In this document: positions 1-64,000 of the stretch, in pieces
How positions within the stretch are numbered: the first letter of the stretch is position 1
Layout of the letters: each line of letters begins with the position of its first letter
The notes under the pieces: generated by a model
The model's database searches: none
What the model saw: the letters and a program-made list of their open reading frames with translations, nothing else
What the model was told of the DNA's origin: nothing
Assembly: GCA_017540545.1 (NCBI GenBank)
Contig: JAFYAV010000002.1
Coordinates: 242,588 to 306,587 of the forward strand
Length of the DNA: 64,000 nucleotides
From: Candidatus Saccharimonadota bacterium
GTDB taxonomy: Bacteria > Patescibacteriota > Saccharimonadia > Saccharimonadales > Saccharimonadaceae
Direction: 5' to 3'
Translations under genes and position numbers: made by a program

Positions 1-249
1 GACGCTCTCCTCTATGAAAGCATCGCCTTCTGGGCTTTGGCGAAAATCAGATAATTTGCGCCAGTACTCTTCAACTCTCGCACTGTTGCAAACCAAATCC
101 ACAAGTACCGACTCTTCATCTTCATCACTTAAGCCCGATTCGTCACCTATCCCCTCCTTCATGTAGACTAAGTAACGCTCATGAAGTGCTTCTAACTTCT
201 CGTCACCTTCATCGCTTTCGTAATTTCCAATCGTTTCGCCACTTCTCAT
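1..249 (-). CDS. Hypothetical acidic protein (N-terminal 83 residues, cut by window edge)
   Basis: An open frame on the minus strand starts with ATG at 249 and runs off the left edge. It has a good ribosome site, GGAGAAAAGG, just before the ATG. The visible 83 residues are very acidic (clusters such as ESDEGDEK and SDEDEES), with no signal peptide or membrane segment, so it is probably cytoplasmic. It begins 27 bp after the stop of the membrane protein upstream and is probably its operon partner. I do not recognise a family. Confidence 0.6.
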   Translation of the reverse strand, partial: MRSGETIGNYESDEGDEKLEALHERYLVYMKEGIGDESGLSDEDEESVLVDLVCNSARVEEYWRKLSDFRQSPEGDAFIEESV

Positions 250-276
250 CTATCCTTTTCTCCTATTACAATCAAC

Positions 277-1452
277 CTAACTTGCCCATTCCACATCGAA
301 ACCAAAATCGAGCTTACCGAGCTTCTCTTGATATACCGCCACAATACTATTATTGTCGCGCGCATTGCTCGAATCCAAATAAACCACATATAACTTATCG
401 CCTGGCTTCACGTCATTAAAACTCCCACGGCTCAAATTAATAGCTCGTCCACTAGCAAGACGAATTGGCATTAACCTATGTATGTCTCTAAAGCTGAGAC
501 TCCCATTATCGTAATCTTCCGTGGCATCGACTACTTCCAAAACTACTCTATAGTGCTTCGCTAGAATTAGCTTCTTTTTATTTCTAATACCGTTCGTAGA
601 CAACCAACGTATCAGGAGTATAGGCAATAAGACCACGAAGGCCATCGGTATATATATTGCCATTAATGCTAGTGTCATCGGGACGAACGACGCTAAAGAA
701 GAATCAGCCTTAGAAAGCGACATTACAACTGGTGTCAAAGCAATCACTGCTACTATCAATGTAAAAATAAATGGAAAATACTTCCTTCTCTTCGCCCCCG
801 CCTCTTCCTCATATGCATACATATCCTCAACAATTTGCTCCGGGGTTATCTGCTTCACTCCAGCATGCGCCTTAACCTTCTTCTCTTCGGGTGCTCGCCA
901 ACGCCAATGCGCCTTTTCGCCAAGAGAACGGACGTCAGTGACAACCGCATGTTTAGCAGCATCCGACAATTCACTCGATTTTACACAATAAATCCGACTA
1001 CTCAATTTCCCATTAATAATGCCCACATAGTATTTTTCATTAATATTCGAGTTCTCGTATGTTCTCTCCGAAACCTCCATCCTCTTCGCATATTTTCCAT
1101 ATATTTGTTCGAAATATAAGTAATAATAATACGTCTCTCTCGTATGACCATTGTCATCCGTGTCGGTCACAACTCTCACCTCTTTATCTCGCAAAAGATC
1201 TTCGAATATAAGAACTCGCCCAAAGAGCCCCGCCACTAATCTATATAAACTCAATACTACCAAAACTACTATTATGCCAGTAGCCAATAACGGCATTAAC
1301 GAAAACTTCGTATTTTGCCCACGCAAAACCTCACCACTAGACAGATAATTCTTATAAAGCCAAAACAGCGCAATTCCCAAAATGACAGTCCAAATCACCC
1401 GAAGAACCAATGCGCCATACCTTCTAAAACTCGAAAAAGAAATCTTCTTCAT
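277..1452 (-). CDS. Four-segment integral membrane protein, unknown function
   Basis: A 391-residue protein with hydrophobic segments at about 12-34, 52-74, 226-246 and 255-283. A soluble, Tyr-rich middle part (about 80-220, with the run YYYYLY near 108) and a C-terminal soluble domain (about 295-391) should face the same side of the membrane. No catalytic motif is evident and I do not recognise the family. The ATG is preceded by TATAAT with a 6-nt gap, so the mRNA is probably leaderless and this start is favoured. The acidic protein cut by the window edge follows 27 bp downstream. Confidence 0.75.
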   Translation of the reverse strand: MKKISFSSFRRYGALVLRVIWTVILGIALFWLYKNYLSSGEVLRGQNTKFSLMPLLATGIIVVLVVLSLYRLVAGLFGRVLIFEDLLRDKEVRVVTDTDDNGHTRETYYYYLYFEQIYGKYAKRMEVSERTYENSNINEKYYVGIINGKLSSRIYCVKSSELSDAAKHAVVTDVRSLGEKAHWRWRAPEEKKVKAHAGVKQITPEQIVEDMYAYEEEAGAKRRKYFPFIFTLIVAVIALTPVVMSLSKADSSLASFVPMTLALMAIYIPMAFVVLLPILLIRWLSTNGIRNKKKLILAKHYRVVLEVVDATEDYDNGSLSFRDIHRLMPIRLASGRAINLSRGSFNDVKPGDKLYVVYLDSSNARDNNSIVAVYQEKLGKLDFGFDVEWAS

Positions 1453-1458
1453 ATCCCG

Positions 1459-1464
1459 ATTATA
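1459..1464 (-). promoter_or_regulatory. -10 box for a leaderless transcript
   Basis: TATAAT on the minus strand, separated by 6 nt (CGGGAT) from the ATG of the four-segment membrane protein. The usual -10 to +1 distance puts transcription start at or next to the A of the ATG. No clear -35 is seen. Confidence 0.6.
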
Positions 1465-1520
1465 CTATTTCATGCCCCACCACGTAACACTCGTCATTCC
1501 CCCACCAGCCATCGTGCGAC

Positions 1521-1548
1521 TTGATTTTATCCTATTTTGGCGTATAAT
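1521..1548 (+). promoter_or_regulatory. Promoter of tRNA-Lys
   Basis: TTGATT, a 16-bp spacer, then TATAAT ending 9 bp before the first base of the tRNA. Both hexamers are close to the sigma-70 consensus. Confidence 0.7.
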
Positions 1549-1557
1549 AACCGTATT

Positions 1558-1634
1558 GGGTCCGTAGCTCAGGTGGTTAGAGCACCTGCCTTTTAAGCAG
1601 GGTGTCGTGAGTTCAAGTCTCACCGGACTCACCA
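1558..1634 (+). tRNA. tRNA-Lys (anticodon UUU), CCA encoded
   Basis: A full cloverleaf can be folded by eye. The acceptor stem is GGGTCCG with CGGACTC (one G-U pair), the anticodon loop is CTTTTAA giving anticodon UUU, the T arm contains GTTCAAGTC, the discriminator is A and CCA is encoded. Its last 11 bases also begin the 67-bp tandem repeat that follows. Confidence 0.95.
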
Positions 1635-1786
1635 TTTTTTGTTGGAAAAAATGTGAGATCGGTAAGATTTGAACACTTGAAAATCGAAGCCGGACTCACC
1701 ATTTTTTGTTGGAAAAAATGTGAGATCGGTAAGATTTGAACACTTGAAAATCGAAGCCGGACTCACCATTTTTTGTTGGAAAAAAT
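1624..1786 (+). repeat. 67-bp tandem repeat made from the tRNA-Lys 3' end
   Basis: Two full copies and a third of 29 bp begin at 1624, 1691 and 1758. Each opens with the 3' end of the tRNA (CGGACTCACCA), then an AT hairpin CATTTTTT-GTTGG-AAAAAATG. It also carries a stretch (GGTAAGATTTGAACAC) resembling the reverse complement of the tRNA T arm. The copies are identical by eye, so the amplification looks recent. The array ends 4 bp before the stop codon of the convergent membrane-anchored protein. No integrase gene is nearby. Confidence 0.9.
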
Positions 1787-1790
1787 CAAG

Positions 1791-2855
1791 CTATTCGCCC
1801 CAAAAGTCATCATCCGAATCGTCTTCAGACTCCTCGGCCTCAGCTGTTCTCTTCGACTTCCTTCCTGCTTTCCCGGTAGACTTTTTGGCGGCAGCCCTTT
1901 CTGCTTCAGCCTTTTTCTTTCCGCGAGTCTTCACTGCCACGATAATTGCAATAATCAAAACGATAACACCCACCCCAATCGCTAATCCCCACCATGGCAG
2001 ATTAACTACTGCGTGGCTCAAAATCGCTTCTACCTGACGCCCCTCAGAATTCACATAGGAAATCTTCTGCTCAACCGTAAAAATGCCATAGCCAATTTTG
2101 CCACTTTCTTCACTAATTTCGAATGTTTCCTCTGCGCCAGGAAGCATCTCGCGATCTTCTTCTACAATGCGCTTCCACTCCGGCAAACCAAACGCATTTT
2201 TGTACTGCACCTCATAATGCGCAGTAAAGCCTGCTGTGCCTTCATTCTTTACGCTTGCCGAGGCTGTCGCCTTTTCGCCAAAATTAAAGAAACCAATTGC
2301 CTGCGACGCCACTTTTCCGCCATAATTGAAACCATCCAACGCGACATCCGCCTTCACCGTCACGAACTGGTCACCCGCATCGTCAGACACCTTAATTCTG
2401 GCATAATACGTACCACCCTTGACGTCTGCCGGCACCATCAGGCGTACGTTTATCTGCAACTCCGCCCCTGCCGCCAAATCAAACTTGCGCTTACCACCCC
2501 CAAAAGCCACCCAATCCGTCACTTTCTTTTGCTGCTCGTCTAGCACATCCGAATCATAAGCAGCCACCTCAACTCGCACCGCTGTTCCGCTTTTAGATGC
2601 ATTACGAACCTTAAGGACCTGCGAATATCTCCTCCCCGCCTCCACAATTCGACCAAAATTCAGCACATCATTCTCAATCACTACCGGGGTAGCACTGTCG
2701 CTGTCTGTTCCCTCCGGCATCGCCATGCAGTTTGTCTTGCCAGACGTATCGCCAATACAATTGGTCTGCGCCTTTTCGTCTGCAAAAACCACGACGCTAA
2801 CGTTCGCGCAAAACGCTACCGCCAACATTATACCCATCCACAGCTTTTTCTTCAT
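1791..2855 (-). CDS. Secreted, membrane-anchored beta-sandwich protein (DUF916-like)
   Basis: 354 residues. A signal peptide covers about 1-25 (ending VVVFA). An extracellular part has Ig-like features: a segment beginning near VLNFGRIVEAG, then WVAF...KFDLAAGAE and VPADVKGGTYYARI. This resembles the DUF916/pilus-chaperone-like proteins of Gram-positive cell surfaces. A membrane helix lies at about 288-309, followed by a ~45-residue cytoplasmic tail that is Lys/Ala-rich and then acidic. It may bind other surface proteins, but the family call is by pattern only. The gene is monocistronic and convergent with tRNA-Lys; its stop touches the tRNA-derived repeat. Confidence 0.7.
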   Translation of the reverse strand: MKKKLWMGIMLAVAFCANVSVVVFADEKAQTNCIGDTSGKTNCMAMPEGTDSDSATPVVIENDVLNFGRIVEAGRRYSQVLKVRNASKSGTAVRVEVAAYDSDVLDEQQKKVTDWVAFGGGKRKFDLAAGAELQINVRLMVPADVKGGTYYARIKVSDDAGDQFVTVKADVALDGFNYGGKVASQAIGFFNFGEKATASASVKNEGTAGFTAHYEVQYKNAFGLPEWKRIVEEDREMLPGAEETFEISEESGKIGYGIFTVEQKISYVNSEGRQVEAILSHAVVNLPWWGLAIGVGVIVLIIAIIVAVKTRGKKKAEAERAAAKKSTGKAGRKSKRTAEAEESEDDSDDDFWGE

Positions 2856-2920
2856 TTTTCCTCGCTTCTTATTACTATTATAATAACATAGCTCAAACTG
2901 ATTTCTTATGCATAAATAAC

Positions 2921-2949
2921 TTGCAAAAATACAGGTTATATGCTATAAT
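2921..2949 (+). promoter_or_regulatory. Promoter of the lipoprotein gene
   Basis: TTGCAA, a 17-bp spacer, TATAAT. The start codon is 45 bp further on and has its own strong ribosome site (GGGAGG). Confidence 0.7.
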
Positions 2950-2994
2950 ATAGTAATTGTTTTTATTCATTTTGTTTTAGGGAGGAAAAAAGAT

Positions 2995-3744
2995 ATGAAT
3001 AAAAAGCTCCTTGTTATCGCTATCACTATCGCCCTCATCACTGCTATGACCGGTTGCAGCCAGAGAGATACCGTCGTAGTAACGACGTGGATCACCAATG
3101 GCAGCACCGCTGCTGTCAACAACTGGTCATCAACGACTGTCGCAGAGTTTGAAGCTTGGCAGGAAACATATAGTCCAAGCTACAACAAGCTCTATGACGG
3201 ATGCAACCGATATCAGGCGCTCGACTTGACGGCCGCTATGAACGGAATGGGCATGACCTGCGCCTATCTGCCGGGAGAAGTCATCATCTACCCTTCCGAA
3301 AGGTACTGTCACCAAGCAACTCCGTTTGCAGTGGCGCTTCATCTCAGAGTCACCGAAGATGACGAAATAGTCTGCAACGGCTATAGCATCCTTATGAATG
3401 CCGGAGATGGCATAGCTCTGTCAGAAGAAACGATGGCAAGCTACTGGCTGGAGTTCTGGACGCTCCCGTCGGAGAAACAGATGACCATAACTATGGTCAA
3501 CGAGTCCCCGGACGGAGACAGTCCCTACTCGGTGGTCTTCTGGGTCCCCGATGTGGTGCTCAAGCACCTTTCGGAAGTCATCGGCAATGCCCTGTCAACC
3601 CCGGCAGCCGAGCTTACCCTTAATACTATAATTAAGGGGCTGCCCGAACCACACGATATTTACGAAGAAAATGAAAGCGAAGACGCCGACCCCATTGAAT
3701 CGCCGTTTACAGACGACGGCGACCACTATGACGGCGTCGCCTAG
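2995..3744 (+). CDS. Putative lipoprotein, unknown function
   Basis: 249 residues with a classic lipoprotein signal. A basic start (MNKK) and a hydrophobic stretch lead to the lipobox TMTGC with Cys21 as the expected lipidation site. The mature part is acidic, with about nine Trp and a disordered acidic tail (EENESEDADP). No domain is recognised. GGGAGG lies 11 nt before the ATG. It has its own promoter and terminator, so it is a single-gene unit. Its codons use G more than other plus-strand genes here, which may mean recent arrival. Confidence 0.75.
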   Translation: MNKKLLVIAITIALITAMTGCSQRDTVVVTTWITNGSTAAVNNWSSTTVAEFEAWQETYSPSYNKLYDGCNRYQALDLTAAMNGMGMTCAYLPGEVIIYPSERYCHQATPFAVALHLRVTEDDEIVCNGYSILMNAGDGIALSEETMASYWLEFWTLPSEKQMTITMVNESPDGDSPYSVVFWVPDVVLKHLSEVIGNALSTPAAELTLNTIIKGLPEPHDIYEENESEDADPIESPFTDDGDHYDGVA

Positions 3745-3781
3745 CACAGAATATCGTCATCGCCATCGCGAAGCACTTTTT

Positions 3782-3821
3782 GCCCCGTATCAATTTTCAA
3801 AAAAACGATACGGGGCTTTTT
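3782..3821 (+). terminator. Intrinsic terminator after the lipoprotein gene
   Basis: GCCCCGTATC and GATACGGGGC form a perfect 10-bp stem around a 15-nt loop, followed by TTTTT. Confidence 0.9.
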
Positions 3822-3904
3822 CCTACATAAGCCCCTTCGCTACAAAATCAAATTCCTACTACCCCGCACTATAATATAATTGAACTATATATAGTAACCA
3901 CAGT

Positions 3905-5359
3905 ATGAAACATGAAATAATCCAAAACGCAGAATCGGCCGAGGCAGCCGAAGAAAGCACTCAAGAACACGTTGAAGAATACCCCCAATTCGTCGGCGAA
4001 GCGCACGCAGCACCGGAAATCGCAAACGACCGGGATAGTTTTCTAGATGAATTCGTCGACGAATACTATGGTGACAAAATCAGCTTAATTATCGAAAAAG
4101 CTTGTTATAGTGGCGACGGCAACGACAAAGACGACCCTAACGCTTATGACACTTCACTTATATTTAAACACTTTTTGTCGGATAGTGAGCAGAGCGAAAT
4201 AATCCATTCACTAGCCAACAACGAAGCCATCGACGACGAACTGCAAGATAAATTCAAAAAAGGCCTAGCCGATATGATTTCCGATGCCAATCTCGTCAAA
4301 GACGTTATCGCCGATCCATATCTCAGAGCACAACACATTGAAGCAATTGCTCACCAAAAACCCGACAACCCGAACGATATTCGATCGGTTATCTGGAGTA
4401 CGGATGTCGAATTCGGCAAATCAGAGGAACTACGCAATCTTTTCTCGGACGGTGACTTTTTAGAACGTCAATATCACATATCACGACTGGCGAATCATGA
4501 TAGGCAACAAGCCGACTATATCAAAACGGTCACTTCGGATAGCATTGCAAAATTAATTAGCGACGAGACGGTCGAGCCTATGGAGCTTATCAAAGATCCA
4601 CTCCTCCGAAAAAGGCACTTTGATAACCTCGACAAAATCATGTTCAAAGACGATACACTCAAGGCCGAAGAAGTTAATATATGGAATCTTGACCCAAATT
4701 TCTACGGTAGTATCGAATATGGTAGCATGCTCACGGAATATGCCAAAAAGAATCCTGGTATATACGAAAACATCGATCAGTCGGAGGTGGATGCCCTAGT
4801 TGCAGAAAAAATTGAAATGATATCAGACGAACAGCTAACCAACGTCATAGAAATATACAAAAGAAATCACCATGAAGGTGACGCCGCGCTGGCAAGAACT
4901 CTTGCCCCAATTCTTGGCTTTGAAACTAAAATACCAAAATTTACGTACGGACTACGCTCTGATGGAGAAGGAAACTACGCAGGATACACCAGAAAAACCA
5001 ACTCAATTATCGTTTTCGAAAAAGAAACAGAAGGCAAACCTCATCTCTGGGGTGCCATCAAGAAAGCCCTCCTTAGACGCGAGAGTCAAGAACCAAGAGG
5101 TGGCACTCCATTCCGCATCGGCGTGATTGGCCACGAATTATTCCATGCGCATCAATGGATAGGAGATAATGTACCGGATGATAGAAAACAAAAATATTAT
5201 AAAAATTACGCTCGTCCGTTCTTTAACGGCGAAAGCTTCAGTAAAGGTAGGGGTGGCGCGGAGTCGTGGCACACTTACCGCAATCAATTAATCGAAGTCG
5301 AAGCCTGGGCCTTTGGCGAAAAACTCGAGCAACGCGTTGCTAATCTTATAGAAAAATAA
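3905..5359 (+). CDS. Putative zinc metallopeptidase with a duplicated helical region
   Basis: 484 residues without signal peptide or membrane segment. A zincin-type motif HELFH lies at residues 410-414 within VIGHELFHAHQW, and a likely third ligand Glu lies in QLIEVEAWAF (Glu464 or Glu466), as in gluzincins. The N-terminal 60 residues are acidic. Residues about 121-180 and 214-275 look like an ancient duplication: MISDANLVKDVIADPYLR against LISDETVEPMELIKDPLLR, each followed by an IW(S/N)xDxxF motif. No strong ribosome site precedes the ATG; TATAAT-like boxes lie 20-40 bp upstream. The substrate is unknown, and peptidase activity is inferred from the motif alone. Confidence 0.7.
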   Translation: MKHEIIQNAESAEAAEESTQEHVEEYPQFVGEAHAAPEIANDRDSFLDEFVDEYYGDKISLIIEKACYSGDGNDKDDPNAYDTSLIFKHFLSDSEQSEIIHSLANNEAIDDELQDKFKKGLADMISDANLVKDVIADPYLRAQHIEAIAHQKPDNPNDIRSVIWSTDVEFGKSEELRNLFSDGDFLERQYHISRLANHDRQQADYIKTVTSDSIAKLISDETVEPMELIKDPLLRKRHFDNLDKIMFKDDTLKAEEVNIWNLDPNFYGSIEYGSMLTEYAKKNPGIYENIDQSEVDALVAEKIEMISDEQLTNVIEIYKRNHHEGDAALARTLAPILGFETKIPKFTYGLRSDGEGNYAGYTRKTNSIIVFEKETEGKPHLWGAIKKALLRRESQEPRGGTPFRIGVIGHELFHAHQWIGDNVPDDRKQKYYKNYARPFFNGESFSKGRGGAESWHTYRNQLIEVEAWAFGEKLEQRVANLIEK

Positions 5360-5557
5360 CCAAATTCCAGAAAAACAGCCCGAAAGCTCAACATGTCGGA
5401 TTCTAACTTAAATTCTTGGTGCTCCGTAGTGCACGAAGTTGGAACCATAATACGCGTCGACATTCTTGACAGCTCAGTACGAAAGGAAGCTAAATCTTAA
5501 ACGGGGATAAAATAGGCACAGAAATGTTATATTTGCGATACGATATCCAGCATTCTT

Positions 5558-6991
5558 TTAATCTTGCGGTTGTTCTTTTAGTTCTTCTTTTTCTTTTACT
5601 AACACGAACAATTCCTTCTCCAAGATGCGGTCTTTAAGCGCCCATTCTCTTACCGGGATCTCAGCTAGTCGTTGCAGCTTTTCTTCGTACTTATCAACAT
5701 CGTCAGGGGGCCTACCCCACTCCTGCTCACGTTCGACAGTTTTTTTCAAAATATACATTTGTATATCTTCTTCGATTTTTTCTTCTTTCGTCTTGACTCG
5801 GCGCCGTGAATCATGCGATTGCTCTTTTAGCTCTTCTCGTTCCTTCACTAACGCATACAACTCCTTCTCGAAATAGCGATCTCTCCGCGCCCACTCCTCT
5901 GTCGGAGTCTCAGCTAGCCTGTGCAATCTTTCTTCATGCTTTTCAACCTGATCGGGGGCGTGATCCTGTTCATATTCAATAACTTTACTCAATATACACA
6001 TGTGTATATTTTCATCAACTATTTCCTTTTCTGTCTTGACTTGACGCTGTGGAATTTCGAAAATCGGCACACCAAAATATACCGCCTGCTTTAATGTCGC
6101 ATCATTGATTCCATCAACAGGCGCTTCGATAAAATCTGGACGAAATGCCACTTTGCCCTGCTCGTCATAGCGGAATGACTGCACCTCTACGAAATCCATC
6201 CCAGCAATCTTGTCGGCTAACTCACTAGGAGAATAAGCCTCTTGCCAACTCTTAAGCAGCAGACTAATATCGTCTTTAGTTTTATTTCGCGGTTGACCGC
6301 CCGTGTTTATTATAGCCACTGACCCTGGCGGCATCCGCAGCATTCCGTAGCCAATACCGAAAGGTGGACCCTGCTCACGACGCATCACGCTATCCCGATA
6401 TTGCATCGAAAGCATATTAGAAAATTTATAGCCAAATTCTTGGCGCGCATCATCTTCACTCTTGTCCCACAACGAAGGATCTTCCACTAATGGAGTCCCA
6501 ATTGCACCACGATATTGGATTGAATGTTCCAAAAAACGAAACGGCACATTTCCAGTATTATATATCTTTATTATCTTCCCTTCATATTCAACCGTCCGCA
6601 TCGAAGAATTCTCTACGCCTCCTTCAAAAACAGCTTCAAGCTCATCCATAGTCATGAACGATTCATTTAGCGATCGCTCGATGTATTCTTGCGCGACCTC
6701 ATTCCGCCTGCGCTCTAACTTAAGATTAGCATGCCATTGCGTGGGCGAAACGCTCCAATCGGAGTCGCCAATCACCTTGCCGTCACTTTCAGCCGTGTCT
6801 TGCAGCTCATCATTGCCTGGCTCAATCGCATCGTCATCGCCCTTTTCTTTTCCCTCAACCACGGCCGGCCGCTCAGCAAAACTCCGCTCTTCCTGCATGC
6901 GCCGCCATTCGCTCTCACTATCTTGCGACAATGAATCCCAAGCGGTATCCTCGCGACTCGTCCTGTCCTCACGCCCTTCTTTCTTATCCAT
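5558..6991 (-). CDS. Cytoplasmic acidic protein with C-terminal tandem duplication
   Basis: 477 residues with no signal peptide or membrane helix. Residues 1-80 are acidic and probably disordered. Residues about 115-315 form a globular domain I do not recognise (landmarks MDELEAVFEGG, FLEHSIQYRGAIG, PPGSVAIINTGG). Residues 318-394 and 399-477 are two charged coiled-coil-like copies of the same ~78-residue unit; both hold RLAE(T/I)P and end in VKE(R/K)EELKEQ. It converges on the metallopeptidase gene. A TATACT box lies about 35 bp before the ATG. The function is unknown. Confidence 0.7.
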   Translation of the reverse strand: MDKKEGREDRTSREDTAWDSLSQDSESEWRRMQEERSFAERPAVVEGKEKGDDDAIEPGNDELQDTAESDGKVIGDSDWSVSPTQWHANLKLERRRNEVAQEYIERSLNESFMTMDELEAVFEGGVENSSMRTVEYEGKIIKIYNTGNVPFRFLEHSIQYRGAIGTPLVEDPSLWDKSEDDARQEFGYKFSNMLSMQYRDSVMRREQGPPFGIGYGMLRMPPGSVAIINTGGQPRNKTKDDISLLLKSWQEAYSPSELADKIAGMDFVEVQSFRYDEQGKVAFRPDFIEAPVDGINDATLKQAVYFGVPIFEIPQRQVKTEKEIVDENIHMCILSKVIEYEQDHAPDQVEKHEERLHRLAETPTEEWARRDRYFEKELYALVKEREELKEQSHDSRRRVKTKEEKIEEDIQMYILKKTVEREQEWGRPPDDVDKYEEKLQRLAEIPVREWALKDRILEKELFVLVKEKEELKEQPQD

Positions 6992-7044
6992 TACAATAAC
7001 GATCCCTATTACCCATATCGGTAGTATATACTAGCTTGTCTTTT

Positions 7045-7321
7045 TCTACAAAAAACAGCCCGAAGGTTATACCGTTTCCGCCGAACTAAAGAACAGAATC
7101 CGTCAAATTGGTGAATCCTTTTTTTCAAGCACAGTTATCGACCAAATAGAATTGAAGAATAAAATCGTGCAGATGAGTATTTTCTTCTTGTCTTGCGCGG
7201 TTACCTACCGAGCAATGGCAAGAAAAAATGCCCGAATGGGCGATTTTAACTTCAATTCTGGTGCGCCCGCCTGTCTTTTTTCTGAAAGAAAAAAGCAGCC
7301 CGAGGGCCATTCTTTAAATCT
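7045..7321. repeat. Gene-free stretch with degenerate copies of the tRNA-Leu 3' end and terminator
   Basis: The 330 bp between the 477-residue protein gene and tRNA-Leu(GAG) hold no credible gene. TGGTGCGCCCG, the 3' end of tRNA-Leu(GAG), recurs at 7259-7269. CAGCCCGA(A/G)(G/A) next to a poly-A run recurs near 5378, 7053 and 7293. Segments 7149-7200 and 7205-7259 are imperfect inverted copies (AGAATTGAAG near each outer edge). On the minus strand these read as TCGGGCTG-TTTTT or CGGGCATTTTTT units, that is, terminator-like tails of the tRNA. Confidence 0.6.
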
Positions 7322-7412
7322 TGGTGCGCCCGACTAGACTCGAACTAGCACAGCCGTTTGATTAGCCACTAGCACCTCAAGCTAGCGTGTCTACCAATTC
7401 CACCACGGGCGC
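7322..7412 (-). tRNA. tRNA-Leu (anticodon GAG), CCA encoded
   Basis: A class II tRNA with a long variable arm. The acceptor stem GCGCCCG pairs with CGGGCGC, the anticodon loop is TTGAGGT giving GAG, the T arm has GTTCGAGTC, the discriminator is A and CCA is encoded. A second leucine tRNA (CAA) lies at 21.7 kb. Confidence 0.95.
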
Positions 7413-7423
7413 ATGTAAACATC

Positions 7424-7452
7424 ATTATATCACAACCCGCAACTATCGCCAA
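7424..7452 (-). promoter_or_regulatory. Promoter of tRNA-Leu(GAG)
   Basis: TTGGCG, 17-bp spacer, TATAAT on the minus strand, with an extended -10 (TGATATAAT). It ends 11 bp before the tRNA. Confidence 0.75.
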
Positions 7453-7474
7453 GTCACCTAAATAATCCCTGTGC

Positions 7475-9268
7475 TTACGGTGTCATATTTACACGCGCTC
7501 TTTTGCTAGCCCAGTTCTGCACTTCACTGAAACGGTCTAACGCATCCGTCAGCTCACTATTCTCAGAATATATTTGTGTATTCGGCATATAGCTATAGAT
7601 CATGGTCGACTGATAAATCCCGATTGCTGGCACATTCAACGCCCACAACTTCAGGAACGATTCATATTTTGTCTTACGTAGCTTTGCGTCCGTCGTCGTA
7701 CGCGCCACCACTAAAGCATCATCTACGAGCTCATCCGAAAAATTACTGAAATTCCACCCCGCACCGCCAGCTTGCGACGAACTATAATACACAAACGGAT
7801 CAGCGCTCACACCCAAGTCTATCTCGTAAACTAAGATGTCATAGTCGCGCGGACGCACTACGGCCGAAAAGAAATCCGCCCCAGTCTGTGATTCGTCATA
7901 GACTTTCATGTTCACCTCAAAGCCTAACTTTTTAAGTTGTTCGCCGAACCGCTCCGCCACACCCACTAGCTGTTCGCGCTTTGGCACGGCGATATCTAAT
8001 ATGATTTTTTCACCATTTTTATCGGCAATTTTTCCTTTCTCGTCAACCTTTAGTCCCGAGCTCGTAATCAGTTCCTTAGCCTTATCTACATCATATTTCG
8101 CCAGCTCCGGCATTTCGGCTTCTTCCTGACGCGCCAAAAACGGATAATCTAATATCTGCGTCTCGTCAATCCCCTCGCGTACTTTCGTAATATCGATTCC
8201 CTGCTGGATTGCCTGGCGCACTTTGACATTAGAAAGCTTGTTGCTTGCCGTATTTAAAAACGCATAAACGCCACCGTTTATTAAGGTGTTTCTACGTCCA
8301 ACCGTACTCGGAAGCGCCTCAGATTCGCCTACGCTCAGCTCCGCAGTAGCCATCACGTCAGCATTCTTCATCGCCTCAACAATACGTTCAGTGTTGCTGT
8401 AAGTTTTTAAGGTAAAGCTATCCAATCTCGTTTCTTTTCTGAAATACTTCTCATTTCGACTCAAATAAATGGTTTGCAAATTACCCCCCGCCATGCCCAC
8501 CGAAGTTTGCATAGCATTCAATATAAACGGCCCCGAGCCAACTGGATGAGTCGAAAAGTCATTCTCGTAAACCAACGCCGGGCTCACGTCGCCCAAAATA
8601 TGTTTCGGCACTATCGGAAACTCCAAGCTATCTTTGAAATCTACGTAAGCCGAAGGCAATGTAAACTCAACAGTCAAATTGTCCTTTTTCTCCACCTTAA
8701 CGCTTCCAAAATCTATCGCGATTGTAGTCTTAGCTGACGTATCGCCAATCAAGCCAACCGTATAAATCACATCATCCGCGTCAATCTCTTCCCCATCGGA
8801 CCAGACTAACCCCTCCTTTAGCTTCACGGTCCAAACTTTCATCTCCTTATCGGCGGTCACCGAATCGGCTAATTCGTTTTTTAAATGCCCCGTCGAATCC
8901 GGCGCAACTAAATTCGCAAACAATAATTTCGCTAAGGTCTTTTCAGAACTCGTCGTCGCATATAGTGGATTCATCGAATTTACATTACCGAGCGTCGCCT
9001 CACTATATTCACCACCTCTTACGAAAGCTTCCGTTTCAAAAGATTCGCCATACCAAGTATTCTGAGTTAACGCCAACAAAAACACTACCGTTACCAGCAG
9101 TGCCCATTCGGCCACCCAAAGACGCACCTCGCGTATGTTCGACAAGCGCCCTACGAAGCGCTCAGAAAAATGCTTGCCAGCTCGCTCGCCAAACTCATTA
9201 GCCGCCGTCACTACGCGTCGGCTAATCCTCTCCTTACTTCGCCCACTCTTTTTTTGTCTTATTTTCAT
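7475..9268 (-). CDS. Peptide ABC transporter substrate-binding protein (SBP_bac_5 family)
   Basis: 597 residues of the family 5 solute-binding fold (OppA/DppA type). The diagnostic start of the fold is present (GGEYSEATLGNVNSMNPLY, LAKLLFANLV, WTVKLKEGLVWSDGEEIDADDV). Instead of a lipobox it has a basic ~49-residue cytoplasmic tail and one membrane helix at about 50-69, so it should be held by an N-terminal anchor. Such proteins capture oligopeptides outside the cell for import, which fits an organism that scavenges amino acids. No permease or ATPase genes adjoin it. It is the last gene of the uvrC operon, 3 bp after secG. Confidence 0.9.
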   Translation of the reverse strand: MKIRQKKSGRSKERISRRVVTAANEFGERAGKHFSERFVGRLSNIREVRLWVAEWALLVTVVFLLALTQNTWYGESFETEAFVRGGEYSEATLGNVNSMNPLYATTSSEKTLAKLLFANLVAPDSTGHLKNELADSVTADKEMKVWTVKLKEGLVWSDGEEIDADDVIYTVGLIGDTSAKTTIAIDFGSVKVEKKDNLTVEFTLPSAYVDFKDSLEFPIVPKHILGDVSPALVYENDFSTHPVGSGPFILNAMQTSVGMAGGNLQTIYLSRNEKYFRKETRLDSFTLKTYSNTERIVEAMKNADVMATAELSVGESEALPSTVGRRNTLINGGVYAFLNTASNKLSNVKVRQAIQQGIDITKVREGIDETQILDYPFLARQEEAEMPELAKYDVDKAKELITSSGLKVDEKGKIADKNGEKIILDIAVPKREQLVGVAERFGEQLKKLGFEVNMKVYDESQTGADFFSAVVRPRDYDILVYEIDLGVSADPFVYYSSSQAGGAGWNFSNFSDELVDDALVVARTTTDAKLRKTKYESFLKLWALNVPAIGIYQSTMIYSYMPNTQIYSENSELTDALDRFSEVQNWASKRARVNMTP

Positions 9269-9271
9269 CTA

Positions 9272-9493
9272 TTAAACAATTAGAATTGCTAGAATCGACA
9301 ACACAAACGCTGTCACAATCACGATTGTCGCATTAAACAGAGATTTCTCAAGACCACGACGCTCGGTGTTAAGCTCGCCAGAGCCACCAAAACCTGCGCC
9401 AAGCGAGGCGCCCCGTTGCTGTAGCAAAATCAGCAATATCGCCAAAATCGCCGACACAAAAGCTGCAATATTCAGAAATACACCTATATCCAT
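9272..9493 (-). CDS. secG: Preprotein translocase subunit SecG
   Basis: 73 residues with the SecG plan of two membrane helices (about 4-25 and 50-72). They flank a loop with the family signature LLQQRGASLGAGFGGSGE. SecG joins SecY and SecE in the translocon and aids SecA-driven export. The length is normal for the family. The gene sits 4 bp after the PF04020-type membrane protein gene and 3 bp before the peptide-binding protein gene, within one operon. Confidence 0.93.
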   Translation of the reverse strand: MDIGVFLNIAAFVSAILAILLILLQQRGASLGAGFGGSGELNTERRGLEKSLFNATIVIVTAFVLSILAILIV

Positions 9494-9497
9494 AAAC

Positions 9498-9875
9498 CTA
9501 TTTTACACTAGGCATCGCTATATTGACAAGGAAGTTTATGACAGAGATTAGGATACAGCTACCTAACGCACCCCAGAAACCCATCGTCACGCCCGGAATA
9601 AGCAATATTGTCAATCCCACCATTGCCGCATTAACGAGTAGCGTGAACAGCCCCAAAGTCACAACAATTAGCGGTAAAGCAAGGATAGTTGCGATCGGTT
9701 TCACTACCGCATTCACCAAAGACAAGATCAAACCCGCCGACAAATACAGCCAAAACGAAGTTCGCATCCATTCGTATCCCTTCTCAAAACCGCCAAAGAA
9801 ATTAATACAGATGTACATCGCTATGCTAGATACTACCCAGCGAATTATAAATGAAGTTAATTGCTTCTTAGCCAT
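9498..9875 (-). CDS. Four-helix membrane protein, PF04020 (phage holin 4 superfamily) type
   Basis: 125 residues with four hydrophobic helices and the typical pattern of this family: a first helix ending in FFGG, then LILSLVNAVVKPIATILALPL and a Gly-rich third helix. Despite the holin name, chromosomal members are widespread membrane proteins of unknown role and there is no phage context here. The gene lies between the IMPase-like gene (13-bp gap) and secG (4-bp gap). Confidence 0.85.
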   Translation of the reverse strand: MAKKQLTSFIIRWVVSSIAMYICINFFGGFEKGYEWMRTSFWLYLSAGLILSLVNAVVKPIATILALPLIVVTLGLFTLLVNAAMVGLTILLIPGVTMGFWGALGSCILISVINFLVNIAMPSVK

Positions 9876-9888
9876 TTTTATCCTTCCT

Positions 9889-10668
9889 TTATTTATTTAA
9901 AACTCCAACAATCTCATCATGAATCAAACCGTTCGTTGCAAGCATCGTATCACAACGCGCTCTTTCAGAACCCGAAACATTGCTCACTTTCCCGCCCGCT
10001 TCTTCAACAAGCAATATACCTGCAGTCGAGCTTAACCGGATACTAGGCTTAATATTGATACATCCATCAGTCTTGCCCGACGCACACCAGGCCAACTCAA
10101 TCGCCGACGAGACAATCAACCGAAGCCCCCGCACCTTATCGGCTAGCCTCCTTTCGACATCTAATACCCGCTCGATCTCCTCCTCCGTATAATGAGCGGT
10201 CAAACAGAACGACACAATACTATCTTTTAATCCTTTGTTTTTTGCCACACATATCGGCTCGCCATCGCAAAATGCACCCTTACCTCTAATGGCATAATAG
10301 ACATTATTCGCACCCCAATCTAATACAATCCCCAGGAGTATTTCTTCATTACGCCTCAACGCTATAGAGGTCGAAAATAGCGGAATACCCGCCACAAAAT
10401 TAATCGTTCCATCAATCGGATCAATCAGCCATTGATATTCGCTACCCGTCTCATCAGCAATTTTTTCCTCGGAATATACCGAATGCTCTGGAAATTCTTT
10501 CTCAATAAACGACGTGATTCTTTTCTCCATGAACAAATCAACGTCAGTGACGATGTCATTTAATTCCTTAGTTTCGACACGTTTATCGCCAAGCTCTCCG
10601 GCCTCCAAAAACGCTTTTTTCGTTTCGCCAACCAATTCTTCTATCAGGTCGAATCCTATCTCTTCCAT
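9889..10668 (-). CDS. Inositol monophosphatase family protein, third metal Asp apparently lost
   Basis: 259 residues of the FIG/IMPase fold. The first metal motif is clear: SEEKIADE (Glu67/68) and DPIDGTINF (Asp83, Asp86). The second motif, normally WDxAAG, reads RLSSTAGILLVEEAGG, so the Asp expected to bind another metal ion is absent. Family members dephosphorylate inositol phosphates, fructose-1,6-bisphosphate or 3'-phosphoadenosine phosphate; the substrate here cannot be told, and activity may be altered. It lies 10 bp after the Nudix gene in the same operon. Confidence 0.85.
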   Translation of the reverse strand: MEEIGFDLIEELVGETKKAFLEAGELGDKRVETKELNDIVTDVDLFMEKRITSFIEKEFPEHSVYSEEKIADETGSEYQWLIDPIDGTINFVAGIPLFSTSIALRRNEEILLGIVLDWGANNVYYAIRGKGAFCDGEPICVAKNKGLKDSIVSFCLTAHYTEEEIERVLDVERRLADKVRGLRLIVSSAIELAWCASGKTDGCINIKPSIRLSSTAGILLVEEAGGKVSNVSGSERARCDTMLATNGLIHDEIVGVLNK

Positions 10669-10678
10669 TCCTGCTCCT

Positions 10679-11194
10679 TCAAATCTTTTTCATCTTTTCC
10701 AGCAAATACACTCTATCTGCATGAAAACTCGTCGGGTTGTCGTCGCTCCGGGCCATTCTAATAACCTCATCTATATCAAACCATCTCACGTCGGTCAGCT
10801 CTTCTTCCTGTATCGTAAAGTCATTCGCATCTTTATCGCATACCGTATAAAAGTACCTCGAAATCCGCGAATTCTCTTCTCTTTTCCTTAGTAGCCCTTT
10901 TTCCATTATGATCAAATCGGCCGGTCGCAAATCTAAGCCAAGCTCTTCCTTTGCCTCTCTGCATGCTGCATCTTCTATTTCTTCACCGCTTGCCACGTGC
11001 CCCGCCAGCGGCGCCCACTTGCCTGGGCTATATCTTTTGTTCATCGATCTCTTCTCGAGCAGTATCTGACCCCTCCCATTAGTAATGTAAATCGTTATTT
11101 CCCAATGTAACTTATTCAAATCGTGCGCCGTTTTTCTATCCAAAACTTCGCCCGTCTTGTCACCTTGCTCGTCAACTATATCTAAATATTCCAT
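10679..11194 (-). CDS. Nudix hydrolase, similar to IPP isomerase-type Nudix proteins
   Basis: 171 residues with a complete Nudix box at about 65-87 (GHVASGEEIEDAACREAKEE). The N-terminal layout (EYLDIVDEQGDKTG, then HDLNKLHWEITIYI) and KRSMNKRYSPGKWAP match the IDI-like Nudix branch. The likely reaction is hydrolysis of a nucleoside diphosphate derivative; isopentenyl diphosphate isomerisation is possible but not shown. GAGGTG precedes the ATG. It starts 4 bp after uvrC. Confidence 0.85.
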   Translation of the reverse strand: MEYLDIVDEQGDKTGEVLDRKTAHDLNKLHWEITIYITNGRGQILLEKRSMNKRYSPGKWAPLAGHVASGEEIEDAACREAKEELGLDLRPADLIIMEKGLLRKREENSRISRYFYTVCDKDANDFTIQEEELTDVRWFDIDEVIRMARSDDNPTSFHADRVYLLEKMKKI

Positions 11195-11198
11195 TTTT

Positions 11199-12479
11199 TC
11201 ACCTCAGGGCATCCTTGCGCTTTAATAATGTATGGTACTGGATAGCAAATCGATGGCTCTCCTCATCGATTCGCGCAATCAGCTTAGATATATGTCCATC
11301 TTTCGCCAGCTCCATCATCCGATAATCTTCCACCCCCTCGGGTATTACAATTCGCACGCGCGCATTCTTGCTATGATCTCCACTCTTGTCTCGCCCAATA
11401 ATCGGGATTTTTTCTGCCGCCACAATCCCCCGCACCGCCGAAATCTGCCCTACCGAGCCATCCAAAATAATCAAATCGGGCCGACCCCAATCTTTTAAGT
11501 GATTCATCCGTCGCGTAATTACTTCCCTCATACTCTCTGGGTCGTTGTTTTGCTGCTTGCGTAGCTTAAAGCGCCGATACTTCGTCCGGTCCGCTGCCCC
11601 GTTAATAAAGCACACCATCGAACCAGCCACGTTCTTCCCCGATTGATGACTAATGTCATATCCCTCAATTCGCACCGGCGGCTTATCCATGCCTAAAATG
11701 TCTTGCAACTCTTCAAGTGCCTTGTCCGAAGAGATATCTAGCAACTCCTTGTCCGAAAACACTATCTTTGTCCCAAGCCCCTTCAGGCCAAAGTATTGAT
11801 TCCGATACTCTGCTGCCTTCTCGTAGTCTCCCTTTTCCGATGCCTCATACATCATCTTCTCCATATCTCGCACTAGCTTCTTACGGTTTCCCTTCAGATA
11901 GCTAATCATTCGCCGCAACGATTGCTTGTAGTCGCGAGGCGTCATCTTTCCCACCTCAATCCCAGGGGTTAAGCCCAAATCGGTATTTAAAGTTTTTCTA
12001 CCATTATAAGGCTTATCATAATATGGGAAAATTCTCCGCAAAATCCTCAGCGCCCGCGTAATTGCCACTTTTCCGTAATATGGCCCAAAATACTCCGCCC
12101 CATCATCGTCCGGGTTACGCGTCATCGAAACATACGGCACCTCCGACCGCATATCTATTCGCACATAGCTCACGCTTTTGTCATCACGCAAAAGGATATT
12201 CCATTTAGGCATATATCGTTTAATCATTTCACTTTCAAGGAATAGCGCGTCCATCTCCGTATCTACTACTATCCAATCGGTATCGTCAATTTCGGCCACT
12301 AAAGCTCGCGTTTTTGCATCCTTACGCTCGGGCGATTGAAAATATTGCCGCACCCGATTGCGCAAAATCGCCGCCTTCCCGACATATATCACCTCACCCT
12401 GTGCATTCTTATGAAAATACACCCCCGGTTCTTTGGGGAGCTCTTTTAACTTCGCTTTCAGCTTCGGCGTAAGATTCAT
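11199..12479 (-). CDS. uvrC: UvrC-like excinuclease subunit lacking the C-terminal HhH domain
   Basis: 426 residues, against about 600 for standard UvrC. In order: the GIY-YIG nuclease domain (GVYFHKN...IYVGKAAILRNRVRQYF, about 19-47), the UVR motif that contacts UvrB (about 203-232, EKGDYEKAAEYRNQ) and the RNase H-like 5'-incision domain with Asp275 (YDISH), Asp340 (ILDG) and His409 (SHRFA). The protein ends at residue 426, where other UvrCs continue into tandem helix-hairpin-helix motifs. It should cut DNA on both sides of a lesion within UvrABC. It heads a six-gene operon and probably has a near-leaderless mRNA. Confidence 0.92.
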   Translation of the reverse strand: MNLTPKLKAKLKELPKEPGVYFHKNAQGEVIYVGKAAILRNRVRQYFQSPERKDAKTRALVAEIDDTDWIVVDTEMDALFLESEMIKRYMPKWNILLRDDKSVSYVRIDMRSEVPYVSMTRNPDDDGAEYFGPYYGKVAITRALRILRRIFPYYDKPYNGRKTLNTDLGLTPGIEVGKMTPRDYKQSLRRMISYLKGNRKKLVRDMEKMMYEASEKGDYEKAAEYRNQYFGLKGLGTKIVFSDKELLDISSDKALEELQDILGMDKPPVRIEGYDISHQSGKNVAGSMVCFINGAADRTKYRRFKLRKQQNNDPESMREVITRRMNHLKDWGRPDLIILDGSVGQISAVRGIVAAEKIPIIGRDKSGDHSKNARVRIVIPEGVEDYRMMELAKDGHISKLIARIDEESHRFAIQYHTLLKRKDALR

Positions 12480-12487
12480 ATGCTTTT

Positions 12488-12493
12488 ATTGTA
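12488..12493 (-). promoter_or_regulatory. -10 box of uvrC
   Basis: TACAAT, 8 nt before the uvrC ATG and only 2 bp from the T-run of the upstream gene's terminator. The -35 region must therefore lie inside that terminator stem. Confidence 0.5.
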
Positions 12494-12494
12494 C

Positions 12495-12520
12495 CAAAAA
12501 GCCACCTTTTAAGGGGTGGC
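12495..12520 (-). terminator. Intrinsic terminator upstream of uvrC
   Basis: On the minus strand GCCACC, loop CCTTAAAA, GGTGGC, then TTTTT. It ends transcription from the Ala-rich membrane protein gene, just before the uvrC start. Confidence 0.85.
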
Positions 12521-12543
12521 TAATTGGGATTAATCTTTATACT

Positions 12544-14316
12544 CTATTCTTCTTTGAGTAAGGTAGAAGTCGTAACGATACCTCCACCAATTTCCCCCAT
12601 CGTCTCTTTGATAAAGCTATCCATCTGCTTTTCAAACTCTTGTATGCATAGATTAACTAGCTGCTGATTGCCAGCATACTCTTTTTCGCACATCTTCTTT
12701 GCGAATTTCGGGAAGCTTTTCTTTAGAGAATTCGTGGCACTATCTACCAGTTTTTCCGCAGCATCCGCTACATTCACGGCATCTCCCGTTGGGGCGGAGA
12801 TGGATTTATCTTCGTAACCGATCTTTATATCAAAATCAAGCTTCGTACCATCACTAGATGTCGCATTACCCTTTGCGGCGAGCAACTCGTGAGTCCAACC
12901 CTTAATACCGAGCTTAACGCTCGCTTCAACTTTTGTCTCATCCTTCTTCTTTTTAATATCAGACGAGCTCGAACTGTTGTCAAAGCAAGACTCTAATTTT
13001 TTCGTAGCATCAAGTTCTGATACGTCATCACCAAACGACTTATACTCTTCTTCATTAGTTTTCACATAGTAATAAGTCAGACCATCGGCGCTTTCGGAAT
13101 CCTTTCCTTCCTCAAATTCGACAAACGGGTGTGCTTTATAGATGTCAGTAATCTTGTTCTTCGTTTCGCTACTCGAAATACTATCTAACGCTTCCGTTAC
13201 GCAATCATAGGTCTTCTTAGCGTTCTTGTCGCTGCTAAATGTACTGGCATCAATCTTATACCACGTCCCATCAATTTCCTTAGCAACGCCTTTGATGGTG
13301 TCTTTGAACAAATCGACGTACATCTCTACCATTTCTTTGTCACTAGCCGCGCTATCGCCGAACAATGAGGAAAGATCAAAATCATTGACCGCCTCTTCAA
13401 GTTTATCGATCTTGAAGAATATACCATCGCTCGAAATATAAGCACCAACCAAATCAACTGACAATGAATTATCGTCAGAAAGATTAACCGTCAAGCTACC
13501 ACTACCGCTAAAATTAGCCGCTTTGTTATCCGACTTGAAACTAAGCTTCATATTCTTAAAGCCGAGGGTATCTGCTTTTTTAGGCTCGATTGAAACCGTA
13601 CCATCAAATTGTCGTGCATCGGCCGACCAAATACCAGCCATCGCATCAGACAAAACGCGCTCTTTTGCCTCGTGCGTATTGTAGAAAATAATTCCACCAA
13701 TCGCAGCTCCTAATAGCAAAATCACTACAATAATGATGCCAATGATTAGACCAGTCTTTTTCTTCTTCGGCTTTGCCGCTTCTGCCACCGCTGGTGCAGA
13801 TGTTGCCACTGGCGTATCTGCCGCTGGCGATGTTGATGCTGGCGCCGCTGCTGCTTCTTGGGCTAAATCGGCAATCGTCGGTTCGGCTGCCGCAGGGGTC
13901 GCTGTAGCTCCCGTCTCGGCCGACATATCCGTCGCACCAAATGTGTCATCTTGCTTGGCCGCAGCTGGCTCAATTGTCTCCGTAGCATCACTCAATGGGG
14001 CCGTATCTGGACCACCGAAAGGACCTTCCGAAGACGGGTTTTCTCCAAATGGATTCTCGTCGTTGCTCACGCTTTCACTCCTTAATGCTTCTTCATTATT
14101 AAATGGTCCCCCTCCAAACGTCAGATTGCCAGTCCCGATAGCGCCCGTTAATGCTCCCGCATCTCCCGTAACTTCAATCTCCCCCTGAACTTCTTCAACC
14201 TTTTCGTCATCATAAACTAATGGATTATCTTTTATTGTCTCCTCCGGGTCAGCAATAAACTCTTCTTCAGCAATCGCCTCTTCGTCGAGAATTTCTTCTT
14301 GATCATCGATATCCAT
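12544..14316 (-). CDS. Single-pass membrane protein, acidic/Ala-rich cytoplasmic arm, unknown extracellular domain
   Basis: About 590 residues (ATG at 14316; a TTG two codons earlier is possible). The first ~185 residues are acidic, then Gly/Asn- and Ala/Pro-rich, and probably disordered. KPKKKK precedes a membrane helix (about 189-211). The rest (~380 residues) is probably extracellular, with repeated Ser/Asp/Lys stretches. An in-frame GTG at 14070 has a near-perfect ribosome site (AAGGAG, 7-nt spacing) and would give a shorter form beginning SNDENPF. The family is not recognised. It forms a pair with the small Lys-rich membrane protein 15 bp upstream and ends at its own terminator. Confidence 0.75.
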   Translation of the reverse strand: MDIDDQEEILDEEAIAEEEFIADPEETIKDNPLVYDDEKVEEVQGEIEVTGDAGALTGAIGTGNLTFGGGPFNNEEALRSESVSNDENPFGENPSSEGPFGGPDTAPLSDATETIEPAAAKQDDTFGATDMSAETGATATPAAAEPTIADLAQEAAAAPASTSPAADTPVATSAPAVAEAAKPKKKKTGLIIGIIIVVILLLGAAIGGIIFYNTHEAKERVLSDAMAGIWSADARQFDGTVSIEPKKADTLGFKNMKLSFKSDNKAANFSGSGSLTVNLSDDNSLSVDLVGAYISSDGIFFKIDKLEEAVNDFDLSSLFGDSAASDKEMVEMYVDLFKDTIKGVAKEIDGTWYKIDASTFSSDKNAKKTYDCVTEALDSISSSETKNKITDIYKAHPFVEFEEGKDSESADGLTYYYVKTNEEEYKSFGDDVSELDATKKLESCFDNSSSSSDIKKKKDETKVEASVKLGIKGWTHELLAAKGNATSSDGTKLDFDIKIGYEDKSISAPTGDAVNVADAAEKLVDSATNSLKKSFPKFAKKMCEKEYAGNQQLVNLCIQEFEKQMDSFIKETMGEIGGGIVTTSTLLKEE

Positions 14317-14331
14317 TAGCAAAAGAACCTA

Positions 14332-14631
14332 TTATTCCTCTTCGGCATCTTCTTCGATGTAGCGAACTTCGCAAGTAGTATGATTGCGTGCGCAAGCCTC
14401 AATGCTCTGATATTTGTTATATATCTCGCTCGAAAAGATGAAGAGCCAAACAGAAATACCCGCAAAGAGCACCATAACTACGCCGAACAATACAAAGAAG
14501 AATTTGTACTTGCCAGTTGCAACATGACAGTCGGGGTTGTTCTCTTTGTAGATACCAATTGGCAACGTCTTCTTGCTCGCAGCCTTCTTTCTTACAGTTG
14601 ATTTCTTTTTCGCGGCAGATTTATTTGCCAT
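14332..14631 (-). CDS. Small Lys-rich single-pass membrane protein
   Basis: 99 residues. A strongly basic N-terminus (AAKKKSTVRKKAASKK) is followed by a membrane helix at about 44-68 and a short tail with two Cys (ACARNHTTC) that ends in acidic residues. GGAGGG precedes the ATG. It is probably co-transcribed with the large Ala-rich membrane protein. The Cys pair could form an external disulfide. The function is unknown. Confidence 0.7.
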   Translation of the reverse strand: MANKSAAKKKSTVRKKAASKKTLPIGIYKENNPDCHVATGKYKFFFVLFGVVMVLFAGISVWLFIFSSEIYNKYQSIEACARNHTTCEVRYIEEDAEEE

Positions 14632-14777
14632 AGCTAAAATGCCCTCCTATAATTGTGCTTTAGCTTAAATATATCACAATTATTTTAAAATCCCAAAGTT
14701 TTTTCGTAAGCATTTTATGCTATCATATATATTAAGAAATACGCATAGTTTAAGGGAGAAGAAAGGCATCAGTACTT

Positions 14778-16073
14778 ATGCAAAATACTAATTGTAATAT
14801 TAAACTCATCCACGCTCGTCAAATTCTCGACTCGCGCGGTAATCCAACCGTAGAAGCGGACGTCATTCTAGAGAGTGGTCACGCCGGACGCGCCGCCGTT
14901 CCATCTGGTGCCTCAACCGGTGCCGGTGAAGCACTCGAACTACGCGATGGCGACAAAGATCGCTATGACGGCAAGGGCGTGCTTAAGGCTGTCTGGAATA
15001 TAAACAATAAGATCAGCGACGTTCTCGTAGGCAACGACGCTAGCGATCAACGCCAAATCGACCGCCTCATGATCGACCTCGACGGCACCGAGAATAAATC
15101 CAATATTGGCGCCAATGCCATCTTGGCCGTCTCTCTCGCCTGCGCCAAAGCTGTCGCGCACGCCAAGCGCATGCGCCTCTACGAATATATTGCTTCTATC
15201 GCCGGTACTTCTGGCGACATGAAGCTACCAATGCCAATGATGAATGTAATGAATGGCGGCGCGCACGCTGACTGGTCGACCGACTTCCAAGAATACATGA
15301 TTATGCCAATTAGCGCCGGCAATATTTCCGACGCCGTCCGCATGGGTGCCGAAGTGTTTCATTCGCTCAAAAGTATCCTCAAAGAGCGTAAATACGCCGT
15401 TACGGTCGGCGACGAAGGCGGCTACGCGCCATTTGTCAAAGATGGCAACAATGAGCCACTCGAGCTAATCAAGCTTGCCGTTGAGAAAACCGGCTACGAA
15501 CTCGGCAAAGATATCGTAATCGCGATGGATATCGCCGCTTCCGAATTCGCCAAAGATGACCACTACGAGCTCAAAACGAATGGCGATTGGAAAACTAGCG
15601 ATGACTTAGCCAACTGGTACCAGTGGATTATTGACAACTATCCAGTCGTATCTATCGAGGATGGCCTCGGCGAAAATGACTGGGGTGGTTGGCATATGCT
15701 CACCGAACGCTTCGGCGATCGCATTCAGCTCGTTGGTGATGACTTATTCGTTACTAACAGCAAACTACTCCAACGCGGTATTGACGAAAAATCCGCCAAC
15801 GCCATCCTTATTAAGCCTAACCAAATCGGCTCCCTTACCGAAACTATCGATACCGTCCTGCTCGCTAAACAAAATGGTTTTCGCTGCGTTATGTCACATC
15901 GCTCTGGCGAAACCGAAGATACGACAATCGCCCATCTGGCCGTCGGCCTCGGTACCGGCCAAATCAAGACCGGTTCCCTGTCACGCTCCGAACGCATCGC
16001 TAAATACAACGAACTCATTCGCATTGCCGAAGCTAACTCAAGACTCGGCCTCGAGAATCCGTTCAAACGCTAA
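14778..16073 (+). CDS. eno: Enolase
   Basis: 431 residues, the normal enolase length. It converts 2-phosphoglycerate to phosphoenolpyruvate. The family landmarks are present: the N-terminal [58 protein letters not shown], magnesium-binding acids in [13 protein letters not shown] and GDDLFVTN, catalytic Lys in [10 protein letters not shown] and the [10 protein letters not shown] loop. A ribosome site (GGGAG...AAAGG) precedes it and a strong terminator follows. Glucose-6-phosphate isomerase lies opposite, so two glycolytic genes converge here. Confidence 0.98.
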
Positions 16074-16100
16074 GCGCCGACGAAGCACAAACCAACAAAT

Positions 16101-16131
16101 ACACTCTCCGAATGTCGGAGAGTGTATTTTA
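16101..16131 (+). terminator. Intrinsic terminator of eno
   Basis: ACACTCTCCGA and TCGGAGAGTGT form an 11-bp perfect stem with loop ATG, followed by ATTTT. Read on the other strand it could also serve pgi. Confidence 0.9.
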
Positions 16132-16168
16132 ATCCCTAATTTTACCAAATTGCCACATCTGTTATGCG

Positions 16169-16197
16169 TTGACAATCTAGCTAAAGTGTGCTATAAT
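16169..16197 (+). promoter_or_regulatory. Perfect consensus sigma-70 promoter between eno and pgi
   Basis: TTGACA, exactly 17 bp, TATAAT. It points away from eno and into the tail of pgi, which lies on the other strand. It does not serve a recognised gene; see the adjoining RNA. Confidence 0.8.
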
Positions 16198-16203
16198 AGA
16201 CAC

Positions 16204-16243
16204 ATGACATTGGCGCCCCCTTGGACGAGGACGCCAATTTTTC
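16204..16243 (+). ncRNA. Possible ~40-nt hairpin RNA (or 17-codon ORF)
   Basis: Directly behind the consensus promoter, ATTGGCG (16209-16215) pairs with CGCCAAT (16232-16238) and is followed by TTTTTC, a ready-made terminator. The transcript would be about 35-45 nt. If it reads through it becomes antisense to the 3' end of pgi. An ATG at 16204 opens a 17-codon frame ending at 16257 (MTLAPPWTRTPIFLASA), which could be a leaderless small peptide. This is inference from sequence alone. Confidence 0.5.
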
Positions 16244-16259
16244 TTGCCTCTGCCTAAAA

Positions 16260-17525
16260 CTATTTTTCGTACCCAGGCTTTCCCAATAGCTCGAACATCC
16301 TCGTTTTGTAGGCCTCTACACCAGGCTGGTTAAACGGATTAACCCCCAAAGTAAATCCACTAAGCGCACAGCTCATTTCAAAGAAATAAATCAACCCACC
16401 AATCGAACGTTCGTCTATATTTGGCATAACAATTTCCAACACCGGCACGCCACCAGCGATATGCGCCTCGCGCGTTGCAGCATTGGCGGTCTTATTAATA
16501 TAATCTAACTCACGCCCTTCTAGATACTTCAGGCCGTCCAAATCGTCCTCTGCTTTCGGCACAGTTGCTCCTGCATAATCTTGAGCAATCTCCACGAAAG
16601 TTTCGAACAAATTACGTCGCCCCTGCTGAATATACTGACCCATTGAGTGTAAATCAGTTGAATCAATCACGCTAGCTGGGAAAACGCCCTTCTCGTCCTT
16701 CCCTTCGCTCTCGCCAAATAGCTGCTTCCACCACTCATTAAAATACATAAATTGCGGCTCAAAATTCGCCAAAATCTCAATATCGAAACCTTTAAACAAT
16801 AATACATTACGCATCGCCGCATATTCGGCCGCAGCCCCACCATCAGATATTAAAGCTGCGCGTTCTTCTGCTGCACCGTCCATCAGCGCATCAATATTAA
16901 TCCCCGCCACTGCAATCGCTAGCAATCCGACCGCAGTTAGCACAGAATAGCGCCCGCCTATATTATCCGGCACCACAAAGCTCTCGTAACCTTTCGCTAT
17001 CGCCTCATCGTGCAAAGCCCCTTTATTCGCGTCGGTCGTGGCATAAATACGTTTTGCCGCTTCTTCCTCTCCATACTTCTCGATCAGCATCTTTTTGAAC
17101 GTGCGGAACGCAACTGCTGGTTCCGTCGTTGTTCCAGACTTCGAGATTACATTTACCGAAAAATCAGCATCGCCCAGCTCATTGACAACACGCTCGAGCG
17201 CGCGCGTACTAAGACAATTCCCGGCATACAATATTTTTGTTCGGCCTTTTTCACCGCCCAGCGCATCAATTACTGCCCGATGCCCCAGATAACTGCCGCC
17301 AATACCAATACAAACCAAATAGTCCGAATCCTGATTTATTTTTTCGGCCGCCTTTTTTATGCGCGCAAACTCCTCCTTGTCATAATCGATCGGCAAATTC
17401 ACCCAACCGCCAAAATCGTCCTGTTCAGCTTTGGCGACATAAGTCCGCGCTTCATCTATCACACGTTGATAGACCTCCTCGTCGACAAAACCTTTCGCAT
17501 ATTTAAATTCAATCATATTTTTCAC
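16260..17525 (-). CDS. pgi: Glucose-6-phosphate isomerase
   Basis: 421 residues, the short bacterial form. It interconverts glucose-6-phosphate and fructose-6-phosphate. Seen: [15 protein letters not shown], the sugar-phosphate SIS signature [35 protein letters not shown] and the C-terminal [20 protein letters not shown] is an excellent ribosome site, with TATAAT further upstream. It converges on eno; the proposed small RNA lies just beyond its stop. Confidence 0.97.
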
Positions 17526-17555
17526 CTCCTATCTCCTATTATTATAACAAAGAAA

Positions 17556-17580
17556 CAAAAAACCACCCTCACGGGTGGCT
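17556..17580 (-). terminator. Intrinsic terminator upstream of pgi
   Basis: On the minus strand CCACCC, short loop, GGGTGG, then TTTTTT. It lies 6 bp past the stop codon of the basic-arm membrane protein. Confidence 0.88.
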
Positions 17581-17586
17581 CTCTCA

Positions 17587-18702
17587 TTATAGACTAACTG
17601 CAATATCATGCAGGTCGCTCGAATTTAGGCGACCATCCGTATCCGTTATTATGTAGAGCACGCCGCCATTCACCCAAGCCGCATTCGAATCGGAAACATA
17701 AATCGTCAATCCTTGCCCCTTTGCGATTGAATAATCGTCACCCCAATTCTTCTTTACATAATTTGTCAACACGGCAGCCGAATCCCAACTCGACTTCTCT
17801 TCCATAATTGTAAATTTATTTCCCTGATCATTCTTGAAATTCATCGTAATTCGACCGTTATCTTCTTTGACTAGGCCGTCTAAGCGATAGTTCGCCGGAA
17901 CATAGCTAGGATAAGATTTCTCAATACCAGCCTGCATCGCTGCAACTCTCGCCGATAAACTAGGCATATTCAGATAGACCAAATATCCGAGTACCGCAAT
18001 TGTTACTACTGCCATTCCAGCCGCCATAGCAATCTTTCTGCCCCTAAAGAAGCCTTTTGACTCTTTTGCTTCATTGAGCTGAATATTCATCGGCTGCCTT
18101 CCAGATACGCTCTGCTCCTGCTCAATCTTATTCATACGAGCAAGCGCTTGCTGAATCGCCCGATCTTTCATCTGTTGCGCGGTAAGCGGTTTTGCCTGTT
18201 CTTGCTGTGCGGCTACCACTCTCTTTGCGGCTATCCTCTGTTTTGCCGCCGCAGCCTGAGCATTCTTTACATAAGTATCGCCATTACGTTTCTGAGTGAT
18301 TTGCCTAATTGCCACTCTTCGTTGTGCCTGTTGCTTTTGGTCTACTGTCTGCACCTGCTTCTGTGCAGCAACACGCTGTGCGACCGCCCGCTCAGTTTTA
18401 ACAGCCGTATTTTGGCGCACTCCCGCCCCCGCAACTTGCGCCGACGCCTTCGGCTGAGCCGCGGATCTCTGGATCGGCTGGAGTCTCACGCTACCATTCT
18501 TTTGCAAAATCGCCCTATTATAGCCTTGATGCTGAATACCCCGAGAAGTCGCCGCAACCGAACTACTAACTTTCGGCTTAGCCACCGGCCTCTTTACGAA
18601 CTTACGATTTAAGGTTGAGGATTTCTGAATTCGCCGATGGTCAACCGAGCTAGCATGATGTGCCGTTGCGACTTTCCCTGATTTACGAATAACTCCGTCC
18701 AT
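17587..18702 (-). CDS. Single-pass membrane protein, basic Gln/Ala-rich arm and DUF4367-like outer domain
   Basis: 371 residues. The first ~220 are Lys/Arg/Gln/Ala-rich, low in complexity and probably a disordered cytoplasmic arm. A membrane helix covers about 224-245. The ~110-residue C-terminal domain (YVPANYRLDGL, ITMNFKNDQGNKFTIMEE, LTIYVSDSNAAWVNGGVLY) resembles the extracytoplasmic DUF4367/RsgI-type domain, but without an RsgI N-terminus. GTGAGG precedes the ATG. The strong positive charge could bind nucleic acid or lipid; no function is claimed. Confidence 0.75.
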   Translation of the reverse strand: MDGVIRKSGKVATAHHASSVDHRRIQKSSTLNRKFVKRPVAKPKVSSSVAATSRGIQHQGYNRAILQKNGSVRLQPIQRSAAQPKASAQVAGAGVRQNTAVKTERAVAQRVAAQKQVQTVDQKQQAQRRVAIRQITQKRNGDTYVKNAQAAAAKQRIAAKRVVAAQQEQAKPLTAQQMKDRAIQQALARMNKIEQEQSVSGRQPMNIQLNEAKESKGFFRGRKIAMAAGMAVVTIAVLGYLVYLNMPSLSARVAAMQAGIEKSYPSYVPANYRLDGLVKEDNGRITMNFKNDQGNKFTIMEEKSSWDSAAVLTNYVKKNWGDDYSIAKGQGLTIYVSDSNAAWVNGGVLYIITDTDGRLNSSDLHDIAVSL

Positions 18703-18875
18703 TTTTCCTCACTTTATATTGCTAATGTAATAATAAAACAACAAATAACCATAATCAATAGAGATTTCTTAATTTTTGCAATAATTTTGTTCAGTCGTGT
18801 TCTGGATTTTTAACCATAAGCATTAATTTGGTATATAATTATACTCAAGTACAATAAACTACTTAAGTTACAACC

Positions 18876-20375
18876 ATGGACCGACAACGCAAAAAGAAAA
18901 TTCAAAATATTCGCATCATCATTACAAATATCCTCATGGCCATCTCCGTAATCGGCATCGTTTTTATATTGATGCTAATCGCGATGGGCTATAGCTTCAA
19001 CGAAGATGGCGGCCTCGAACAATCTGGCCTCGCCCAAATCAGCTCCAGACCAAAAGGTGCCACGGTCGAAATCGACGGCGAAACCCAGTTTGGTCACACC
19101 GACATTAGCAAGATGCTGAGTTCTGGCGATCATCGCGTCAAAATCAGCAAGAAAGGCTATGATTCGTGGGAAAAGACCATCAAAGTCGACCCCGGACTAC
19201 TTACGCGCGTCGAATGGGCACGCCTATTCCCTATCAAAGCAGATACTTCCACCGTCACCAAATTCGACAACTTACGCCTCGTCGAGTTTTCCAGCAATCG
19301 CAAGTACCTCTTCGTGATCGAGCACGATGCGCCAAATGCATACTATATCAATATCCAAGGCGATAAAATAAATTCTCAAAAGTTCTCCTTGCTCAAAGCT
19401 CTAGGCGGCGATAAAGAGAACGTCCTCGAAGGCACGCTCAATCTCGTTGCTTGGAATGAATCGGATAACAAAGCCCTCTTCACTTGGACGCGCAACGAAA
19501 AAACCACTTGGCATCTTTTTGATCTCGAAAACGCCGAAAAAAGCGTCAACCTCAGCAAAAAATACGGCATGGACTTTACGGACATCCGTATCGCCAACGA
19601 TTCCGCCTCAAAACTCTGGGCACTCGAAAAAGGCAATGTCCATATTATCGACCTCAGCAACCAAACCATATCAGGCATCCTTATTCGCGACGTTGAACAA
19701 TTATCCAACAATAAAGACGTCATAGCCTACGTTGGCACCGACTCGACCGATGGCGACATGCGCAAAATCAGCATCTTCAAAGAAGGCGAGAAAGGTTCTA
19801 CCGCTATCATGGACATCGAAGACAAAAAAGCCCCCGTCACTATGGCCATGGGAACTTATTGGAACGAATCTTGGCTCGCTTTCAGCGTAGGAAACCGCAT
19901 TCATATCCAAAGTGGAACTTATCCGTCTTTCGATAAACCAAGCAAAGATAATCTCAAGGAGCTAGTCAAACGCGATCTTGAATATACCCCAACACTCGCC
20001 AGCACAAACCGCCTCAGTCGGATCGTCGCTTTTGCCGGCTCATGCAATCTAACTGCAATCGACATCGAAACTCACAACTACTACGACTCCATTACCGAGA
20101 CGGAACTAGCAAAGATTAACTGGCTTGATGGATATCTAATCTGGGAAAATGCTAACAATAAAATCGTCGTTCGCGACTTCGATGGCGAGAATCGCCGCGA
20201 GATTCTAAGCGTCAATAATCAACATACCGTGAATATCACCGAAAATAATCGTTGGTTATACTATTTTGAAACCAAGGAAGCCGACGTAGACTCTAATGGC
20301 AACGTCAAAGACAAGACCGACAATACCACTCCGGCCGAAACCATCTATCTGCTGAAACGCCAAAAGCTCGAATAG
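18876..20375 (+). CDS. PEGA-domain membrane-anchored protein with propeller-like C-terminus
   Basis: 499 residues. A basic start and a membrane helix (about 12-38) are followed by a PEGA domain (about 51-119: AQISSRPKGATVEIDGE, GDHRVKISKKGYDSWEKTI). PEGA domains are small beta domains of surface proteins. The remaining ~380 residues hold irregular beta-rich repeats such as NLRLVEFSSNRKYLFVIE, suggesting a beta-propeller. Upstream boxes (TATAAT at 18834, TACAAT at 18850) could start transcription; no ribosome site is visible. It is convergent with the sortase gene, 16 bp away, and could act at the same cell surface. Confidence 0.8.
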   Translation: MDRQRKKKIQNIRIIITNILMAISVIGIVFILMLIAMGYSFNEDGGLEQSGLAQISSRPKGATVEIDGETQFGHTDISKMLSSGDHRVKISKKGYDSWEKTIKVDPGLLTRVEWARLFPIKADTSTVTKFDNLRLVEFSSNRKYLFVIEHDAPNAYYINIQGDKINSQKFSLLKALGGDKENVLEGTLNLVAWNESDNKALFTWTRNEKTTWHLFDLENAEKSVNLSKKYGMDFTDIRIANDSASKLWALEKGNVHIIDLSNQTISGILIRDVEQLSNNKDVIAYVGTDSTDGDMRKISIFKEGEKGSTAIMDIEDKKAPVTMAMGTYWNESWLAFSVGNRIHIQSGTYPSFDKPSKDNLKELVKRDLEYTPTLASTNRLSRIVAFAGSCNLTAIDIETHNYYDSITETELAKINWLDGYLIWENANNKIVVRDFDGENRREILSVNNQHTVNITENNRWLYYFETKEADVDSNGNVKDKTDNTTPAETIYLLKRQKLE

Positions 20376-20391
20376 TCAATCTATCTTAGGA

Positions 20392-21666
20392 TTAGGATTG
20401 GCCAGTCAGCCACTTCCATAACCCCTCTAATGGTGAGTCGTGGTTTGCTGGCATCTGCGCTTTGCCGTCGTCTTCTCCACCCTCGTCTGGGGCAGGAGTT
20501 ACTGCACCCTCATAACTCGGCGATATCTGCTCACCGTAAACTAACAAACGCTCACGTGACGTACCGAGCGGAACGCAAGTAATCAACGTAATCATTGGCT
20601 TCCCTTCATTGTCATTCGCAATCTTTTTTAGCGCCGCCACATCCGTCGGCTTTACGGTTTTCATACCCGTCACCTTATATGCATAACGAACATTGCTGTA
20701 ATCCATATAAATCAAGTCGCCCTCTTTCATTCGCGTCAGACCAGAAAAGATAAACTTATAGTTGCTCTGTTGATAAATATTCCCTGCCGAATGACCAGAA
20801 ATAACAAAGTTACCAACCTCGCCCGGCTTTGCCGCTGCGCCCGGAACGGCAAAATTTGCCACACCATTATCCATAGCGATATTCATCGAATTTACATCAT
20901 TCTTCGCCCCAAATATTACTGGCACCTCAATATTTAATTTCGGGATCATCAAATATGGCTTATCGTGCGTCTTGATTGACAAAGTAGGGTCAATCGCCGT
21001 AATCTCATTTACCTCTGTATTTCCAGGCGACATATAGGCTACGACATGTGACGCAATTACCTGATTGTATTGGAAACAGATGCCGAACAATAAAATTAAT
21101 CCACCGAGTATCAACGGAATAAAATGTCTGGAACGGCGAATCCTGCTCGCCCTTTCTTCTGCTTTGCGACGTATCTTCGCGCGAAAATCATTCTGCACTT
21201 CTTCGGTACTAACCAAACTCTCTGCCTTTTTCGGCAAGTTAGCATTCGCCTGTTTGTCTTTACGCTCGCGCTCAAGCTGGCTACGCTCCATCCTCATCTT
21301 TTCGCGCGCAACATATTCGCGCGCAGCTTTGCCGTAATACTCACCATAATACTTCTGGTAGTAGTTTTGCCATGCCGAATGATATTTTTGCCAATCTTGA
21401 GTAGTTGCGCGTCGAGGCGCGACTTTGGCGGTAGGCTTCGCGCCGTCCCCGCCTTGCCCCTGCGCCGTAGCCTTATAGGCCTCCAATAGTTTTTTGCGCG
21501 CCAAATCGGTCACAGTTTTCTGTTGTTGGCGCGCACTAAGCTGTTCGCTCGTCAAAACGGCTGGCTGGCTATTAGCGCCAGAATTCACAGTCTTATTTTT
21601 AGCAGCAGCTGCCCAAGCATTCCAACTCGGCACAGCACCGCCCTGCCCACCATTCTTATTATCCAT
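20392..21666 (-). CDS. Sortase family transpeptidase with long cytoplasmic N-terminal arm
   Basis: 424 residues. The catalytic domain (about 235-380) has His292 in VISGHSAGN, Cys364 in TLITCVPLGTS and Arg371/373 in SRERLLVYGE, as expected for a sortase that attaches LPxTG-type proteins. Fold start PYLMIPKLNIEVPVIFG is typical. A membrane helix lies at 182-200. The ~180-residue arm before it is unusual: Lys/Ala/Gln-rich with an aromatic patch at 92-111 (7 Tyr, 2 Trp). A likely substrate is the LPNTG protein at 48-49.7 kb. A -10 box TAGAAT lies 7 nt before the ATG, so the mRNA is probably leaderless. Confidence 0.93.
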   Translation of the reverse strand: MDNKNGGQGGAVPSWNAWAAAAKNKTVNSGANSQPAVLTSEQLSARQQQKTVTDLARKKLLEAYKATAQGQGGDGAKPTAKVAPRRATTQDWQKYHSAWQNYYQKYYGEYYGKAAREYVAREKMRMERSQLERERKDKQANANLPKKAESLVSTEEVQNDFRAKIRRKAEERASRIRRSRHFIPLILGGLILLFGICFQYNQVIASHVVAYMSPGNTEVNEITAIDPTLSIKTHDKPYLMIPKLNIEVPVIFGAKNDVNSMNIAMDNGVANFAVPGAAAKPGEVGNFVISGHSAGNIYQQSNYKFIFSGLTRMKEGDLIYMDYSNVRYAYKVTGMKTVKPTDVAALKKIANDNEGKPMITLITCVPLGTSRERLLVYGEQISPSYEGAVTPAPDEGGEDDGKAQMPANHDSPLEGLWKWLTGQS

Positions 21667-21673
21667 TACCTAT

Positions 21674-21679
21674 ATTCTA
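21674..21679 (-). promoter_or_regulatory. -10 box of the sortase gene (leaderless)
   Basis: TAGAAT with a 7-nt gap to the ATG on the minus strand. It lies back to back with the tRNA-Leu(CAA) promoter. Confidence 0.5.
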
Positions 21680-21685
21680 GCATAT

Positions 21686-21713
21686 TTGACAGTATCGTGA
21701 TAGAATCTAACTA
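21686..21713 (+). promoter_or_regulatory. Promoter of tRNA-Leu(CAA)
   Basis: TTGACA, 16-bp spacer, TAACTA, ending 25 bp before the tRNA. The -35 is a perfect match and the -10 a weaker one. Confidence 0.5.
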
Positions 21714-21738
21714 CGCACGCAAAGTGCTCACCCACTCT

Positions 21739-21825
21739 GGGCGAGTGGTGAAATTGGTATACACGATAGACTCAAAATCTGTTGGTCTCACGACCGTGAG
21801 GGTTCAAGTCCCTCCTCGCCCACCA
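21739..21825 (+). tRNA. tRNA-Leu (anticodon CAA), CCA encoded
   Basis: Class II tRNA. Acceptor GGGCGAG pairs with CTCGCCC, the anticodon loop CTCAAAA gives CAA, the T arm has GTTCAAGTC, the discriminator is A and CCA is encoded. It is followed by a terminator and then by an AT-rich gene of foreign look. Confidence 0.95.
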
Positions 21826-21836
21826 ACAACGAAAAG

Positions 21837-21858
21837 ATGACCTCCGGGTCATGTTTTT
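21837..21858 (+). terminator. Terminator of tRNA-Leu(CAA)
   Basis: ATGACC-TCCG-GGTCAT, then GTTTTTG. The flanks AACAAC and GTTGTT can extend the helix. Confidence 0.75.
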
Positions 21859-21922
21859 GTTGTTCAGTGAGGAGGGGCGCAGAACCATTATGGTATAATA
21901 TTTTTAGAAAGAGTGTGAAATT

Positions 21923-22786
21923 GTGAAAAAGATATTTGGTGGGATTAATTTAACTTGGCCAAAGTTAATTATTATGGCTATTATTGCAGGAATTTATACT
22001 GCCATAATGGCAATGTTGCCTATAGCAAAAGATACTTCATTTAGTGATTTGACGGTTACATTTGAAGTATGGATCTTTTTTGGAATATTAATTATTACGA
22101 ATAGTAAATCCCCTAAAGATTCAGCGTTAAAATGTTTTATCTTCTTTTTAATAAGTCAACCATTAGTTTATTTAGTTCAAGATGCGATAAACCATAGCAA
22201 TTTATTTATTACCTACTATAGATTTTGGTTTGGTTGGACAATTGCCTGTATTCCTATGGGATTTATTGGCTATTATATGAAAAAAGATAAATGGTGGGGA
22301 TTATTGATTCTTATTCCTATGTTGTTATTAACTGGAGAAGAGTGTGCTGGGTATTTGTCTAGAACGATGTTTTCTTTTCCAAGACATCTTTTAACAACTG
22401 TCTTTTGTTTGAGTACGTTGATAATTTATCCATTAGTTATATTTAATAATAAAAAAATAAGAATTACGGGAGTGGCAATAAGTAGCATAATAATTATTGC
22501 ACTTACAGTTGTATGTATAATAAATCCACCAGTATATAGTACGGATATATTATTCAATGGCGAAAAATATAAGTTTGATGATAATTATAAAGTTTATCTT
22601 ACCGATGATAAATATGGTAAATTAAGTATCGAATATGAAAGCGGTATTGAAGATTGGAAAGTTCATGCAGAATTTAAAAAAGCCGGTAAAACTGAATTTA
22701 TACTAGAGTCACCTGATGGTCAAAAAACAACATTTGATATTTCTATCAGTAGAGATACATATACTGTAAATGAAAAAAGCAATTAA
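21923..22786 (+). CDS. AT-rich multi-pass membrane protein, probably acquired
   Basis: 287 residues starting with GTG after AGAAAGAG. About six hydrophobic helices fill residues 12-212, followed by a soluble C-terminal domain of ~75 residues (DILFNGEKYKF...TEFILESPDGQKTTFDI). The gene is far more AT-rich than its neighbours, uses A/T third positions, and has more G than C on the plus strand, unlike the rest of the window. Together with its place behind a tRNA gene this suggests recent transfer, perhaps from a low-GC Firmicute. The function is unknown. Confidence 0.75.
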   Translation: MKKIFGGINLTWPKLIIMAIIAGIYTAIMAMLPIAKDTSFSDLTVTFEVWIFFGILIITNSKSPKDSALKCFIFFLISQPLVYLVQDAINHSNLFITYYRFWFGWTIACIPMGFIGYYMKKDKWWGLLILIPMLLLTGEECAGYLSRTMFSFPRHLLTTVFCLSTLIIYPLVIFNNKKIRITGVAISSIIIIALTVVCIINPPVYSTDILFNGEKYKFDDNYKVYLTDDKYGKLSIEYESGIEDWKVHAEFKKAGKTEFILESPDGQKTTFDISISRDTYTVNEKSN

Positions 22787-22808
22787 TCGCTGCAGATACT
22801 TTGGATTT

Positions 22809-24155
22809 TTAAAAATGTCTTTTCGAGTTGGCGCGAATAACAAGATTAAAAATAGCAGCACATGACACGAACAGCAAAACGCTTATCTTGCCAGCGTCAA
22901 GTGTATCTGGATTGGATGGCATATCTTCTTCGTGCTCCACGTTTTCGCTAGGATTAGATGGCACATCTTCTTCGTGCTCCACGTTTTCACTAGGATTGGA
23001 TGGCATATCTTCTTCGTACTCCACGTTTAGATAAACGCTAAAATCGGGCATATCAAAAGCATATTTACCATTCGCCTCATCAACAACTATTAAATCAATG
23101 TCTACTGGTTCACCGGACTCGTTTGTAAATGTAATTTTTTTAACTTTGCGATTCTTGTCAACAGTGAATGAAATTCTCTCGCCATATGATGCCGAAGTAA
23201 CATCATTATCTACGAGTAGAGAATCGTCAAGACTATCAACTTGATATGGCACTGGGGGAACAACCTTAAGGCGATACGGATCAAGTTTAGTACCAGAGCC
23301 TCCTAAAATATAAGCAGAATCACTCGCAATTGCTACGACGGGGCGAATATTTGCGGAGTAATTCGTACCGCTTGAGCGGTTTAAAAAGTGCAATGAATTG
23401 TTATAGAACATTTTATTGGCCGATTGCTGCGTGATGGTCTGAAACTTGCCCGTGTCGGCATAATATCCCTCCCCTTCAGCTGGCGCCACACCATAGCCCG
23501 CTCCAGAAAATAGCAATTCATCAGCAGACATCATCGAAATAGGATAGGCCAACTTGCCGTTCGCTACGGTTAATTGGTGCTCTTCTGTACATGCAAATGT
23601 CGGTTTGCCATCTTCTGCTATTCGCTTATGAGCATTAACATAATCGGTATCATTGCAATAAATCACATCGGCAAAATCGTTTGCGTAGTCCATCAAATTA
23701 TCAACAAACCAAGCGTCAAGTTGAACTTTTGAATTCGATGCCTCATAGCTGCCATTATTGGCGGCCCCATAAGAAACATTTAGAAGAGCAGCCGAGTCGT
23801 TGCCCACATTCTCGCAAGTCTCACTCTCGGACGGAAGACCATTATATATAAATTTAACAGCACCGTCGACCGTGGTCCCCATGATCTGCCAACAACGGTT
23901 TGCATAAATTATATTATTGTCTACTTGACCACGATAATAATAGACTCCTGATTCCGAATTTAAATATATACCATTGCCATTCGACTCACTTGCGTGTTTC
24001 GAAAAATTAAGAGAGCTATCGTCACCAATATGATTACTTTTTAGAAAGTCTGATACTAGGCGAGGAGTAGCAGCGCTAACGTTCTGCGCGCTAATCGACG
24101 CCACGACCAATGTCGCAATAACTAAATATTTTATTCTAGTCGATAAATCCAACAT
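22809..24155 (-). CDS. Secreted surface protein with repeat stalk and sorting-like tail
   Basis: About 448 residues from ATG at 24155 (an in-frame GTG lies 6 bp earlier). A signal peptide (about 1-27, ending NVSA) leads to a domain seen in Firmicute surface proteins (ANRCWQIMGTTVDGAVKFIYNG, VQLDAWFVDNL, VIYCNDTDY, NIRPVVAIASD, GSGTKLDPYRLKV). Next come a small beta domain (~310-380) and three 14-residue acidic repeats of the type VEHEEDMPSNPSEN. The end is NPDTLDAG, a hydrophobic helix and RANSKRHF, which resembles an NPxTxD-type wall-sorting signal. It could be a sortase substrate. Confidence 0.8.
   Translation of the reverse strand: MLDLSTRIKYLVIATLVVASISAQNVSAATPRLVSDFLKSNHIGDDSSLNFSKHASESNGNGIYLNSESGVYYYRGQVDNNIIYANRCWQIMGTTVDGAVKFIYNGLPSESETCENVGNDSAALLNVSYGAANNGSYEASNSKVQLDAWFVDNLMDYANDFADVIYCNDTDYVNAHKRIAEDGKPTFACTEEHQLTVANGKLAYPISMMSADELLFSGAGYGVAPAEGEGYYADTGKFQTITQQSANKMFYNNSLHFLNRSSGTNYSANIRPVVAIASDSAYILGGSGTKLDPYRLKVVPPVPYQVDSLDDSLLVDNDVTSASYGERISFTVDKNRKVKKITFTNESGEPVDIDLIVVDEANGKYAFDMPDFSVYLNVEYEEDMPSNPSENVEHEEDVPSNPSENVEHEEDMPSNPDTLDAGKISVLLFVSCAAIFNLVIRANSKRHF
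22909..23030 (-). repeat. Three 42-bp repeats coding the acidic stalk
   Basis: Units begin near 22909, 22951 and 22993 and are nearly identical at the DNA level. Each codes 14 residues of the acidic Pro/Ser/Asn stalk of the surface protein. Such repeats vary readily in copy number. Confidence 0.85.
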
Positions 24156-24325
24156 ATACACGCTTTCGTTTTATATTATATTTTTACACCATTATTTAGC
24201 GGATAGACCCTCTAGCCCAAATCGCACATTCCACTTATGTATAAAATATCACAAAAGCCATCATTTCGCACAATTGTAGTATAATACCAAGGTATTTTGT
24301 TCTTTTACATAGATCGGAGGTATTT

Positions 24326-25051
24326 ATGAATATCCTAATTATTCCAGCAGAAGGCGACAGCATCGAAACCGAAACTTGGTACAAAAAAGACGCGCAATGC
24401 CACTACGGAGCTAAGATATATGTCTTAGATATTGAACCAGACTTGAATATCAGTCGCGGCGTAGATGCAAGTATCGAAAAGTTTTTCTGCAATCATCATG
24501 GTTCATTTGAAATCCATGCGCAAGGCGGGTTCGGCGCCTACGTAGCATACAGAATACTCTGTTTGTTTCCGAACAATATCGCAAAAGTATTTTTTATCGG
24601 GGGAGCGCCTAGCGATTCAATGACATCTATAGCGAGATTATTCCATAAATACCTGTCTAGACTATGGTATTTTAGTAGAATCCCATTTTTCGCCGATGAC
24701 CCCAATCCAACACGAGACGAAGCCATTAAGATGATAAAGAACTCGTCTACAAAAACTATGCGCGCTAACCCAAAATACTATTGCGCCCAACTAGTTCATA
24801 TTGGTACGTGGAAGCTAGATGACGCATGGATGCCACCAAACGGATGTGATGCGTTTTTTGTGCCGAACGGAGATACGGTTCGCCCTAAATGGTGGGACAA
24901 CACCTATAACAATGAGCTCGCCAAAGCAAGCTGGGAAAAACACGGAGTGCAAAGCACAGAGAAACCACTGAATCACTTCAGTTTTTACAGCCTGATGCCT
25001 AGCAAGAGTTTATTTGATGTTATGGATTCCGTACGCACATGGTTTCTGTAA
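24326..25051 (+). CDS. Alpha/beta-hydrolase-fold protein, nucleophile Ser replaced by Gly
   Basis: 241 residues. The start MNILIIPAEG, the turn FEIHAQGGFGAYVAYRIL, the late FFVPNGDTVRP and LNHFSFY match strand, elbow, acid and His regions of small alpha/beta hydrolases. At the elbow (GxSxG in active enzymes) the sequence is QGGFG, so residue 68 is Gly instead of Ser. It may be inactive, use another mechanism, or the fold call may be wrong. A ribosome site (CGGAGG) and an own terminator make it a single-gene unit. Confidence 0.55.
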   Translation: MNILIIPAEGDSIETETWYKKDAQCHYGAKIYVLDIEPDLNISRGVDASIEKFFCNHHGSFEIHAQGGFGAYVAYRILCLFPNNIAKVFFIGGAPSDSMTSIARLFHKYLSRLWYFSRIPFFADDPNPTRDEAIKMIKNSSTKTMRANPKYYCAQLVHIGTWKLDDAWMPPNGCDAFFVPNGDTVRPKWWDNTYNNELAKASWEKHGVQSTEKPLNHFSFYSLMPSKSLFDVMDSVRTWFL

Positions 25052-25063
25052 CTCATCGCCCTA

Positions 25064-25088
25064 CGTCGACTTTGTGTCGGCGTTTTTT
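25064..25088 (+). terminator. Terminator after the hydrolase-fold gene
   Basis: CGTCGAC-TTTGT-GTCGGCG (7 bp, one G-T pair) followed by TTTTTT. Confidence 0.85.
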
Positions 25089-25188
25089 CATGAGCCCATC
25101 CCTGTTTCTTCTCCTTTATGATATAATCTGGGGGTTAGTTGGAGCTCGAAGACACTAAGGATTCTTTAAAAGGAAGGGGGTGAGTTCG

Positions 25189-26046
25189 TTGTCACTAAAA
25201 CAACGGCAACAACTTAAGCTTATAACATGTTTCTTCGACTTCGACGACACAATCTACGTGCCCGAGTTCCCAGAAACGACAAAACTGAATATAGAAGCAA
25301 TTGATCGGCTGCGCCAAAGAGGCTACATTGTAGTCGTCATCACGGCACGCAGCTACGCTTGCCTCTTGATGAATATGCCAGACGCGCCTAGGCACTTCGA
25401 CTACATCGTAGCCAACGACGGCGCGGTCATCTACAAAATCGATGGGACTACTACCCCTCTGGTGCTTTACGAAGACGCTATGGAAGACCGGCTCATCAAT
25501 CGTTTTCAGTCAAAACTTAAGTCGCTCCCGATCGGGGAGCATGCCATCGTCAACTATAGCGGCGAAAAGGAGCTAGACGGAATCCAGCCAGCAACGAGAA
25601 TATACAAAATCCGTTACTGGACAAAAGACAAACGCGACGGCGACGCAATCTACAATCTCGTTCGCTCCGAGTTCAAGGAAGAACTAAGCGCGTTTATTTA
25701 TCCCGAAGTTCCATATTACAGGCACCACGACATATCGCGACTACCGTGGATTGTCGACCCCGCCCTGAACACCGCCGTCGACATTTATAATGTCAATACG
25801 AACAAAAGAACCGCGGTTAATTGGCTGCTCGAACACATAGAGCCGCAACTTCCAAATAACGCGGCCATCTACACCGTCGCTGCAGGCGACCATTATAACG
25901 ATATTGAGATGCTTTGTAATGTAGACAGAAGCTTTGTGATGGAGAAAGGCCGCAAAGAGGTTAAAGCCCTCAGCGGCATCCAAATCGTCCCCAATCTCCA
26001 CACGGCAATCGATTCTGTTCTAAATTCAGAGAATATCGTACCGTAA
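25189..26046 (+). CDS. HAD-superfamily phosphatase (HAD-IIB/Cof-like)
   Basis: About 285 residues. Motif I FDFDDTIY gives the nucleophile Asp17 and the acid Asp19. Motif II is in VVVITARS, and motif IV is AAGDHYNDIEML. A cap domain lies between. Members dephosphorylate sugar phosphates or other small metabolites; the substrate is unknown. An in-frame GTG at 25180 directly abuts the purine-rich site AGGAAGGGG and is too close to it. TTG at 25189 has a normal spacing and is preferred. An extended -10 (TGATATAAT) lies at 25119-25127. Confidence 0.85.
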   Translation: MSLKQRQQLKLITCFFDFDDTIYVPEFPETTKLNIEAIDRLRQRGYIVVVITARSYACLLMNMPDAPRHFDYIVANDGAVIYKIDGTTTPLVLYEDAMEDRLINRFQSKLKSLPIGEHAIVNYSGEKELDGIQPATRIYKIRYWTKDKRDGDAIYNLVRSEFKEELSAFIYPEVPYYRHHDISRLPWIVDPALNTAVDIYNVNTNKRTAVNWLLEHIEPQLPNNAAIYTVAAGDHYNDIEMLCNVDRSFVMEKGRKEVKALSGIQIVPNLHTAIDSVLNSENIVP

Positions 26047-26072
26047 CTATCGAGCAAAAAACTAACGCATAC

Positions 26073-26096
26073 ACCGGCCAGCAATGGCCGGTTATT
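26073..26096 (+). terminator. Hairpin terminator after the HAD gene
   Basis: ACCGGCCA-GCAA-TGGCCGGT, an 8-bp perfect stem, followed by the weak tail TATTTC. Confidence 0.6.
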
Positions 26097-26119
26097 TCTT
26101 GTCGAAGCCCGATAGGTGC

Positions 26120-26125
26120 TATAAT
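26120..26125 (+). promoter_or_regulatory. -10 box of the CofE-like gene (leaderless)
   Basis: TATAAT, 6 nt (CACCCC), ATG. No ribosome site fits in the gap, so a leaderless transcript is expected. Confidence 0.65.
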
Positions 26126-26131
26126 CACCCC

Positions 26132-26902
26132 ATGAAGATAGAAATTCTCCCCGTTAAAACTCGAATTGTTAATCCGCCAAAAGACGAAATCTGGGATATT
26201 GTCGACCAATTAGAAGTCAAAGATGGCGATATTGTTTTCATCACCTCAAAAATCATGGCTATCCATCAGGGACGCACCGTCAAAAAGACCGACATCACAA
26301 AAGAAGCCCTCATCGAGCAAGAGGCTGACCGCGCCCTTTCTTACCCAAATCCATATGATGATTACAACATGAACCTTACCCTCACCGTCGCCCATGGCGT
26401 ACTCATTCCCGCTGCCGGCATCGACGAGAGTAATGCTAATGGATACTATATTTTGTGGCCAGAAGACATCGACGAATTCTGCCGAGATATTCGCAAGCGA
26501 CTTATAGACAAGTATAAACTTCGCCGGCTTGGTGTCGTCGCCACTGACTCGCACACTACACCATTACGCTGGGGTGTCACCGGCATCACTATTGGACTCG
26601 CTGGCGTTCAACCACTCAGAGACATAAGGGGCGAGCAAGACCTTTTCGGACGCGAAATGCACGTTACGCAAGTTGACTTAATCGACCCCCTCGCCGCTAT
26701 GGCCGTCAAAGCCATGGGAGAAAGTTCCGAAGGTACGCCGATTGTAATCATGCGCGGCGATCTCGGCATTCACTTCTCAAGCAAAGCCTCTATGGAAAAC
26801 TTCAAAATAGAACCAGAATTAGACCTTTATCGACCATTGCTAGATGCAATGAAAATAATTAAAAAGACGCCTCATAACAAAGCCGCCGCAAAACACTTGT
26901 AA
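26132..26902 (+). CDS. CofE-like protein (F420-0:gamma-glutamyl ligase family)
   Basis: 256 residues from ATG at 26132; an upstream in-frame ATG at 26084 falls inside the previous terminator and is rejected. The family pattern is clear: DGDIVFITSKIMAIHQGR, YILWPEDIDE, VVATDSHTTPLRWGVTGITIG, GVQPLRDIRGEQDLFGREM, and DPLAAMAVKAMGES. True CofE adds glutamates to coenzyme F420. No other F420 genes are visible, so the substrate here may differ (the family also holds other amino-acid ligases). The end overlaps the convergent NnrD-like gene by 31 bp. Confidence 0.85.
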   Translation: MKIEILPVKTRIVNPPKDEIWDIVDQLEVKDGDIVFITSKIMAIHQGRTVKKTDITKEALIEQEADRALSYPNPYDDYNMNLTLTVAHGVLIPAAGIDESNANGYYILWPEDIDEFCRDIRKRLIDKYKLRRLGVVATDSHTTPLRWGVTGITIGLAGVQPLRDIRGEQDLFGREMHVTQVDLIDPLAAMAVKAMGESSEGTPIVIMRGDLGIHFSSKASMENFKIEPELDLYRPLLDAMKIIKKTPHNKAAAKHL

Positions 26903-27678
26903 GTCTCTATTGCGGGATTCCATTGCTGCGCCAAAGCTGCTCGCACAAGCAAAGAACCATCCCATAATGTCAGTTGCGTCCAATCCGTATCCGATATCGG
27001 CTGTGTTATTACGTTCCCGCTCTGAGCGACTATAATTTGCCCGTCATGAAAAGTCACGATTGTCATTCCAAAACTCAACGTAAACTTATGCAAAGTTTCA
27101 ACTAGCTGATTCATCGGCATCGATAATGTAACGACTTTCGGATAATACATCGTCCTCAACATCCTCTGTAGCTGCGGCAATGTTAAAAGTAAACACGTCT
27201 CCGCTTCACGCAATAAGCTCCAATCCGCTACCTCGGGAATTATTGCATCCACCGCATCGCGCGTAATAAAAACCGGTTTCATGCATTTGCGCAAAAAATC
27301 CGCCAATGCCACAGTCGTTTCCGCATTCTTGCCCACGTCACCAATCAGCACGACCGTATCCGCCCAATCCGCCTGCACCAACATTTCAGACACCGCCTCT
27401 TTACCAAAAGCGCCCGAACCTTTCTCGGACTGTGCGAAATATACCTCTGGCGTTGACGGCACTTGCCCCTTCACTGAACTCGGCATCAGCACTCGCACCT
27501 CCCCTGCGCCAATTTTATCCGCCACTTGCATCGCATTCGCCACCGTAAAGAAGGCGTTTTTATTGCCACCAATAATCAAAATTTTTCCAGCCAAACGCCG
27601 CTGTTCTGGCCGATCCAAATCTACCTCAGGAAAAAGTGGCGAAATACCCTGCTTTTCCCAATAATCATAATCAACCAT
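26872..27678 (-). CDS. NnrD-like ribokinase-fold protein (NAD(P)HX dehydratase-related)
   Basis: 268 residues from ATG at 27678, which overlaps the TGA of exonuclease III as TGATG; this coupling decides the start. GKILIIGGNKNAFFTVANAMQ and KIGAGEVRVLMP match the start of the ADP/ATP-dependent NAD(P)HX dehydratase domain. The expected C-terminal GxGD active-site motif is not evident, and the match fades after about residue 110. Repair of hydrated NADH is thus only a guess. It is third in the DUF1653 - exoA operon. Confidence 0.6.
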   Translation of the reverse strand: MVDYDYWEKQGISPLFPEVDLDRPEQRRLAGKILIIGGNKNAFFTVANAMQVADKIGAGEVRVLMPSSVKGQVPSTPEVYFAQSEKGSGAFGKEAVSEMLVQADWADTVVLIGDVGKNAETTVALADFLRKCMKPVFITRDAVDAIIPEVADWSLLREAETCLLLTLPQLQRMLRTMYYPKVVTLSMPMNQLVETLHKFTLSFGMTIVTFHDGQIIVAQSGNVITQPISDTDWTQLTLWDGSLLVRAALAQQWNPAIETYKCFAAALL

Positions 27679-28472
27679 CACCTTAGCTCCAGCATAATTG
27701 GGCAATGATCCGACCCTTTAATATCGTCATAAATCTCCGCCGCTACAATCCGTTCGCGCAATCGTTCTGACGCCAAGAAATAATCTATCCGCCAACCGAT
27801 ATTTCTCATTCGCGCTCCGCCACGATATGACCACCAAGAATACTTTTGCTCATCTGGATGCAAACTCCGCCAAGTATCAATGAAACCGCTATTTAGATAA
27901 TTCGTCATGCCCTGACGCCCCTCCTTCGTAAAACCGGCGTTACCTTCATTCTGCTTCGGTCGCGCTAAATCTATTTCTTCGTGAGCTACATTAAAATCAC
28001 CGCAAACCAAGACCGGCTTTCGCGCATCTAGCATTTGCATATAGGCTAATAATGCCCTGTCCCAAACTAACTCTCGATATTTCAAACGTCCCAAATCATG
28101 TTTTTCGTTCGGCACATATACATTAATCAAGAAATAGTCTTTGAATTCTACCATCAGCACCCGCCCCTCTTTACGCGCATCGCCAAATTGATCGCTCCAT
28201 CCGTCAAATTGTTTCTCAATCTCCTCCGGAAAACCATACGCAATCGTCAATGGCTCCTGTTTTGTGAAGATAGCCGTACCAGAATAACCCGCACGTTCGG
28301 CCGAATTCCAAATTTCCTCATACTCAGGCAAGTCGACTTCCGCCTGCCCCTGCTTCGCCTTCGTTTCCTGCAAGCACAAAATATCCGGCGCGTGCTCACC
28401 AATAAAGTGCTGCAATGCGCCCTTATTAAGAATAGCCCTCAGTCCATTCACATTCCAAGAATATAGCTTCAT
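27678..28472 (-). CDS. xthA: Exodeoxyribonuclease III / AP endonuclease
   Basis: 264 residues of the exonuclease III family, which nick DNA at abasic sites and trim 3' ends in base excision repair. Motifs: [21 protein letters not shown] (metal Glu), [59 protein letters not shown] and [10 protein letters not shown] (catalytic His). It starts by ATGA overlap with the DUF1653 gene and ends by TGATG overlap with the NnrD-like gene, so the three are translationally coupled. mutM at 41 kb and priA, recJ and recO elsewhere complete a repair-rich window. Confidence 0.97.
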
Positions 28473-28720
28473 CTATCTTCTCTCACACTTTTTATATTTC
28501 GCAAAGTAAAACGATACTTCGCCTTTACGTCTGGGTTCTTCTCGTGGTCAACTTCGCTCAAAAACATCTCCTTTGGCCGCGCATATAGCCCACAATCCCC
28601 GTACAGTCTTCGATAAAGCACTAACTCCTCGCCCGTTTCAGAATGAGTCGCCACACCCTCGACCATATAATGGTCGCCCTTGTAATGTCGATAAATACCA
28701 TGTATCCTCAAACTTCTCAT
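28469..28720 (-). CDS. DUF1653 family small protein
   Basis: 83 residues covering the whole DUF1653 domain: [32 protein letters not shown] and [10 protein letters not shown]. The family role is unknown. TATAAT with a 6-nt gap to the ATG means a probable leaderless mRNA, in divergent orientation to the equally leaderless zinc-ribbon membrane protein gene. It is the first gene of the exonuclease III operon. Confidence 0.9.
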
Positions 28721-28726
28721 ACCATC

Positions 28727-28732
28727 ATTATA
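28727..28732 (-). promoter_or_regulatory. -10 box of the DUF1653 operon (leaderless)
   Basis: TATAAT, 6 nt (GATGGT), ATG on the minus strand. Confidence 0.65.
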
Positions 28733-28780
28733 CCTGATAGAACTAAGATGACCACATCCCCTTAACCAAAGAATACATGC

Positions 28781-28786
28781 TAGAAT
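28781..28786 (+). promoter_or_regulatory. -10 box of the zinc-ribbon membrane protein (leaderless)
   Basis: TAGAAT, 6 nt (ATGCTT), ATG at 28793. This spacing argues for the second of two close ATGs as the start. Confidence 0.55.
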
Positions 28787-28792
28787 ATGCTT

Positions 28793-29371
28793 ATGAAAAT
28801 CGCAAAAATTCTTTTCAGCATACCGGTAATAATACTACTCTTATTCTTTCTGCCGCCCCTAGGCATAATCGTCCTCTTGGCTAGATACGTCGTCTTTGGT
28901 AATCTTCACTTCTATCGCGCCCCCTTTGTCATAATTGCTACCAGCGCCATCATTGCGCTCCCCTTCGGCCTCGACTGGCTCCTCAAGGCCCTCCATGCCG
29001 GCATCACTATCCCATATCTTAGCAATATTCTCGATTGGGAATACTACCCCAAACTACTCGATTTTGCCAAGTTCTCTTTTATTGTCGCCATCATCGTCCT
29101 TATCGTCACCATTTTACTTCGCAACCTCATCAATACTATCAGCAGCAAAATCTCCCAATTAATCGGCGGTTATTATTCTGACATGCAACGCCGTGACGAA
29201 GCTATCGCTAAAGAAAATGACTACAAGCTCAAAGCAAAAGCCATCGAGAGCAAACAGAAAACCCCACACGTCGTCAAATGTCCTCATTGCGGCAAAACTA
29301 ACCCGATTACCGGCACGGTTGGCAAATGTAGCTCTTGCCGTTCCGCCATCGAGTATCATGGCAAACATTAG
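28793..29371 (+). CDS. Membrane protein with C-terminal zinc ribbon
   Basis: 192 residues. Hydrophobic segments at about 5-35, 40-65 and 97-120 are followed by a charged stretch and a C-terminal zinc ribbon CPHCGKTN...CSSCRS at about 160-185 (CxxC-x15-CxxC). The ribbon probably faces the cytoplasm and may bind a partner or nucleic acid. The family is not recognised. ATG 28793 fits the -10 spacing seen at other leaderless genes here. The (p)ppGpp enzyme follows 14 bp later with its own -10. Confidence 0.7.
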
Positions 29372-29373
29372 TT

Positions 29374-29379
29374 TATAAT
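29374..29379 (+). promoter_or_regulatory. -10 box of the (p)ppGpp enzyme gene (leaderless)
   Basis: TATAAT, 6 nt (AGTTAT), ATG at 29386. It starts 2 bp after the stop codon of the upstream gene. Confidence 0.65.
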
Positions 29380-29385
29380 AGTTAT

Positions 29386-30858
29386 ATGAGCAAACAATCG
29401 CCACGCATCAAAAAGGCTATCGAAATCGCCACCAAAGCGCATGAAGGCCAATTGCGCAAAACTGGCGAGCCATACATTATCCACCCACTCGCCGTCATGA
29501 AGCTTCTCCAGGAATGGAATATGGACGAGGATAGTATCATAGCCGGCATCCTCCATGACACCGTTGAAGATACCAGTCTTACCCTTCAAGAAATCGAAAA
29601 CGAATTCGGCAAAGATGTTGCTTTTCTCGTTAATGGCGTAACCAAACTTGGCAAAGCCCGCTCAGGCATGAAAGACCTCAATGAATACCTCCCGCAAACC
29701 GGCAATAATCTCCTCAAACTCCTTATTGCTACCGGCCAAGACATCCGCGTTCTTATTATTAAACTAGCCGATCGCCTTCATAACCTTCGTACCCTTGGCG
29801 CACTCCCACCCGACAAGCAAAAGAAAATCGCCCGCGAATCTCTCGAGGTCTTCGCGCCACTCGCCGACCGTCTCCAGATGGGCCGCGTCCGTGTCGAAAT
29901 CGAAGAAACCAGTTTCATGTATGTTAACCCTAAGCGCTACGAGGAACTCAAAAAACTTACCGCTGAACGCCTCAAAAAAGCCGACAAAAAGCTTAAAGCC
30001 GCACAAGAAGCCGTCGAGCAGGCTCTCAAAAAGGAACACATCAAATATAGCTGCGATGGCCGCGTCAAATCCATCTATTCGCTACACAAGAAGCTTGCCA
30101 AACACAATCAAAACATCAACCGCATCTACGACATCATCGCTCTGCGCTTTATTGTCGAAGACACTACAACCTGCTATCTCGTTCTCGGTATTATTCACTC
30201 CCTTTTTCACCCAATGGACGGACGCGTCAAGGATTATATCGCCATGCCAAAACAAAACGGCTACCAATCACTCCATACCACCGTTATTACCAATGACAAA
30301 CAAATTGTCGAATTCCAGATTCGCACCCGCGAAATGCACGATTACGCCGAACGCGGTCTTGCCGCCACCTTCTTCTATAACGAACAAAAACTTACTTCCG
30401 CCTATGCCGAGGGTCGCATCAATAAGCTTCCCGCCAACCTGTTCTGGATTAAAGATCTCCAAGAAACCGCCACCAAACTCGCTTCTGGCGAAAAAATCGA
30501 CGAAAAGAAGCTTCGGCTCAATCTTTTTGCCGACAAGATCTTCGTCTACACGCCCAAAGGCGACATTATTGATCTGCCCAAAGGCTCCATGCCTCTCGAC
30601 TTCGCCTATCGTCTCCATAGTGAAATTGGCGCATCTTGTACTGGCGCAAAAGTAAATGGCAAAATGGTCAATCTAAAAACAAAACTTCATCAAGGCGACG
30701 TTGTCGAAATCATTACAACCAAAAACTCCAAACCAAACCCCGGTTGGCTCGATAAAGTATTCAGCCGTCATGCTCGCCATAAACTCGTTAGTCAGCTCCA
30801 CGCCATCATACCTAATTTCAGACCCAAGCCGAAAGATGGGAAAAACAGCGAACACTAA
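29386..30858 (+). CDS. RelA/SpoT family (p)ppGpp synthetase/hydrolase without ACT domain
   Basis: 490 residues. An HD hydrolase domain comes first (His33, HD at 57-58, HDTVEDT). The synthetase domain follows (RVKSIYSLHKKL, DIIALRFIV, GRVKDYIAMPKQNGYQSLHT). A TGS domain lies at about 384-445 (IFVYTPKGDIIDLPKGSMPLDFAY). Full-length RSH enzymes continue with ZFD and ACT domains, missing here. It should make and degrade the stringent-response alarmone. The start at 29386 is chosen from the conserved N-terminus and the -10 spacing; a frame 17 codons longer begins inside the previous gene. The stop overlaps the convergent gene. Confidence 0.95.
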   Translation: MSKQSPRIKKAIEIATKAHEGQLRKTGEPYIIHPLAVMKLLQEWNMDEDSIIAGILHDTVEDTSLTLQEIENEFGKDVAFLVNGVTKLGKARSGMKDLNEYLPQTGNNLLKLLIATGQDIRVLIIKLADRLHNLRTLGALPPDKQKKIARESLEVFAPLADRLQMGRVRVEIEETSFMYVNPKRYEELKKLTAERLKKADKKLKAAQEAVEQALKKEHIKYSCDGRVKSIYSLHKKLAKHNQNINRIYDIIALRFIVEDTTTCYLVLGIIHSLFHPMDGRVKDYIAMPKQNGYQSLHTTVITNDKQIVEFQIRTREMHDYAERGLAATFFYNEQKLTSAYAEGRINKLPANLFWIKDLQETATKLASGEKIDEKKLRLNLFADKIFVYTPKGDIIDLPKGSMPLDFAYRLHSEIGASCTGAKVNGKMVNLKTKLHQGDVVEIITTKNSKPNPGWLDKVFSRHARHKLVSQLHAIIPNFRPKPKDGKNSEH

Positions 30859-31817
30859 TCAAGCCATTCTAAGCTCGTAATATACATAATCTCACAGCTC
30901 GTTTTTCTATCAAATACGCTCGTCGAATAATCAGTGCGCACTAAGCTTGATCGCACCGTGTAGGCACCTCTTCCCGCTTCGTCCGTAATTGTCGCCTCCA
31001 CCAAAAACCCTTTCATCTCTATATAATCGCCAATCCGCACTCGCTTCAACTTGCGATATAGTCCTTTGTCGTCCACTAATATATGATTATTTGATACACT
31101 GCTCGTCAAATCGCCCATCGTAATTGCATGCTTCTGAAAAATATCGCCATCATACTCATATTTTAGCTTCCGATTTCCGTGCGACCATTTTATCTCGTCA
31201 CTAAACTCCGCCGATGCACCCCAAGCTAAACTAATATCTCGCGGAATCGCCTTATCGAAAGACTGCGCATCGCGATCATCATAATCATCAACTTCCACCA
31301 CGAGCCCTTTTATATCATATGAGGCCAAATAGGTCATTGCCGCCCGATATCCGTCGCCGCCTATCGTCTTTCCTGTTTCTATCTCCTCTCCGCGCTTCTT
31401 TGCCTCACTCACCAGATCGCCAATACTAATCTGTACCGGCTCTGGTATTCCCGCAATCGTCCGATGCGCATGAAAATACAAAGGAATCGCAAAAGCGGCA
31501 TAGACAGCGCATACTGAAGCAACCACGCCTACAGCTACAAGACGCTTCTTTGCCCTCTTCGCTTTGCGTCGCTGCTCCATCACGAAGTCTATTTCGTCAG
31601 ATATCCTCGATACGTCACGGCGAATATTTGCATCCCATTCGTTATAAAGTTTCGGTGTTATTTTCCCCAAAGCAAAATCTTGATCAAGCTTTTGTTTCTG
31701 CTCAATCTTCCCCATCACATCCCGCTGGAATCCTTTTGCTTGCGCCGCACCAATCATGTTATCTGCGCGGCTGTGCTCGATTTTCTTCAGACAATCACCG
31801 AAATAATCCGACCTCAC
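30855..31817 (-). CDS. Single-pass membrane protein with conserved-looking outer domain
   Basis: 320 residues starting with GTG, with GGTGGG 8-10 nt upstream. The N-terminal ~90 residues are charged and helical. One membrane helix is at about 92-114. The outer domain (about 125-320) has ISLAWGAS, a SNNHILVDDKGLY-type segment and VRIGDYIEMKGFLVEATI, a pattern I associate with an unnamed bacterial membrane-protein family. No function can be given. It ends in a 4-bp overlap with the convergent (p)ppGpp enzyme gene and begins 19 bp after glyQS, so it is probably in the glyQS operon. Confidence 0.7.
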   Translation of the reverse strand: MRSDYFGDCLKKIEHSRADNMIGAAQAKGFQRDVMGKIEQKQKLDQDFALGKITPKLYNEWDANIRRDVSRISDEIDFVMEQRRKAKRAKKRLVAVGVVASVCAVYAAFAIPLYFHAHRTIAGIPEPVQISIGDLVSEAKKRGEEIETGKTIGGDGYRAAMTYLASYDIKGLVVEVDDYDDRDAQSFDKAIPRDISLAWGASAEFSDEIKWSHGNRKLKYEYDGDIFQKHAITMGDLTSSVSNNHILVDDKGLYRKLKRVRIGDYIEMKGFLVEATITDEAGRGAYTVRSSLVRTDYSTSVFDRKTSCEIMYITSLEWLD

Positions 31818-31836
31818 CCTTTTCCCACCTTCTACA

Positions 31837-33159
31837 TCACAAATCGGCTATTTTTACTCGCTCTTGTTCGGTCGTATCGCGATCTCGCACCGTCACAGTA
31901 TCGTCTTCAAGTGTGTCAAAATCAACCACAACGCACTTTGGCGTACCAATTTCGTCCTGCTTCAGGTAACGCTTGCCGATATTGCCCGAATCATCCCAAG
32001 TCACATTACCGTATTTCTTACGAAGTTGCGCATAAACCTCACGCGCCTTAGCGACCAGCTCCGGTTTATTCTTTAGAAGTGGCGATACGCAGAAACGGTA
32101 TGGCGCCAGATGCTCTGGCAAAGCCAGAATAATACGCGTCTTGCCATCCTTCTTTTCTTCCTTATAAGCACAGCTCAAAACCGCCAATAACAAACGTTCC
32201 ACGCCAATCGAAGGCTCAATCACGTGTGGCACGAAACGATCGCCACCGCCTTTTGGAATATATTCCATACTTTTGTTGCTAGCCTTTTGGATATTCATTA
32301 GATCGAAATCCGTCCGGTAAGCCATCCCCATCAACTCCTCTTGTCCATTCGGATAATCAAACATAATGTCAACCGTGTGCTTCGAATAGTGCGCGCGGTC
32401 TTCCGGCGCCACCTCTAAGTCGTGAATGCAATCCTTATCTAGCCCCATCTCATCCGTCAAAAACTTATAGTACTGCTCGTGCAACGTCTCGAAGGTTTCC
32501 TTCCAGTTAGCCGGATCAATAAAGTACTCTATTTCCATCTGTTCACACTCGCGGTCACGTAAGATAAAATCCCGTGGCGAAATCTCATTGCGAAAAGCCT
32601 TCCCCTGCTGCGCCAAACCGAACGGCAAATCTGGATAAATCGTATCAACGACATTTTTGTAATTCGTAAAAATACCCTGTGCCGTCTCTGGTCTGAGATA
32701 AGCAATTGAGCTGTCGTCATCGACCGGCCCCACATGTGTCCGGAACATCATATTGAACTTGCGAATCTCGCCCCATTCAAATTTGCCACAAGTTGGACAT
32801 TTCACTTTCTGCGCCAAAAACTCTTCAGTCGTCACACTCTCGTTGACGCCTTCCGCCAGCTTATCTGCGCGAAAACGGCCATGGCACGCACCGCACTCTA
32901 CTAGCGGATCGGCAAAAGTCGCTGTATGGCCAGACGCCTCCCACGTCTTCGGATTCATAATAATCGCTGCATCCACCCCATACATATCATCACGATCCTC
33001 CACCCAATATCGCCACCAAGTACCCATAATTTTGCGCTTCAGAGCCACGCCGAGCGGACCGAAATCCCAAGTCCCCGCCATACCTCCGTAGACATCTGAT
33101 CCTTGCCAGATAAACCCACGTCTCTTACATAGACTGACTATATCTTCCATCTTTGCCAT
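31837..33159 (-). CDS. glyQS: Glycyl-tRNA synthetase, dimeric (alpha2) type
   Basis: 440 residues, class II synthetase of the archaeal/eukaryal and Gram-positive alpha2 type. Seen: CKRRGFIWQGSDVYGGMAGTWDFGPLG, motif 1 around WEASGHTATF, a four-Cys zinc site (CGACHGRF...CPTCGKFEWG), motif 2 FRNEISPRDFILRDREC and motif 3 IEPSIGVERLLLAVL, then an anticodon-binding domain. It charges tRNA-Gly. GGGAG precedes the ATG, and TATAAT lies at 33283-33288. The ~120-nt leader has a GGCC-TTCG-GGCC hairpin but no T-box core. Confidence 0.97.
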   Translation of the reverse strand: MAKMEDIVSLCKRRGFIWQGSDVYGGMAGTWDFGPLGVALKRKIMGTWWRYWVEDRDDMYGVDAAIIMNPKTWEASGHTATFADPLVECGACHGRFRADKLAEGVNESVTTEEFLAQKVKCPTCGKFEWGEIRKFNMMFRTHVGPVDDDSSIAYLRPETAQGIFTNYKNVVDTIYPDLPFGLAQQGKAFRNEISPRDFILRDRECEQMEIEYFIDPANWKETFETLHEQYYKFLTDEMGLDKDCIHDLEVAPEDRAHYSKHTVDIMFDYPNGQEELMGMAYRTDFDLMNIQKASNKSMEYIPKGGGDRFVPHVIEPSIGVERLLLAVLSCAYKEEKKDGKTRIILALPEHLAPYRFCVSPLLKNKPELVAKAREVYAQLRKKYGNVTWDDSGNIGKRYLKQDEIGTPKCVVVDFDTLEDDTVTVRDRDTTEQERVKIADL

Positions 33160-33282
33160 AACTATTATCTCCCTATACTTAAAATAATAACCCCGCTCTT
33201 TTTGCTCTCAGAGTCACAAGAAATCTAGGCCCGAAGGCCGATGCGTATCCTATTCGTTATTAGGCATCCTCTCATATCCATT

Positions 33283-33288
33283 ATTATA
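33283..33288 (-). promoter_or_regulatory. -10 box of glyQS
   Basis: TATAAT about 124 nt before the glyQS ATG, with a weak -35 at best. The leader holds a GGCCTTCGGGCC hairpin. Confidence 0.5.
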
Positions 33289-33337
33289 GCATCTTTACGG
33301 CTGCGAAAATGAAAACACCCTTAAAAAGATATTGGGC

Positions 33338-34060
33338 CTATAAGCTTGCCACCTTCTCCATACACCTAGCCACATATAGCACTTCATCAATCAACGCATC
33401 TACGCCAGCCACTTTTAGCGCTAGCTCCGCCGGACCCGAAACCATCAAGCGCATTAGCTTTATATGGTCCACCCCAATCCTTCCCGCATTTGCCTTACTC
33501 AAAGCCGCCTGTTCCTCATCCCAATAATATCGTCTGTCCGCCGCCAACTTCTCACCATCCGTATCGAAATGTAAATTCACATCCTCGCCCGATGCTCGCG
33601 TCAGATTAATCCCCCACCACGCCCGCAATACATCCTTCCACCGGCCAGGCTCGCCCGCATGTTTCTGCATCACCTGCAACGATTGCTTCAAAATTTTATA
33701 AAACTCTGGCGACTCAATCTGATCCGCTCGCGCGTTCACACTCCGCATCATTGCTCCGCCCATTTCAATCAATTCTATATCCTTCACGAAAGCATCGTAA
33801 TATTCCAACAGTTTCGCGCCCGTCAATAACCCCAACTCCGTTCGTCCCTCATGAATTACTACCTCCGACACGCTAAATAGCTCAATCCCACCTGCCAACT
33901 TCGACTTTTCTCTGCGTACCCCTTTCGCAATCACACTTCGTTTCCCCTCCGGAGTCAACAGTTGCAAAATCCGATCCGCCTCACCATAGTCTGTTCGACG
34001 CAATATAATCGCCTCCGTGCGCAAATCCGGCTGCCGCCGCATCGTTTTGTTACTTTTCAT
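33338..34060 (-). CDS. recO: DNA repair protein RecO
   Basis: 240 residues. The N-terminal OB domain shows TEAIILRRTDYGEADRILQLLTPE and GVRREKSKLAG; a helical C-terminal domain follows with no zinc-binding cysteines. RecO helps load RecA on gapped DNA with RecR and RecF. The ATG overlaps the stop of the response regulator (ATGA). Its place behind a histidine kinase and a response regulator is unusual. Confidence 0.93.
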   Translation of the reverse strand: MKSNKTMRRQPDLRTEAIILRRTDYGEADRILQLLTPEGKRSVIAKGVRREKSKLAGGIELFSVSEVVIHEGRTELGLLTGAKLLEYYDAFVKDIELIEMGGAMMRSVNARADQIESPEFYKILKQSLQVMQKHAGEPGRWKDVLRAWWGINLTRASGEDVNLHFDTDGEKLAADRRYYWDEEQAALSKANAGRIGVDHIKLMRLMVSGPAELALKVAGVDALIDEVLYVARCMEKVASL

Positions 34061-34404
34061 GCCAAAGCCTCCTGGACGGCTTCTAGGAGTTCCTGCGGCA
34101 TCATTTTGCCCTTGTCTAGTATACCTACCACACCGTACTGTCGCGCCAATACGTCACGAATCGTCACGCTTGTTACTATCAATACCGGCACCTTTGCTAA
34201 CTCTGGATAACTCCGCATTTCATTCAGTACCGCAAAGCCCGTCGGCCCTGTCAGCAAAATATCCAAAATCACCAAATCCGGCACCACCTCATCCATTGCC
34301 GCAATTGCCGCTACTCCATCATGGAAAAACTCTAAATCATATGACTTCAAAATTCGGCGGTAGTAGTCCTCCCACCCACGATCGTCCTCAATTACGTAAA
34401 TCAT
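34057..34404 (-). CDS. Single-domain response regulator
   Basis: 115 residues, a receiver domain alone. It has the acidic pair in YVIEDDRG, the phospho-acceptor Asp in DLVILDILLTG, Thr in VLIVTSV and Lys in ILDKGKM. There is no output domain, so it probably acts by protein contact. The start at 34404 overlaps the kinase stop (ATGA); an upstream in-frame ATG would run through the kinase gene and is rejected. It stands between the cognate kinase and recO. Confidence 0.93.
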   Translation of the reverse strand: MIYVIEDDRGWEDYYRRILKSYDLEFFHDGVAAIAAMDEVVPDLVILDILLTGPTGFAVLNEMRSYPELAKVPVLIVTSVTIRDVLARQYGVVGILDKGKMMPQELLEAVQEALA

Positions 34405-35099
34405 ACTAAGCTTAATTGTCCACTTACTGGCAAATCGATATAGAAACTCGTTCCATCCCGATGGCGGACCAGCCCGAAGCCTCCATGCATATAATTTGCG
34501 AACTTCGCCGCAATATACAACCCCAAACCAGACGAGCCCGGTCGCATCGCAATATCTACCGGCTTCTTCACGAAGCCATTCTTGATCTCTCGCCACACCT
34601 TTGTTGGCACCGCCGGACCATAATCGCGCACATCAATTCTAATCTTTCCTTGTCTATCATAAATCGTCACTAAACTCGGTAATTCCTCGCCACCATAATT
34701 CATCGCATTCAAACAAAAATTATAGACCACCGAATGAAGCAACTGACGATTCGCCACCACCAGTCTCCGCTTATTTCGGTAATCTATCTTCAATTCCCGC
34801 CGATTAAACCTAAACATTCGCCACAACTCAGCCACCACCTCATCGCACACGATGCGCGGGTTAACTGGCTCCATCTCAAACAAGGCATCGTCCAATCGTG
34901 CCACTCGCGTTAAATCCTCTACCTGCCTAAGCGCCCGCTCTGATGTCGTCGCTATCTGGCGGCCAATCTCGCGCGCGCCAGCTAAAGAATCTTCAAATTC
35001 CAAAGACAGAGCAAGTTGGCGCGACAGGCTCAATGGCCCCTTTAACTCGTGTGCAACAACAACTGCACTCGAACTCGCACCAAATACCTCACTCTCCAT
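34401..35099 (-). CDS. Cytoplasmic histidine kinase without sensor domain
   Basis: 232 residues. The H box is VVAHELKGPLSLSRQL with the phosphorylated His near residue 17. The N box (NFCLNAMNYGG) and the G boxes (VRDYGPA and GSSGLGLYIAAKFA) of the ATPase domain follow. There is no membrane segment or sensory domain ahead of the H box, so it must sense by partner or in the cytosol. TAGAAT lies 7 nt before the ATG, again leaderless. It is operonic with the receiver protein and recO. Confidence 0.93.
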   Translation of the reverse strand: MESEVFGASSSAVVVAHELKGPLSLSRQLALSLEFEDSLAGAREIGRQIATTSERALRQVEDLTRVARLDDALFEMEPVNPRIVCDEVVAELWRMFRFNRRELKIDYRNKRRLVVANRQLLHSVVYNFCLNAMNYGGEELPSLVTIYDRQGKIRIDVRDYGPAVPTKVWREIKNGFVKKPVDIAMRPGSSGLGLYIAAKFANYMHGGFGLVRHRDGTSFYIDLPVSGQLSLV

Positions 35100-35106
35100 G
35101 CCCCCT

Positions 35107-35112
35107 ATTCTA
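35107..35112 (-). promoter_or_regulatory. -10 box of the kinase-regulator-recO operon
   Basis: TAGAAT, 7 nt (AGGGGGC), ATG. The G-run is too near the ATG to act as a normal ribosome site. Confidence 0.5.
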
Positions 35113-35114
35113 CA

Positions 35115-36128
35115 CTAGTCAGTTCCGAGACGCAAAGTCTTCAAGATAGCTTCATAATCATCAAGCAACACGTCGGAATCGGTTTGCAAAACACCAGTCT
35201 TATCATTCACTTTAAAGAGTACAAAAGTACCATTTATCTTACTCGTGATCTGGCCTTGATAACGTGTACCGGTAATTCTCCCGCCATTCGTTTCGAACGA
35301 CTCAGAGCTCAACTCTTTCTTATTCAAGTACTGCTTCGCCACGTCGGCATATTGACGATTATATATCGCAAAACGTAAAGCATAACGCGAATTTTCATTA
35401 CTCAACGACGGAACAGACTTAGGGTTAAATAATGCTTCATAGTCGCCATTCTTCGTAGCGTCTTTATTTACATAGACACTCCAAGTCTTAGGATATTGGA
35501 AGCTAATCGAACCGTAATCTTCCGGACCGCGGAATTCGAGGTTTGGCTCCTTAAGCTTTTCCTCCAAAGTCTTTGCCGCCGCCTCTTGTTCGGCCGCTAC
35601 AGCTTCTGCCACCGCAGCTGCCGTTTTCGCTTCTTGGTCTTCATTAACTTCGTTATACTTCATGAAGAAAATCACCGCTACGATAATCGCCGCTGCTGCA
35701 ACTAAACAGACCGCTACTAAAATCAACGTTTCCACCAAAGACCCCTTGTCAGACTTAACCTTGGCTGGCCGCGCGGAATTCGGAACACCCGGCTGATTTA
35801 ACACTGGCGCACTTCCGCTCGTGTTCATGTTTGGCGGAGCCACCTGCGGAGCCTGAGGGGCTTGCGAAGCTTGCATCGGCTGACTTGTTGGCATTGGGGG
35901 CGTCTGCGTACTCTGATTTTGTGCCATTTGAGGCATCTGTGGCGCCTGCATATTTGACTCCTGAGTCATTTGTGGCATCTGCGGAGCTTGTGGCGCTGCA
36001 AAAGGATCATTCATCGTCTGCGACTGATTCATATTCATTCCATTGTTTGGCACGGAATTTGGATCCATACCCATATTCGGCGCTGGCATGGAATTACCGA
36101 AAGCACCATTATTCCAATTCTGATCCAT
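35115..36128 (-). CDS. Single-pass membrane protein with Pro/Met/Gln-rich arm
   Basis: 337 residues. The first ~120 are a low-complexity Asn/Met/Pro/Gln arm with repeats such as APQMPQM. A membrane helix lies at 131-156, followed by an Ala/Glu helix and an outer domain (about 200-337) with a PsbP/lipoprotein-like beginning (GSISFQYPKTWSVYV). It shares its plan with the other three disordered-arm membrane proteins between 12 and 19 kb. TATAAT with a 6-nt gap to the ATG suggests a leaderless mRNA. The function is unknown. Confidence 0.75.
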   Translation of the reverse strand: MDQNWNNGAFGNSMPAPNMGMDPNSVPNNGMNMNQSQTMNDPFAAPQAPQMPQMTQESNMQAPQMPQMAQNQSTQTPPMPTSQPMQASQAPQAPQVAPPNMNTSGSAPVLNQPGVPNSARPAKVKSDKGSLVETLILVAVCLVAAAAIIVAVIFFMKYNEVNEDQEAKTAAAVAEAVAAEQEAAAKTLEEKLKEPNLEFRGPEDYGSISFQYPKTWSVYVNKDATKNGDYEALFNPKSVPSLSNENSRYALRFAIYNRQYADVAKQYLNKKELSSESFETNGGRITGTRYQGQITSKINGTFVLFKVNDKTGVLQTDSDVLLDDYEAILKTLRLGTD

Positions 36129-36134
36129 AATACG

Positions 36135-36140
36135 ATTATA
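36135..36140 (-). promoter_or_regulatory. -10 box of the Pro/Met/Gln-rich membrane protein (leaderless)
   Basis: TATAAT, 6 nt (CGTATT), ATG on the minus strand. Confidence 0.65.
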
Positions 36141-36178
36141 TTTTAGCGCAAACGTTTTCGCAAGTCCGTCACGATAAA

Positions 36179-36379
36179 CTATTTGCTAAAATCCTCATCT
36201 ATAACTTTGATTTCGTTCTTCATTTCGGCCAAATCATGCTCAATTTCTTTTGCCAATTTCGTCAAATCACGGTACTTCTGACTAGCCTCATCTAACACAA
36301 AAGCGTCCGAATAAAACCAATCGACGCCCGCCTTCAAATCGGCAATCTTTTCGCTAACATTTTTCTTCTTTGTTGTCAT
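36179..36379 (-). CDS. xseB: Exodeoxyribonuclease VII small subunit
   Basis: 66 residues, the size and helical-hairpin pattern of XseB (VSEKIADLKAGVDWF, LDEASQKYRDLTKLAKEIEHDL). It starts by a 4-bp overlap (ATGA) with xseA. Several XseB chains bind one XseA and are needed for activity on single-stranded DNA. Confidence 0.9.
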   Translation of the reverse strand: MTTKKKNVSEKIADLKAGVDWFYSDAFVLDEASQKYRDLTKLAKEIEHDLAEMKNEIKVIDEDFSK

Positions 36380-37470
36380 TTTCGCTCCTTTACCTCTGTT
36401 ATTTTCGCCTTAATCTCTTGTTTTGTTGTGGTAATTTCAACAACATTACCAACTGCAACGTCGCCCCTCACCAACGCATAACCACGCGCTAGCACATTCT
36501 CTGGGTCCAACTGCGCCAATATTCGCCTCTGCGCCATCACCTCATTCTCAATTGTTGTAATCTTCACAACAATATCGCGCCCCACACGCAAGATATCATC
36601 TCTTACGCTAGTCGCCAGCTCATCGATCTTCATATTGAATAAATTATTTATTCGATTTAGATCGCTCTGGATGGCCGCAATTATCTCTTTACGATCGCGT
36701 GAAAGCATTTGCGCCGCGTTCGAAGGCGTCGACGCCACCACGTCAGCCGCCAAATCGCATAGACTTTCGTCCACCTCGTGCCCAATACCTGTTATCACCG
36801 GTATTTTTGAGGCTGCTACCGCCCGTACCAAGGCCTCGTCATTAAAGACCGCCAAATCATCCGCCGATCCGCCACCCCGAATCATTGCAATCACCTGCAC
36901 TTCTGAATGCTCGTTAAAATAAGCCAGCGCACGTATCATCTGATCGGCCGCCACCATACCTTGCACCTGACAATGCGCCACCTGTACCTCTAGCCCACCC
37001 CATCGCTCGTTCAGAATCTTGCAGAAATCCGCATATCCGGCCGCCTGCGTGCTCGAAATCACACCAATCTTCATGATATTCTCCGGCAACGGGCGCTTCT
37101 TTTCTGGTGCAAATAATCCTTCTGCCGTTAATTTCTTCTTCAAAAGCTCAAAGCTCTTCTTTAGGTCGCCTTCACCTACTGGCATCACCGTCTGCACTGT
37201 CAAAGAGAACTTCCCCCAGTTCGTCAACTTCGGAATTGCCCGCACGCGAACTATCATTCCGTCTTCAAGCGGGAACCTCAACGCAAACTTCATCATAAAG
37301 CAACCCACGCTAGCCTGATCATCTTTTAGATCAAAAAAGACAAACTTGCCCTGATTCACCTTAAAGCTCGCAACTTCACCCTCAATTACGACACCGGAAA
37401 AAGCAGTCTCCATAATCTGATTGAAGACTGCCTGAAAATCCGAAACGCCATAAACCTGCGCTGGCTCCAT
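36376..37470 (-). CDS. xseA: Exodeoxyribonuclease VII large subunit
   Basis: 364 residues, shorter than the ~450 of E. coli. The OB-fold domain comes first (YGVSDFQAVFNQIME...GEVASFKVNQGKFVFFDLKDD). The catalytic region follows with MIRGGGSADDLAVFND and ITGIGHEVDESLCDLAADVVASTP, and then the coiled coil and C-terminal segment ARGYALVRG. It degrades single-stranded DNA from both ends with XseB. Its ATG directly follows the stop of the flippase-like gene. Confidence 0.95.
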   Translation of the reverse strand: MEPAQVYGVSDFQAVFNQIMETAFSGVVIEGEVASFKVNQGKFVFFDLKDDQASVGCFMMKFALRFPLEDGMIVRVRAIPKLTNWGKFSLTVQTVMPVGEGDLKKSFELLKKKLTAEGLFAPEKKRPLPENIMKIGVISSTQAAGYADFCKILNERWGGLEVQVAHCQVQGMVAADQMIRALAYFNEHSEVQVIAMIRGGGSADDLAVFNDEALVRAVAASKIPVITGIGHEVDESLCDLAADVVASTPSNAAQMLSRDRKEIIAAIQSDLNRINNLFNMKIDELATSVRDDILRVGRDIVVKITTIENEVMAQRRILAQLDPENVLARGYALVRGDVAVGNVVEITTTKQEIKAKITEVKERK

Positions 37471-38562
37471 TTATTGTTCCTCTGGAACCGCATCAGTCTT
37501 GAATTTATCTGGGCGTTGCATAATTGCATGCTGATAGAACCCATAGCCGCTAATAATCGTGCCTAGCAGGACGAGCACGCGCGTTACAATCACCGTAATT
37601 GTTGCCACCTGCAAATCTACGCCAGTTGCCACCAAGACCGCTACAAAAGCGCCCTCGTAGCCGCCCATACCACCAGGTGTAACCATTACAGTACCTACTA
37701 CACTACCAACACCTTCCGCAATCATAATCTGCGGCAAAATCTCTGGATGTCCCAAAGCACACCCCACTACCCAATAGGTTGCTAATTCCAAAAACGAATA
37801 GAATAGACCCCAAGCCATCGGCTTGCCCAGTATCCTGCGGTTCTTCTTCAGGCTTAGATAGTCTTCGCGCAAGTCATTAAAGAACTTCGATACGTTCTCT
37901 TCTTTCAAAAACTTGCGCTTCTTGCCACGCGACAATCTTCGCACTATCCTGTTGATAAACTTTGAGGACTTATCCGCTAGCCAATCGATATTCTTTTGCT
38001 TGCGCACAATCAGCCACGCCACTGTAATCAGGCCCAAAATGCCAAAGGCAATCAGCGCCGACAGCCAAACTGCCCACATTCCACCAGGAACAACACAGCC
38101 CGCTATCAACACAAAGATTATCGCAAATAAAGTCTGCGCCGCATTGCCAATTGCGCATATACCATACCTTAGGATATGTACAAAGCTAATCTGCCCCGCC
38201 GAAATATTGAATTCCTTCAGCCGCCAAATCAAATAAGCCAGGCCACTCGTGCCGCCCGACGGCAATGCGTGGTTTACGAAGTTAATTTCCAACGAAATTC
38301 GCGTCAATTTCGCATGCGTAATCTTAAAATTTTTTCGTTGTGTCAGAAATGCAAAATAAATCTGCCCCGCCGCATAATACATCAGAATTTGCTCTGGAAT
38401 AATCAGCAATAGCACCCAAATATTAATGCTCTTCAATGCATTCCAAGTCGCCTCCAGCATCGTCATTGTTTGGCCATCCACCACCACTTCGGCACTGAAT
38501 GCGTTATAAGCAATAAAAGCCACCAAAACCAGGGTTACTACACTCAAGATTTTCTTAAACAT
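37471..38562 (-). CDS. Flippase-like membrane protein (lysylphosphatidylglycerol synthase TM family, UPF0104)
   Basis: 363 residues with about eight hydrophobic helices. The family marks are NFVNHALPSGGTSGLAYLIWRL near residue 95, and EGVGSVVGTVMVTPGGMGGYEGAF in the second half. Members are predicted lipid-linked substrate flippases or the membrane half of MprF; no synthetase domain is attached here. It leads the operon with xseA and xseB. The ATG lies 19 bp from that of the divergent Trm11-like gene. Confidence 0.88.
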   Translation of the reverse strand: MFKKILSVVTLVLVAFIAYNAFSAEVVVDGQTMTMLEATWNALKSINIWVLLLIIPEQILMYYAAGQIYFAFLTQRKNFKITHAKLTRISLEINFVNHALPSGGTSGLAYLIWRLKEFNISAGQISFVHILRYGICAIGNAAQTLFAIIFVLIAGCVVPGGMWAVWLSALIAFGILGLITVAWLIVRKQKNIDWLADKSSKFINRIVRRLSRGKKRKFLKEENVSKFFNDLREDYLSLKKNRRILGKPMAWGLFYSFLELATYWVVGCALGHPEILPQIMIAEGVGSVVGTVMVTPGGMGGYEGAFVAVLVATGVDLQVATITVIVTRVLVLLGTIISGYGFYQHAIMQRPDKFKTDAVPEEQ

Positions 38563-38581
38563 ATGCTACAATATTAGCACA
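38563..38581. promoter_or_regulatory. 19-bp divergent promoter core between two start codons
   Basis: The palindrome TGCTA-CAATAT-TAGCA fills the gap. TACAAT (38567-38572) points to the plus-strand ATG with a 9-nt gap and TAATAT (minus, 38571-38576) to the minus-strand ATG with an 8-nt gap. The -10 boxes overlap, so the two polymerase starts should exclude each other. Both -35 regions must lie inside coding sequence. Confidence 0.5.
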
Positions 38582-39715
38582 ATGACTTTCCTTTTTGTAC
38601 TAGGACGTGAGCCAAAAATATCCCTCGCCGAACTCGAGGCGATTTTTTCCAGCAGCAAAGTCAAACAAATTGGCGCAAATCTAGCCCAAGTCACTGCCCG
38701 CACCGTTTCACTTGACCATCTCGGCGGCACCGTCAAAGTTGCACAAATCATCGACCAACCCATCCAAGATTTTCTTTCCAACCTCCCCACCGGCAAAATA
38801 ACCCTGGGTATCTCAGACTACTCCGAACATGCCAATCCACGCAAAACTTGGGAGCTGGCACTTAAATACAAGAATCTGCTCAAGCGCCACGGGCGCAACG
38901 TCCGTCTCGTGCCTAACGGCAAAAGCCCTATTCTTAGCTCCGCCGCTTCACATCATAACCAACTTGGCGAAAAAACTAATCACATCGAAATTGTCAAATA
39001 CGGCAAGTACACTGGAATCTCTATTGGTGCTCAAAATATCACCGCCTACGCCAAGCGCGACCAGGCACGCCCCGCTCGCGACGCTTTCGTCGGCATGCTT
39101 CCACCCAAACTTGCCCAGATCCTCATCAATCTCGCTACCGCCGGCGCAAAGACCGGCACTGTTCTAGACCCTTTCTGCGGCACCGGCGTCATCCTGCAAG
39201 AGTCCATTCTCATGGGTTACTCCGCTTATGGAACCGACTTATCCGAAAAGATGATCGATTATAGCCGCAAAAACCTTGACTGGATTACGAAACGCACGCC
39301 TCGTCTGCAAAAACCCAATGCGCCAAAACTACACCTCGAGCCAGGCGATGCTACCAATCACAAATGGCAACTTACCCAGCCGGATTTCGTTGCTTCAGAG
39401 ATTTACCTCGGCCACCCGCTTTCCGCTCCACCCGCCGAAGTCAAGCTCAAAGCACTCCAACAAGACGCCAAAGCCTTGTTAGTCGGCTTTCTCAAAAACC
39501 TCTCATCTCAACTTCCAGCCAATGCCCAAATCGCCCTCGCCACCCCGGCCTGGAAGCGTCCTGACGGTTCTTATTCAGGGGTGAATATCCTTGACGAAAT
39601 CGACAAGCTGGGGTATAATGCCATAAAGTATCATTATGCGTCTTACGATGACCTCTTATATTATAGAGAGGACCAAATCGTTGCGCGTCAAATAATAGTA
39701 TTAAGGAAAAAGTAG
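38582..39715 (+). CDS. Trm11/UPF0020-type methyltransferase with altered motif IV
   Basis: 377 residues. A THUMP-like N-terminal half (LFVLGREPKISLAELEAIF) precedes a Rossmann methyltransferase domain with the SAM motif VLDPFCGTGVILQE at about 197-210. Relatives methylate guanine in tRNA using DPPY or NPPY as motif IV; here the matching place reads FVASEIYLGHP. The (S/E)xYLG form may mark a separate branch with another target base. The C-terminal GYNAIKYHYASYDDLLYYRED... is family-like. It ends 1 bp before the L27 gene. Confidence 0.8.
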   Translation: MTFLFVLGREPKISLAELEAIFSSSKVKQIGANLAQVTARTVSLDHLGGTVKVAQIIDQPIQDFLSNLPTGKITLGISDYSEHANPRKTWELALKYKNLLKRHGRNVRLVPNGKSPILSSAASHHNQLGEKTNHIEIVKYGKYTGISIGAQNITAYAKRDQARPARDAFVGMLPPKLAQILINLATAGAKTGTVLDPFCGTGVILQESILMGYSAYGTDLSEKMIDYSRKNLDWITKRTPRLQKPNAPKLHLEPGDATNHKWQLTQPDFVASEIYLGHPLSAPPAEVKLKALQQDAKALLVGFLKNLSSQLPANAQIALATPAWKRPDGSYSGVNILDEIDKLGYNAIKYHYASYDDLLYYREDQIVARQIIVLRKK

Positions 39716-39716
39716 T

Positions 39717-39995
39717 ATGTCACATGTCAAAGCTGGCGGTACCAGCAAAAACCTACACAACAATGCCGGCCAACGACTTGGCGTCAAGCGTTTCGGTGGC
39801 CAACTAGTCAAGACTGGCGAAGTCCTCGTCCGTCAAACCGGCGCAACAAAGATTGCCGGCCCTGGCACTTTCATGAGCCGCAACTTCACTATCCATGCAG
39901 CCATCGATGGCAAAGTTGTTTTTGTAAAAACCAAGAAGAACCATTTTTCTGGCAAAAGCGTGCCACGTACTCGCGTCGAAGTACACGCCGCTTAA
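39717..39995 (+). CDS. rpmA: 50S ribosomal protein L27
   Basis: 92 residues with the L27 signature: HVKAGGTSKN then QRLGVKRFGGQLVKTGEVLVRQ and HAAIDGKVVF. The N-terminal tail reaches towards the peptidyl transferase centre. It is separate from rplU (8 kb away, opposite strand), whereas these genes are adjacent in most bacteria. It follows the Trm11-like gene by 1 bp and has its own ribosome site (AAGGAAAAAG). Confidence 0.96.
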   Translation: MSHVKAGGTSKNLHNNAGQRLGVKRFGGQLVKTGEVLVRQTGATKIAGPGTFMSRNFTIHAAIDGKVVFVKTKKNHFSGKSVPRTRVEVHAA

Positions 39996-40010
39996 TTGGT
40001 ATTAGCAACA

Positions 40011-40046
40011 AAAAATATCTCCGACCCAAAATCGGAGATATTTTTA
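40011..40046. terminator. Bidirectional terminator between rpmA and holA
   Basis: AAATATCTCCGA and TCGGAGATATTT form a 12-bp stem flanked by A-run and T-run, so it can end transcription from both sides. It touches the stop codon of the HolA-like gene. Confidence 0.88.
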
Positions 40047-40658
40047 TCGTAACTGCCCAATTTTTAATAACGAAATTTTTACTATATTCCACGCATCTAC
40101 GCTCGCGCTTTTCATGTCCATATCAGCCTTCGCCAGAATTTTTATTGCGCGCACCGCCTTCGGATTTTTCGTTTCCAACCGTTTCGCTGCCTGCGAAATA
40201 ATCGCCCCCATCGTCATATAAGCATCGTCCGTCGTCTCAATTTGTTCGCACATCTTTACTGCCTTTGCGCCATGCCCCGCAAAGGCCTCATCGGCAATTT
40301 TAAAAGCAAAAAAACGTTCTACCTTCATGTCCTGCGCGAACTCTTTAATTTCTACATTTTTCTGTTTTGCAATCGCTTTATAGACCACTGACCTCTTATC
40401 AAGCGCGGAAAGCCAAATGACCATTTCGTGCGTCGTATCGAGATATTCCGGCAACATTTCCCAACATTCCTTATTTTCATTCAGGCTCTTCAGTAAGATT
40501 TTTCGCGTTTCGCCAAACAAAGAAGTGCCCCGAAAAATCGAATCCATATCACCACGCGTTATATTCTCCGCTTCTATCACTTCATACTCCTCACCGAGCA
40601 ACTTCACGACCGCCAACTGCGCTTTCTGGCGATCGTTGCCATAGAAAATCTTTATCAT
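40044..40658 (-). CDS. holA: Shortened HolA-like protein (DNA polymerase III delta subunit family)
   Basis: 204 residues, much shorter than the ~330-340 of HolA. The start (MIKIFYGNDRQKAQLAVVKLL, SLFGETRKILLKSLNENKE) fits the N-terminal domain of the delta subunit, and the tail (MGAIISQAAKRLETKNPKAVRAIKILAKADMDMK) fits the collar region. It may load the sliding clamp in reduced form. The ATG at 40658 overlaps the mutM stop (ATGA); a TTG three codons earlier is less likely. The assignment is by sequence pattern and is moderately sure. Confidence 0.6.
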   Translation of the reverse strand: MIKIFYGNDRQKAQLAVVKLLGEEYEVIEAENITRGDMDSIFRGTSLFGETRKILLKSLNENKECWEMLPEYLDTTHEMVIWLSALDKRSVVYKAIAKQKNVEIKEFAQDMKVERFFAFKIADEAFAGHGAKAVKMCEQIETTDDAYMTMGAIISQAAKRLETKNPKAVRAIKILAKADMDMKSASVDAWNIVKISLLKIGQLR

Positions 40659-41503
40659 TTCTGACAACCCCTACAATAATGTGTTCCGCGCCCCGCCACG
40701 CGCGTTTTTTCAATCATACCGCCACAACGCCTACATTCTAGTCCATCTCGACGGAAAACTTGTGCAAATTTTTCCAAATAACTACCTTTTGTACCGTCTG
40801 CTCGCACATAATCTTTCATTGTTGAACCACCGCTATCAATTGCGGCCTGCATTACTTCGCAAAGACCTTTCAGCAATAAATCTGACTCCTCGCGTTCCAA
40901 ATCTCCACATCGTCGCCACGGCAAAATCCCCGCATAGAAACACCCCTCATCGGCATAAATATTTCCCACGCCTGCAATATTGCTCTGGTCCAAAATTACC
41001 GCCTTAATTGGCGCCGATTTATGCCTTTGTAGCATCCCCCAGAAATCTTCGCTCTTCATATCCCACGGCTCTGGTGCCAACTTTTTCAAAAAGCTATCCT
41101 CCGCCAAGCCTAGTTCGTCCAATACTGCGATAAATCCGAACTTACGCTGATCATTAAAATACAAATGCGTTCCATCCTCGAAGTCAAAATAAACTCGCGT
41201 GTGCCGCCCCGGCATCTTTTCCGTAAAACCGCCATCGGGATGTCCGGCCGCGAATTTTTCACCACCTTCAAAAATCATCTGCCCCGTCATCCGCAAATGC
41301 GCCATCATCCACATTTTGTTTGAAAGTTGAATTAGTAAAGCTTTTCCGCGTCGATCTAGCCTATCCATCTTCTGGCCAACTACCCATTTTGGATCACCCC
41401 GAAAACTTTTTTCGCACAAAATTACCACATTTTTAATTTTTTTGTGCAAAATCAGCTTTTCGAGCCCACGCCGAATCGTCTCAACTTCCGGTAATTCTGG
41501 CAT
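40655..41503 (-). CDS. mutM: Formamidopyrimidine-DNA glycosylase
   Basis: 282 residues. It has the catalytic N-terminus MPELPEVETIRRGLE (Pro after Met removal, then Glu), the helix-two-turn-helix part with DQSNIAGVGNIYADE, and a C-terminal zinc finger with CRRCGGMIEK...YCRGC. It excises 8-oxoguanine and related bases. A TATAAT overlapping the CPBP stop and an AAAGG site precede it. It is coupled to holA by ATGA overlap. Confidence 0.97.
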   Translation of the reverse strand: MPELPEVETIRRGLEKLILHKKIKNVVILCEKSFRGDPKWVVGQKMDRLDRRGKALLIQLSNKMWMMAHLRMTGQMIFEGGEKFAAGHPDGGFTEKMPGRHTRVYFDFEDGTHLYFNDQRKFGFIAVLDELGLAEDSFLKKLAPEPWDMKSEDFWGMLQRHKSAPIKAVILDQSNIAGVGNIYADEGCFYAGILPWRRCGDLEREESDLLLKGLCEVMQAAIDSGGSTMKDYVRADGTKGSYLEKFAQVFRRDGLECRRCGGMIEKTRVAGRGTHYCRGCQK

Positions 41504-41514
41504 ATTACCTTTGA

Positions 41515-42369
41515 TTATAGCAAGAATGGCGCAATAATTGGGAGCGCAACACCGAGCGTACCGACCATACTAGTCGTGCTAATCGGATTGACATATAGCA
41601 GATAGAACGCCAATCCGTTTCTTATCATATGCATAAGGATGCCCGCATATATTGTGCCTGTTAATTCTCGCGCTACACATAGAAAAACACTCATCACGCC
41701 CACCACGATGCCCACATTCCATTGACCATGCATCAAACCAAACAAAACCGACACAAGAATAATTGCCGGAATAGCACTTAGTCGCGTACGTAATTTCCCG
41801 TATAAATAACCACGAAAGATTAATTCTTCCGCAATCGGCGCCAAAACTACTAAGGCCACAAAAGCAATCGCCTTATCTATATTTAAATAAATACCATTAA
41901 AACCAACATCCTGCGCTTCGTTTAAATCAAACGATGGCGCAACCGCCTGAACGACTAGCAATACCGCAATCGTCGCAACCATCGATGCAATATAGCCAAT
42001 TGGCGCCAATAAGATGTCCGTCCAAGTCGGCAATCCTTTTAGGCCCAAACTGTCTCGACTGACTTTTGAATTCAGCAGATACAATGGCGGCAATATAATC
42101 AGGACAAGCGCCATGACGTACACAATCACCATAAGAACCGCTTCTAGCACCGCCGAATTTGCATCTACCACTACGTCGGACCCTTTAATTATTATGGTCG
42201 CGACCAATGACACAACAAACTGCGCCACTACTATTATCGCTCCCACCCAAACCGTCAGCGCAATCGCCCAAAGTGCAACCATGCGCTTCTTGTAGGCTTC
42301 ATCCTTTCGCGCGCGTTTCTTAATGGCTTCAATTTTTTGAGTCAACCAGTTCTTTTTATTCTCTGCCAT
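41515..42369 (-). CDS. CPBP family intramembrane metalloprotease
   Basis: 284 residues with about seven membrane helices after a basic 30-residue tail. The CPBP motif is complete: EELIFRG (Glu181, Glu182, Arg186) and FGLMHGQWN (His214). Members cleave prenylated or bacteriocin-related membrane proteins, or act in immunity; the substrate is unknown. It starts in the TAATG overlap with rseP, so two membrane proteases are coupled. Confidence 0.93.
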   Translation of the reverse strand: MAENKKNWLTQKIEAIKKRARKDEAYKKRMVALWAIALTVWVGAIIVVAQFVVSLVATIIIKGSDVVVDANSAVLEAVLMVIVYVMALVLIILPPLYLLNSKVSRDSLGLKGLPTWTDILLAPIGYIASMVATIAVLLVVQAVAPSFDLNEAQDVGFNGIYLNIDKAIAFVALVVLAPIAEELIFRGYLYGKLRTRLSAIPAIILVSVLFGLMHGQWNVGIVVGVMSVFLCVARELTGTIYAGILMHMIRNGLAFYLLYVNPISTTSMVGTLGVALPIIAPFLL

Positions 42370-43583
42370 TAAAATAGCCTCATAATGTCAATAACTGTCA
42401 CGATTGCTGCAAGAATCAGAATTACCATAAATGCTCGCCCCACAATTTTTTCTTCTGTTTCTTTTGTTAGCTTCTTTTTGCGTAAACGATATATTGCAAT
42501 CAGCAACCATCTACCACCATCAAGTGCCGGAATTGGTAACACATTCATACAAGCTAGCGAAATCGATATCAACGCAACTAAGAAAGTCAGATTATTCAGC
42601 CCACTCGCCGCAAAGGCTGGGAAAAGTACCCCAATAATTCCAACTGGACCACTCACCGAATCGCCTGCACTTTTAATCGCCGCAGCACCACTCTCGCGCA
42701 CTGCCTGATTCGGATTAATTTGTTGAATTACACCACTCACTAAGTTATAGAGTAAAGCTCCTACCCCCTTGAAGGTCTCGCCTGTTATTTGCGCCGTTGT
42801 TACAAGCCCTACAATTGGTGCGCTCCAAGAGCTCATATAATACACGCTACCCGAAATGCTTGCACCTAATCGATAATCAGCATCTTTGTCGTTCAATTTC
42901 ACTTCCGCCGTCATCTCGTCGCCTTTGCGATCGAGAGTTAAGTAAATCACATCACCAGCATGCCGCTCATTAAAATCTAGTAGATCTTGAGTAGTAATAA
43001 TCTCCGCCCTCTCCGAATTATCGTCTACCACACGCACGCGCTTGATGATATCGCCACTCTCTAGCCCTGCTTTACTAGCTGGACTATCATCGAGCACTTC
43101 GCCAATCGCCACAGGATTCTCTACTAATACGCGCGTGTCATTCGGCATCATAAACTGCCCATCCAAGAAATGTGGCATCCCTACCCAAGCCAAAATCGTC
43201 AACAGCACAAACGCCACCAACCAGTTCATCGCCACGCCACCAAACAAAATCTTTGTTTTCTGCCAAAAGCTCGATGCACCAAAACTACCAGCTTCCGTAT
43301 CCGCATCGCTCTCCCCCTTCATTTGGCAAAAACCACCAATTGGCAACCAGTTCAAAGAAATAATTGTGCCTTTTCCTGGCGGTTTTTTCCACTCTTTCTT
43401 CTTGAGGCGGCGCCACTTACCATTCACTTTGCGCCACGCTACGGCTCGCGGCGGAAAACAAATCCCAAATTCTTCTACCTCCACCCCGTTACGACGCGCG
43501 GCAATAAAATGCCCAAACTCGTGCGCCGTCACGAGAAACATTAACATAAAAATTCCAATGATTATTCCAATTATCACACTCAT
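42369..43583 (-). CDS. rseP: RseP-type site-2 protease (M50)
   Basis: 404 residues. The zinc motif HEFGH is at 21-25 in the first helix, a PDZ domain at about 155-235 (VGEVLDDSPASKAGLESGDIIKRV), and the third ligand in NVLPIPALDGGRWLL near the C-terminus. It cuts membrane-embedded anti-sigma factors or signal peptide remnants. TATTAT lies 10 nt before the ATG. The gene heads the operon with CPBP protease, mutM and holA. Confidence 0.94.
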   Translation of the reverse strand: MSVIIGIIIGIFMLMFLVTAHEFGHFIAARRNGVEVEEFGICFPPRAVAWRKVNGKWRRLKKKEWKKPPGKGTIISLNWLPIGGFCQMKGESDADTEAGSFGASSFWQKTKILFGGVAMNWLVAFVLLTILAWVGMPHFLDGQFMMPNDTRVLVENPVAIGEVLDDSPASKAGLESGDIIKRVRVVDDNSERAEIITTQDLLDFNERHAGDVIYLTLDRKGDEMTAEVKLNDKDADYRLGASISGSVYYMSSWSAPIVGLVTTAQITGETFKGVGALLYNLVSGVIQQINPNQAVRESGAAAIKSAGDSVSGPVGIIGVLFPAFAASGLNNLTFLVALISISLACMNVLPIPALDGGRWLLIAIYRLRKKKLTKETEEKIVGRAFMVILILAAIVTVIDIMRLF

Positions 43584-43624
43584 ACTAATATCTATAATAT
43601 CACACCATTAGCGCTTTAGACGCG

Positions 43625-45565
43625 TTACGGCGCACTAATTTCGTAATGCAAAGTCTGATACGTCGCACCATCAATAACTTCAGTTCCAGCCACTGGGGTA
43701 GCCCCCACCTCAATCGTAGTTATCTTTGACGCATCATTAATTGCCGCTGTTCTGCCCCTCAGAACACCATCATACATCGTAATATTCGGCGTCGTCGTGA
43801 TGCCATAAGTTGTCCCTTGAATAACAGGAGTCGTCGAATCAATGCCATCACCGGACACGCCTATCGTAACGCTCCCCGAATCATTCTTTATACCTTCTTG
43901 CCTAGTCGCAACAATAGTTCCGCCCTTCACTATCAAAGTGCCATTCTTTAGGTTATGCATAGTTGCCCGCTCTGAAGAGGAAGCTCTGAGATATGCATCG
44001 CCAGACAGCTCAACGTGGCCGCCATTATTATAAATCGCCTGGCGCGTCCCCGTGGCAATGATTTGACCGCCACTCATATATAAGCTTGCGCCCACTTCAT
44101 TGTCGAATACGCCAGCCCCCATCTTCGAAGTCAAAGTACCATTTGTTATTGTTACCGTTCCAAAATTATCAATAACCGGCTTATTTTGGACACCATCGTC
44201 ACCCATTATGTAATCGCCCAAATCAAATTCGATATCCATCCCCGCAGCAATCGTGATATTTTCATGCGTATCCTGGACTAGCTTAATCACTACTCTTCCT
44301 TGTATTTGCGCCGCTGCATTCAAACAATCCGCCAAAGTCTCGTAGCCAACTCCACCCACTTCACATACGCTATTATCTTCTCGCCAGTATGCATGCACTT
44401 CGATGTCTTCCGTCAACACTGAATTTGCATTTATGCGCGTTCCTTGACCGTCCTCTTCCGTAAACCAACCGCTAAACGTATAGCCACTTTTTACCGGAAT
44501 CGGCAAGATATCTCCGATTCTACGCGACGCAATCACCGCTAATGGTGCCGGATCGGCACATCCTGCCACATCGTCACAATGTGCATGGAAGGTAATCGTT
44601 CGGCTATCGCTCTGACCCATCTTGACATACAAATTTGATAACGTACCCCTTAGATACCTTAATGGGCTATTATTCGCATCCGCCGCCGCACCAAACCAAA
44701 CCGCCGTATCAAAATACTGCGACGTTCCACTCATATCCTGCAATTCCAAGAAGTCCCCATCGTCGAACGAGTAGTAAACTATCCCACCGACGCGCATTAT
44801 TATCACCTTTTTAGTTTTATTGGCGGCCTTTTTTCTCATTTCCTTCACGCCATTGATTGTCTGAGTTATCTCTATGTCGTTGCCACTCCTGCGTACTACA
44901 ATACCAGGATACCCCGACGACTCATCCTCGAGTTTTGAATTCATAAAAACAGCTTGGTTCACGTTACTATTCGGAGTATACGAATCAATCGTAAAACCAA
45001 TCTCGTAGTCCTTATCATAGTTTTCTTCAGAATATAACTTTACGCCAGTATCAATATAGGTAAGCCCCTGATTAGCGTAAGGGCAATCAGTCCCACCTGT
45101 TATCTCATTGCCACCATTAAAAGTGCAAGCACCTGCCATCCTAAAGACCTCGTGCATTGCTACTTCTTCCCACTGCGCATACAAAGTTACCACTTCGCCA
45201 TCCACCACCGTGCCATCAAGAGCGTCCAAATCTCGCACTCTCTGGCCATTACTATACGCACGGCCACCATCACCGGCGTCCGCCAAAGTGTTCCATCCTA
45301 CAAAAGAATATCCTTCGCGCGTGTAATTATTCAGCGTCAATGCCCGTTCGGTACCGTAAGTAAATTCCTGATCATCCATCTCCCCCTCTACCTCGTCATT
45401 CGCGTTTACATCGAAATGCACCATATAACGCGGCTTACGTATATTAATGGTCATCTTTACATTCTTGGCATCAATATATTTCGCCTGTGCACTCGGCGCA
45501 TATGCTATGCATAAGCCGACCACCACCAATAGCATTGCCATCATCACCACCTTACGTCGCATCAT
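43625..45565 (-). CDS. Large secreted adhesin-like protein with InlB-type repeats
   Basis: 646 residues. A signal peptide covers about 1-28 (ending AQA). Two InlB B-repeat-like domains (GYSFVGWNTLADAGDGG and GYTFSGWFTEEDGQGTR, each ending in a Tyr/Trp strand) flank a ~170-residue lectin/LamG-like domain. The last ~230 residues look like a right-handed beta-helix (FGTVTITNGTLTS, VTIGVSGDGI). There is no C-terminal anchor. It is the last gene of the TasA-like operon, coupled by ATGA overlap, and could be a fibre-associated or tip adhesin. Confidence 0.8.
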   Translation of the reverse strand: MMRRKVVMMAMLLVVVGLCIAYAPSAQAKYIDAKNVKMTINIRKPRYMVHFDVNANDEVEGEMDDQEFTYGTERALTLNNYTREGYSFVGWNTLADAGDGGRAYSNGQRVRDLDALDGTVVDGEVVTLYAQWEEVAMHEVFRMAGACTFNGGNEITGGTDCPYANQGLTYIDTGVKLYSEENYDKDYEIGFTIDSYTPNSNVNQAVFMNSKLEDESSGYPGIVVRRSGNDIEITQTINGVKEMRKKAANKTKKVIIMRVGGIVYYSFDDGDFLELQDMSGTSQYFDTAVWFGAAADANNSPLRYLRGTLSNLYVKMGQSDSRTITFHAHCDDVAGCADPAPLAVIASRRIGDILPIPVKSGYTFSGWFTEEDGQGTRINANSVLTEDIEVHAYWREDNSVCEVGGVGYETLADCLNAAAQIQGRVVIKLVQDTHENITIAAGMDIEFDLGDYIMGDDGVQNKPVIDNFGTVTITNGTLTSKMGAGVFDNEVGASLYMSGGQIIATGTRQAIYNNGGHVELSGDAYLRASSSERATMHNLKNGTLIVKGGTIVATRQEGIKNDSGSVTIGVSGDGIDSTTPVIQGTTYGITTTPNITMYDGVLRGRTAAINDASKITTIEVGATPVAGTEVIDGATYQTLHYEISAP

Positions 45566-46077
45566 GCTCGTGGATCCTCCTGAGTGAACATAATAACCAC
45601 GTCTATTTGCTCACCATTTTCTGGCGTCGCCACCGCGTCATCTAGATCCGCTTGTAGCACTAAAGTGTGCTGTCGACTATTATTTGGCGCCTCAAACCCT
45701 AAAGCACCACCCGTGTTCGTAAAAATAACCGTACCATCATTCGGCTCCTGTAGAGAACCGCTCGCTAACCCAACTTTTATCCCCGCCGGAATGTTAGACA
45801 CCTTTATCGCATAAGTACTCGATACATCCGAATTATTTGTCACAGTAACGGTATATGATTGCGCCGCGCCACCCGCAACCATGTTTACGGCTTCGCTCGC
45901 GCCGGCGACCTGCACATCCCACTTCGCCACCTGCATATCTCCGTCGGTCGCATTAATGAGGCCGACCATCTTTGCCACTACAAAAATGCTCGCCGTCGCC
46001 ACTGCCGTAATTGCGAGTAGCAACAACAACCCAAGCCCCAATTTCATAACTGAAATATGTTGCCTTCTTCTTCGCAC
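45562..46077 (-). CDS. TasA/CalY-like secreted protein (minor subunit)
   Basis: 171 residues. An N-terminal hydrophobic signal (about 12-35) leads into DGDMQVAKWDVQVAGASEA, then a single beta-sandwich with SYTVTVTNNSDVSSTYAIKVSNIP. This pattern is that of the SipW-dependent TasA/camelysin group. It may be a minor fibre subunit or regulator of assembly. It lies 2 bp after the calcium-motif protein gene and overlaps the adhesin gene by 4 bp. Confidence 0.7.
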   Translation of the reverse strand: MRRRRQHISVMKLGLGLLLLLAITAVATASIFVVAKMVGLINATDGDMQVAKWDVQVAGASEAVNMVAGGAAQSYTVTVTNNSDVSSTYAIKVSNIPAGIKVGLASGSLQEPNDGTVIFTNTGGALGFEAPNNSRQHTLVLQADLDDAVATPENGEQIDVVIMFTQEDPRA

Positions 46078-46079
46078 GG

Positions 46080-46844
46080 CTACACTTCCTCGAAGTTCAC
46101 CTTAATCCCTAAATGATATTCAGATTCCATGTTCTCTCCGGCTTTCGTATCCTGACCGTCTTTTCCGTCCTCGTATGGCCACATCCAATCCAACGTATAT
46201 GCATCCACCCCATCTATAGCCAATTGCTTCATCGATGTCGAAAGTTGCTTTGCGGATACCCACTCTGTCTCACTGCCAACCACATAGGCTCCCGCTCTCT
46301 TCAATCGGTATTTCATATTTACGGCATATTCGGATTCTTCAGAGAATTCAATATTATATTGAATTTTATTGCTTGTCTCATTATGAACTTTAAAATCGTA
46401 GGAATTAGATACGCCCGGCGCAATCTTATTCGTGTATTCAAAGGCAGCGTTTTGGAAAATTTGTAGTTCTTTCTGGTAAACATATTTACCATTATCATCA
46501 TCGACATAGACAATACCAGTAGTACTAATATCCATCGGCTCCGTGCTGCCATTTATTGTACTGCTGTAATAACTTTTGTACCCTTCCGAACCAGGAGTTA
46601 GATCGGCTATGCCGTCTGGCACTCCGTCGCCGTTTTTATCGCAATCATCGGGCTTACCGTCACCATCATTATCGCCACACAAACAACCAATCCTAATATC
46701 GAACACGTCGACATTACCAGTCGGAATCTTTGTTGGCTCCGGTTGCGGTTTCAAGAGAAGCCATAATAGTATTACTATCGCAATTAACAGCAAAATAATT
46801 GCCGTATTCGCGAATCTATTCCTTTTTAGCTCTCTTTTCTCCAT
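46080..46844 (-). CDS. Membrane-anchored TasA-like protein with calcium-binding repeats
   Basis: 254 residues. One hydrophobic helix (13-31) is followed by a short Pro-rich link and a DxDxDG-rich stretch at about 58-76 (GDNDGDGKPDDCDKNGDG), as in thrombospondin type 3 or dockerin-like calcium loops, with Cys on both sides. The rest is a beta-domain (SNSYDFKVHNETSNKIQYNIEFSE) like TasA. It could anchor or cap the fibre. Two mutually exclusive hairpins precede the gene. Confidence 0.7.
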   Translation of the reverse strand: MEKRELKRNRFANTAIILLLIAIVILLWLLLKPQPEPTKIPTGNVDVFDIRIGCLCGDNDGDGKPDDCDKNGDGVPDGIADLTPGSEGYKSYYSSTINGSTEPMDISTTGIVYVDDDNGKYVYQKELQIFQNAAFEYTNKIAPGVSNSYDFKVHNETSNKIQYNIEFSEESEYAVNMKYRLKRAGAYVVGSETEWVSAKQLSTSMKQLAIDGVDAYTLDWMWPYEDGKDGQDTKAGENMESEYHLGIKVNFEEV

Positions 46845-46857
46845 TACTCTTTCTTTC

Positions 46858-46917
46858 AGCCCCCACGCAGAAGATAATCTCTCGCTTTATCCCCTGCGTG
46901 GAGGCTAAGCCTCCACG
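46858..46917 (-). promoter_or_regulatory. Alternative RNA hairpins before the calcium-motif gene
   Basis: On the minus strand arm A (CGTGGAGGC, 46909-46917) pairs with arm B (GCCTCCACG, 46897-46905) around TTA. The overlapping arm B' (CCTCCACGCAG, 46894-46904) can instead pair with arm C (CTGCGTGGGGG, 46860-46870), 11 bp with one G-U. The two helices exclude each other. No T-run follows, so this is not a normal terminator. Arm C lies 15 nt before the ATG. Confidence 0.55.
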
Positions 46918-46933
46918 TTATGAATATTTCTTA

Positions 46934-47512
46934 TTATTCTGTTGGCTGTACTTGGACGCCAGAGATGTCGAATGAAATCTCCATCTTCTTGGGGTCTTCA
47001 CCATTAGCAGTATCAGCGTTATCGCCAGCGACTACACTCTCATTATCGTCCTTAGTCTCATATGCCCAGTCCCAATAAACGTAGATAGTCCGCTCTGCTG
47101 CACCTGGCGTCAATGTGCCAGTGATGGCAGCACTTGTGCTAAAAGCATCTGTATGATTAGCGTCCTTATAGAGCTTCAAGTTCGTCGGCTGATTCGTAAC
47201 GGTCTTCGGCTTAATTGTATAATTTACGCCAACCTCGCTATTTGCATTTGAAATCTTGATTGGACATTTGCCAGAAGTACCTGGCGCAATTTTACCCGCA
47301 ACCAAAGTATCTGCATTGTAGTTCTTGTCTAGTTCACAAGTAATGGTCGTATTTGCATTATCTGTTTCAAATGCCCATTTCGCGACAGTAGCACTACCGT
47401 TACCGCTCGTTATACTTGCAATATATTTCGCATATACGCCGGCAGCTAAGCCTACCGCCACAATACCTAACACGATCAACGCAGCAACGGCCGTTTTCTT
47501 TTTCTTGCTCAT
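46934..47512 (-). CDS. TasA-like secreted fibre subunit (probable major)
   Basis: 192 residues. A Lys-rich start and a hydrophobic signal ending in GVYAKYI (about residue 28) precede a beta-sandwich with ATVAKWAFETDN, SGKCPIKISNANSEVGVNYTI and a Trp/Tyr-rich strand IYVYWDWAYE. This is the TasA/SipW-substrate pattern. TasA proteins form fibres on Bacillus cells. No SipW signal peptidase gene is in the window. GGAGG precedes the ATG. The leader holds two small stems (GTTATTATT...AATAATAAC and CCTCG...CGAGG). Confidence 0.8.
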   Translation of the reverse strand: MSKKKKTAVAALIVLGIVAVGLAAGVYAKYIASITSGNGSATVAKWAFETDNANTTITCELDKNYNADTLVAGKIAPGTSGKCPIKISNANSEVGVNYTIKPKTVTNQPTNLKLYKDANHTDAFSTSAAITGTLTPGAAERTIYVYWDWAYETKDDNESVVAGDNADTANGEDPKKMEISFDISGVQVQPTE

Positions 47513-47613
47513 TTTTCCTCCACTTTTCCTCGTCTTACCGAGGTTATTATTGTTACATTAATAATAACATAAGCCACATCATTTTGGCATTACCGTTTTC
47601 ATGGAATAATCAT

Positions 47614-47638
47614 CAAAAAATCCCCCTTTTTGGGGGAT
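47614..47638 (-). terminator. Terminator of rplU
   Basis: ATCCCCC-5 nt-GGGGGAT followed by TTTTTT on the minus strand. It separates L21 from the TasA-like operon. Confidence 0.9.
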
Positions 47639-47645
47639 TTTTATG

Positions 47646-47957
47646 TTATTTACCAATACTCTCGATTTCGATTTCTGAGTATTTCTGGCGATGACCAGTC
47701 TCAGTATGAACACGTTTCTTGGAGTGGTAACGGATAACGCGAATCTTGTCGCCAGCTACCTTCGCATTTACGACCTTCGCCTTCACCTTTACTCCCTTTA
47801 CGATAGGATCACCAATAGTGGTTTTATCACCATCAATTACGAGTAAAGCATCTAAAGCGAGATCTTTAGTTCCTTCCGGGAGGAGGTCCACACGGAGGGT
47901 CTCTTTTTCAGCGACAATATATTGCTTGCCACCAACCTTTATGACTGCTTTTTTCAT
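47646..47957 (-). CDS. rplU: 50S ribosomal protein L21
   Basis: 103 residues, full length. KAVIKVGGKQYIVAEKETLRVDLLP, KVKAKVVNAKVAGDKIRVIRYHSKKRVHTETGHRQKY is the L21 pattern, read in two parts here. It binds 23S rRNA near L20. Promoter TTGAAA-N17-TATAAT and site AAAGGA precede it. It is monocistronic, away from L27. Confidence 0.97.
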   Translation of the reverse strand: MKKAVIKVGGKQYIVAEKETLRVDLLPEGTKDLALDALLVIDGDKTTIGDPIVKGVKVKAKVVNAKVAGDKIRVIRYHSKKRVHTETGHRQKYSEIEIESIGK

Positions 47958-47980
47958 AAAATTCCTTTATTACTTGCGAA

Positions 47981-48009
47981 ATTATAGCAAAAATGGTCCT
48001 CTTTTTCAA
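47981..48009 (-). promoter_or_regulatory. Promoter of rplU
   Basis: TTGAAA, 17-bp spacer, TATAAT on the minus strand, 23 bp before the ATG. Confidence 0.8.
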
Positions 48010-48020
48010 GCCTAAGCACA

Positions 48021-48056
48021 AAATAGGCGCCGGGATACCCGTACCGGCGTCTATTT
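48021..48056 (-). terminator. Hairpin terminator after the LPNTG protein gene
   Basis: On the minus strand AAATAGACGCCGG pairs with CCGGCGCCTATTT (one mismatch), then a short T-rich tail. It ends just before the rplU promoter. Confidence 0.7.
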
Positions 48057-48095
48057 GTTTAAGAAATGCTATAAAAGGAGCTTCGCAAATCTTTA

Positions 48096-49733
48096 TTATT
48101 TCTTGTCGTCGCTACCGTGCTTTACTTCTTTTTGTACCGCACTAACTTCTTTTTGGCTACGATACCAGTAAGTCACACCGGTCACCACACAGAACGCGGC
48201 TACAACCGCTAAAGCAATTTCGCCTGGGCCAGTATTCGGCAAATACGCAACTGGCTCTGGAGTCTTTTTGCATTGTGGCAAGTCTTTATATTTCTCTTGG
48301 TCGCAACATTCAGTCTTCACAGAACCGTCTTCATTTAGACACGGATCCGGCTCTTCCTTACATTGTGGCAAATCTTTGTATTTTTCTTGGTCGCAACATT
48401 CAGTCTTCACGGAACCGTCTTCATTTAGACATGGATCCGGCTCTTCTGTACATTGTGGCAAATTTTTATACTTGTCCTGGTCGCAGCATTCAGTCTTAAC
48501 CTTACCATCGTCATCGAGGCACGGATCTTTTGGCTCTTCCTTACATTGTGGCAAATTTTTATACTTGTCCTGGTCACAACACTCAGTCTTCACGGAACCG
48601 TCTTCATTTAGACATGGATCCTTCTTCGTTTCGCAAGTCTTATCAACCCTAATCGTCGCAGTTGAAGTTGCTGTGCCAGTCTCGGTCGTAGTAACACGTA
48701 TGGTGTTCTTGAAGTTGTTTGCACCACAATTACCGTTTTTTACGATGTCATTATCAACTTTCGCTTTGTAAGTAATCGTGCCAGTCACCCCTTCACCAAA
48801 CAGACCGGTATTCACGCCATTTTTAACGAGCGCGTCACTAAGACTCCTAGTTTTTTTCGTGCCGTTATCATAAAGCTTAACGCTACCCGAAACCAAAGTT
48901 ACGCCATCAGGAAGTGTGTCACGGAAAGTTACAGCGTTCAAATCGCGAGTACCATTATTCTTGAAAGTAATTTTATAAGTCAACGTATCACCCGGCTTCG
49001 CCGTCACGTTACTAAAGAAGTTCTTACCATCCAACGATACACTCTTCGAAATAGTGGAGCTAGCCTGCTCCGCGCGGAGCTCATAGATAATATGACCAGA
49101 ATATTCGCTACAACCGGGGATAACACCATTCAGCTTGTTATAGCCAATATAGACACCATCTGCAGTAAAAATCTGCTCGCCAAGGCCAGTGCCGTTTAGC
49201 TTCCCTTGATTATAGATCATAATCCTGCCAACGACTCTCATCTGAATATCTTTTTTAGAATCGGTGGTGAAATAAGCTTCATCCCAAACTTTTGCAGGCG
49301 AAGTAGTCGTTGAAGAAATGGTTGCACTCACTTTGCCTTTAGCTGACGAATTAACCTTAGCAGGAAAACTACTGCGAATTCTTGTCTTCATCGCAATACC
49401 CTTACCGCCATTCTCATTAGTATTAGTAGCTGCATTATTATGGTAGAAGATATATACCTGATAAGTCTTGCCTGGGACAACCTTTAATTGATTTACCCAC
49501 TGCTTGCCACCTTTTTCGGCAACGCGCACGAAATCTCGCTCATCACCAATCACATTATTGTCAGTAATGGAGTTGAAAGTCGCATGGTCAGCCGGCTTCT
49601 TCATCGTATAGGTAGGGCGACTCGGCCCATACGCATACGATGATGCTACTGGCATCAGCAACGCGGTTGCTATTGCGGAAATACCAACAGCAACTAGTTT
49701 GCGCTTAAAGTTAGTATTGATTTGTTTTTGCAT
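48096..49733 (-). CDS. LPNTG wall-anchored surface protein with DUF11 domain and Cys-rich repeats
   Basis: 545 residues. A signal peptide (about 1-35) precedes a ~200-residue beta domain (KPADHATFNSITDNNVIGDE, PGKTYQVYIFYHNNA). A DUF11-type domain follows at about 245-365 (TLTYKITFKNNGTRDLNAVTFRDTLPDG). Residues 372-492 hold four ~30-residue repeats DPCLNEDGSVKTECCDQ...LPQC with four Cys each. LPNTG is at 498-502, then a helix and a charged tail (unusually long, ~23 residues). It should be a sortase substrate. GGAGCG precedes the ATG. It follows the acidic membrane protein by 22 bp. Confidence 0.9.
   Translation of the reverse strand: MQKQINTNFKRKLVAVGISAIATALLMPVASSYAYGPSRPTYTMKKPADHATFNSITDNNVIGDERDFVRVAEKGGKQWVNQLKVVPGKTYQVYIFYHNNAATNTNENGGKGIAMKTRIRSSFPAKVNSSAKGKVSATISSTTTSPAKVWDEAYFTTDSKKDIQMRVVGRIMIYNQGKLNGTGLGEQIFTADGVYIGYNKLNGVIPGCSEYSGHIIYELRAEQASSTISKSVSLDGKNFFSNVTAKPGDTLTYKITFKNNGTRDLNAVTFRDTLPDGVTLVSGSVKLYDNGTKKTRSLSDALVKNGVNTGLFGEGVTGTITYKAKVDNDIVKNGNCGANNFKNTIRVTTTETGTATSTATIRVDKTCETKKDPCLNEDGSVKTECCDQDKYKNLPQCKEEPKDPCLDDDGKVKTECCDQDKYKNLPQCTEEPDPCLNEDGSVKTECCDQEKYKDLPQCKEEPDPCLNEDGSVKTECCDQEKYKDLPQCKKTPEPVAYLPNTGPGEIALAVVAAFCVVTGVTYWYRSQKEVSAVQKEVKHGSDDKK
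48258..48620 (-). repeat. Four ~90-bp tandem repeats coding the Cys-rich stalk
   Basis: Units of 30-31 codons begin at residues 372, 403, 433 and 463. Copies 3 and 4 are nearly identical, copy 2 differs most (CLDDDGKVK, CTEEP). Near-identity at DNA level means copy number may change and short-read assembly may err here. Confidence 0.92.
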
Positions 49734-49755
49734 GTTTTTCGCTCCTTTTACTTCC

Positions 49756-51723
49756 CTAATCCATATCTAATAATGCATCCACGTCAGTCTTCCCGGAACT
49801 ATCGGTATGCTCTTCGATAGCATTATCGGACTGTTTCTCAACACTCTGAGCCGCCTGCTCGCTCTTCTGACTATCCTCATGCCGCTGATCACTATCAGAT
49901 TTTTCCTGTTCGGCTCGTTGTTGCCCCTCGCTGCTTCTGGATTCATCATTTGCATGTTCTTGTGAAGCTGGCTCATGGGATTCACTACTGCCGCCATCGT
50001 CGTGGCTACTGCTTTCACTACTACTGCTTTCGCTACCACCGCCATCGTCGTGGCTACTGCTTTCGCTACTACTGCCTTCGCTACCACCGCTGTCGTGGCC
50101 ACCATCGTCATCGTCGTGGCTACTGCTTTCACTATTGTCACCTTCGAGACTCGGGTCTTCCGTCGCTTCCGTCGATTGGCCTCCATCGCCCTTCGGTCTC
50201 CCGTCTTCATCTATGCCTTCCATTGCATCGGGCTCTTCAGTTACATCATCTGCTGAGCCTGGACCCGTATCGTCTTGCCATTCTGTAGTATCGGTCCCCT
50301 CGAATGTCTTTCCGGGATCGAGGTCCTTCTTTTCATCGAGCTCTTCTGGGGTTTCTTCTTCATCTTTATCTGGATCTTCGGTGACTGGGCCTGGCCCCGT
50401 GTCTGGCCACTCTGTCGTATCAGTGCCATCAAATACATCTTCCGGGACGAAGAGTTTCTTAACAGAGTTAGACGGCTGCTCCTCTTCCGGAAGCTCTTCC
50501 TTTGTTTCATAATACGATATTAATATGCCCTCATTCTCTTCTTGGATCTCAATTACGGCCTGACCACAATTCAACTTAATCTTGAGTTCGGAGCCGTTCT
50601 TGAAGTGTGCCACTATAACCCTCGTATTATCCTCAACGGTTTCACAAAAGACAACGCGCGAATTTTTGGAATTAATCGTCTCTCCATCAGACGCCGACGA
50701 CACCATATACTCGTTGTAGCATCTACCATCTACAGTGCCGTTCTCCGTCGACTCCAATTCACTCATGAAGTGTTCATATATTTTCTGATGAACGCTCGGA
50801 TCTTCCGCCATCATCGTTTGCAACTCTGCGCAACTTTTCCCTACGAGTTCTGGCAACTTGTCCTTATCGTCTAGTTTTTCATAATACGCAGCTAGCACCG
50901 GAGCCATATTGCGCACGTTCTTGTCAATATCGCCACGATAATCACCAGACTCTTTGTATTCAATCGGAGCAACGAAGTTTACTGGATTAGACTTTTCTGG
51001 ATTCGGCTTCGTACCGGTCTCCGCATCCGCATAGAGCCCCCGATAGTTATCGGCCACCTTAAGGCTTTCGCTCTCTTCGGCTGCTGCTTCCGCTATAATC
51101 GCATCGAGATTTGCGTCGCTAAGTGCGTCAGATCGTATCTCTTGACTATACTCGTCGAGCGCTTCGTCAATCCCCATTGCCATGCCATCTGCCGCATCAC
51201 CAGCGCTCATTTCAGTCCGCGTTCCGTTCTCCCGCAACTTCTTAAGTCTACCGGCTGGTCCTACGCCAAAGGCAGCACCAATCCCGCCAATCGCGATACC
51301 AACAGCAGCCGCAACGGCTAACACTCTCACGCCAATTCTTCTCCAGAGCGACACATTTCGCCTTCTCTCTGCACCCCCCTCTTGTTGAGCTGCCTGTTCG
51401 CCACTTTCACTAGAGTCACCCTCCGACGTGTCAGCTGGAGCTTGCTCCTGAGCTGGCGACTCCTGACCCTGCGCCGGGCTATTCTCATTTGCACGAATCT
51501 CCTCGGCTTTTGCCTGAATTTTAGCAGCCACATCGCTACTAACTCTTTCTCCGTAAAGATCGGCCCAGTCTATTGCACCTATAGCCGGATCAGCCTGACG
51601 CAACTCCGCTATAGCCTGCGCTACATATTTTACCGGTACTTCACCGAACTTATTCCAGTCAAACTCCTGCGGATTTTCCGCCTCATGTCTTGGGTTATTT
51701 CCCCCAGTTTGCTCTCCAGCCAT
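49756..51723 (-). CDS. Single-pass membrane protein with very acidic Ser/His/Asp repeat tail
   Basis: 655 residues. A cytoplasmic part (about 1-125, with FDWNKFGEVPVKYVAQAI at the start) leads to a membrane helix (131-152). An outer domain (about 200-420) follows with no known fold. Next come two copies of F(D/E)GTDTTEW...DTGPG (near 435 and 485). The ~140-residue tail is rich in SESSSHDDGG units. The tail is strongly negative and His-rich, so it could bind metal ions such as calcium or zinc. Promoter TTGACA-N18-TAAGAT precedes it. Confidence 0.75.
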   Translation of the reverse strand: MAGEQTGGNNPRHEAENPQEFDWNKFGEVPVKYVAQAIAELRQADPAIGAIDWADLYGERVSSDVAAKIQAKAEEIRANENSPAQGQESPAQEQAPADTSEGDSSESGEQAAQQEGGAERRRNVSLWRRIGVRVLAVAAAVGIAIGGIGAAFGVGPAGRLKKLRENGTRTEMSAGDAADGMAMGIDEALDEYSQEIRSDALSDANLDAIIAEAAAEESESLKVADNYRGLYADAETGTKPNPEKSNPVNFVAPIEYKESGDYRGDIDKNVRNMAPVLAAYYEKLDDKDKLPELVGKSCAELQTMMAEDPSVHQKIYEHFMSELESTENGTVDGRCYNEYMVSSASDGETINSKNSRVVFCETVEDNTRVIVAHFKNGSELKIKLNCGQAVIEIQEENEGILISYYETKEELPEEEQPSNSVKKLFVPEDVFDGTDTTEWPDTGPGPVTEDPDKDEEETPEELDEKKDLDPGKTFEGTDTTEWQDDTGPGSADDVTEEPDAMEGIDEDGRPKGDGGQSTEATEDPSLEGDNSESSSHDDDDGGHDSGGSEGSSSESSSHDDGGGSESSSSESSSHDDGGSSESHEPASQEHANDESRSSEGQQRAEQEKSDSDQRHEDSQKSEQAAQSVEKQSDNAIEEHTDSSGKTDVDALLDMD

Positions 51724-51767
51724 TTCTCTTATTCCTTTAATTTTTATTTTGACCTTATTTTGCCATC

Positions 51768-51797
51768 ATCTTACCACTAGCATTTTCGTTTTGTCAA
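51768..51797 (-). promoter_or_regulatory. Promoter of the acidic-tail / LPNTG operon
   Basis: TTGACA, 18-bp spacer, TAAGAT on the minus strand, 44 bp before the ATG. Confidence 0.65.
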
Positions 51798-51811
51798 TAG
51801 TTACGTCACAA

Positions 51812-51845
51812 CAAAAAAGAGACCAGGTCTAGTCGCTTGGTCTCT
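51812..51845 (-). terminator. Terminator of the 89-residue protein gene
   Basis: AGAGACCA and TGGTCTCT form an 8-bp stem around 12 nt, then TTTTTT on the minus strand. Confidence 0.88.
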
Positions 51846-51911
51846 TTCTCTGTTGTTTATCTTATCTTATAGGCATATCTCCTTAACTTATTTCATCTTC
51901 TGCCTGTCTAA

Positions 51912-52181
51912 TTAGGAAAACAGGTTGGCAACTCGCAATAGTCCCCTACCGCGTTTGCCTAATATAGGTTTGCGCTTAGCAATCTCTATATTTGCATTCT
52001 TGCCGTTTTTAACGAAAGTCATCTTTAAATCTTCATAGCGTAACTCGCCTAGTTCGCTCGCTTCTTCGATTTCTTTCTTGAGCTGAGCCTCGTTTTTATC
52101 TTTTTGTTTTTTGAATTCCTTTTCGTTATCCACGACCCCGTCCGCATCGTCTGGGATAGTCATAGTTGCATATTTACTCAT
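51912..52181 (-). CDS. Small charged cytoplasmic protein, unknown
   Basis: 89 residues. A Glu/Lys-rich helical part (about 17-50) is followed by LRYEDLKMTFVKNGKNANIEIAKRKP and a basic end. No motif is known to me. AAGAAAGGAAA precedes the ATG. It has its own promoter and terminator, and unusual tandem AAGCATAAG motifs lie around its promoter. Confidence 0.65.
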   Translation of the reverse strand: MSKYATMTIPDDADGVVDNEKEFKKQKDKNEAQLKKEIEEASELGELRYEDLKMTFVKNGKNANIEIAKRKPILGKRGRGLLRVANLFS

Positions 52182-52272
52182 TTTTTATTTTTCCTTTCTT
52201 TTTTGAACTATTCCTATACCCGATTTGGAATTTTTTGTTGTGTTTGTGTTGGTTTTCGTTCCAACTGTCTTC

Positions 52273-52301
52273 ATGCTATCACACTTATGCTTTTTTGTCA
52301 A
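52273..52301 (-). promoter_or_regulatory. Promoter with AAGCATAAG repeats
   Basis: TTGACA, 17-bp spacer, TAGCAT on the minus strand. AAGCATAAG occurs at once before the -35 (as AAGCATAAGCATGC) and again in the spacer, and a second TTGACA lies 32 bp upstream. The repeated 9-mers could be an operator. Confidence 0.55.
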
Positions 52302-52392
52302 GCATGCTTATGCTTATTTTCTGACATTTTGTCAAATTTAACAGAGGTAGAAATGCTCTTGAAAATTCTAAAAAATATTATTATTCCCCGCC

Positions 52393-52429
52393 AAAATACC
52401 CGCCAAGCTATATCACAAGGCGGGTATTT
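52393..52429. terminator. Terminator of ileS
   Basis: AAATACCCGCC and GGCGGGTATTT form an 11-bp stem around 14 nt, followed on the minus strand by a short T-run (TTTT, partly within the stem). Confidence 0.8.
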
Positions 52430-52440
52430 AATAGTCCGAA

Positions 52441-55344
52441 TTAGGCTTTTTCTAATGAAATCGTGACGTTATTTCCGTCAATTTTAACAATTTCATCATA
52501 ACTATAGTTCCCCTCTGGCGTATACTCCGTTGCCAACACTTCATTCTTGAGCATCTCTAGATGAACTTTCGGCACCTCAACCGATACGGATAGCTTAATT
52601 CTGTCATCTACATTCAAGCCGGCCTTCTTGCGCGCAGCCTGAACAAAACGAATTAACTCGCGCACAAATCCTTCTTCGCGTAGTGCCTTTGTGAGTTTTT
52701 TGTCGAGTACTAATTCTTTTCCGTGTACAACTTTTTTAACATTTACTTCTTCGGCAATGATAGTCTCATAAAACTTATCCAACTTCTCCCCACCGTAAGT
52801 CAACTTCGCCAACGGCTGGCGCACCTTAATCTGACCAAAGCCATCATCACGCGCCATCCTTAGCGCTAAACCTTCCGTAATTATCTCGCGACAACGCGCC
52901 ATATCATCTAGCACCCTTTGGTCGACCTCAATATTCTTCGGATAATTCAATAAATGCACCGACTCGCCTTCTTCGCCACCGGTCATATTCAGCCAAAGCT
53001 CTTCCGCCAAGAATGGCACAAACGGCGCAACTACAGCAGCAAACTTCACCAATACCGTATATAACGTCCAGTATGCCTCAGCTTTATCGCCATCATCCTC
53101 GGATTTCCAGAAACGTCGGCGCGAACGACGCACGAACCAGTTTGAGAGATCATCAATAAATGGCAATACTCCAGCTAGCGCTTTCGGTATATTATATTGA
53201 TCCATCCCCTCAATAATCTCGGCCTTTACTTGGTGCAAACGCGAAATAATCCAACGGTCCAGTGGATTTTTCAAATCGCCAAAAGTTGTCTTCCCAGACG
53301 GCTTCCAGCTATTCTTTGAATCCCAACCGTCCACCTCGGCATACATCGTAAAGAAATCATAGACATTCCAAATCATTGTTAGTTTGCGCGCTACATCCGA
53401 AACATCCTTGTCAAGCAACGCGAAGTCTTCGCCTGCAAGCACTGGGCTAGATAGCAACTGGAAGCGCAAAGCATCCGCCGAAAATTTGTCCATCAATTCA
53501 TTCGGATCAGTGTAGTTGCCGAGTGACTTACTCATCTTGCGCCCATCGTTACCCGCCAAAGTTCCGGTGGTAATTACATTCTTATAAGCGCACTCACCAA
53601 ACAGCGCCGTATTCACTACATGTACATAATAGAACCATGCACGAACCTGACCGACATATTCCACAATGAAATCTGCCGGGTAGTTCTTCTCGAACTTTTC
53701 TTTGTTCTCGAATGGATAATGTAGCTGCGCAAACGGCATCGAACCAGACTCAAACCAACAGTCCAACACCTTATCAATGCGCTTAAAATGCTCACCATCG
53801 ATATCAAACTCAATCGCATCCACCCACGGACGATGATAGTCCTCAAGCCTCACGCCCGAGAGCTCATACAGCTCATCATAAGAACCAACCACCCTGATAG
53901 AGCCCTTGTCACCCTTCCAAACTGGCATCGCCGTCGCCCAAAAGTGATCGCGACTTAGATTCCAATCTGGCGCCTGCTCAATATTCTTTGCAAAACGACC
54001 GTGCTTTAAGTGCGCCGGGAACCAATTAATATCTTCGTTCTTCTCGAGCATCAACTCTTTGCTCCCCTCCACATCAAAGAACCAACTTGGAAATGCCCGA
54101 TACATAATGCGTTGTTTGCTACGTGGGTTAAATGGATACTCGTGTTTAATATATTCGATCTTCCAAATTGCGCCCTTTTCTTCTAGACATTTTGCTATAA
54201 ACTTATTGCCTGCCCATACCTCAATGCCATTCTCGTCCGTATCGCGCACGCCGATCTCATGCAATTTTTCGGCCCACTCCGGGAAATAATAACCGTTGTC
54301 ATCAATCGTATGTCGCACTGGCACTTTGTTGTGTTTTCCTAATGCATAGTCATCCTCACCATAAGCCGGCGCAATATGCACAATACCCGTGCCATCTTCG
54401 GCGGAAACAAAATCCGCCGTCCAAATCTTATGCGCATTTTCGTTACGCGCAATCTCGTCGTCCATTTCAAATAACGGCTCGTATTTTAGGCCCTCCAGGT
54501 CGCTTCCAGAATACGTTTTAAGGGCCTTAGCGTCCTCTCCAACAAGTTTTTTCGCTAAATCCTTAGCCATAATCATTTTGTCGCCTTCGACGTCATACAG
54601 GCCATATTTGAGCTTTTTAGACACTGCCAGCGCCATGTTTGCCGGCAAGGTCCACGGCGTGGTCGTCCAGGCTAAAATATACTCATCGCTATCGGCTAGT
54701 TTAAACTTCACATATGCACTTGGGTCAGTAACTGTTTGATATGCATCATTGTCCATCGTCACTTCGGCTTTCGAGACCGGCGTTGCGAACTTCGTATCAT
54801 ACATCAAGACCTTTTCACCCTCGTAAATCTTGCCCTTCTCGTAAAGGGTTTTGAAAGCCCACCAAACCGACTCCATGAAATCTTTATTCATCGTCCGATA
54901 ACAATTATCGAAATCTACCCAACGGCCAATCCGGTCAATCGTACCGCGCCAAGTCTCCGAATTTGCCACCATCGACTCGCGCGCCTTAGTAATATATGTC
55001 TCGAGCGGCCACTTCGTGCCAATCTCGCGCCTATCCGTAATGCCGAGCTGCTTCTCGACAAAGTTCTCTGCCGGCAAACCATGGCAGTCCCAACCCCAAC
55101 GGCGCTCAACGCGTTTGCCCCGCATCGTCCAATAGCGCGGCACTGCATCTTTTACAATCGAAGACAATAAAGTACCGTGGTGCGGATTACCCGTAATGAA
55201 TGGCGGGCCGTCATAAAATACATAGGAATTATCAATCGGACGATTTTCGACCGACTTTTCAAAGGTTTTGTTTTTCTTCCAGTACTCCACTAAGGCTTTC
55301 TCGTATTCGCTCGCCCGGCGTCGTTCACCATATTTATACTTCAT
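52441..55344 (-). CDS. ileS: Isoleucyl-tRNA synthetase
   Basis: 967 residues, class Ia. The HIGH-type motif is GNPHHG in PPFITGNPHHGTLLSSIVKD, the KMSKS motif is GRKMSKSLGNY. The editing domain and the C-terminal anticodon-binding domain (MDQYNIPKALAGVLPFIDDLSNWFVRRSRRRFW is its start, cut here to landmarks NIPKAL and NWFVRRSR) follow. It charges tRNA-Ile and edits valine. The start ATG 55344 has GGAG at good distance; a longer frame starting at 55389 begins inside the T-box terminator hairpin and is rejected. Confidence 0.97.
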   Translation of the reverse strand: MKYKYGERRRASEYEKALVEYWKKNKTFEKSVENRPIDNSYVFYDGPPFITGNPHHGTLLSSIVKDAVPRYWTMRGKRVERRWGWDCHGLPAENFVEKQLGITDRREIGTKWPLETYITKARESMVANSETWRGTIDRIGRWVDFDNCYRTMNKDFMESVWWAFKTLYEKGKIYEGEKVLMYDTKFATPVSKAEVTMDNDAYQTVTDPSAYVKFKLADSDEYILAWTTTPWTLPANMALAVSKKLKYGLYDVEGDKMIMAKDLAKKLVGEDAKALKTYSGSDLEGLKYEPLFEMDDEIARNENAHKIWTADFVSAEDGTGIVHIAPAYGEDDYALGKHNKVPVRHTIDDNGYYFPEWAEKLHEIGVRDTDENGIEVWAGNKFIAKCLEEKGAIWKIEYIKHEYPFNPRSKQRIMYRAFPSWFFDVEGSKELMLEKNEDINWFPAHLKHGRFAKNIEQAPDWNLSRDHFWATAMPVWKGDKGSIRVVGSYDELYELSGVRLEDYHRPWVDAIEFDIDGEHFKRIDKVLDCWFESGSMPFAQLHYPFENKEKFEKNYPADFIVEYVGQVRAWFYYVHVVNTALFGECAYKNVITTGTLAGNDGRKMSKSLGNYTDPNELMDKFSADALRFQLLSSPVLAGEDFALLDKDVSDVARKLTMIWNVYDFFTMYAEVDGWDSKNSWKPSGKTTFGDLKNPLDRWIISRLHQVKAEIIEGMDQYNIPKALAGVLPFIDDLSNWFVRRSRRRFWKSEDDGDKAEAYWTLYTVLVKFAAVVAPFVPFLAEELWLNMTGGEEGESVHLLNYPKNIEVDQRVLDDMARCREIITEGLALRMARDDGFGQIKVRQPLAKLTYGGEKLDKFYETIIAEEVNVKKVVHGKELVLDKKLTKALREEGFVRELIRFVQAARKKAGLNVDDRIKLSVSVEVPKVHLEMLKNEVLATEYTPEGNYSYDEIVKIDGNNVTISLEKA

Positions 55345-55368
55345 ACCCACACACTCCTTTCTTTTGCA

Positions 55369-55548
55369 TAAAAAAATTCCAATTTTCATTGGAACTCCTC
55401 AGAGCGGTACCATCCAATTTCTAGATTGTTCTAGCACTCGATTAATCTTTTACGCAGACTCACGGATGATTCTACTAGACTTAGCTTCTCGCACTAGCTA
55501 CGTCGTTCTTTCATCGGCTCGCAGTTGATAGCTGCTCAAACGCTTTAT
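55369..55548 (-). promoter_or_regulatory. T-box riboswitch controlling ileS
   Basis: The T-box core TGGATGGTACCGCTC lies at about 55404-55418 on the minus strand. ATTGGA before the bulge pairs with TTCCAAT after it (antiterminator), and TTCCAAT can instead pair with ATTGGAA to form a terminator followed by TTTTTTT (55369-55394). The bulge TGGT suits an ACCA tRNA end, that is discriminator A. GAATCATCC in Stem I shows ATC, an Ile codon, at 55468-55470 as likely specifier. Uncharged tRNA-Ile should permit read-through into ileS. Confidence 0.88.
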
Positions 55549-55554
55549 GCTTGC

Positions 55555-55560
55555 ATTATA
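55555..55560 (-). promoter_or_regulatory. Extended -10 promoter of the T-box / ileS transcript
   Basis: TGATATAAT on the minus strand. The transcript would begin near 55548, giving a leader of about 200 nt. Confidence 0.65.
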
Positions 55561-55577
55561 TCATATTTATTCAGAAA

Positions 55578-55604
55578 ACAAAAAACCCAGGTCATCCCTG
55601 GGGT
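55578..55604 (-). terminator. Terminator after the 127-residue membrane protein gene
   Basis: On the minus strand AACCCCAGG, GATGA, CCTGGGTT then TTTTG. It insulates the T-box promoter. Confidence 0.88.
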
Positions 55605-55635
55605 TTAAGTCTTTTCTCTCGCGAAGGCGGTTGTA

Positions 55636-56019
55636 TTAATGCCTTCCGGCCCTCCTGTTGTATTCCCGAAGAAGATCAGTTCTGTGTCTCGTCATGGTAA
55701 TTATAGCGCTATACAATACGTTTTCGGGAACATCAGTTATATATTTCCAACTGTTACTACTAAGATCACGTACCACCCCGGTTCTCATGATGATATAGCC
55801 ATACACTCTGGAGTTGCCGTTCTTTCTCACCTCAACATATTCCGGAGAATTAGCGTCACATTTGTCAGGCAGCTTCAAGTACCAATCCGAGTCTCCTTCC
55901 ACTGGAATCGTAGAGCCGGCCATTCCCCAAGAACTACTACCCTTAGTAGCGCCTTTGGATAATAGCCAAAACAATGCAACTAAAACAATAATTCCAACAA
56001 CCGTTGCCCACATTCCCAT
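55636..56019 (-). CDS. Small single-pass membrane protein
   Basis: 127 residues. The N-terminal helix (about 3-22) is followed by a Gly/Ser link and a ~95-residue domain with SDWYLKLPDKCD, VYGYIIMRTGVVRDL and WKYITDV. The family is not recognised. GGAGGTGAGG precedes the ATG. It is a single-gene unit with terminators on both sides. Confidence 0.7.
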   Translation of the reverse strand: MGMWATVVGIIVLVALFWLLSKGATKGSSSWGMAGSTIPVEGDSDWYLKLPDKCDANSPEYVEVRKNGNSRVYGYIIMRTGVVRDLSSNSWKYITDVPENVLYSAIITMTRHRTDLLREYNRRAGRH

Positions 56020-56115
56020 TCCATCCTCACCTCCTTTTTACATCTTCATGAAATGGTTTTTACAGCTCAGTGTTTCTGTTTCTTTTTTCGTCTCGTTCTT
56101 CGTTCTTTATGGTAC

Positions 56116-56137
56116 AAAAATGTGGCTATAAGCCACA
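56116..56137 (-). terminator. Terminator after the ftsA-ftsZ cluster
   Basis: TGTGGCT-TAT-AGCCACA then TTTTTG on the minus strand. A TATAAT lies 13 bp upstream of it (56150-56155), so a very short promoter-to-terminator transcript is also possible. Confidence 0.8.
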
Positions 56138-56183
56138 CCGTCTACATCCATTATACACAATTCGCCGAATAATCAATAGCTAA

Positions 56184-56450
56184 TCAATGCTTAATCAGGT
56201 AATACGCCACGTCGTCAATTCGCGGCAAGTCACGCCCACGCCACATCTGAACCATCCTACCATCATCATCTAAAGCCAATATTGTCGGATATTCCACGAT
56301 GTCATGAGCCTTACAAAGACCCTCGCCCTCTGGCTCATCTGGCGAAAAACTCTCTGGCCCCACCCCCAATCGTCGTTCGCAATCATGTAACCACTCAATC
56401 ACGCTTCGAGCATAATCACTCTCCTCGCGCCAAATTGCCACCACCCTCAT
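56184..56450 (-). CDS. Thioredoxin-fold protein without the CxxC motif
   Basis: 88 residues. VVAIWREES at the start takes the place of the WCxxC active site (Trp7, then R-E-E-S). The cis-Pro strand appears as VEYPTILALDDDGRMVQMWRGRD. It is therefore thioredoxin-like in fold but probably not a redox enzyme. It begins 3 bp after the NrdR-like gene and is the last gene of the cluster. Confidence 0.7.
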   Translation of the reverse strand: MRVVAIWREESDYARSVIEWLHDCERRLGVGPESFSPDEPEGEGLCKAHDIVEYPTILALDDDGRMVQMWRGRDLPRIDDVAYYLIKH

Positions 56451-56453
56451 TTC

Positions 56454-56927
56454 TTATTTCTCCTTCTCTTTACGTTGCTTCATGCGCTCGCGTTGCTCGG
56501 CAATACTGCGTTCCAAATCATCTAACGACTTAAATTCCTTAAAGACACTCGCGAAACGCACATAGGCCATCTCGTTCGTCTCCGACAAAACTTCGAGGAT
56601 AATCTCGCCAATCACGCTAGATGGAATCTCGTCCTTACCCTTTTCGTAAATCAAATCCTCTACTCGATCAACAATATTCTGTACATCCAAATCACTATTA
56701 AAATACTTACCAACACTATTGCGGATTGCCTTTGCTAGCTTATCGCGATCAAATACCTCCCGCGAACCGCTACGTTTCTTCACCATTAAGCCAGGACGTT
56801 CAATTCGCTCATAGGTAGTAAAGCGATGTTTCCCATCCAAAGATACTCTGCGACGACGAATCGTGGTACCATCCTGCGATTCGCGGCTCTCTATCACCTT
56901 ACTTTCGCCAATCTTCAAATGGCTCAT
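56454..56927 (-). CDS. NrdR-like ATP-cone regulator without zinc-ribbon cysteines
   Basis: 157 residues aligning over the full length of NrdR, repressor of ribonucleotide reductase genes. KVIESRESQDGTTIRRRR and HRFTTYERIE are the conserved NrdR segments, and the ATP-cone (about 47-135: VFDRDKLAKAIRNSV, MAYVRFASVFKEF) is intact. In NrdR four Cys (CPxC...CxxC) build a zinc ribbon; here those places read MSHLKIGE and SLDGK, so no Cys remains. DNA binding may therefore be lost or changed. It lies 9 bp after ftsZ. Confidence 0.88.
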   Translation of the reverse strand: MSHLKIGESKVIESRESQDGTTIRRRRVSLDGKHRFTTYERIERPGLMVKKRSGSREVFDRDKLAKAIRNSVGKYFNSDLDVQNIVDRVEDLIYEKGKDEIPSSVIGEIILEVLSETNEMAYVRFASVFKEFKSLDDLERSIAEQRERMKQRKEKEK

Positions 56928-56936
56928 GAGGGTCTC

Positions 56937-58175
56937 CTAATCTTTGCTCTTTTTGCGGCGCCTCAAAATCGCCGGAATATCACTGTCGTCATCACTACCG
57001 CTATTGTTAGTGCGGATATTATCCCACATATTCACCGTCGTAGCTTCGGCGAAGTCCGCACTCTGGCTCTCCGGTTCGAACTTTTCGCTTTTCTTCTCAG
57101 CTTCCTTCACTGGATCGGCCATCGTTTGGCTTGGCTCCGTTAAGTTCTCAACCTTAGCTGTGGTGGTCTCGGCTGGAACCTGATTATACTCTTGCGCTCG
57201 TGGATCATCGCGGTAATACTCCGAATCAAATCCAGTTGCCACTACCGTAACAATAATCTCATCTTCGAGCTCTGGGCGAATCGATGCACCCCAAATAATA
57301 TTCGCATCTGGGCTAACGCTCGCCGTAATAAGCTCTGCAGCTTCGCGCATTTCGTCCATCGTCACATCATAACCGCCCGCAATCGAGAACAATACGCCAC
57401 GAGCACCATCGATAGATACCTCAATCAACGGCGACTCAATTGCCTGTTGTGCCGCAATACTCGCACGATTCTCACCTGAAGCGCGACCAATGCCCATTAA
57501 TGCCGAACCAGCATCCTTCATAATTGCCTTCACGTCGGCAAAATCTAGATTAATTAGGCTATGCTCAGTAATCAACTCAGAGATACCCTGCACGCCTTGG
57601 CGCAAAACCTCATCAGCAATCTTAAAAGTCTCGAGAATCGGCGTACGTTGGTCAATTGTTTGCAAAAGACGGTCGTTCGGAATCGTAATCAAAGCATCAA
57701 CATTGCGCGCCAAACGCTCAATTGCCCAGTCCGCATTCGCCTTGCGCTTTGCGCCTTCAAACGAAAACGGCTTCGTCACTACGCCAACTGCCAAAATATC
57801 TTGCTTGCGCGCTTCTTCGGCCACAATGTAGCCTGCGCCAGAACCAGTACCGCCGCCTGCACCAAAAGTAATGAACGCCATGTCTGCACCGGTTAGAGAA
57901 TTCTTAATTTCTTCACGGCTTTCTTCGGCCGCACGCTCACCGACCGTTGGATCAGCGCCGGCACCTAGACCATTCGTGGTCTCATGCCCAAGATGTACCT
58001 TAACATCTGCCTTCGAGTTATGCAAAGCCTGCGCATCGGTGTTCATTGCTATAAACTCGACGCCACTCAAACCAGCATCGCGCATGCGATTCACGGCAGA
58101 GCCGCCTGCACCACCAACGCCAATCACCTTAATGCTGGCTGTACTTTCCACCTCACTTGGTTTAACTTCAGGCAT
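56937..58175 (-). CDS. ftsZ: Cell division protein FtsZ
   Basis: 412 residues. The tubulin signature GGGTGSG is at 107-113 in FITFGAGGGTGSGAGY, preceded by IKVIGVGGAGGSAVNRM; the T7 loop NLDFADVKAIMKDAG follows. The C-terminal linker is disordered and ends in the conserved tail DIPAILRRRKK, the site for FtsA and other partners. It forms the GTP-dependent Z-ring. GTGAGGAG precedes the ATG. It lies 78 bp after ftsA. Confidence 0.98.
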   Translation of the reverse strand: MPEVKPSEVESTASIKVIGVGGAGGSAVNRMRDAGLSGVEFIAMNTDAQALHNSKADVKVHLGHETTNGLGAGADPTVGERAAEESREEIKNSLTGADMAFITFGAGGGTGSGAGYIVAEEARKQDILAVGVVTKPFSFEGAKRKANADWAIERLARNVDALITIPNDRLLQTIDQRTPILETFKIADEVLRQGVQGISELITEHSLINLDFADVKAIMKDAGSALMGIGRASGENRASIAAQQAIESPLIEVSIDGARGVLFSIAGGYDVTMDEMREAAELITASVSPDANIIWGASIRPELEDEIIVTVVATGFDSEYYRDDPRAQEYNQVPAETTTAKVENLTEPSQTMADPVKEAEKKSEKFEPESQSADFAEATTVNMWDNIRTNNSGSDDDSDIPAILRRRKKSKD

Positions 58176-58253
58176 GTATTAACTCCTCACTTTTCTTCAA
58201 TTCTAATCTTATAGTATCATCTGAACAATTTTTTTGCTAGACTTCCGCCCCGC

Positions 58254-59498
58254 CTATTTGAACTTCTTCATCAGCTTCGAGAAAAAGCCCTCACCCTTGG
58301 CGACCTTCGCTTTCTTGCCACCGGACAGAATATCGCCAAAGCCGCGCGCATTATCACTACTCTGAATCTCCGCATCCGCATACATTAACCCGACCGCCGT
58401 GGCATATTCTGGCTTCATAATTTCTTCACTTACACCTAAAACCCCCTCCGGCTTACCCAGACGCACAGCCAATTCCACCTGGTCACGCGCATATGCCTCA
58501 ATATCACGCAATTTCGAGCCGCCACCGACTAATACCAACCCTTCCGGCAACCTTTTGTCGTATCCAGCATGCTTTAACAGTTTGCGTACGCCCTCGAAAA
58601 TCTCCTCCAGACGTGCTTCCACTACCTCATCGACTTCCTTGCGCTCGAAACGATATTCGTCACGACCACGCTTGATTACAATATCCTTATCCGAGCCACC
58701 AAACTTCGCGGAGGCAAAACGTAACTTAATCTCTTCCGCAATCTCTGGAACCGTCTTCAAAACCGTCGCCAAATCATTCGTAATATCATTGCTACCAATC
58801 GGCACCACGCCCACAAACTGTAGCTCACCTTCATCATAAATCGCTACGCCAGTTGTCGCGCTGCCCATGTCTACTAGGCCGACACCATTCTCTTTTTGCG
58901 CATTCGTAATCACCGCCCGAGCTGCTGCTATTGCTGAGGGTTCTAGCGCTCGCACGCGTAAATTGCCCGCCTCACAAGCTTTTTGGATATTGTCACAATC
59001 TGGCGTCAAAGCCGAAATCACGTTCGCTCGCAACTCTAGACGCTCGCCATGCATTCCGAATGGCTCCTTAATGCCACCTTGACCATCTAAAATATACTCA
59101 TATGGAACTAAAGAAAGAATCTCGCGATTTGCCGGAATCTTACCAGCTATTGAGGCGTCGGCAATCCGATCAATATCATCGTTATTAATCTCATGATCGG
59201 CCACGCCAACCGCAATCATGCCATCAACCTTCGTGCTGCCAATATGCGACCCATTAATGTTCACAGTCGCATCATTCACCTCAATGCCACTCATCCCCTC
59301 TACCGCCCGCAAGCAAGTATCAATCACTCGCGGTGGCGACATTAGCTCCTTTACAATTCCGCGACGCAACCCCTCCGAAGGGACTTCACCATATCCTACC
59401 ACTGATATTTTTCCATCACGGCCAATCGCGCCCATGACGGCTCGGGTCGTACTAGTTCCAATATCTAACCCTACTGCAAAGCGAGCTTTTTCTTCCAT
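58254..59498 (-). CDS. ftsA: Cell division protein FtsA
   Basis: 414 residues of the actin/ASKHA fold. FAVGLDIGTSTTRAVMG is the first phosphate motif; VPSEGLRRGIVKE, the SHIGSTKV subdomain 1C region, and LVDMGSATTGVAIYDEGE and LVLVGGGSKLRD follow. The C-terminus ends FFSKLMKKFK, an amphipathic membrane-targeting helix. It tethers FtsZ to the membrane. TACAAT with a 6-nt gap to the ATG suggests a leaderless mRNA. Confidence 0.97.
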   Translation of the reverse strand: MEEKARFAVGLDIGTSTTRAVMGAIGRDGKISVVGYGEVPSEGLRRGIVKELMSPPRVIDTCLRAVEGMSGIEVNDATVNINGSHIGSTKVDGMIAVGVADHEINNDDIDRIADASIAGKIPANREILSLVPYEYILDGQGGIKEPFGMHGERLELRANVISALTPDCDNIQKACEAGNLRVRALEPSAIAAARAVITNAQKENGVGLVDMGSATTGVAIYDEGELQFVGVVPIGSNDITNDLATVLKTVPEIAEEIKLRFASAKFGGSDKDIVIKRGRDEYRFERKEVDEVVEARLEEIFEGVRKLLKHAGYDKRLPEGLVLVGGGSKLRDIEAYARDQVELAVRLGKPEGVLGVSEEIMKPEYATAVGLMYADAEIQSSDNARGFGDILSGGKKAKVAKGEGFFSKLMKKFK

Positions 59499-59504
59499 AA
59501 GCTT

Positions 59505-59510
59505 ATTGTA
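59505..59510 (-). promoter_or_regulatory. -10 box of ftsA (leaderless)
   Basis: TACAAT, 6 nt (AAGCTT), ATG on the minus strand, within the short gap after map. Confidence 0.6.
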
Positions 59511-59518
59511 GCATATCC

Positions 59519-60265
59519 CTATAACTGGGTTAAAATTTCGTAACCGTCCTCGGTCACGAGCACCGTATGCTCAAAATGGCAACCCAAAGAGCCGTCCTTC
59601 AAGCATACCGTCCATCCATCATCCCCCTCAACTACCACGTTGTCCGGCTTGCCTAAACTCGACATCGGTTCAATGCAAATTGTATCCCCAATCTTTAGCT
59701 CATAGCCATGACCGCGTTTGCCGTAATTTGGCACCTCCGGCGGCATATGCATACTAACACCAATCCCATGGCCTACATAATTCCGAATAATCCCGAGCTT
59801 GCCTTTTTCGAGCTGTTTTTCGACCGCATAGCCAATATCTCCCAACTTCGCACCCGGTTTTACTGCTTCTATTCCCTCATATAGCGCTGACTCCGTAAAG
59901 CTCAAGAGATGCTTCTGCGCGGCTGTCGGCTTTCCTCCTACAATCATCGTAAAAGCCGAGTCTACATAGTAACCATTGTATTTGATGACCAAATCGTAAC
60001 TTACTTTATCACCCGCTTCGAGCACCTCGTCCTTCGGAATACCATGAATCAGCTCGTCATTCACGGAAATACAAATTGATCCAGGAAAATTAACTTCTGG
60101 CTCATAGTATGCAATTCCGCAACCATAGTCCTTTATTTTTTTCGCCACCCATGCATCAATTTCTTTTCCAGTCTTGCCAGGTTGCGTATATTCGCGTAGC
60201 TCCGCAAATATTTTCGCCATAATTTTACCCCCCGACCGCATCGCATCAATTTTTTTCTGGTCCAT
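59519..60265 (-). CDS. map: Methionine aminopeptidase, type I
   Basis: 248 residues. The metal ligands are all there: two Asp in SYDLVIKYNGYYVDSAFT, His in YVGHGIGVSMHMPPEVPNYG, Glu in ICIEPM and Glu in HFEHTVLVTEDG. It removes the first Met of new proteins. Its ATG directly abuts the stop of adk, as in many ribosomal operons, though secY is absent here. Confidence 0.97.
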   Translation of the reverse strand: MDQKKIDAMRSGGKIMAKIFAELREYTQPGKTGKEIDAWVAKKIKDYGCGIAYYEPEVNFPGSICISVNDELIHGIPKDEVLEAGDKVSYDLVIKYNGYYVDSAFTMIVGGKPTAAQKHLLSFTESALYEGIEAVKPGAKLGDIGYAVEKQLEKGKLGIIRNYVGHGIGVSMHMPPEVPNYGKRGHGYELKIGDTICIEPMSSLGKPDNVVVEGDDGWTVCLKDGSLGCHFEHTVLVTEDGYEILTQL

Positions 60266-60832
60266 TTATTCCCCCTGCTTGTCCTGAGTATTTATCGTCC
60301 CCCATCCTCGAAGAATGTTTTCAAGTCTCTGTGTTACCTCTTCGATTGCCCCTTCTCCATCAACATGAGCTATCTTAACGCCAGCCCCCTCTAATCTTTC
60401 AATCATTGAATAAATATTTTGTTCAATAATCGCCCAACGCCTCTCGATTGACTCTCGCGTATCGTCCACTCGGCCGCGCAATTCTAACCGATGCAGTAGC
60501 TCTTCGCGACTAACGTCAAAGATGATTGCACCATCAATGTATTTATCATCGCCATTCTCAACAATCCAATCCGCTTGCCATTTGTCGCGCGGGTAACCGT
60601 CCAGTATCGCATTCCGCCCCGCCTCGGCTTCTTTCATCATCTCGCCATGCATCAGCTTGACTACGAATTCATCTGGAACCAACTCCCCTCGTTTCATCGT
60701 CTCATTCATCACGGGATCATTGCAGTCGCGCAACAATTGCCCAATCGACATCCAACGCCAACCATACTTGTTAGCCAGAATCTCACCTTGAAGGCTTTTC
60801 CCACTCCCCGCCAATCCAAATAAAACTATCAT
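60266..60832 (-). CDS. adk: Adenylate kinase
   Basis: 188 residues, a short form. The P-loop is GLAGSGKS (6-13), the AMP site includes LLRDC and GELVPDEFVVKLM, and ILDGYPRDKWQADWI is the family signature. The LID region is brief (ELRGRVDDTRESIERRW) and lacks zinc Cys. It balances ATP, ADP and AMP. GGAG precedes the ATG. It forms a pair with map. Confidence 0.93.
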   Translation of the reverse strand: MIVLFGLAGSGKSLQGEILANKYGWRWMSIGQLLRDCNDPVMNETMKRGELVPDEFVVKLMHGEMMKEAEAGRNAILDGYPRDKWQADWIVENGDDKYIDGAIIFDVSREELLHRLELRGRVDDTRESIERRWAIIEQNIYSMIERLEGAGVKIAHVDGEGAIEEVTQRLENILRGWGTINTQDKQGE

Positions 60833-60855
60833 TTATACTCCTTTTTTCTTTTCGT

Positions 60856-60883
60856 AAAAAATACCCCGTCTTAGAGGGGGTAT
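60856..60883 (-). terminator. Terminator of rpsU
   Basis: ATACCCC and GGGGTAT form the stem, followed by TTTTT on the minus strand. It lies just before adk, so some read-through may feed adk-map. Confidence 0.85.
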
Positions 60884-60886
60884 TTC

Positions 60887-61105
60887 CTATTTAAGACCTA
60901 ACTTCATTCGTTCGGCTTTTTCTGCCTTACGCTTATCGCGTAGAATTGCCTTTTGGCGACGCTCACGCTTCGAAATTGGCTTCGAAAAACGCATGCCTTC
61001 CTTCGCGGTTGCCATGACGCCACTCTGTAAAACCTTGCGGTTAAAGCGACGAATAATATTTTCGTTGGCCTCGCTCTGATCTTTTCTTGTTACCTTTATT
61101 GCCAT
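60887..61105 (-). CDS. rpsU: 30S ribosomal protein S21
   Basis: 72 residues with the S21 pattern: ENIIRRFNRKVLQSGVMATAKEGMRF then SKRERRQKAILRDKRKAEK. S21 binds near the mRNA exit and helps contact with Shine-Dalgarno sites. TAGAAT lies 10 nt before the ATG. The gene sits between recJ (22 bp) and adk. Confidence 0.93.
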   Translation of the reverse strand: MAIKVTRKDQSEANENIIRRFNRKVLQSGVMATAKEGMRFSKPISKRERRQKAILRDKRKAEKAERMKLGLK

Positions 61106-61127
61106 ACTGCCATAAATTCTAGCATAT

Positions 61128-62732
61128 CTAATCTATTCTTTCAAGAGATAATACGTTGCCCTCAATCGAGACTTTACCTCGCCATTCATTCTTCGCCAAT
61201 ACAAATTGCAATCGCACCTTATCCCCGTTCTCTACAGTCATCCATTCTTTCGAGGCATAAAATGCCATCATCTTCATGCTATTTTTCGCACCGTCCCTTA
61301 TCGTTAACGCTAAATGCTTATCCTTCATAATCTTTTTGCTGCATATTACCCCCTCAAACTCAAATACCGGCTCCTCGTTCCCCTCGCCGAACGGCTCTAG
61401 CAAGCAAATTTCCTCAAACAGTTCTTCGCCAATACCGGATAAATCATTCAATCTCAAATCACTCGCCCTTCTCAGGAAACGTTCCTGATTGCGTAGTTTC
61501 AAATCCTTATAGTATCGATTAATTGTCTTCTTAAACGCCTCAAGCTTCTCTTTCTCTAGCGTAATCCCGCACGCCCCTGCATGGCCACCGCCGCCCAATA
61601 GTAATCCACCACCACAAGCCTCTAAAGCATCTGCTAGCGAGAATTCACCAAAACTTCGGCCCGAACCCTTAAGCCGCCCATCATCTAGCTCCGTAATCGC
61701 AAATGCCGGCTTTTGGTAAATTTCCACTAAGCGCCCCGCGATTATTCCCAATATGCCTTCATGCCACTTACCTTGCGCCACAATCACAGCATCCTTATCT
61801 GCCACCTCAATCTCCGCCACCGCCGCATCCTGCGCCTTGCGCCGCTCGCTGTTCAATTCATCCAACTCCCGAGCCAATACAAAAGCCTTTGCTCGACTTG
61901 TCGCCGTCACTAGCTCTAATGCTAAATCCGCACTCCCCATCCGACCCGCTGCATTAATTCGAGGCCCCAGCTGAAAACCGATTGCGTGCGCACTTAATCT
62001 CTTCAAATCTACCCCTGCCACTTGCGCCAGTTCCTTTAAACCCAGACGTCGCGTTTTGCCAAGTACTTTCATGCCGTAATAGGACAATATCCTATTTTCA
62101 TCGCGCAATTCCATTGAATCGCAAATTGTCCCAATTACCACCAAATCTAGTAACCACTTCTCCTGACCGTCGCATGTGCCCCCATTTGTGTCCATATTCA
62201 ATGCTCGCGCCAACGCAAAAGCCACCCCTACCCCCGCCATCCGCCTACCAACCTTGTCGCCTCGCTTAGGATTAATTACTGCTACGGCCGACTTTGGCAC
62301 ATGTGGTATCTCATGATGATCGGTCACTATCGTATCAACTCCGCACCCTCTCAGTGTCGCGATTACTTCTTCTGATCCAGAACCGCAGTCTACTGTAATT
62401 ACCAACTTTGCCCCCCGTTCGACAATTCCATCTACCGCCGGCATATTTAGACCATATCCATCCGTAAAACGGTTCGGCAAGATAATCTCGACCTTCTTGC
62501 AACCATACCGCTTCAGTGCACTTTTTAGTAGTGCGCTTGAAGTTACGCCATCCGCATCATAATCTCCGTAAACTACTATCCTCTCGTCTGCATCGCGCGC
62601 CACTCTAATACGCGCCACCGCCTCCCCTACGCCTTTTAGATCATAGGGGTTAAAAAGCTTGTCATACTGCGGGTACAAAAAATCCTTGTCCAGCCCACGT
62701 CGCCGTAGTAGCTGCTCGAATAATGCCGTCAT
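61128..62732 (-). CDS. recJ: Single-stranded-DNA exonuclease RecJ
   Basis: 534 residues. The DHH motifs are VVYGDYDADGVTSSALL, VITVDCGSGS and VTDHHEIP; the DHHA1 part has GRINAAGRMG and GGGGHAGACGITLEKEKL; an OB domain closes the protein. It digests DNA 5' to 3' in recombination and mismatch repair. It starts by ATGA overlap with the winged-helix gene. Confidence 0.97.
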   Translation of the reverse strand: MTALFEQLLRRRGLDKDFLYPQYDKLFNPYDLKGVGEAVARIRVARDADERIVVYGDYDADGVTSSALLKSALKRYGCKKVEIILPNRFTDGYGLNMPAVDGIVERGAKLVITVDCGSGSEEVIATLRGCGVDTIVTDHHEIPHVPKSAVAVINPKRGDKVGRRMAGVGVAFALARALNMDTNGGTCDGQEKWLLDLVVIGTICDSMELRDENRILSYYGMKVLGKTRRLGLKELAQVAGVDLKRLSAHAIGFQLGPRINAAGRMGSADLALELVTATSRAKAFVLARELDELNSERRKAQDAAVAEIEVADKDAVIVAQGKWHEGILGIIAGRLVEIYQKPAFAITELDDGRLKGSGRSFGEFSLADALEACGGGLLLGGGGHAGACGITLEKEKLEAFKKTINRYYKDLKLRNQERFLRRASDLRLNDLSGIGEELFEEICLLEPFGEGNEEPVFEFEGVICSKKIMKDKHLALTIRDGAKNSMKMMAFYASKEWMTVENGDKVRLQFVLAKNEWRGKVSIEGNVLSLERID

Positions 62733-63031
62733 CCAATAATCTTGCTCGGCGTCTTCTTTGCGTCGTCTAATTGTTGACTCTTTATCACGATACTCTGAAG
62801 CTCTTTAAGAATCGGGAATTGTTTATTTGTTTGGTAAATGCTAGTATTCCCCTTCTTCGTTACGACTAGAAAACCACCTTTAGCCAAACGACGTAATTCG
62901 CGCTGAATATTGCCTGGGTCTTCCTTAATCAGTTTCGACAAGCCACGCACATGCGTCTTAAAATCCGGATACTTAGCAAAAACCACAATAATCTTACGCC
63001 TCACCCGACTTGTTACGAAAACGTCTAACAC
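62729..63031 (-). CDS. Winged-helix (ArsR-like) DNA-binding protein
   Basis: 100 residues. Residues about 5-75 have the fold pattern of small winged-helix regulators: VRRKIIVVFAKYPDFKTHVRGLSKLIKEDPGNIQRELRRLAKGGFL, here in shortened terms VRRKIIVVF, GNIQRELRRLAKGG and a wing VTKKGNTSIY. It begins with GTG after AGGAGG. Coupled to recJ, it may regulate its own operon; the target is unknown. Confidence 0.75.
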   Translation of the reverse strand: MLDVFVTSRVRRKIIVVFAKYPDFKTHVRGLSKLIKEDPGNIQRELRRLAKGGFLVVTKKGNTSIYQTNKQFPILKELQSIVIKSQQLDDAKKTPSKIIG

Positions 63032-63110
63032 TTAACCTCCTTACTGCACTTCATTTTACTCAGCTTTTGTAAAAATCACAACATCATCAAATGCATTTTT
63101 TACATCATGC

Positions 63111-63116
63111 TAAAAT
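63111..63116 (+). promoter_or_regulatory. -10 box of priA (leaderless)
   Basis: TAAAAT, 6 nt (CATCTT), ATG at 63123. No ribosome site is possible in the gap. Confidence 0.55.
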
Positions 63117-63122
63117 CATCTT

Positions 63123-64000
63123 ATGAACTACTATCTGATTGCGCCCGCTAAGACTTTTCATTCGACCGACAATACCTTGGCCTACTCTTCCGCAGACTCA
63201 CTTCAAATTGGCCAAATCGTCGAAATTCCACTCGGCAAAAATACCACAGTTGGTATAGTTTCCGCCAAAACCACTAAACCAGACTTTGAAACCAAAGAAA
63301 TCCTTCGCAGCATTTATCCTAATCCGCTTCCCAAACATCTCGTAAAGGCCCTATTTTGGCTAAACGACTATTATCGCTGCCCCCTCTCCACCGTCGTCCA
63401 AGCCATTCTACCTCGTGGAATCACAAAAAAACGTCGCCTCACCAAAGAAAACGCGCAAACGGTCGACTCCGAGAAATTAGACAATCCTCTTAATGACGCC
63501 CAAAAACGCGCTATTAAAGAAATCAACTCCTGTACTGCGAATACCGTCCTCCTCCATGGCATTACTGGCTCGGGCAAAACCAACATCTATATTGAGCTCA
63601 CAAAACAAACCCTCGCTTCCGGCCAATCCGTCATCCTGCTAGTTCCTGAAATCGCCCTTACTTCACAGCTCGTACGCAATTTTCAAGCATACTTCAAAGA
63701 TGTCATCCTTCTTCATTCCGCCCAAACCGAAGCCGTTCGCCATCAACTTTGGCAAAAAGCACTTCAGGCTACCGTACCCCAAATCGTCATCGGCCCACGC
63801 TCTGCTCTGTTTGCTCCTGTTCGTGACCTTGGTTTAATCATCATCGACGAAGCTCATGAGCCAGCCTATCATCAAGACCATAATCCAAAATACTCCGCCG
63901 CCCGCCTCGCCGCCATCATGGCAAAAACCATCCTTGGCTCTGCCACCCCATTAGTTGCCGACTACTACCTCTGCAAACAGCATCACGCCATCGTCGAACT
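63123..64000 (+). CDS. priA: Primosomal protein N' (PriA helicase), cut by window edge
   Basis: The first 292 residues are seen and the frame is open to the right edge. The 3'-DNA-binding domain comes first (YLIAPAKTFHSTDNTLAY, IGQIVEIPLGKNTTVGIV), then the helicase domain with Walker A GITGSGKT, VPEIALTSQL, QIVIGPRSALFAPV, and the DEAH box IIIDEAHEPAYHQDHNPKY. PriA restarts stalled replication forks. It is divergent from the winged-helix/recJ operon. Confidence 0.96.
   Translation, partial: MNYYLIAPAKTFHSTDNTLAYSSADSLQIGQIVEIPLGKNTTVGIVSAKTTKPDFETKEILRSIYPNPLPKHLVKALFWLNDYYRCPLSTVVQAILPRGITKKRRLTKENAQTVDSEKLDNPLNDAQKRAIKEINSCTANTVLLHGITGSGKTNIYIELTKQTLASGQSVILLVPEIALTSQLVRNFQAYFKDVILLHSAQTEAVRHQLWQKALQATVPQIVIGPRSALFAPVRDLGLIIIDEAHEPAYHQDHNPKYSAARLAAIMAKTILGSATPLVADYYLCKQHHAIVE

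Follow-up and report, generated by a model that had tools for sequence, protein, structure and literature searches.

NrdR proteins without zinc-ribbon cysteines form one clade in Saccharibacteria and probably still repress ribonucleotide reductase genes

In one large clade of Saccharibacteria the regulator NrdR has lost all four zinc cysteines of its ribbon, and our results suggest that the proteins concerned are very likely to be vertically inherited, dATP/ATP-sensing repressors of ribonucleotide reductase (RNR) genes still, with a DNA-binding ribbon that would fold without zinc. NrdR is a repressor in nearly all bacteria, where it controls the synthesis of DNA building blocks. The protein studied here is encoded in a stretch of 64,000 nucleotides (the window) from a genome of 795 kb in two contigs. 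The relevant features of the window are as follows; C4 denotes NrdRs with all four zinc cysteines.

56454-56927, minus strand: nrdR, encoding a cysteine-less NrdR of 157 amino acids (open reading frame; TIGR00244, PF03477 and PF22811 matches; orthology by synteny and phylogeny)
56898-56927, minus strand: residues 1-10, MSHLKIGESK, where C4 NrdRs have the first zinc knuckle; shorter by two residues and without Cys (alignments; predicted strands offset by exactly two residues)
56883-56897, minus strand: residues 11-15, VIESR, including E13 and R15, the equivalents of the base-reading D15 and R17 of solved NrdRs (V11, E13, S14 and R15 invariant in the clade; roles from PMC9110341 and PMC12176259)
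56847-56858, minus strand: residues 24-27, RRRR, phosphate-backbone arginines comparable to R26-R29 (invariant; role from PMC9110341)
56826-56846, minus strand: residues 28-34, VSLDGKH, the former second zinc knuckle, in which ECxxC has become x-[STA]-x-D-G with D31-G32 invariant (alignments)
56529-56786, minus strand: residues 48-133, the ATP-cone, with ligands V49, K51, R52, E57, F59 and K63 kept (PF03477; residue mapping)
56934-56938, minus strand: AGGAG, the Shine-Dalgarno sequence of nrdR, overlapping the ftsZ stop codon (sequence)
56937-58175, minus strand: ftsZ, immediately upstream of nrdR with a 9-bp gap (open reading frame; conserved neighbour)
58254-59498, minus strand: ftsA, a conserved neighbour (open reading frame; gene-order comparison)
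56184-56450, minus strand: a small conserved open reading frame of 88 amino acids downstream of nrdR (a YPT motif resembling that of thioredoxin, from visual inspection only)

The window NrdR has no cysteine over its whole length, yet it matches the zinc-ribbon family of NrdR, PF22811, with 43.9 bits (cut-off, 27.2) and the ATP-cone family PF03477 with 62.5 bits (cut-off, 25.8). Its score against the NrdR equivalog TIGR00244, 120.6 bits, lies just below the cut-off of 124.65, a value that several cysteine-less relatives exceed (e.g., G035 with 145 bits). NrdR has been described with two CxxC motifs that bind one zinc (PMC9110341, PMC12176259), and its hold on DNA is ascribed to that ribbon; both motifs are missing from the window protein and from the ribbons of 109 relatives. 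On our comparisons, therefore, the protein is an NrdR by descent that fails the zinc motif and the curated score, i.e., a zinc-free variant. The first-pass annotation had read the gene as an NrdR homologue stripped of every zinc Cys, with an intact ATP-cone and a place in the ftsZ cluster, and was correct in each of these respects. It had also named a sequencing error, a misplaced start or close relatives that all have the cysteines as grounds for abandoning that reading, and none of these was encountered. An in-frame stop codon three codons upstream of the start excludes a hidden cysteine-bearing N-terminal extension. That the gene is an artefact of sequencing, has a misplaced start or is a pseudogene is vanishingly improbable, as there are 109 cysteine-less sequences from many assemblies, frames are open and the start is secure, and no observation speaks for such an explanation.

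The loci retrieved for comparison supplied 180 NrdR sequences. Residues 1-45 contain no cysteine in 109 of them, and CxxC...CxxC is complete in 70; the last, L162, comes from a gene interrupted by a stop codon. Another 40 NrdRs, sampled from other families of the phylum, are C4 without exception and, bar the broken gene, no intermediate with one to three zinc cysteines was present among the 220 sequences checked. The 109 cysteine-less relatives are 48 to 99% identical to the window protein; the nearest public loci, with up to 99% identity, are from Saccharibacteria, many of them from ruminant guts. In all 109, with minor variants, the C4 pattern MkCPxC...VxESR...RRRRxCxxCxxRFTTYE has given way to ...KIG[DE]S[KR]VxESR...RRRRx[ST]xDGxxRFTTYE. 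Every cysteine-less NrdR that could be assigned to a genome comes from the GTDB family of the window, and C4 is kept in other genera of this family, in every other sampled family of the order and class, and in the NrdRs sampled from cyanobacteria, Actinomycetota and Desulfobacterales. A maximum-likelihood tree of 126 rows, built from the ATP-cone with the ribbon excluded, places the cysteine-less rows in one group (support, 99/90; recovered in 98% of bootstraps) nested inside the window's family among C4 genera. The four cysteines have thus, on this tree, been lost once, in one clade within the family, where the loss is fixed.

The gene order ftsA-ftsZ-nrdR-(nrdJ)-small open reading frame-ileS is common to C4 and cysteine-less forms, and hence the two forms of nrdR represent one orthologous gene, as the tree also indicates. 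Horizontal replacement and paralogy were considered and are ruled out by synteny and by the tree built without the ribbon. The overlap between the nrdR Shine-Dalgarno sequence and the ftsZ stop codon suggests co-transcription with ftsZ. The same ftsA-ftsZ-nrdR order occurs in Saccharibacteria and other Patescibacteria with a cysteine-bearing NrdR, so the location behind ftsZ is not special to the cysteine-less protein. The 88-residue open reading frame directly downstream of nrdR keeps its position in nearly all loci of the family that were read, and had no Pfam match above the cut-off.

The loss of cysteines is not decay, as the metal-free ribbon is the more conserved part of the protein: in the cysteine-less clade, mean column identity is 0.83 for the ribbon (residues 6-40) versus 0.69 for the ATP-cone, with corresponding values of 0.70 and 0.62 in C4 NrdRs. 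In the solved NrdRs of Streptomyces coelicolor and Escherichia coli, D15 and R17 contact bases while R12, R26-29 and R37 contact phosphates (PMC9110341; PMC12176259). All of these positions (D/E15, R17, R26-29, R37 and K/R12) are occupied as expected in the cysteine-less proteins, with E13, R15, R24-27 and R35 conserved in 100% of sequences and position 10 always K or R. What has changed lies between these residues: relative to C4 proteins, the first knuckle is short of two residues, and the second CxxC has given way to x-[STA]-x-D-G, of which D31 and G32 are invariant. An AlphaFold2 monomer model, computed with cysteine-less sequences as sole input, has a pLDDT of 90; its ribbon strands (residues 9-16, 22-29 and 35-41; pLDDT, approximately 86 to 89) are those of the C4 model (11-18, 24-31 and 37-43) offset by two, and the first ten residues have a pLDDT of 72. 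A fold search of the PDB with the predicted structure gave 13 matches at an E value of ≤0.001, all of them NrdR. As AlphaFold2 has probably seen NrdR structures, the model indicates compatibility with the fold and is no test of metal-free stability.

It could be argued that the ribbon still holds a metal through Asp, Glu or His residues that have taken the place of the cysteines, and D31, E13 and E40 are indeed invariant and D19 nearly so. However, the ribbon has no conserved Cys or His, E13 aligns with a residue that reads DNA, and D31-G32 looks like a tight turn. A zinc site made of four carboxylates would also be unusual, and we consider such a replacement highly unlikely.

The nucleotide-binding domain is likewise retained. 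By the residue set that marks two-nucleotide ATP-cones (V48, K50, R51, E56, K62 and Y128), the cysteine-less NrdRs belong to this type: V/I49, K51, E57 and K63 are kept in the clade, with the last three invariant, and position 52 is variable, being mostly K or R. In S. coelicolor NrdR, Y128 contacts the 2'-OH of ATP. The equivalent residue is Phe in the window protein (residue 129; window positions 56541-56543) and in 92 of the 109 cysteine-less NrdRs, and hence allostery may differ in most of the clade. The same change is found in four C4 relatives (G060, G003, G042 and G084). It may go with the class of RNR, as many genomes with Phe use NrdD.

The operators to which NrdR binds are also maintained. 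Genome-wide work consisted of pattern and family searches. Scores, out of 36, refer to the NrdR-box consensus acaCwAtATaTwGtgt, which agrees with the published expression; shuffled maxima come from 100 shuffles per nrdD promoter. This published expression (PMC12051234) served for the search for box pairs. The only other ATP-cone found in the window genome is that of a class III (anaerobic) RNR, NrdD, whose gene is followed by the activase gene nrdG, and a box pair matching the expression lies approximately 60 to 105 bp upstream of this nrdD. In the window's genus, all 12 nrdD-bearing genomes tested score 29 to 32 in the nrdD promoter versus shuffled maxima of 23 to 28, and two genomes with nrdJ in place of nrdD score 32 upstream of nrdJ. 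Hence, pairs of NrdR boxes three helical turns apart do remain upstream of nrd genes, a matter that the first-pass annotation had wanted to see settled. With a strict pattern applied to whole genomes, one to several matches were obtained in 19 of 19 cysteine-less genomes, while the reversed pattern, as a control, gave none in 26 of 26 genomes. Strict matches in the window's genus fall at nrdD, at nrdJ or at the gene for a stand-alone glycyl-radical protein (see below); two species have one at pyrG as well. Where a cysteine-less genome has an 805-residue RNR, the second box takes a variant form, and scores are weaker (23 to 30).

Conserved boxes would tell us nothing about this NrdR if their reader were a different protein, for instance a second, cysteine-bearing NrdR-like one. 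Such proteins exist: a divergent form with the pattern VCIYCG...WRRR...CxxC is present in other families, and in the window's family some genomes (G023, G032, G047 and G051), a number of them cysteine-less, have weak NrdR-like matches of comparable extent. Yet the near-complete genomes of the window's genus have a single TIGR00244 match each, as do most genomes of the genera g2 and g40, and these genomes have boxes; moreover, a second reader would leave no need for invariant DNA-contact residues in the cysteine-less protein. One NrdR was found in the window genome, which is 73.5% complete, and the absence of a second is read from its near-complete relatives. The cysteine-less NrdR is therefore the only known candidate reader of the boxes, and we judge a separate reader to be most improbable. 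The divergent protein (VCIYCGG.TRVINSRP...WRRRxC..C...FTT; 138 to 160 residues) was observed in other Saccharibacterial families (L184-L187), and none was found in the window's genus; the weak matches are at G023:C1:1135069, G032:C2:72411, G047:C2:28059 and G051:C1:25508.

The first-pass annotation had proposed that the protein may have a new role or a different mode of DNA binding. A zinc ribbon normally needs its metal and nrdR is tightly linked to ftsZ, both of which could point to a ribbon that no longer binds DNA and a protein with a new job, e.g., sensing nucleotides together with a partner protein from the cell-division cluster. Against this stand the invariance of the arginines and of the E/R pair that contact DNA in the solved structures, the genome-wide maintenance of box pairs and the occurrence of the same ftsZ linkage with C4 NrdRs; with the nucleotide-binding residues retained as well, a new role is not supported and appears very unlikely. 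The idea of another mode of DNA binding holds only in the weak sense that the metal is gone, since the DNA-contact surface is the same and would merely sit on a metal-free scaffold.

A repressor that is still functional could work as follows. In the known system, NrdR tetramers loaded with dATP and ATP bind two boxes separated by approximately three helical turns, and their ribbon pairs kink the DNA (PMC9110341, PMC12051234). In the cysteine-less protein, both zinc knuckles may be replaced, the first by a shorter hairpin, KIG[DE]S, and the second by a hairpin with the invariant Asp-Gly turn, the ribbon dimer may supply the missing stability and, together with the ATP-cone, hold the tetramer together, and tetramers loaded with dATP and ATP would then grip the two boxes and block transcription. 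Compared with the solved NrdRs (S. coelicolor, 7P37 and 7P3F; E. coli, 9FXK and 9FVR; family TIGR00244), the window NrdR has the same domain order, ATP-cone ligands, DNA-contact residues, boxes at RNR genes and predicted fold. It differs in having no zinc cysteines, a first knuckle shorter by two residues and an Asp-Gly turn for the second, and in that its own gene has no NrdR boxes and sits 9 bp behind ftsZ. A promoter scan for autoregulation found no box pair upstream of the cysteine-less nrdR genes. Box pairs are present upstream of most nrdR-nrdJ operons with a C4 NrdR, and C4 genera of the family without linkage to nrdJ also lack boxes at nrdR; hence, loss of autoregulation probably preceded loss of zinc. 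It is likely that nrdR left an autoregulated operon shared with nrdJ and joined that of ftsZ.

The lineage has probably given up structural zinc more widely. Across the Saccharibacterial genomes of the class that were surveyed (L357-L376), neither L36 nor L31 of the ribosome has zinc cysteines, whether NrdR is C4 or cysteine-less; this survey recovered 9 of 10 L36 and 6 of 10 L31 sequences. As genomes with a C4 NrdR also carry zinc-free L31 and L36, zinc loss from these proteins looks older than that from NrdR. The L36 segment that forms a zinc knuckle in C-plus L36 reads KISPDD, a change in the style of ECxxC to xSxDG in NrdR. This correlation suggests that the lineage is shedding its structural zinc sites and that NrdR is a late case; NrdR would then join L31 and L36 as a sign of such shedding in reduced, host-dependent bacteria. 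Zinc-free ribosomal proteins are well known. As in C-minus L31 and L36, a structural zinc site has been replaced and the protein stays in use; those, however, are RNA-binding proteins of the ribosome, whereas NrdR is an operator-specific regulator. Another parallel is found in domains D8 and D9 of E. coli topoisomerase I (Topo_Zn_Ribbon, PF08272), ribbons that lost their cysteines with the DNA-binding mode preserved (PMC9369019), as predicted here for NrdR. Those domains bind single-stranded DNA and are additional repeats at the C-terminus, next to others that carry zinc, whereas in NrdR it is the sole sequence-specific DNA-binding domain that has lost zinc.

We found no report of a zinc-free NrdR and no paper that names NrdR alongside Saccharibacteria or the candidate phyla radiation in a literature search that excluded most subscription journals and bioRxiv preprints. 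We tentatively propose, at a little less than an even chance, that these proteins form a metal-free NrdR class: the operator-specific ribbon would rely solely on protein turns and dimer contacts, RNR repression would depend on neither zinc nor the oxidation state of thiols, and control would extend to a small stand-alone glycyl-radical protein, which may serve as a spare part when class III RNR is damaged by oxygen. If this is true, zinc would be a scaffold of the NrdR ribbon and have no part in DNA recognition, and the C4 and C0 ortholog pairs from one bacterial family are a ready set for studying the transition from a zinc ribbon to a zinc-free one. Annotation by curated NrdR thresholds or by rules based on CxxC will overlook part of the cysteine-less clade.

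Stand-alone glycyl-radical proteins of 143 to 148 residues, with RRITGYLVG...ERWNDGKKAEE.RVKH in the C-terminal part, were observed in 11 genomes with a cysteine-less NrdR (L219 and L279-L288), each behind a box pair. The 144-residue protein of the window genome (L219:2854-3288, minus strand; G000:C1, approximately 97353-97787) ends in the NrdD glycyl-radical segment RRITGYLVG...RVKH. All 11 upstream box pairs score 29 to 32, versus shuffled maxima of 22 to 24, which strengthens the case for a maintained box regulon and a working NrdR in the cysteine-less clade. Validated spare parts of the glycyl-radical kind are reported to be limited to YfiD and its counterpart in T4, Y06I, which both serve pyruvate formate-lyase (PMC8683613). 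Much as YfiD/GrcA does for that enzyme, the stand-alone protein possibly acts as a spare part for the class III RNR NrdD, which, if true, would be new.

Several further box sites were observed. A third, palindromic NrdR-like box (ACACGCTATATATAGCGTGT; L220, approximately 1381-1401) lies approximately 177 bp upstream of nrdD in the window genome, outside the main pair. The pairs upstream of pyrG (CTP synthase) are at L321:1501-1543 and L322:1510-1552. Genus g40 (G082 and G040; L312-L320) has several near-perfect box pairs per genome at sites unrelated to RNR, which may be mobile repeats, terminators or an expanded regulon; as several lie between convergent genes, an expanded regulon is not claimed. 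Finally, no NrdD was detected in two early-branching genomes of the window's genus (G177 and G165; L268 and L272), which have an RNR of approximately 940 residues (PF02867, nrdJ-like) with strong box pairs, and the type of RNR thus changes within one genus.
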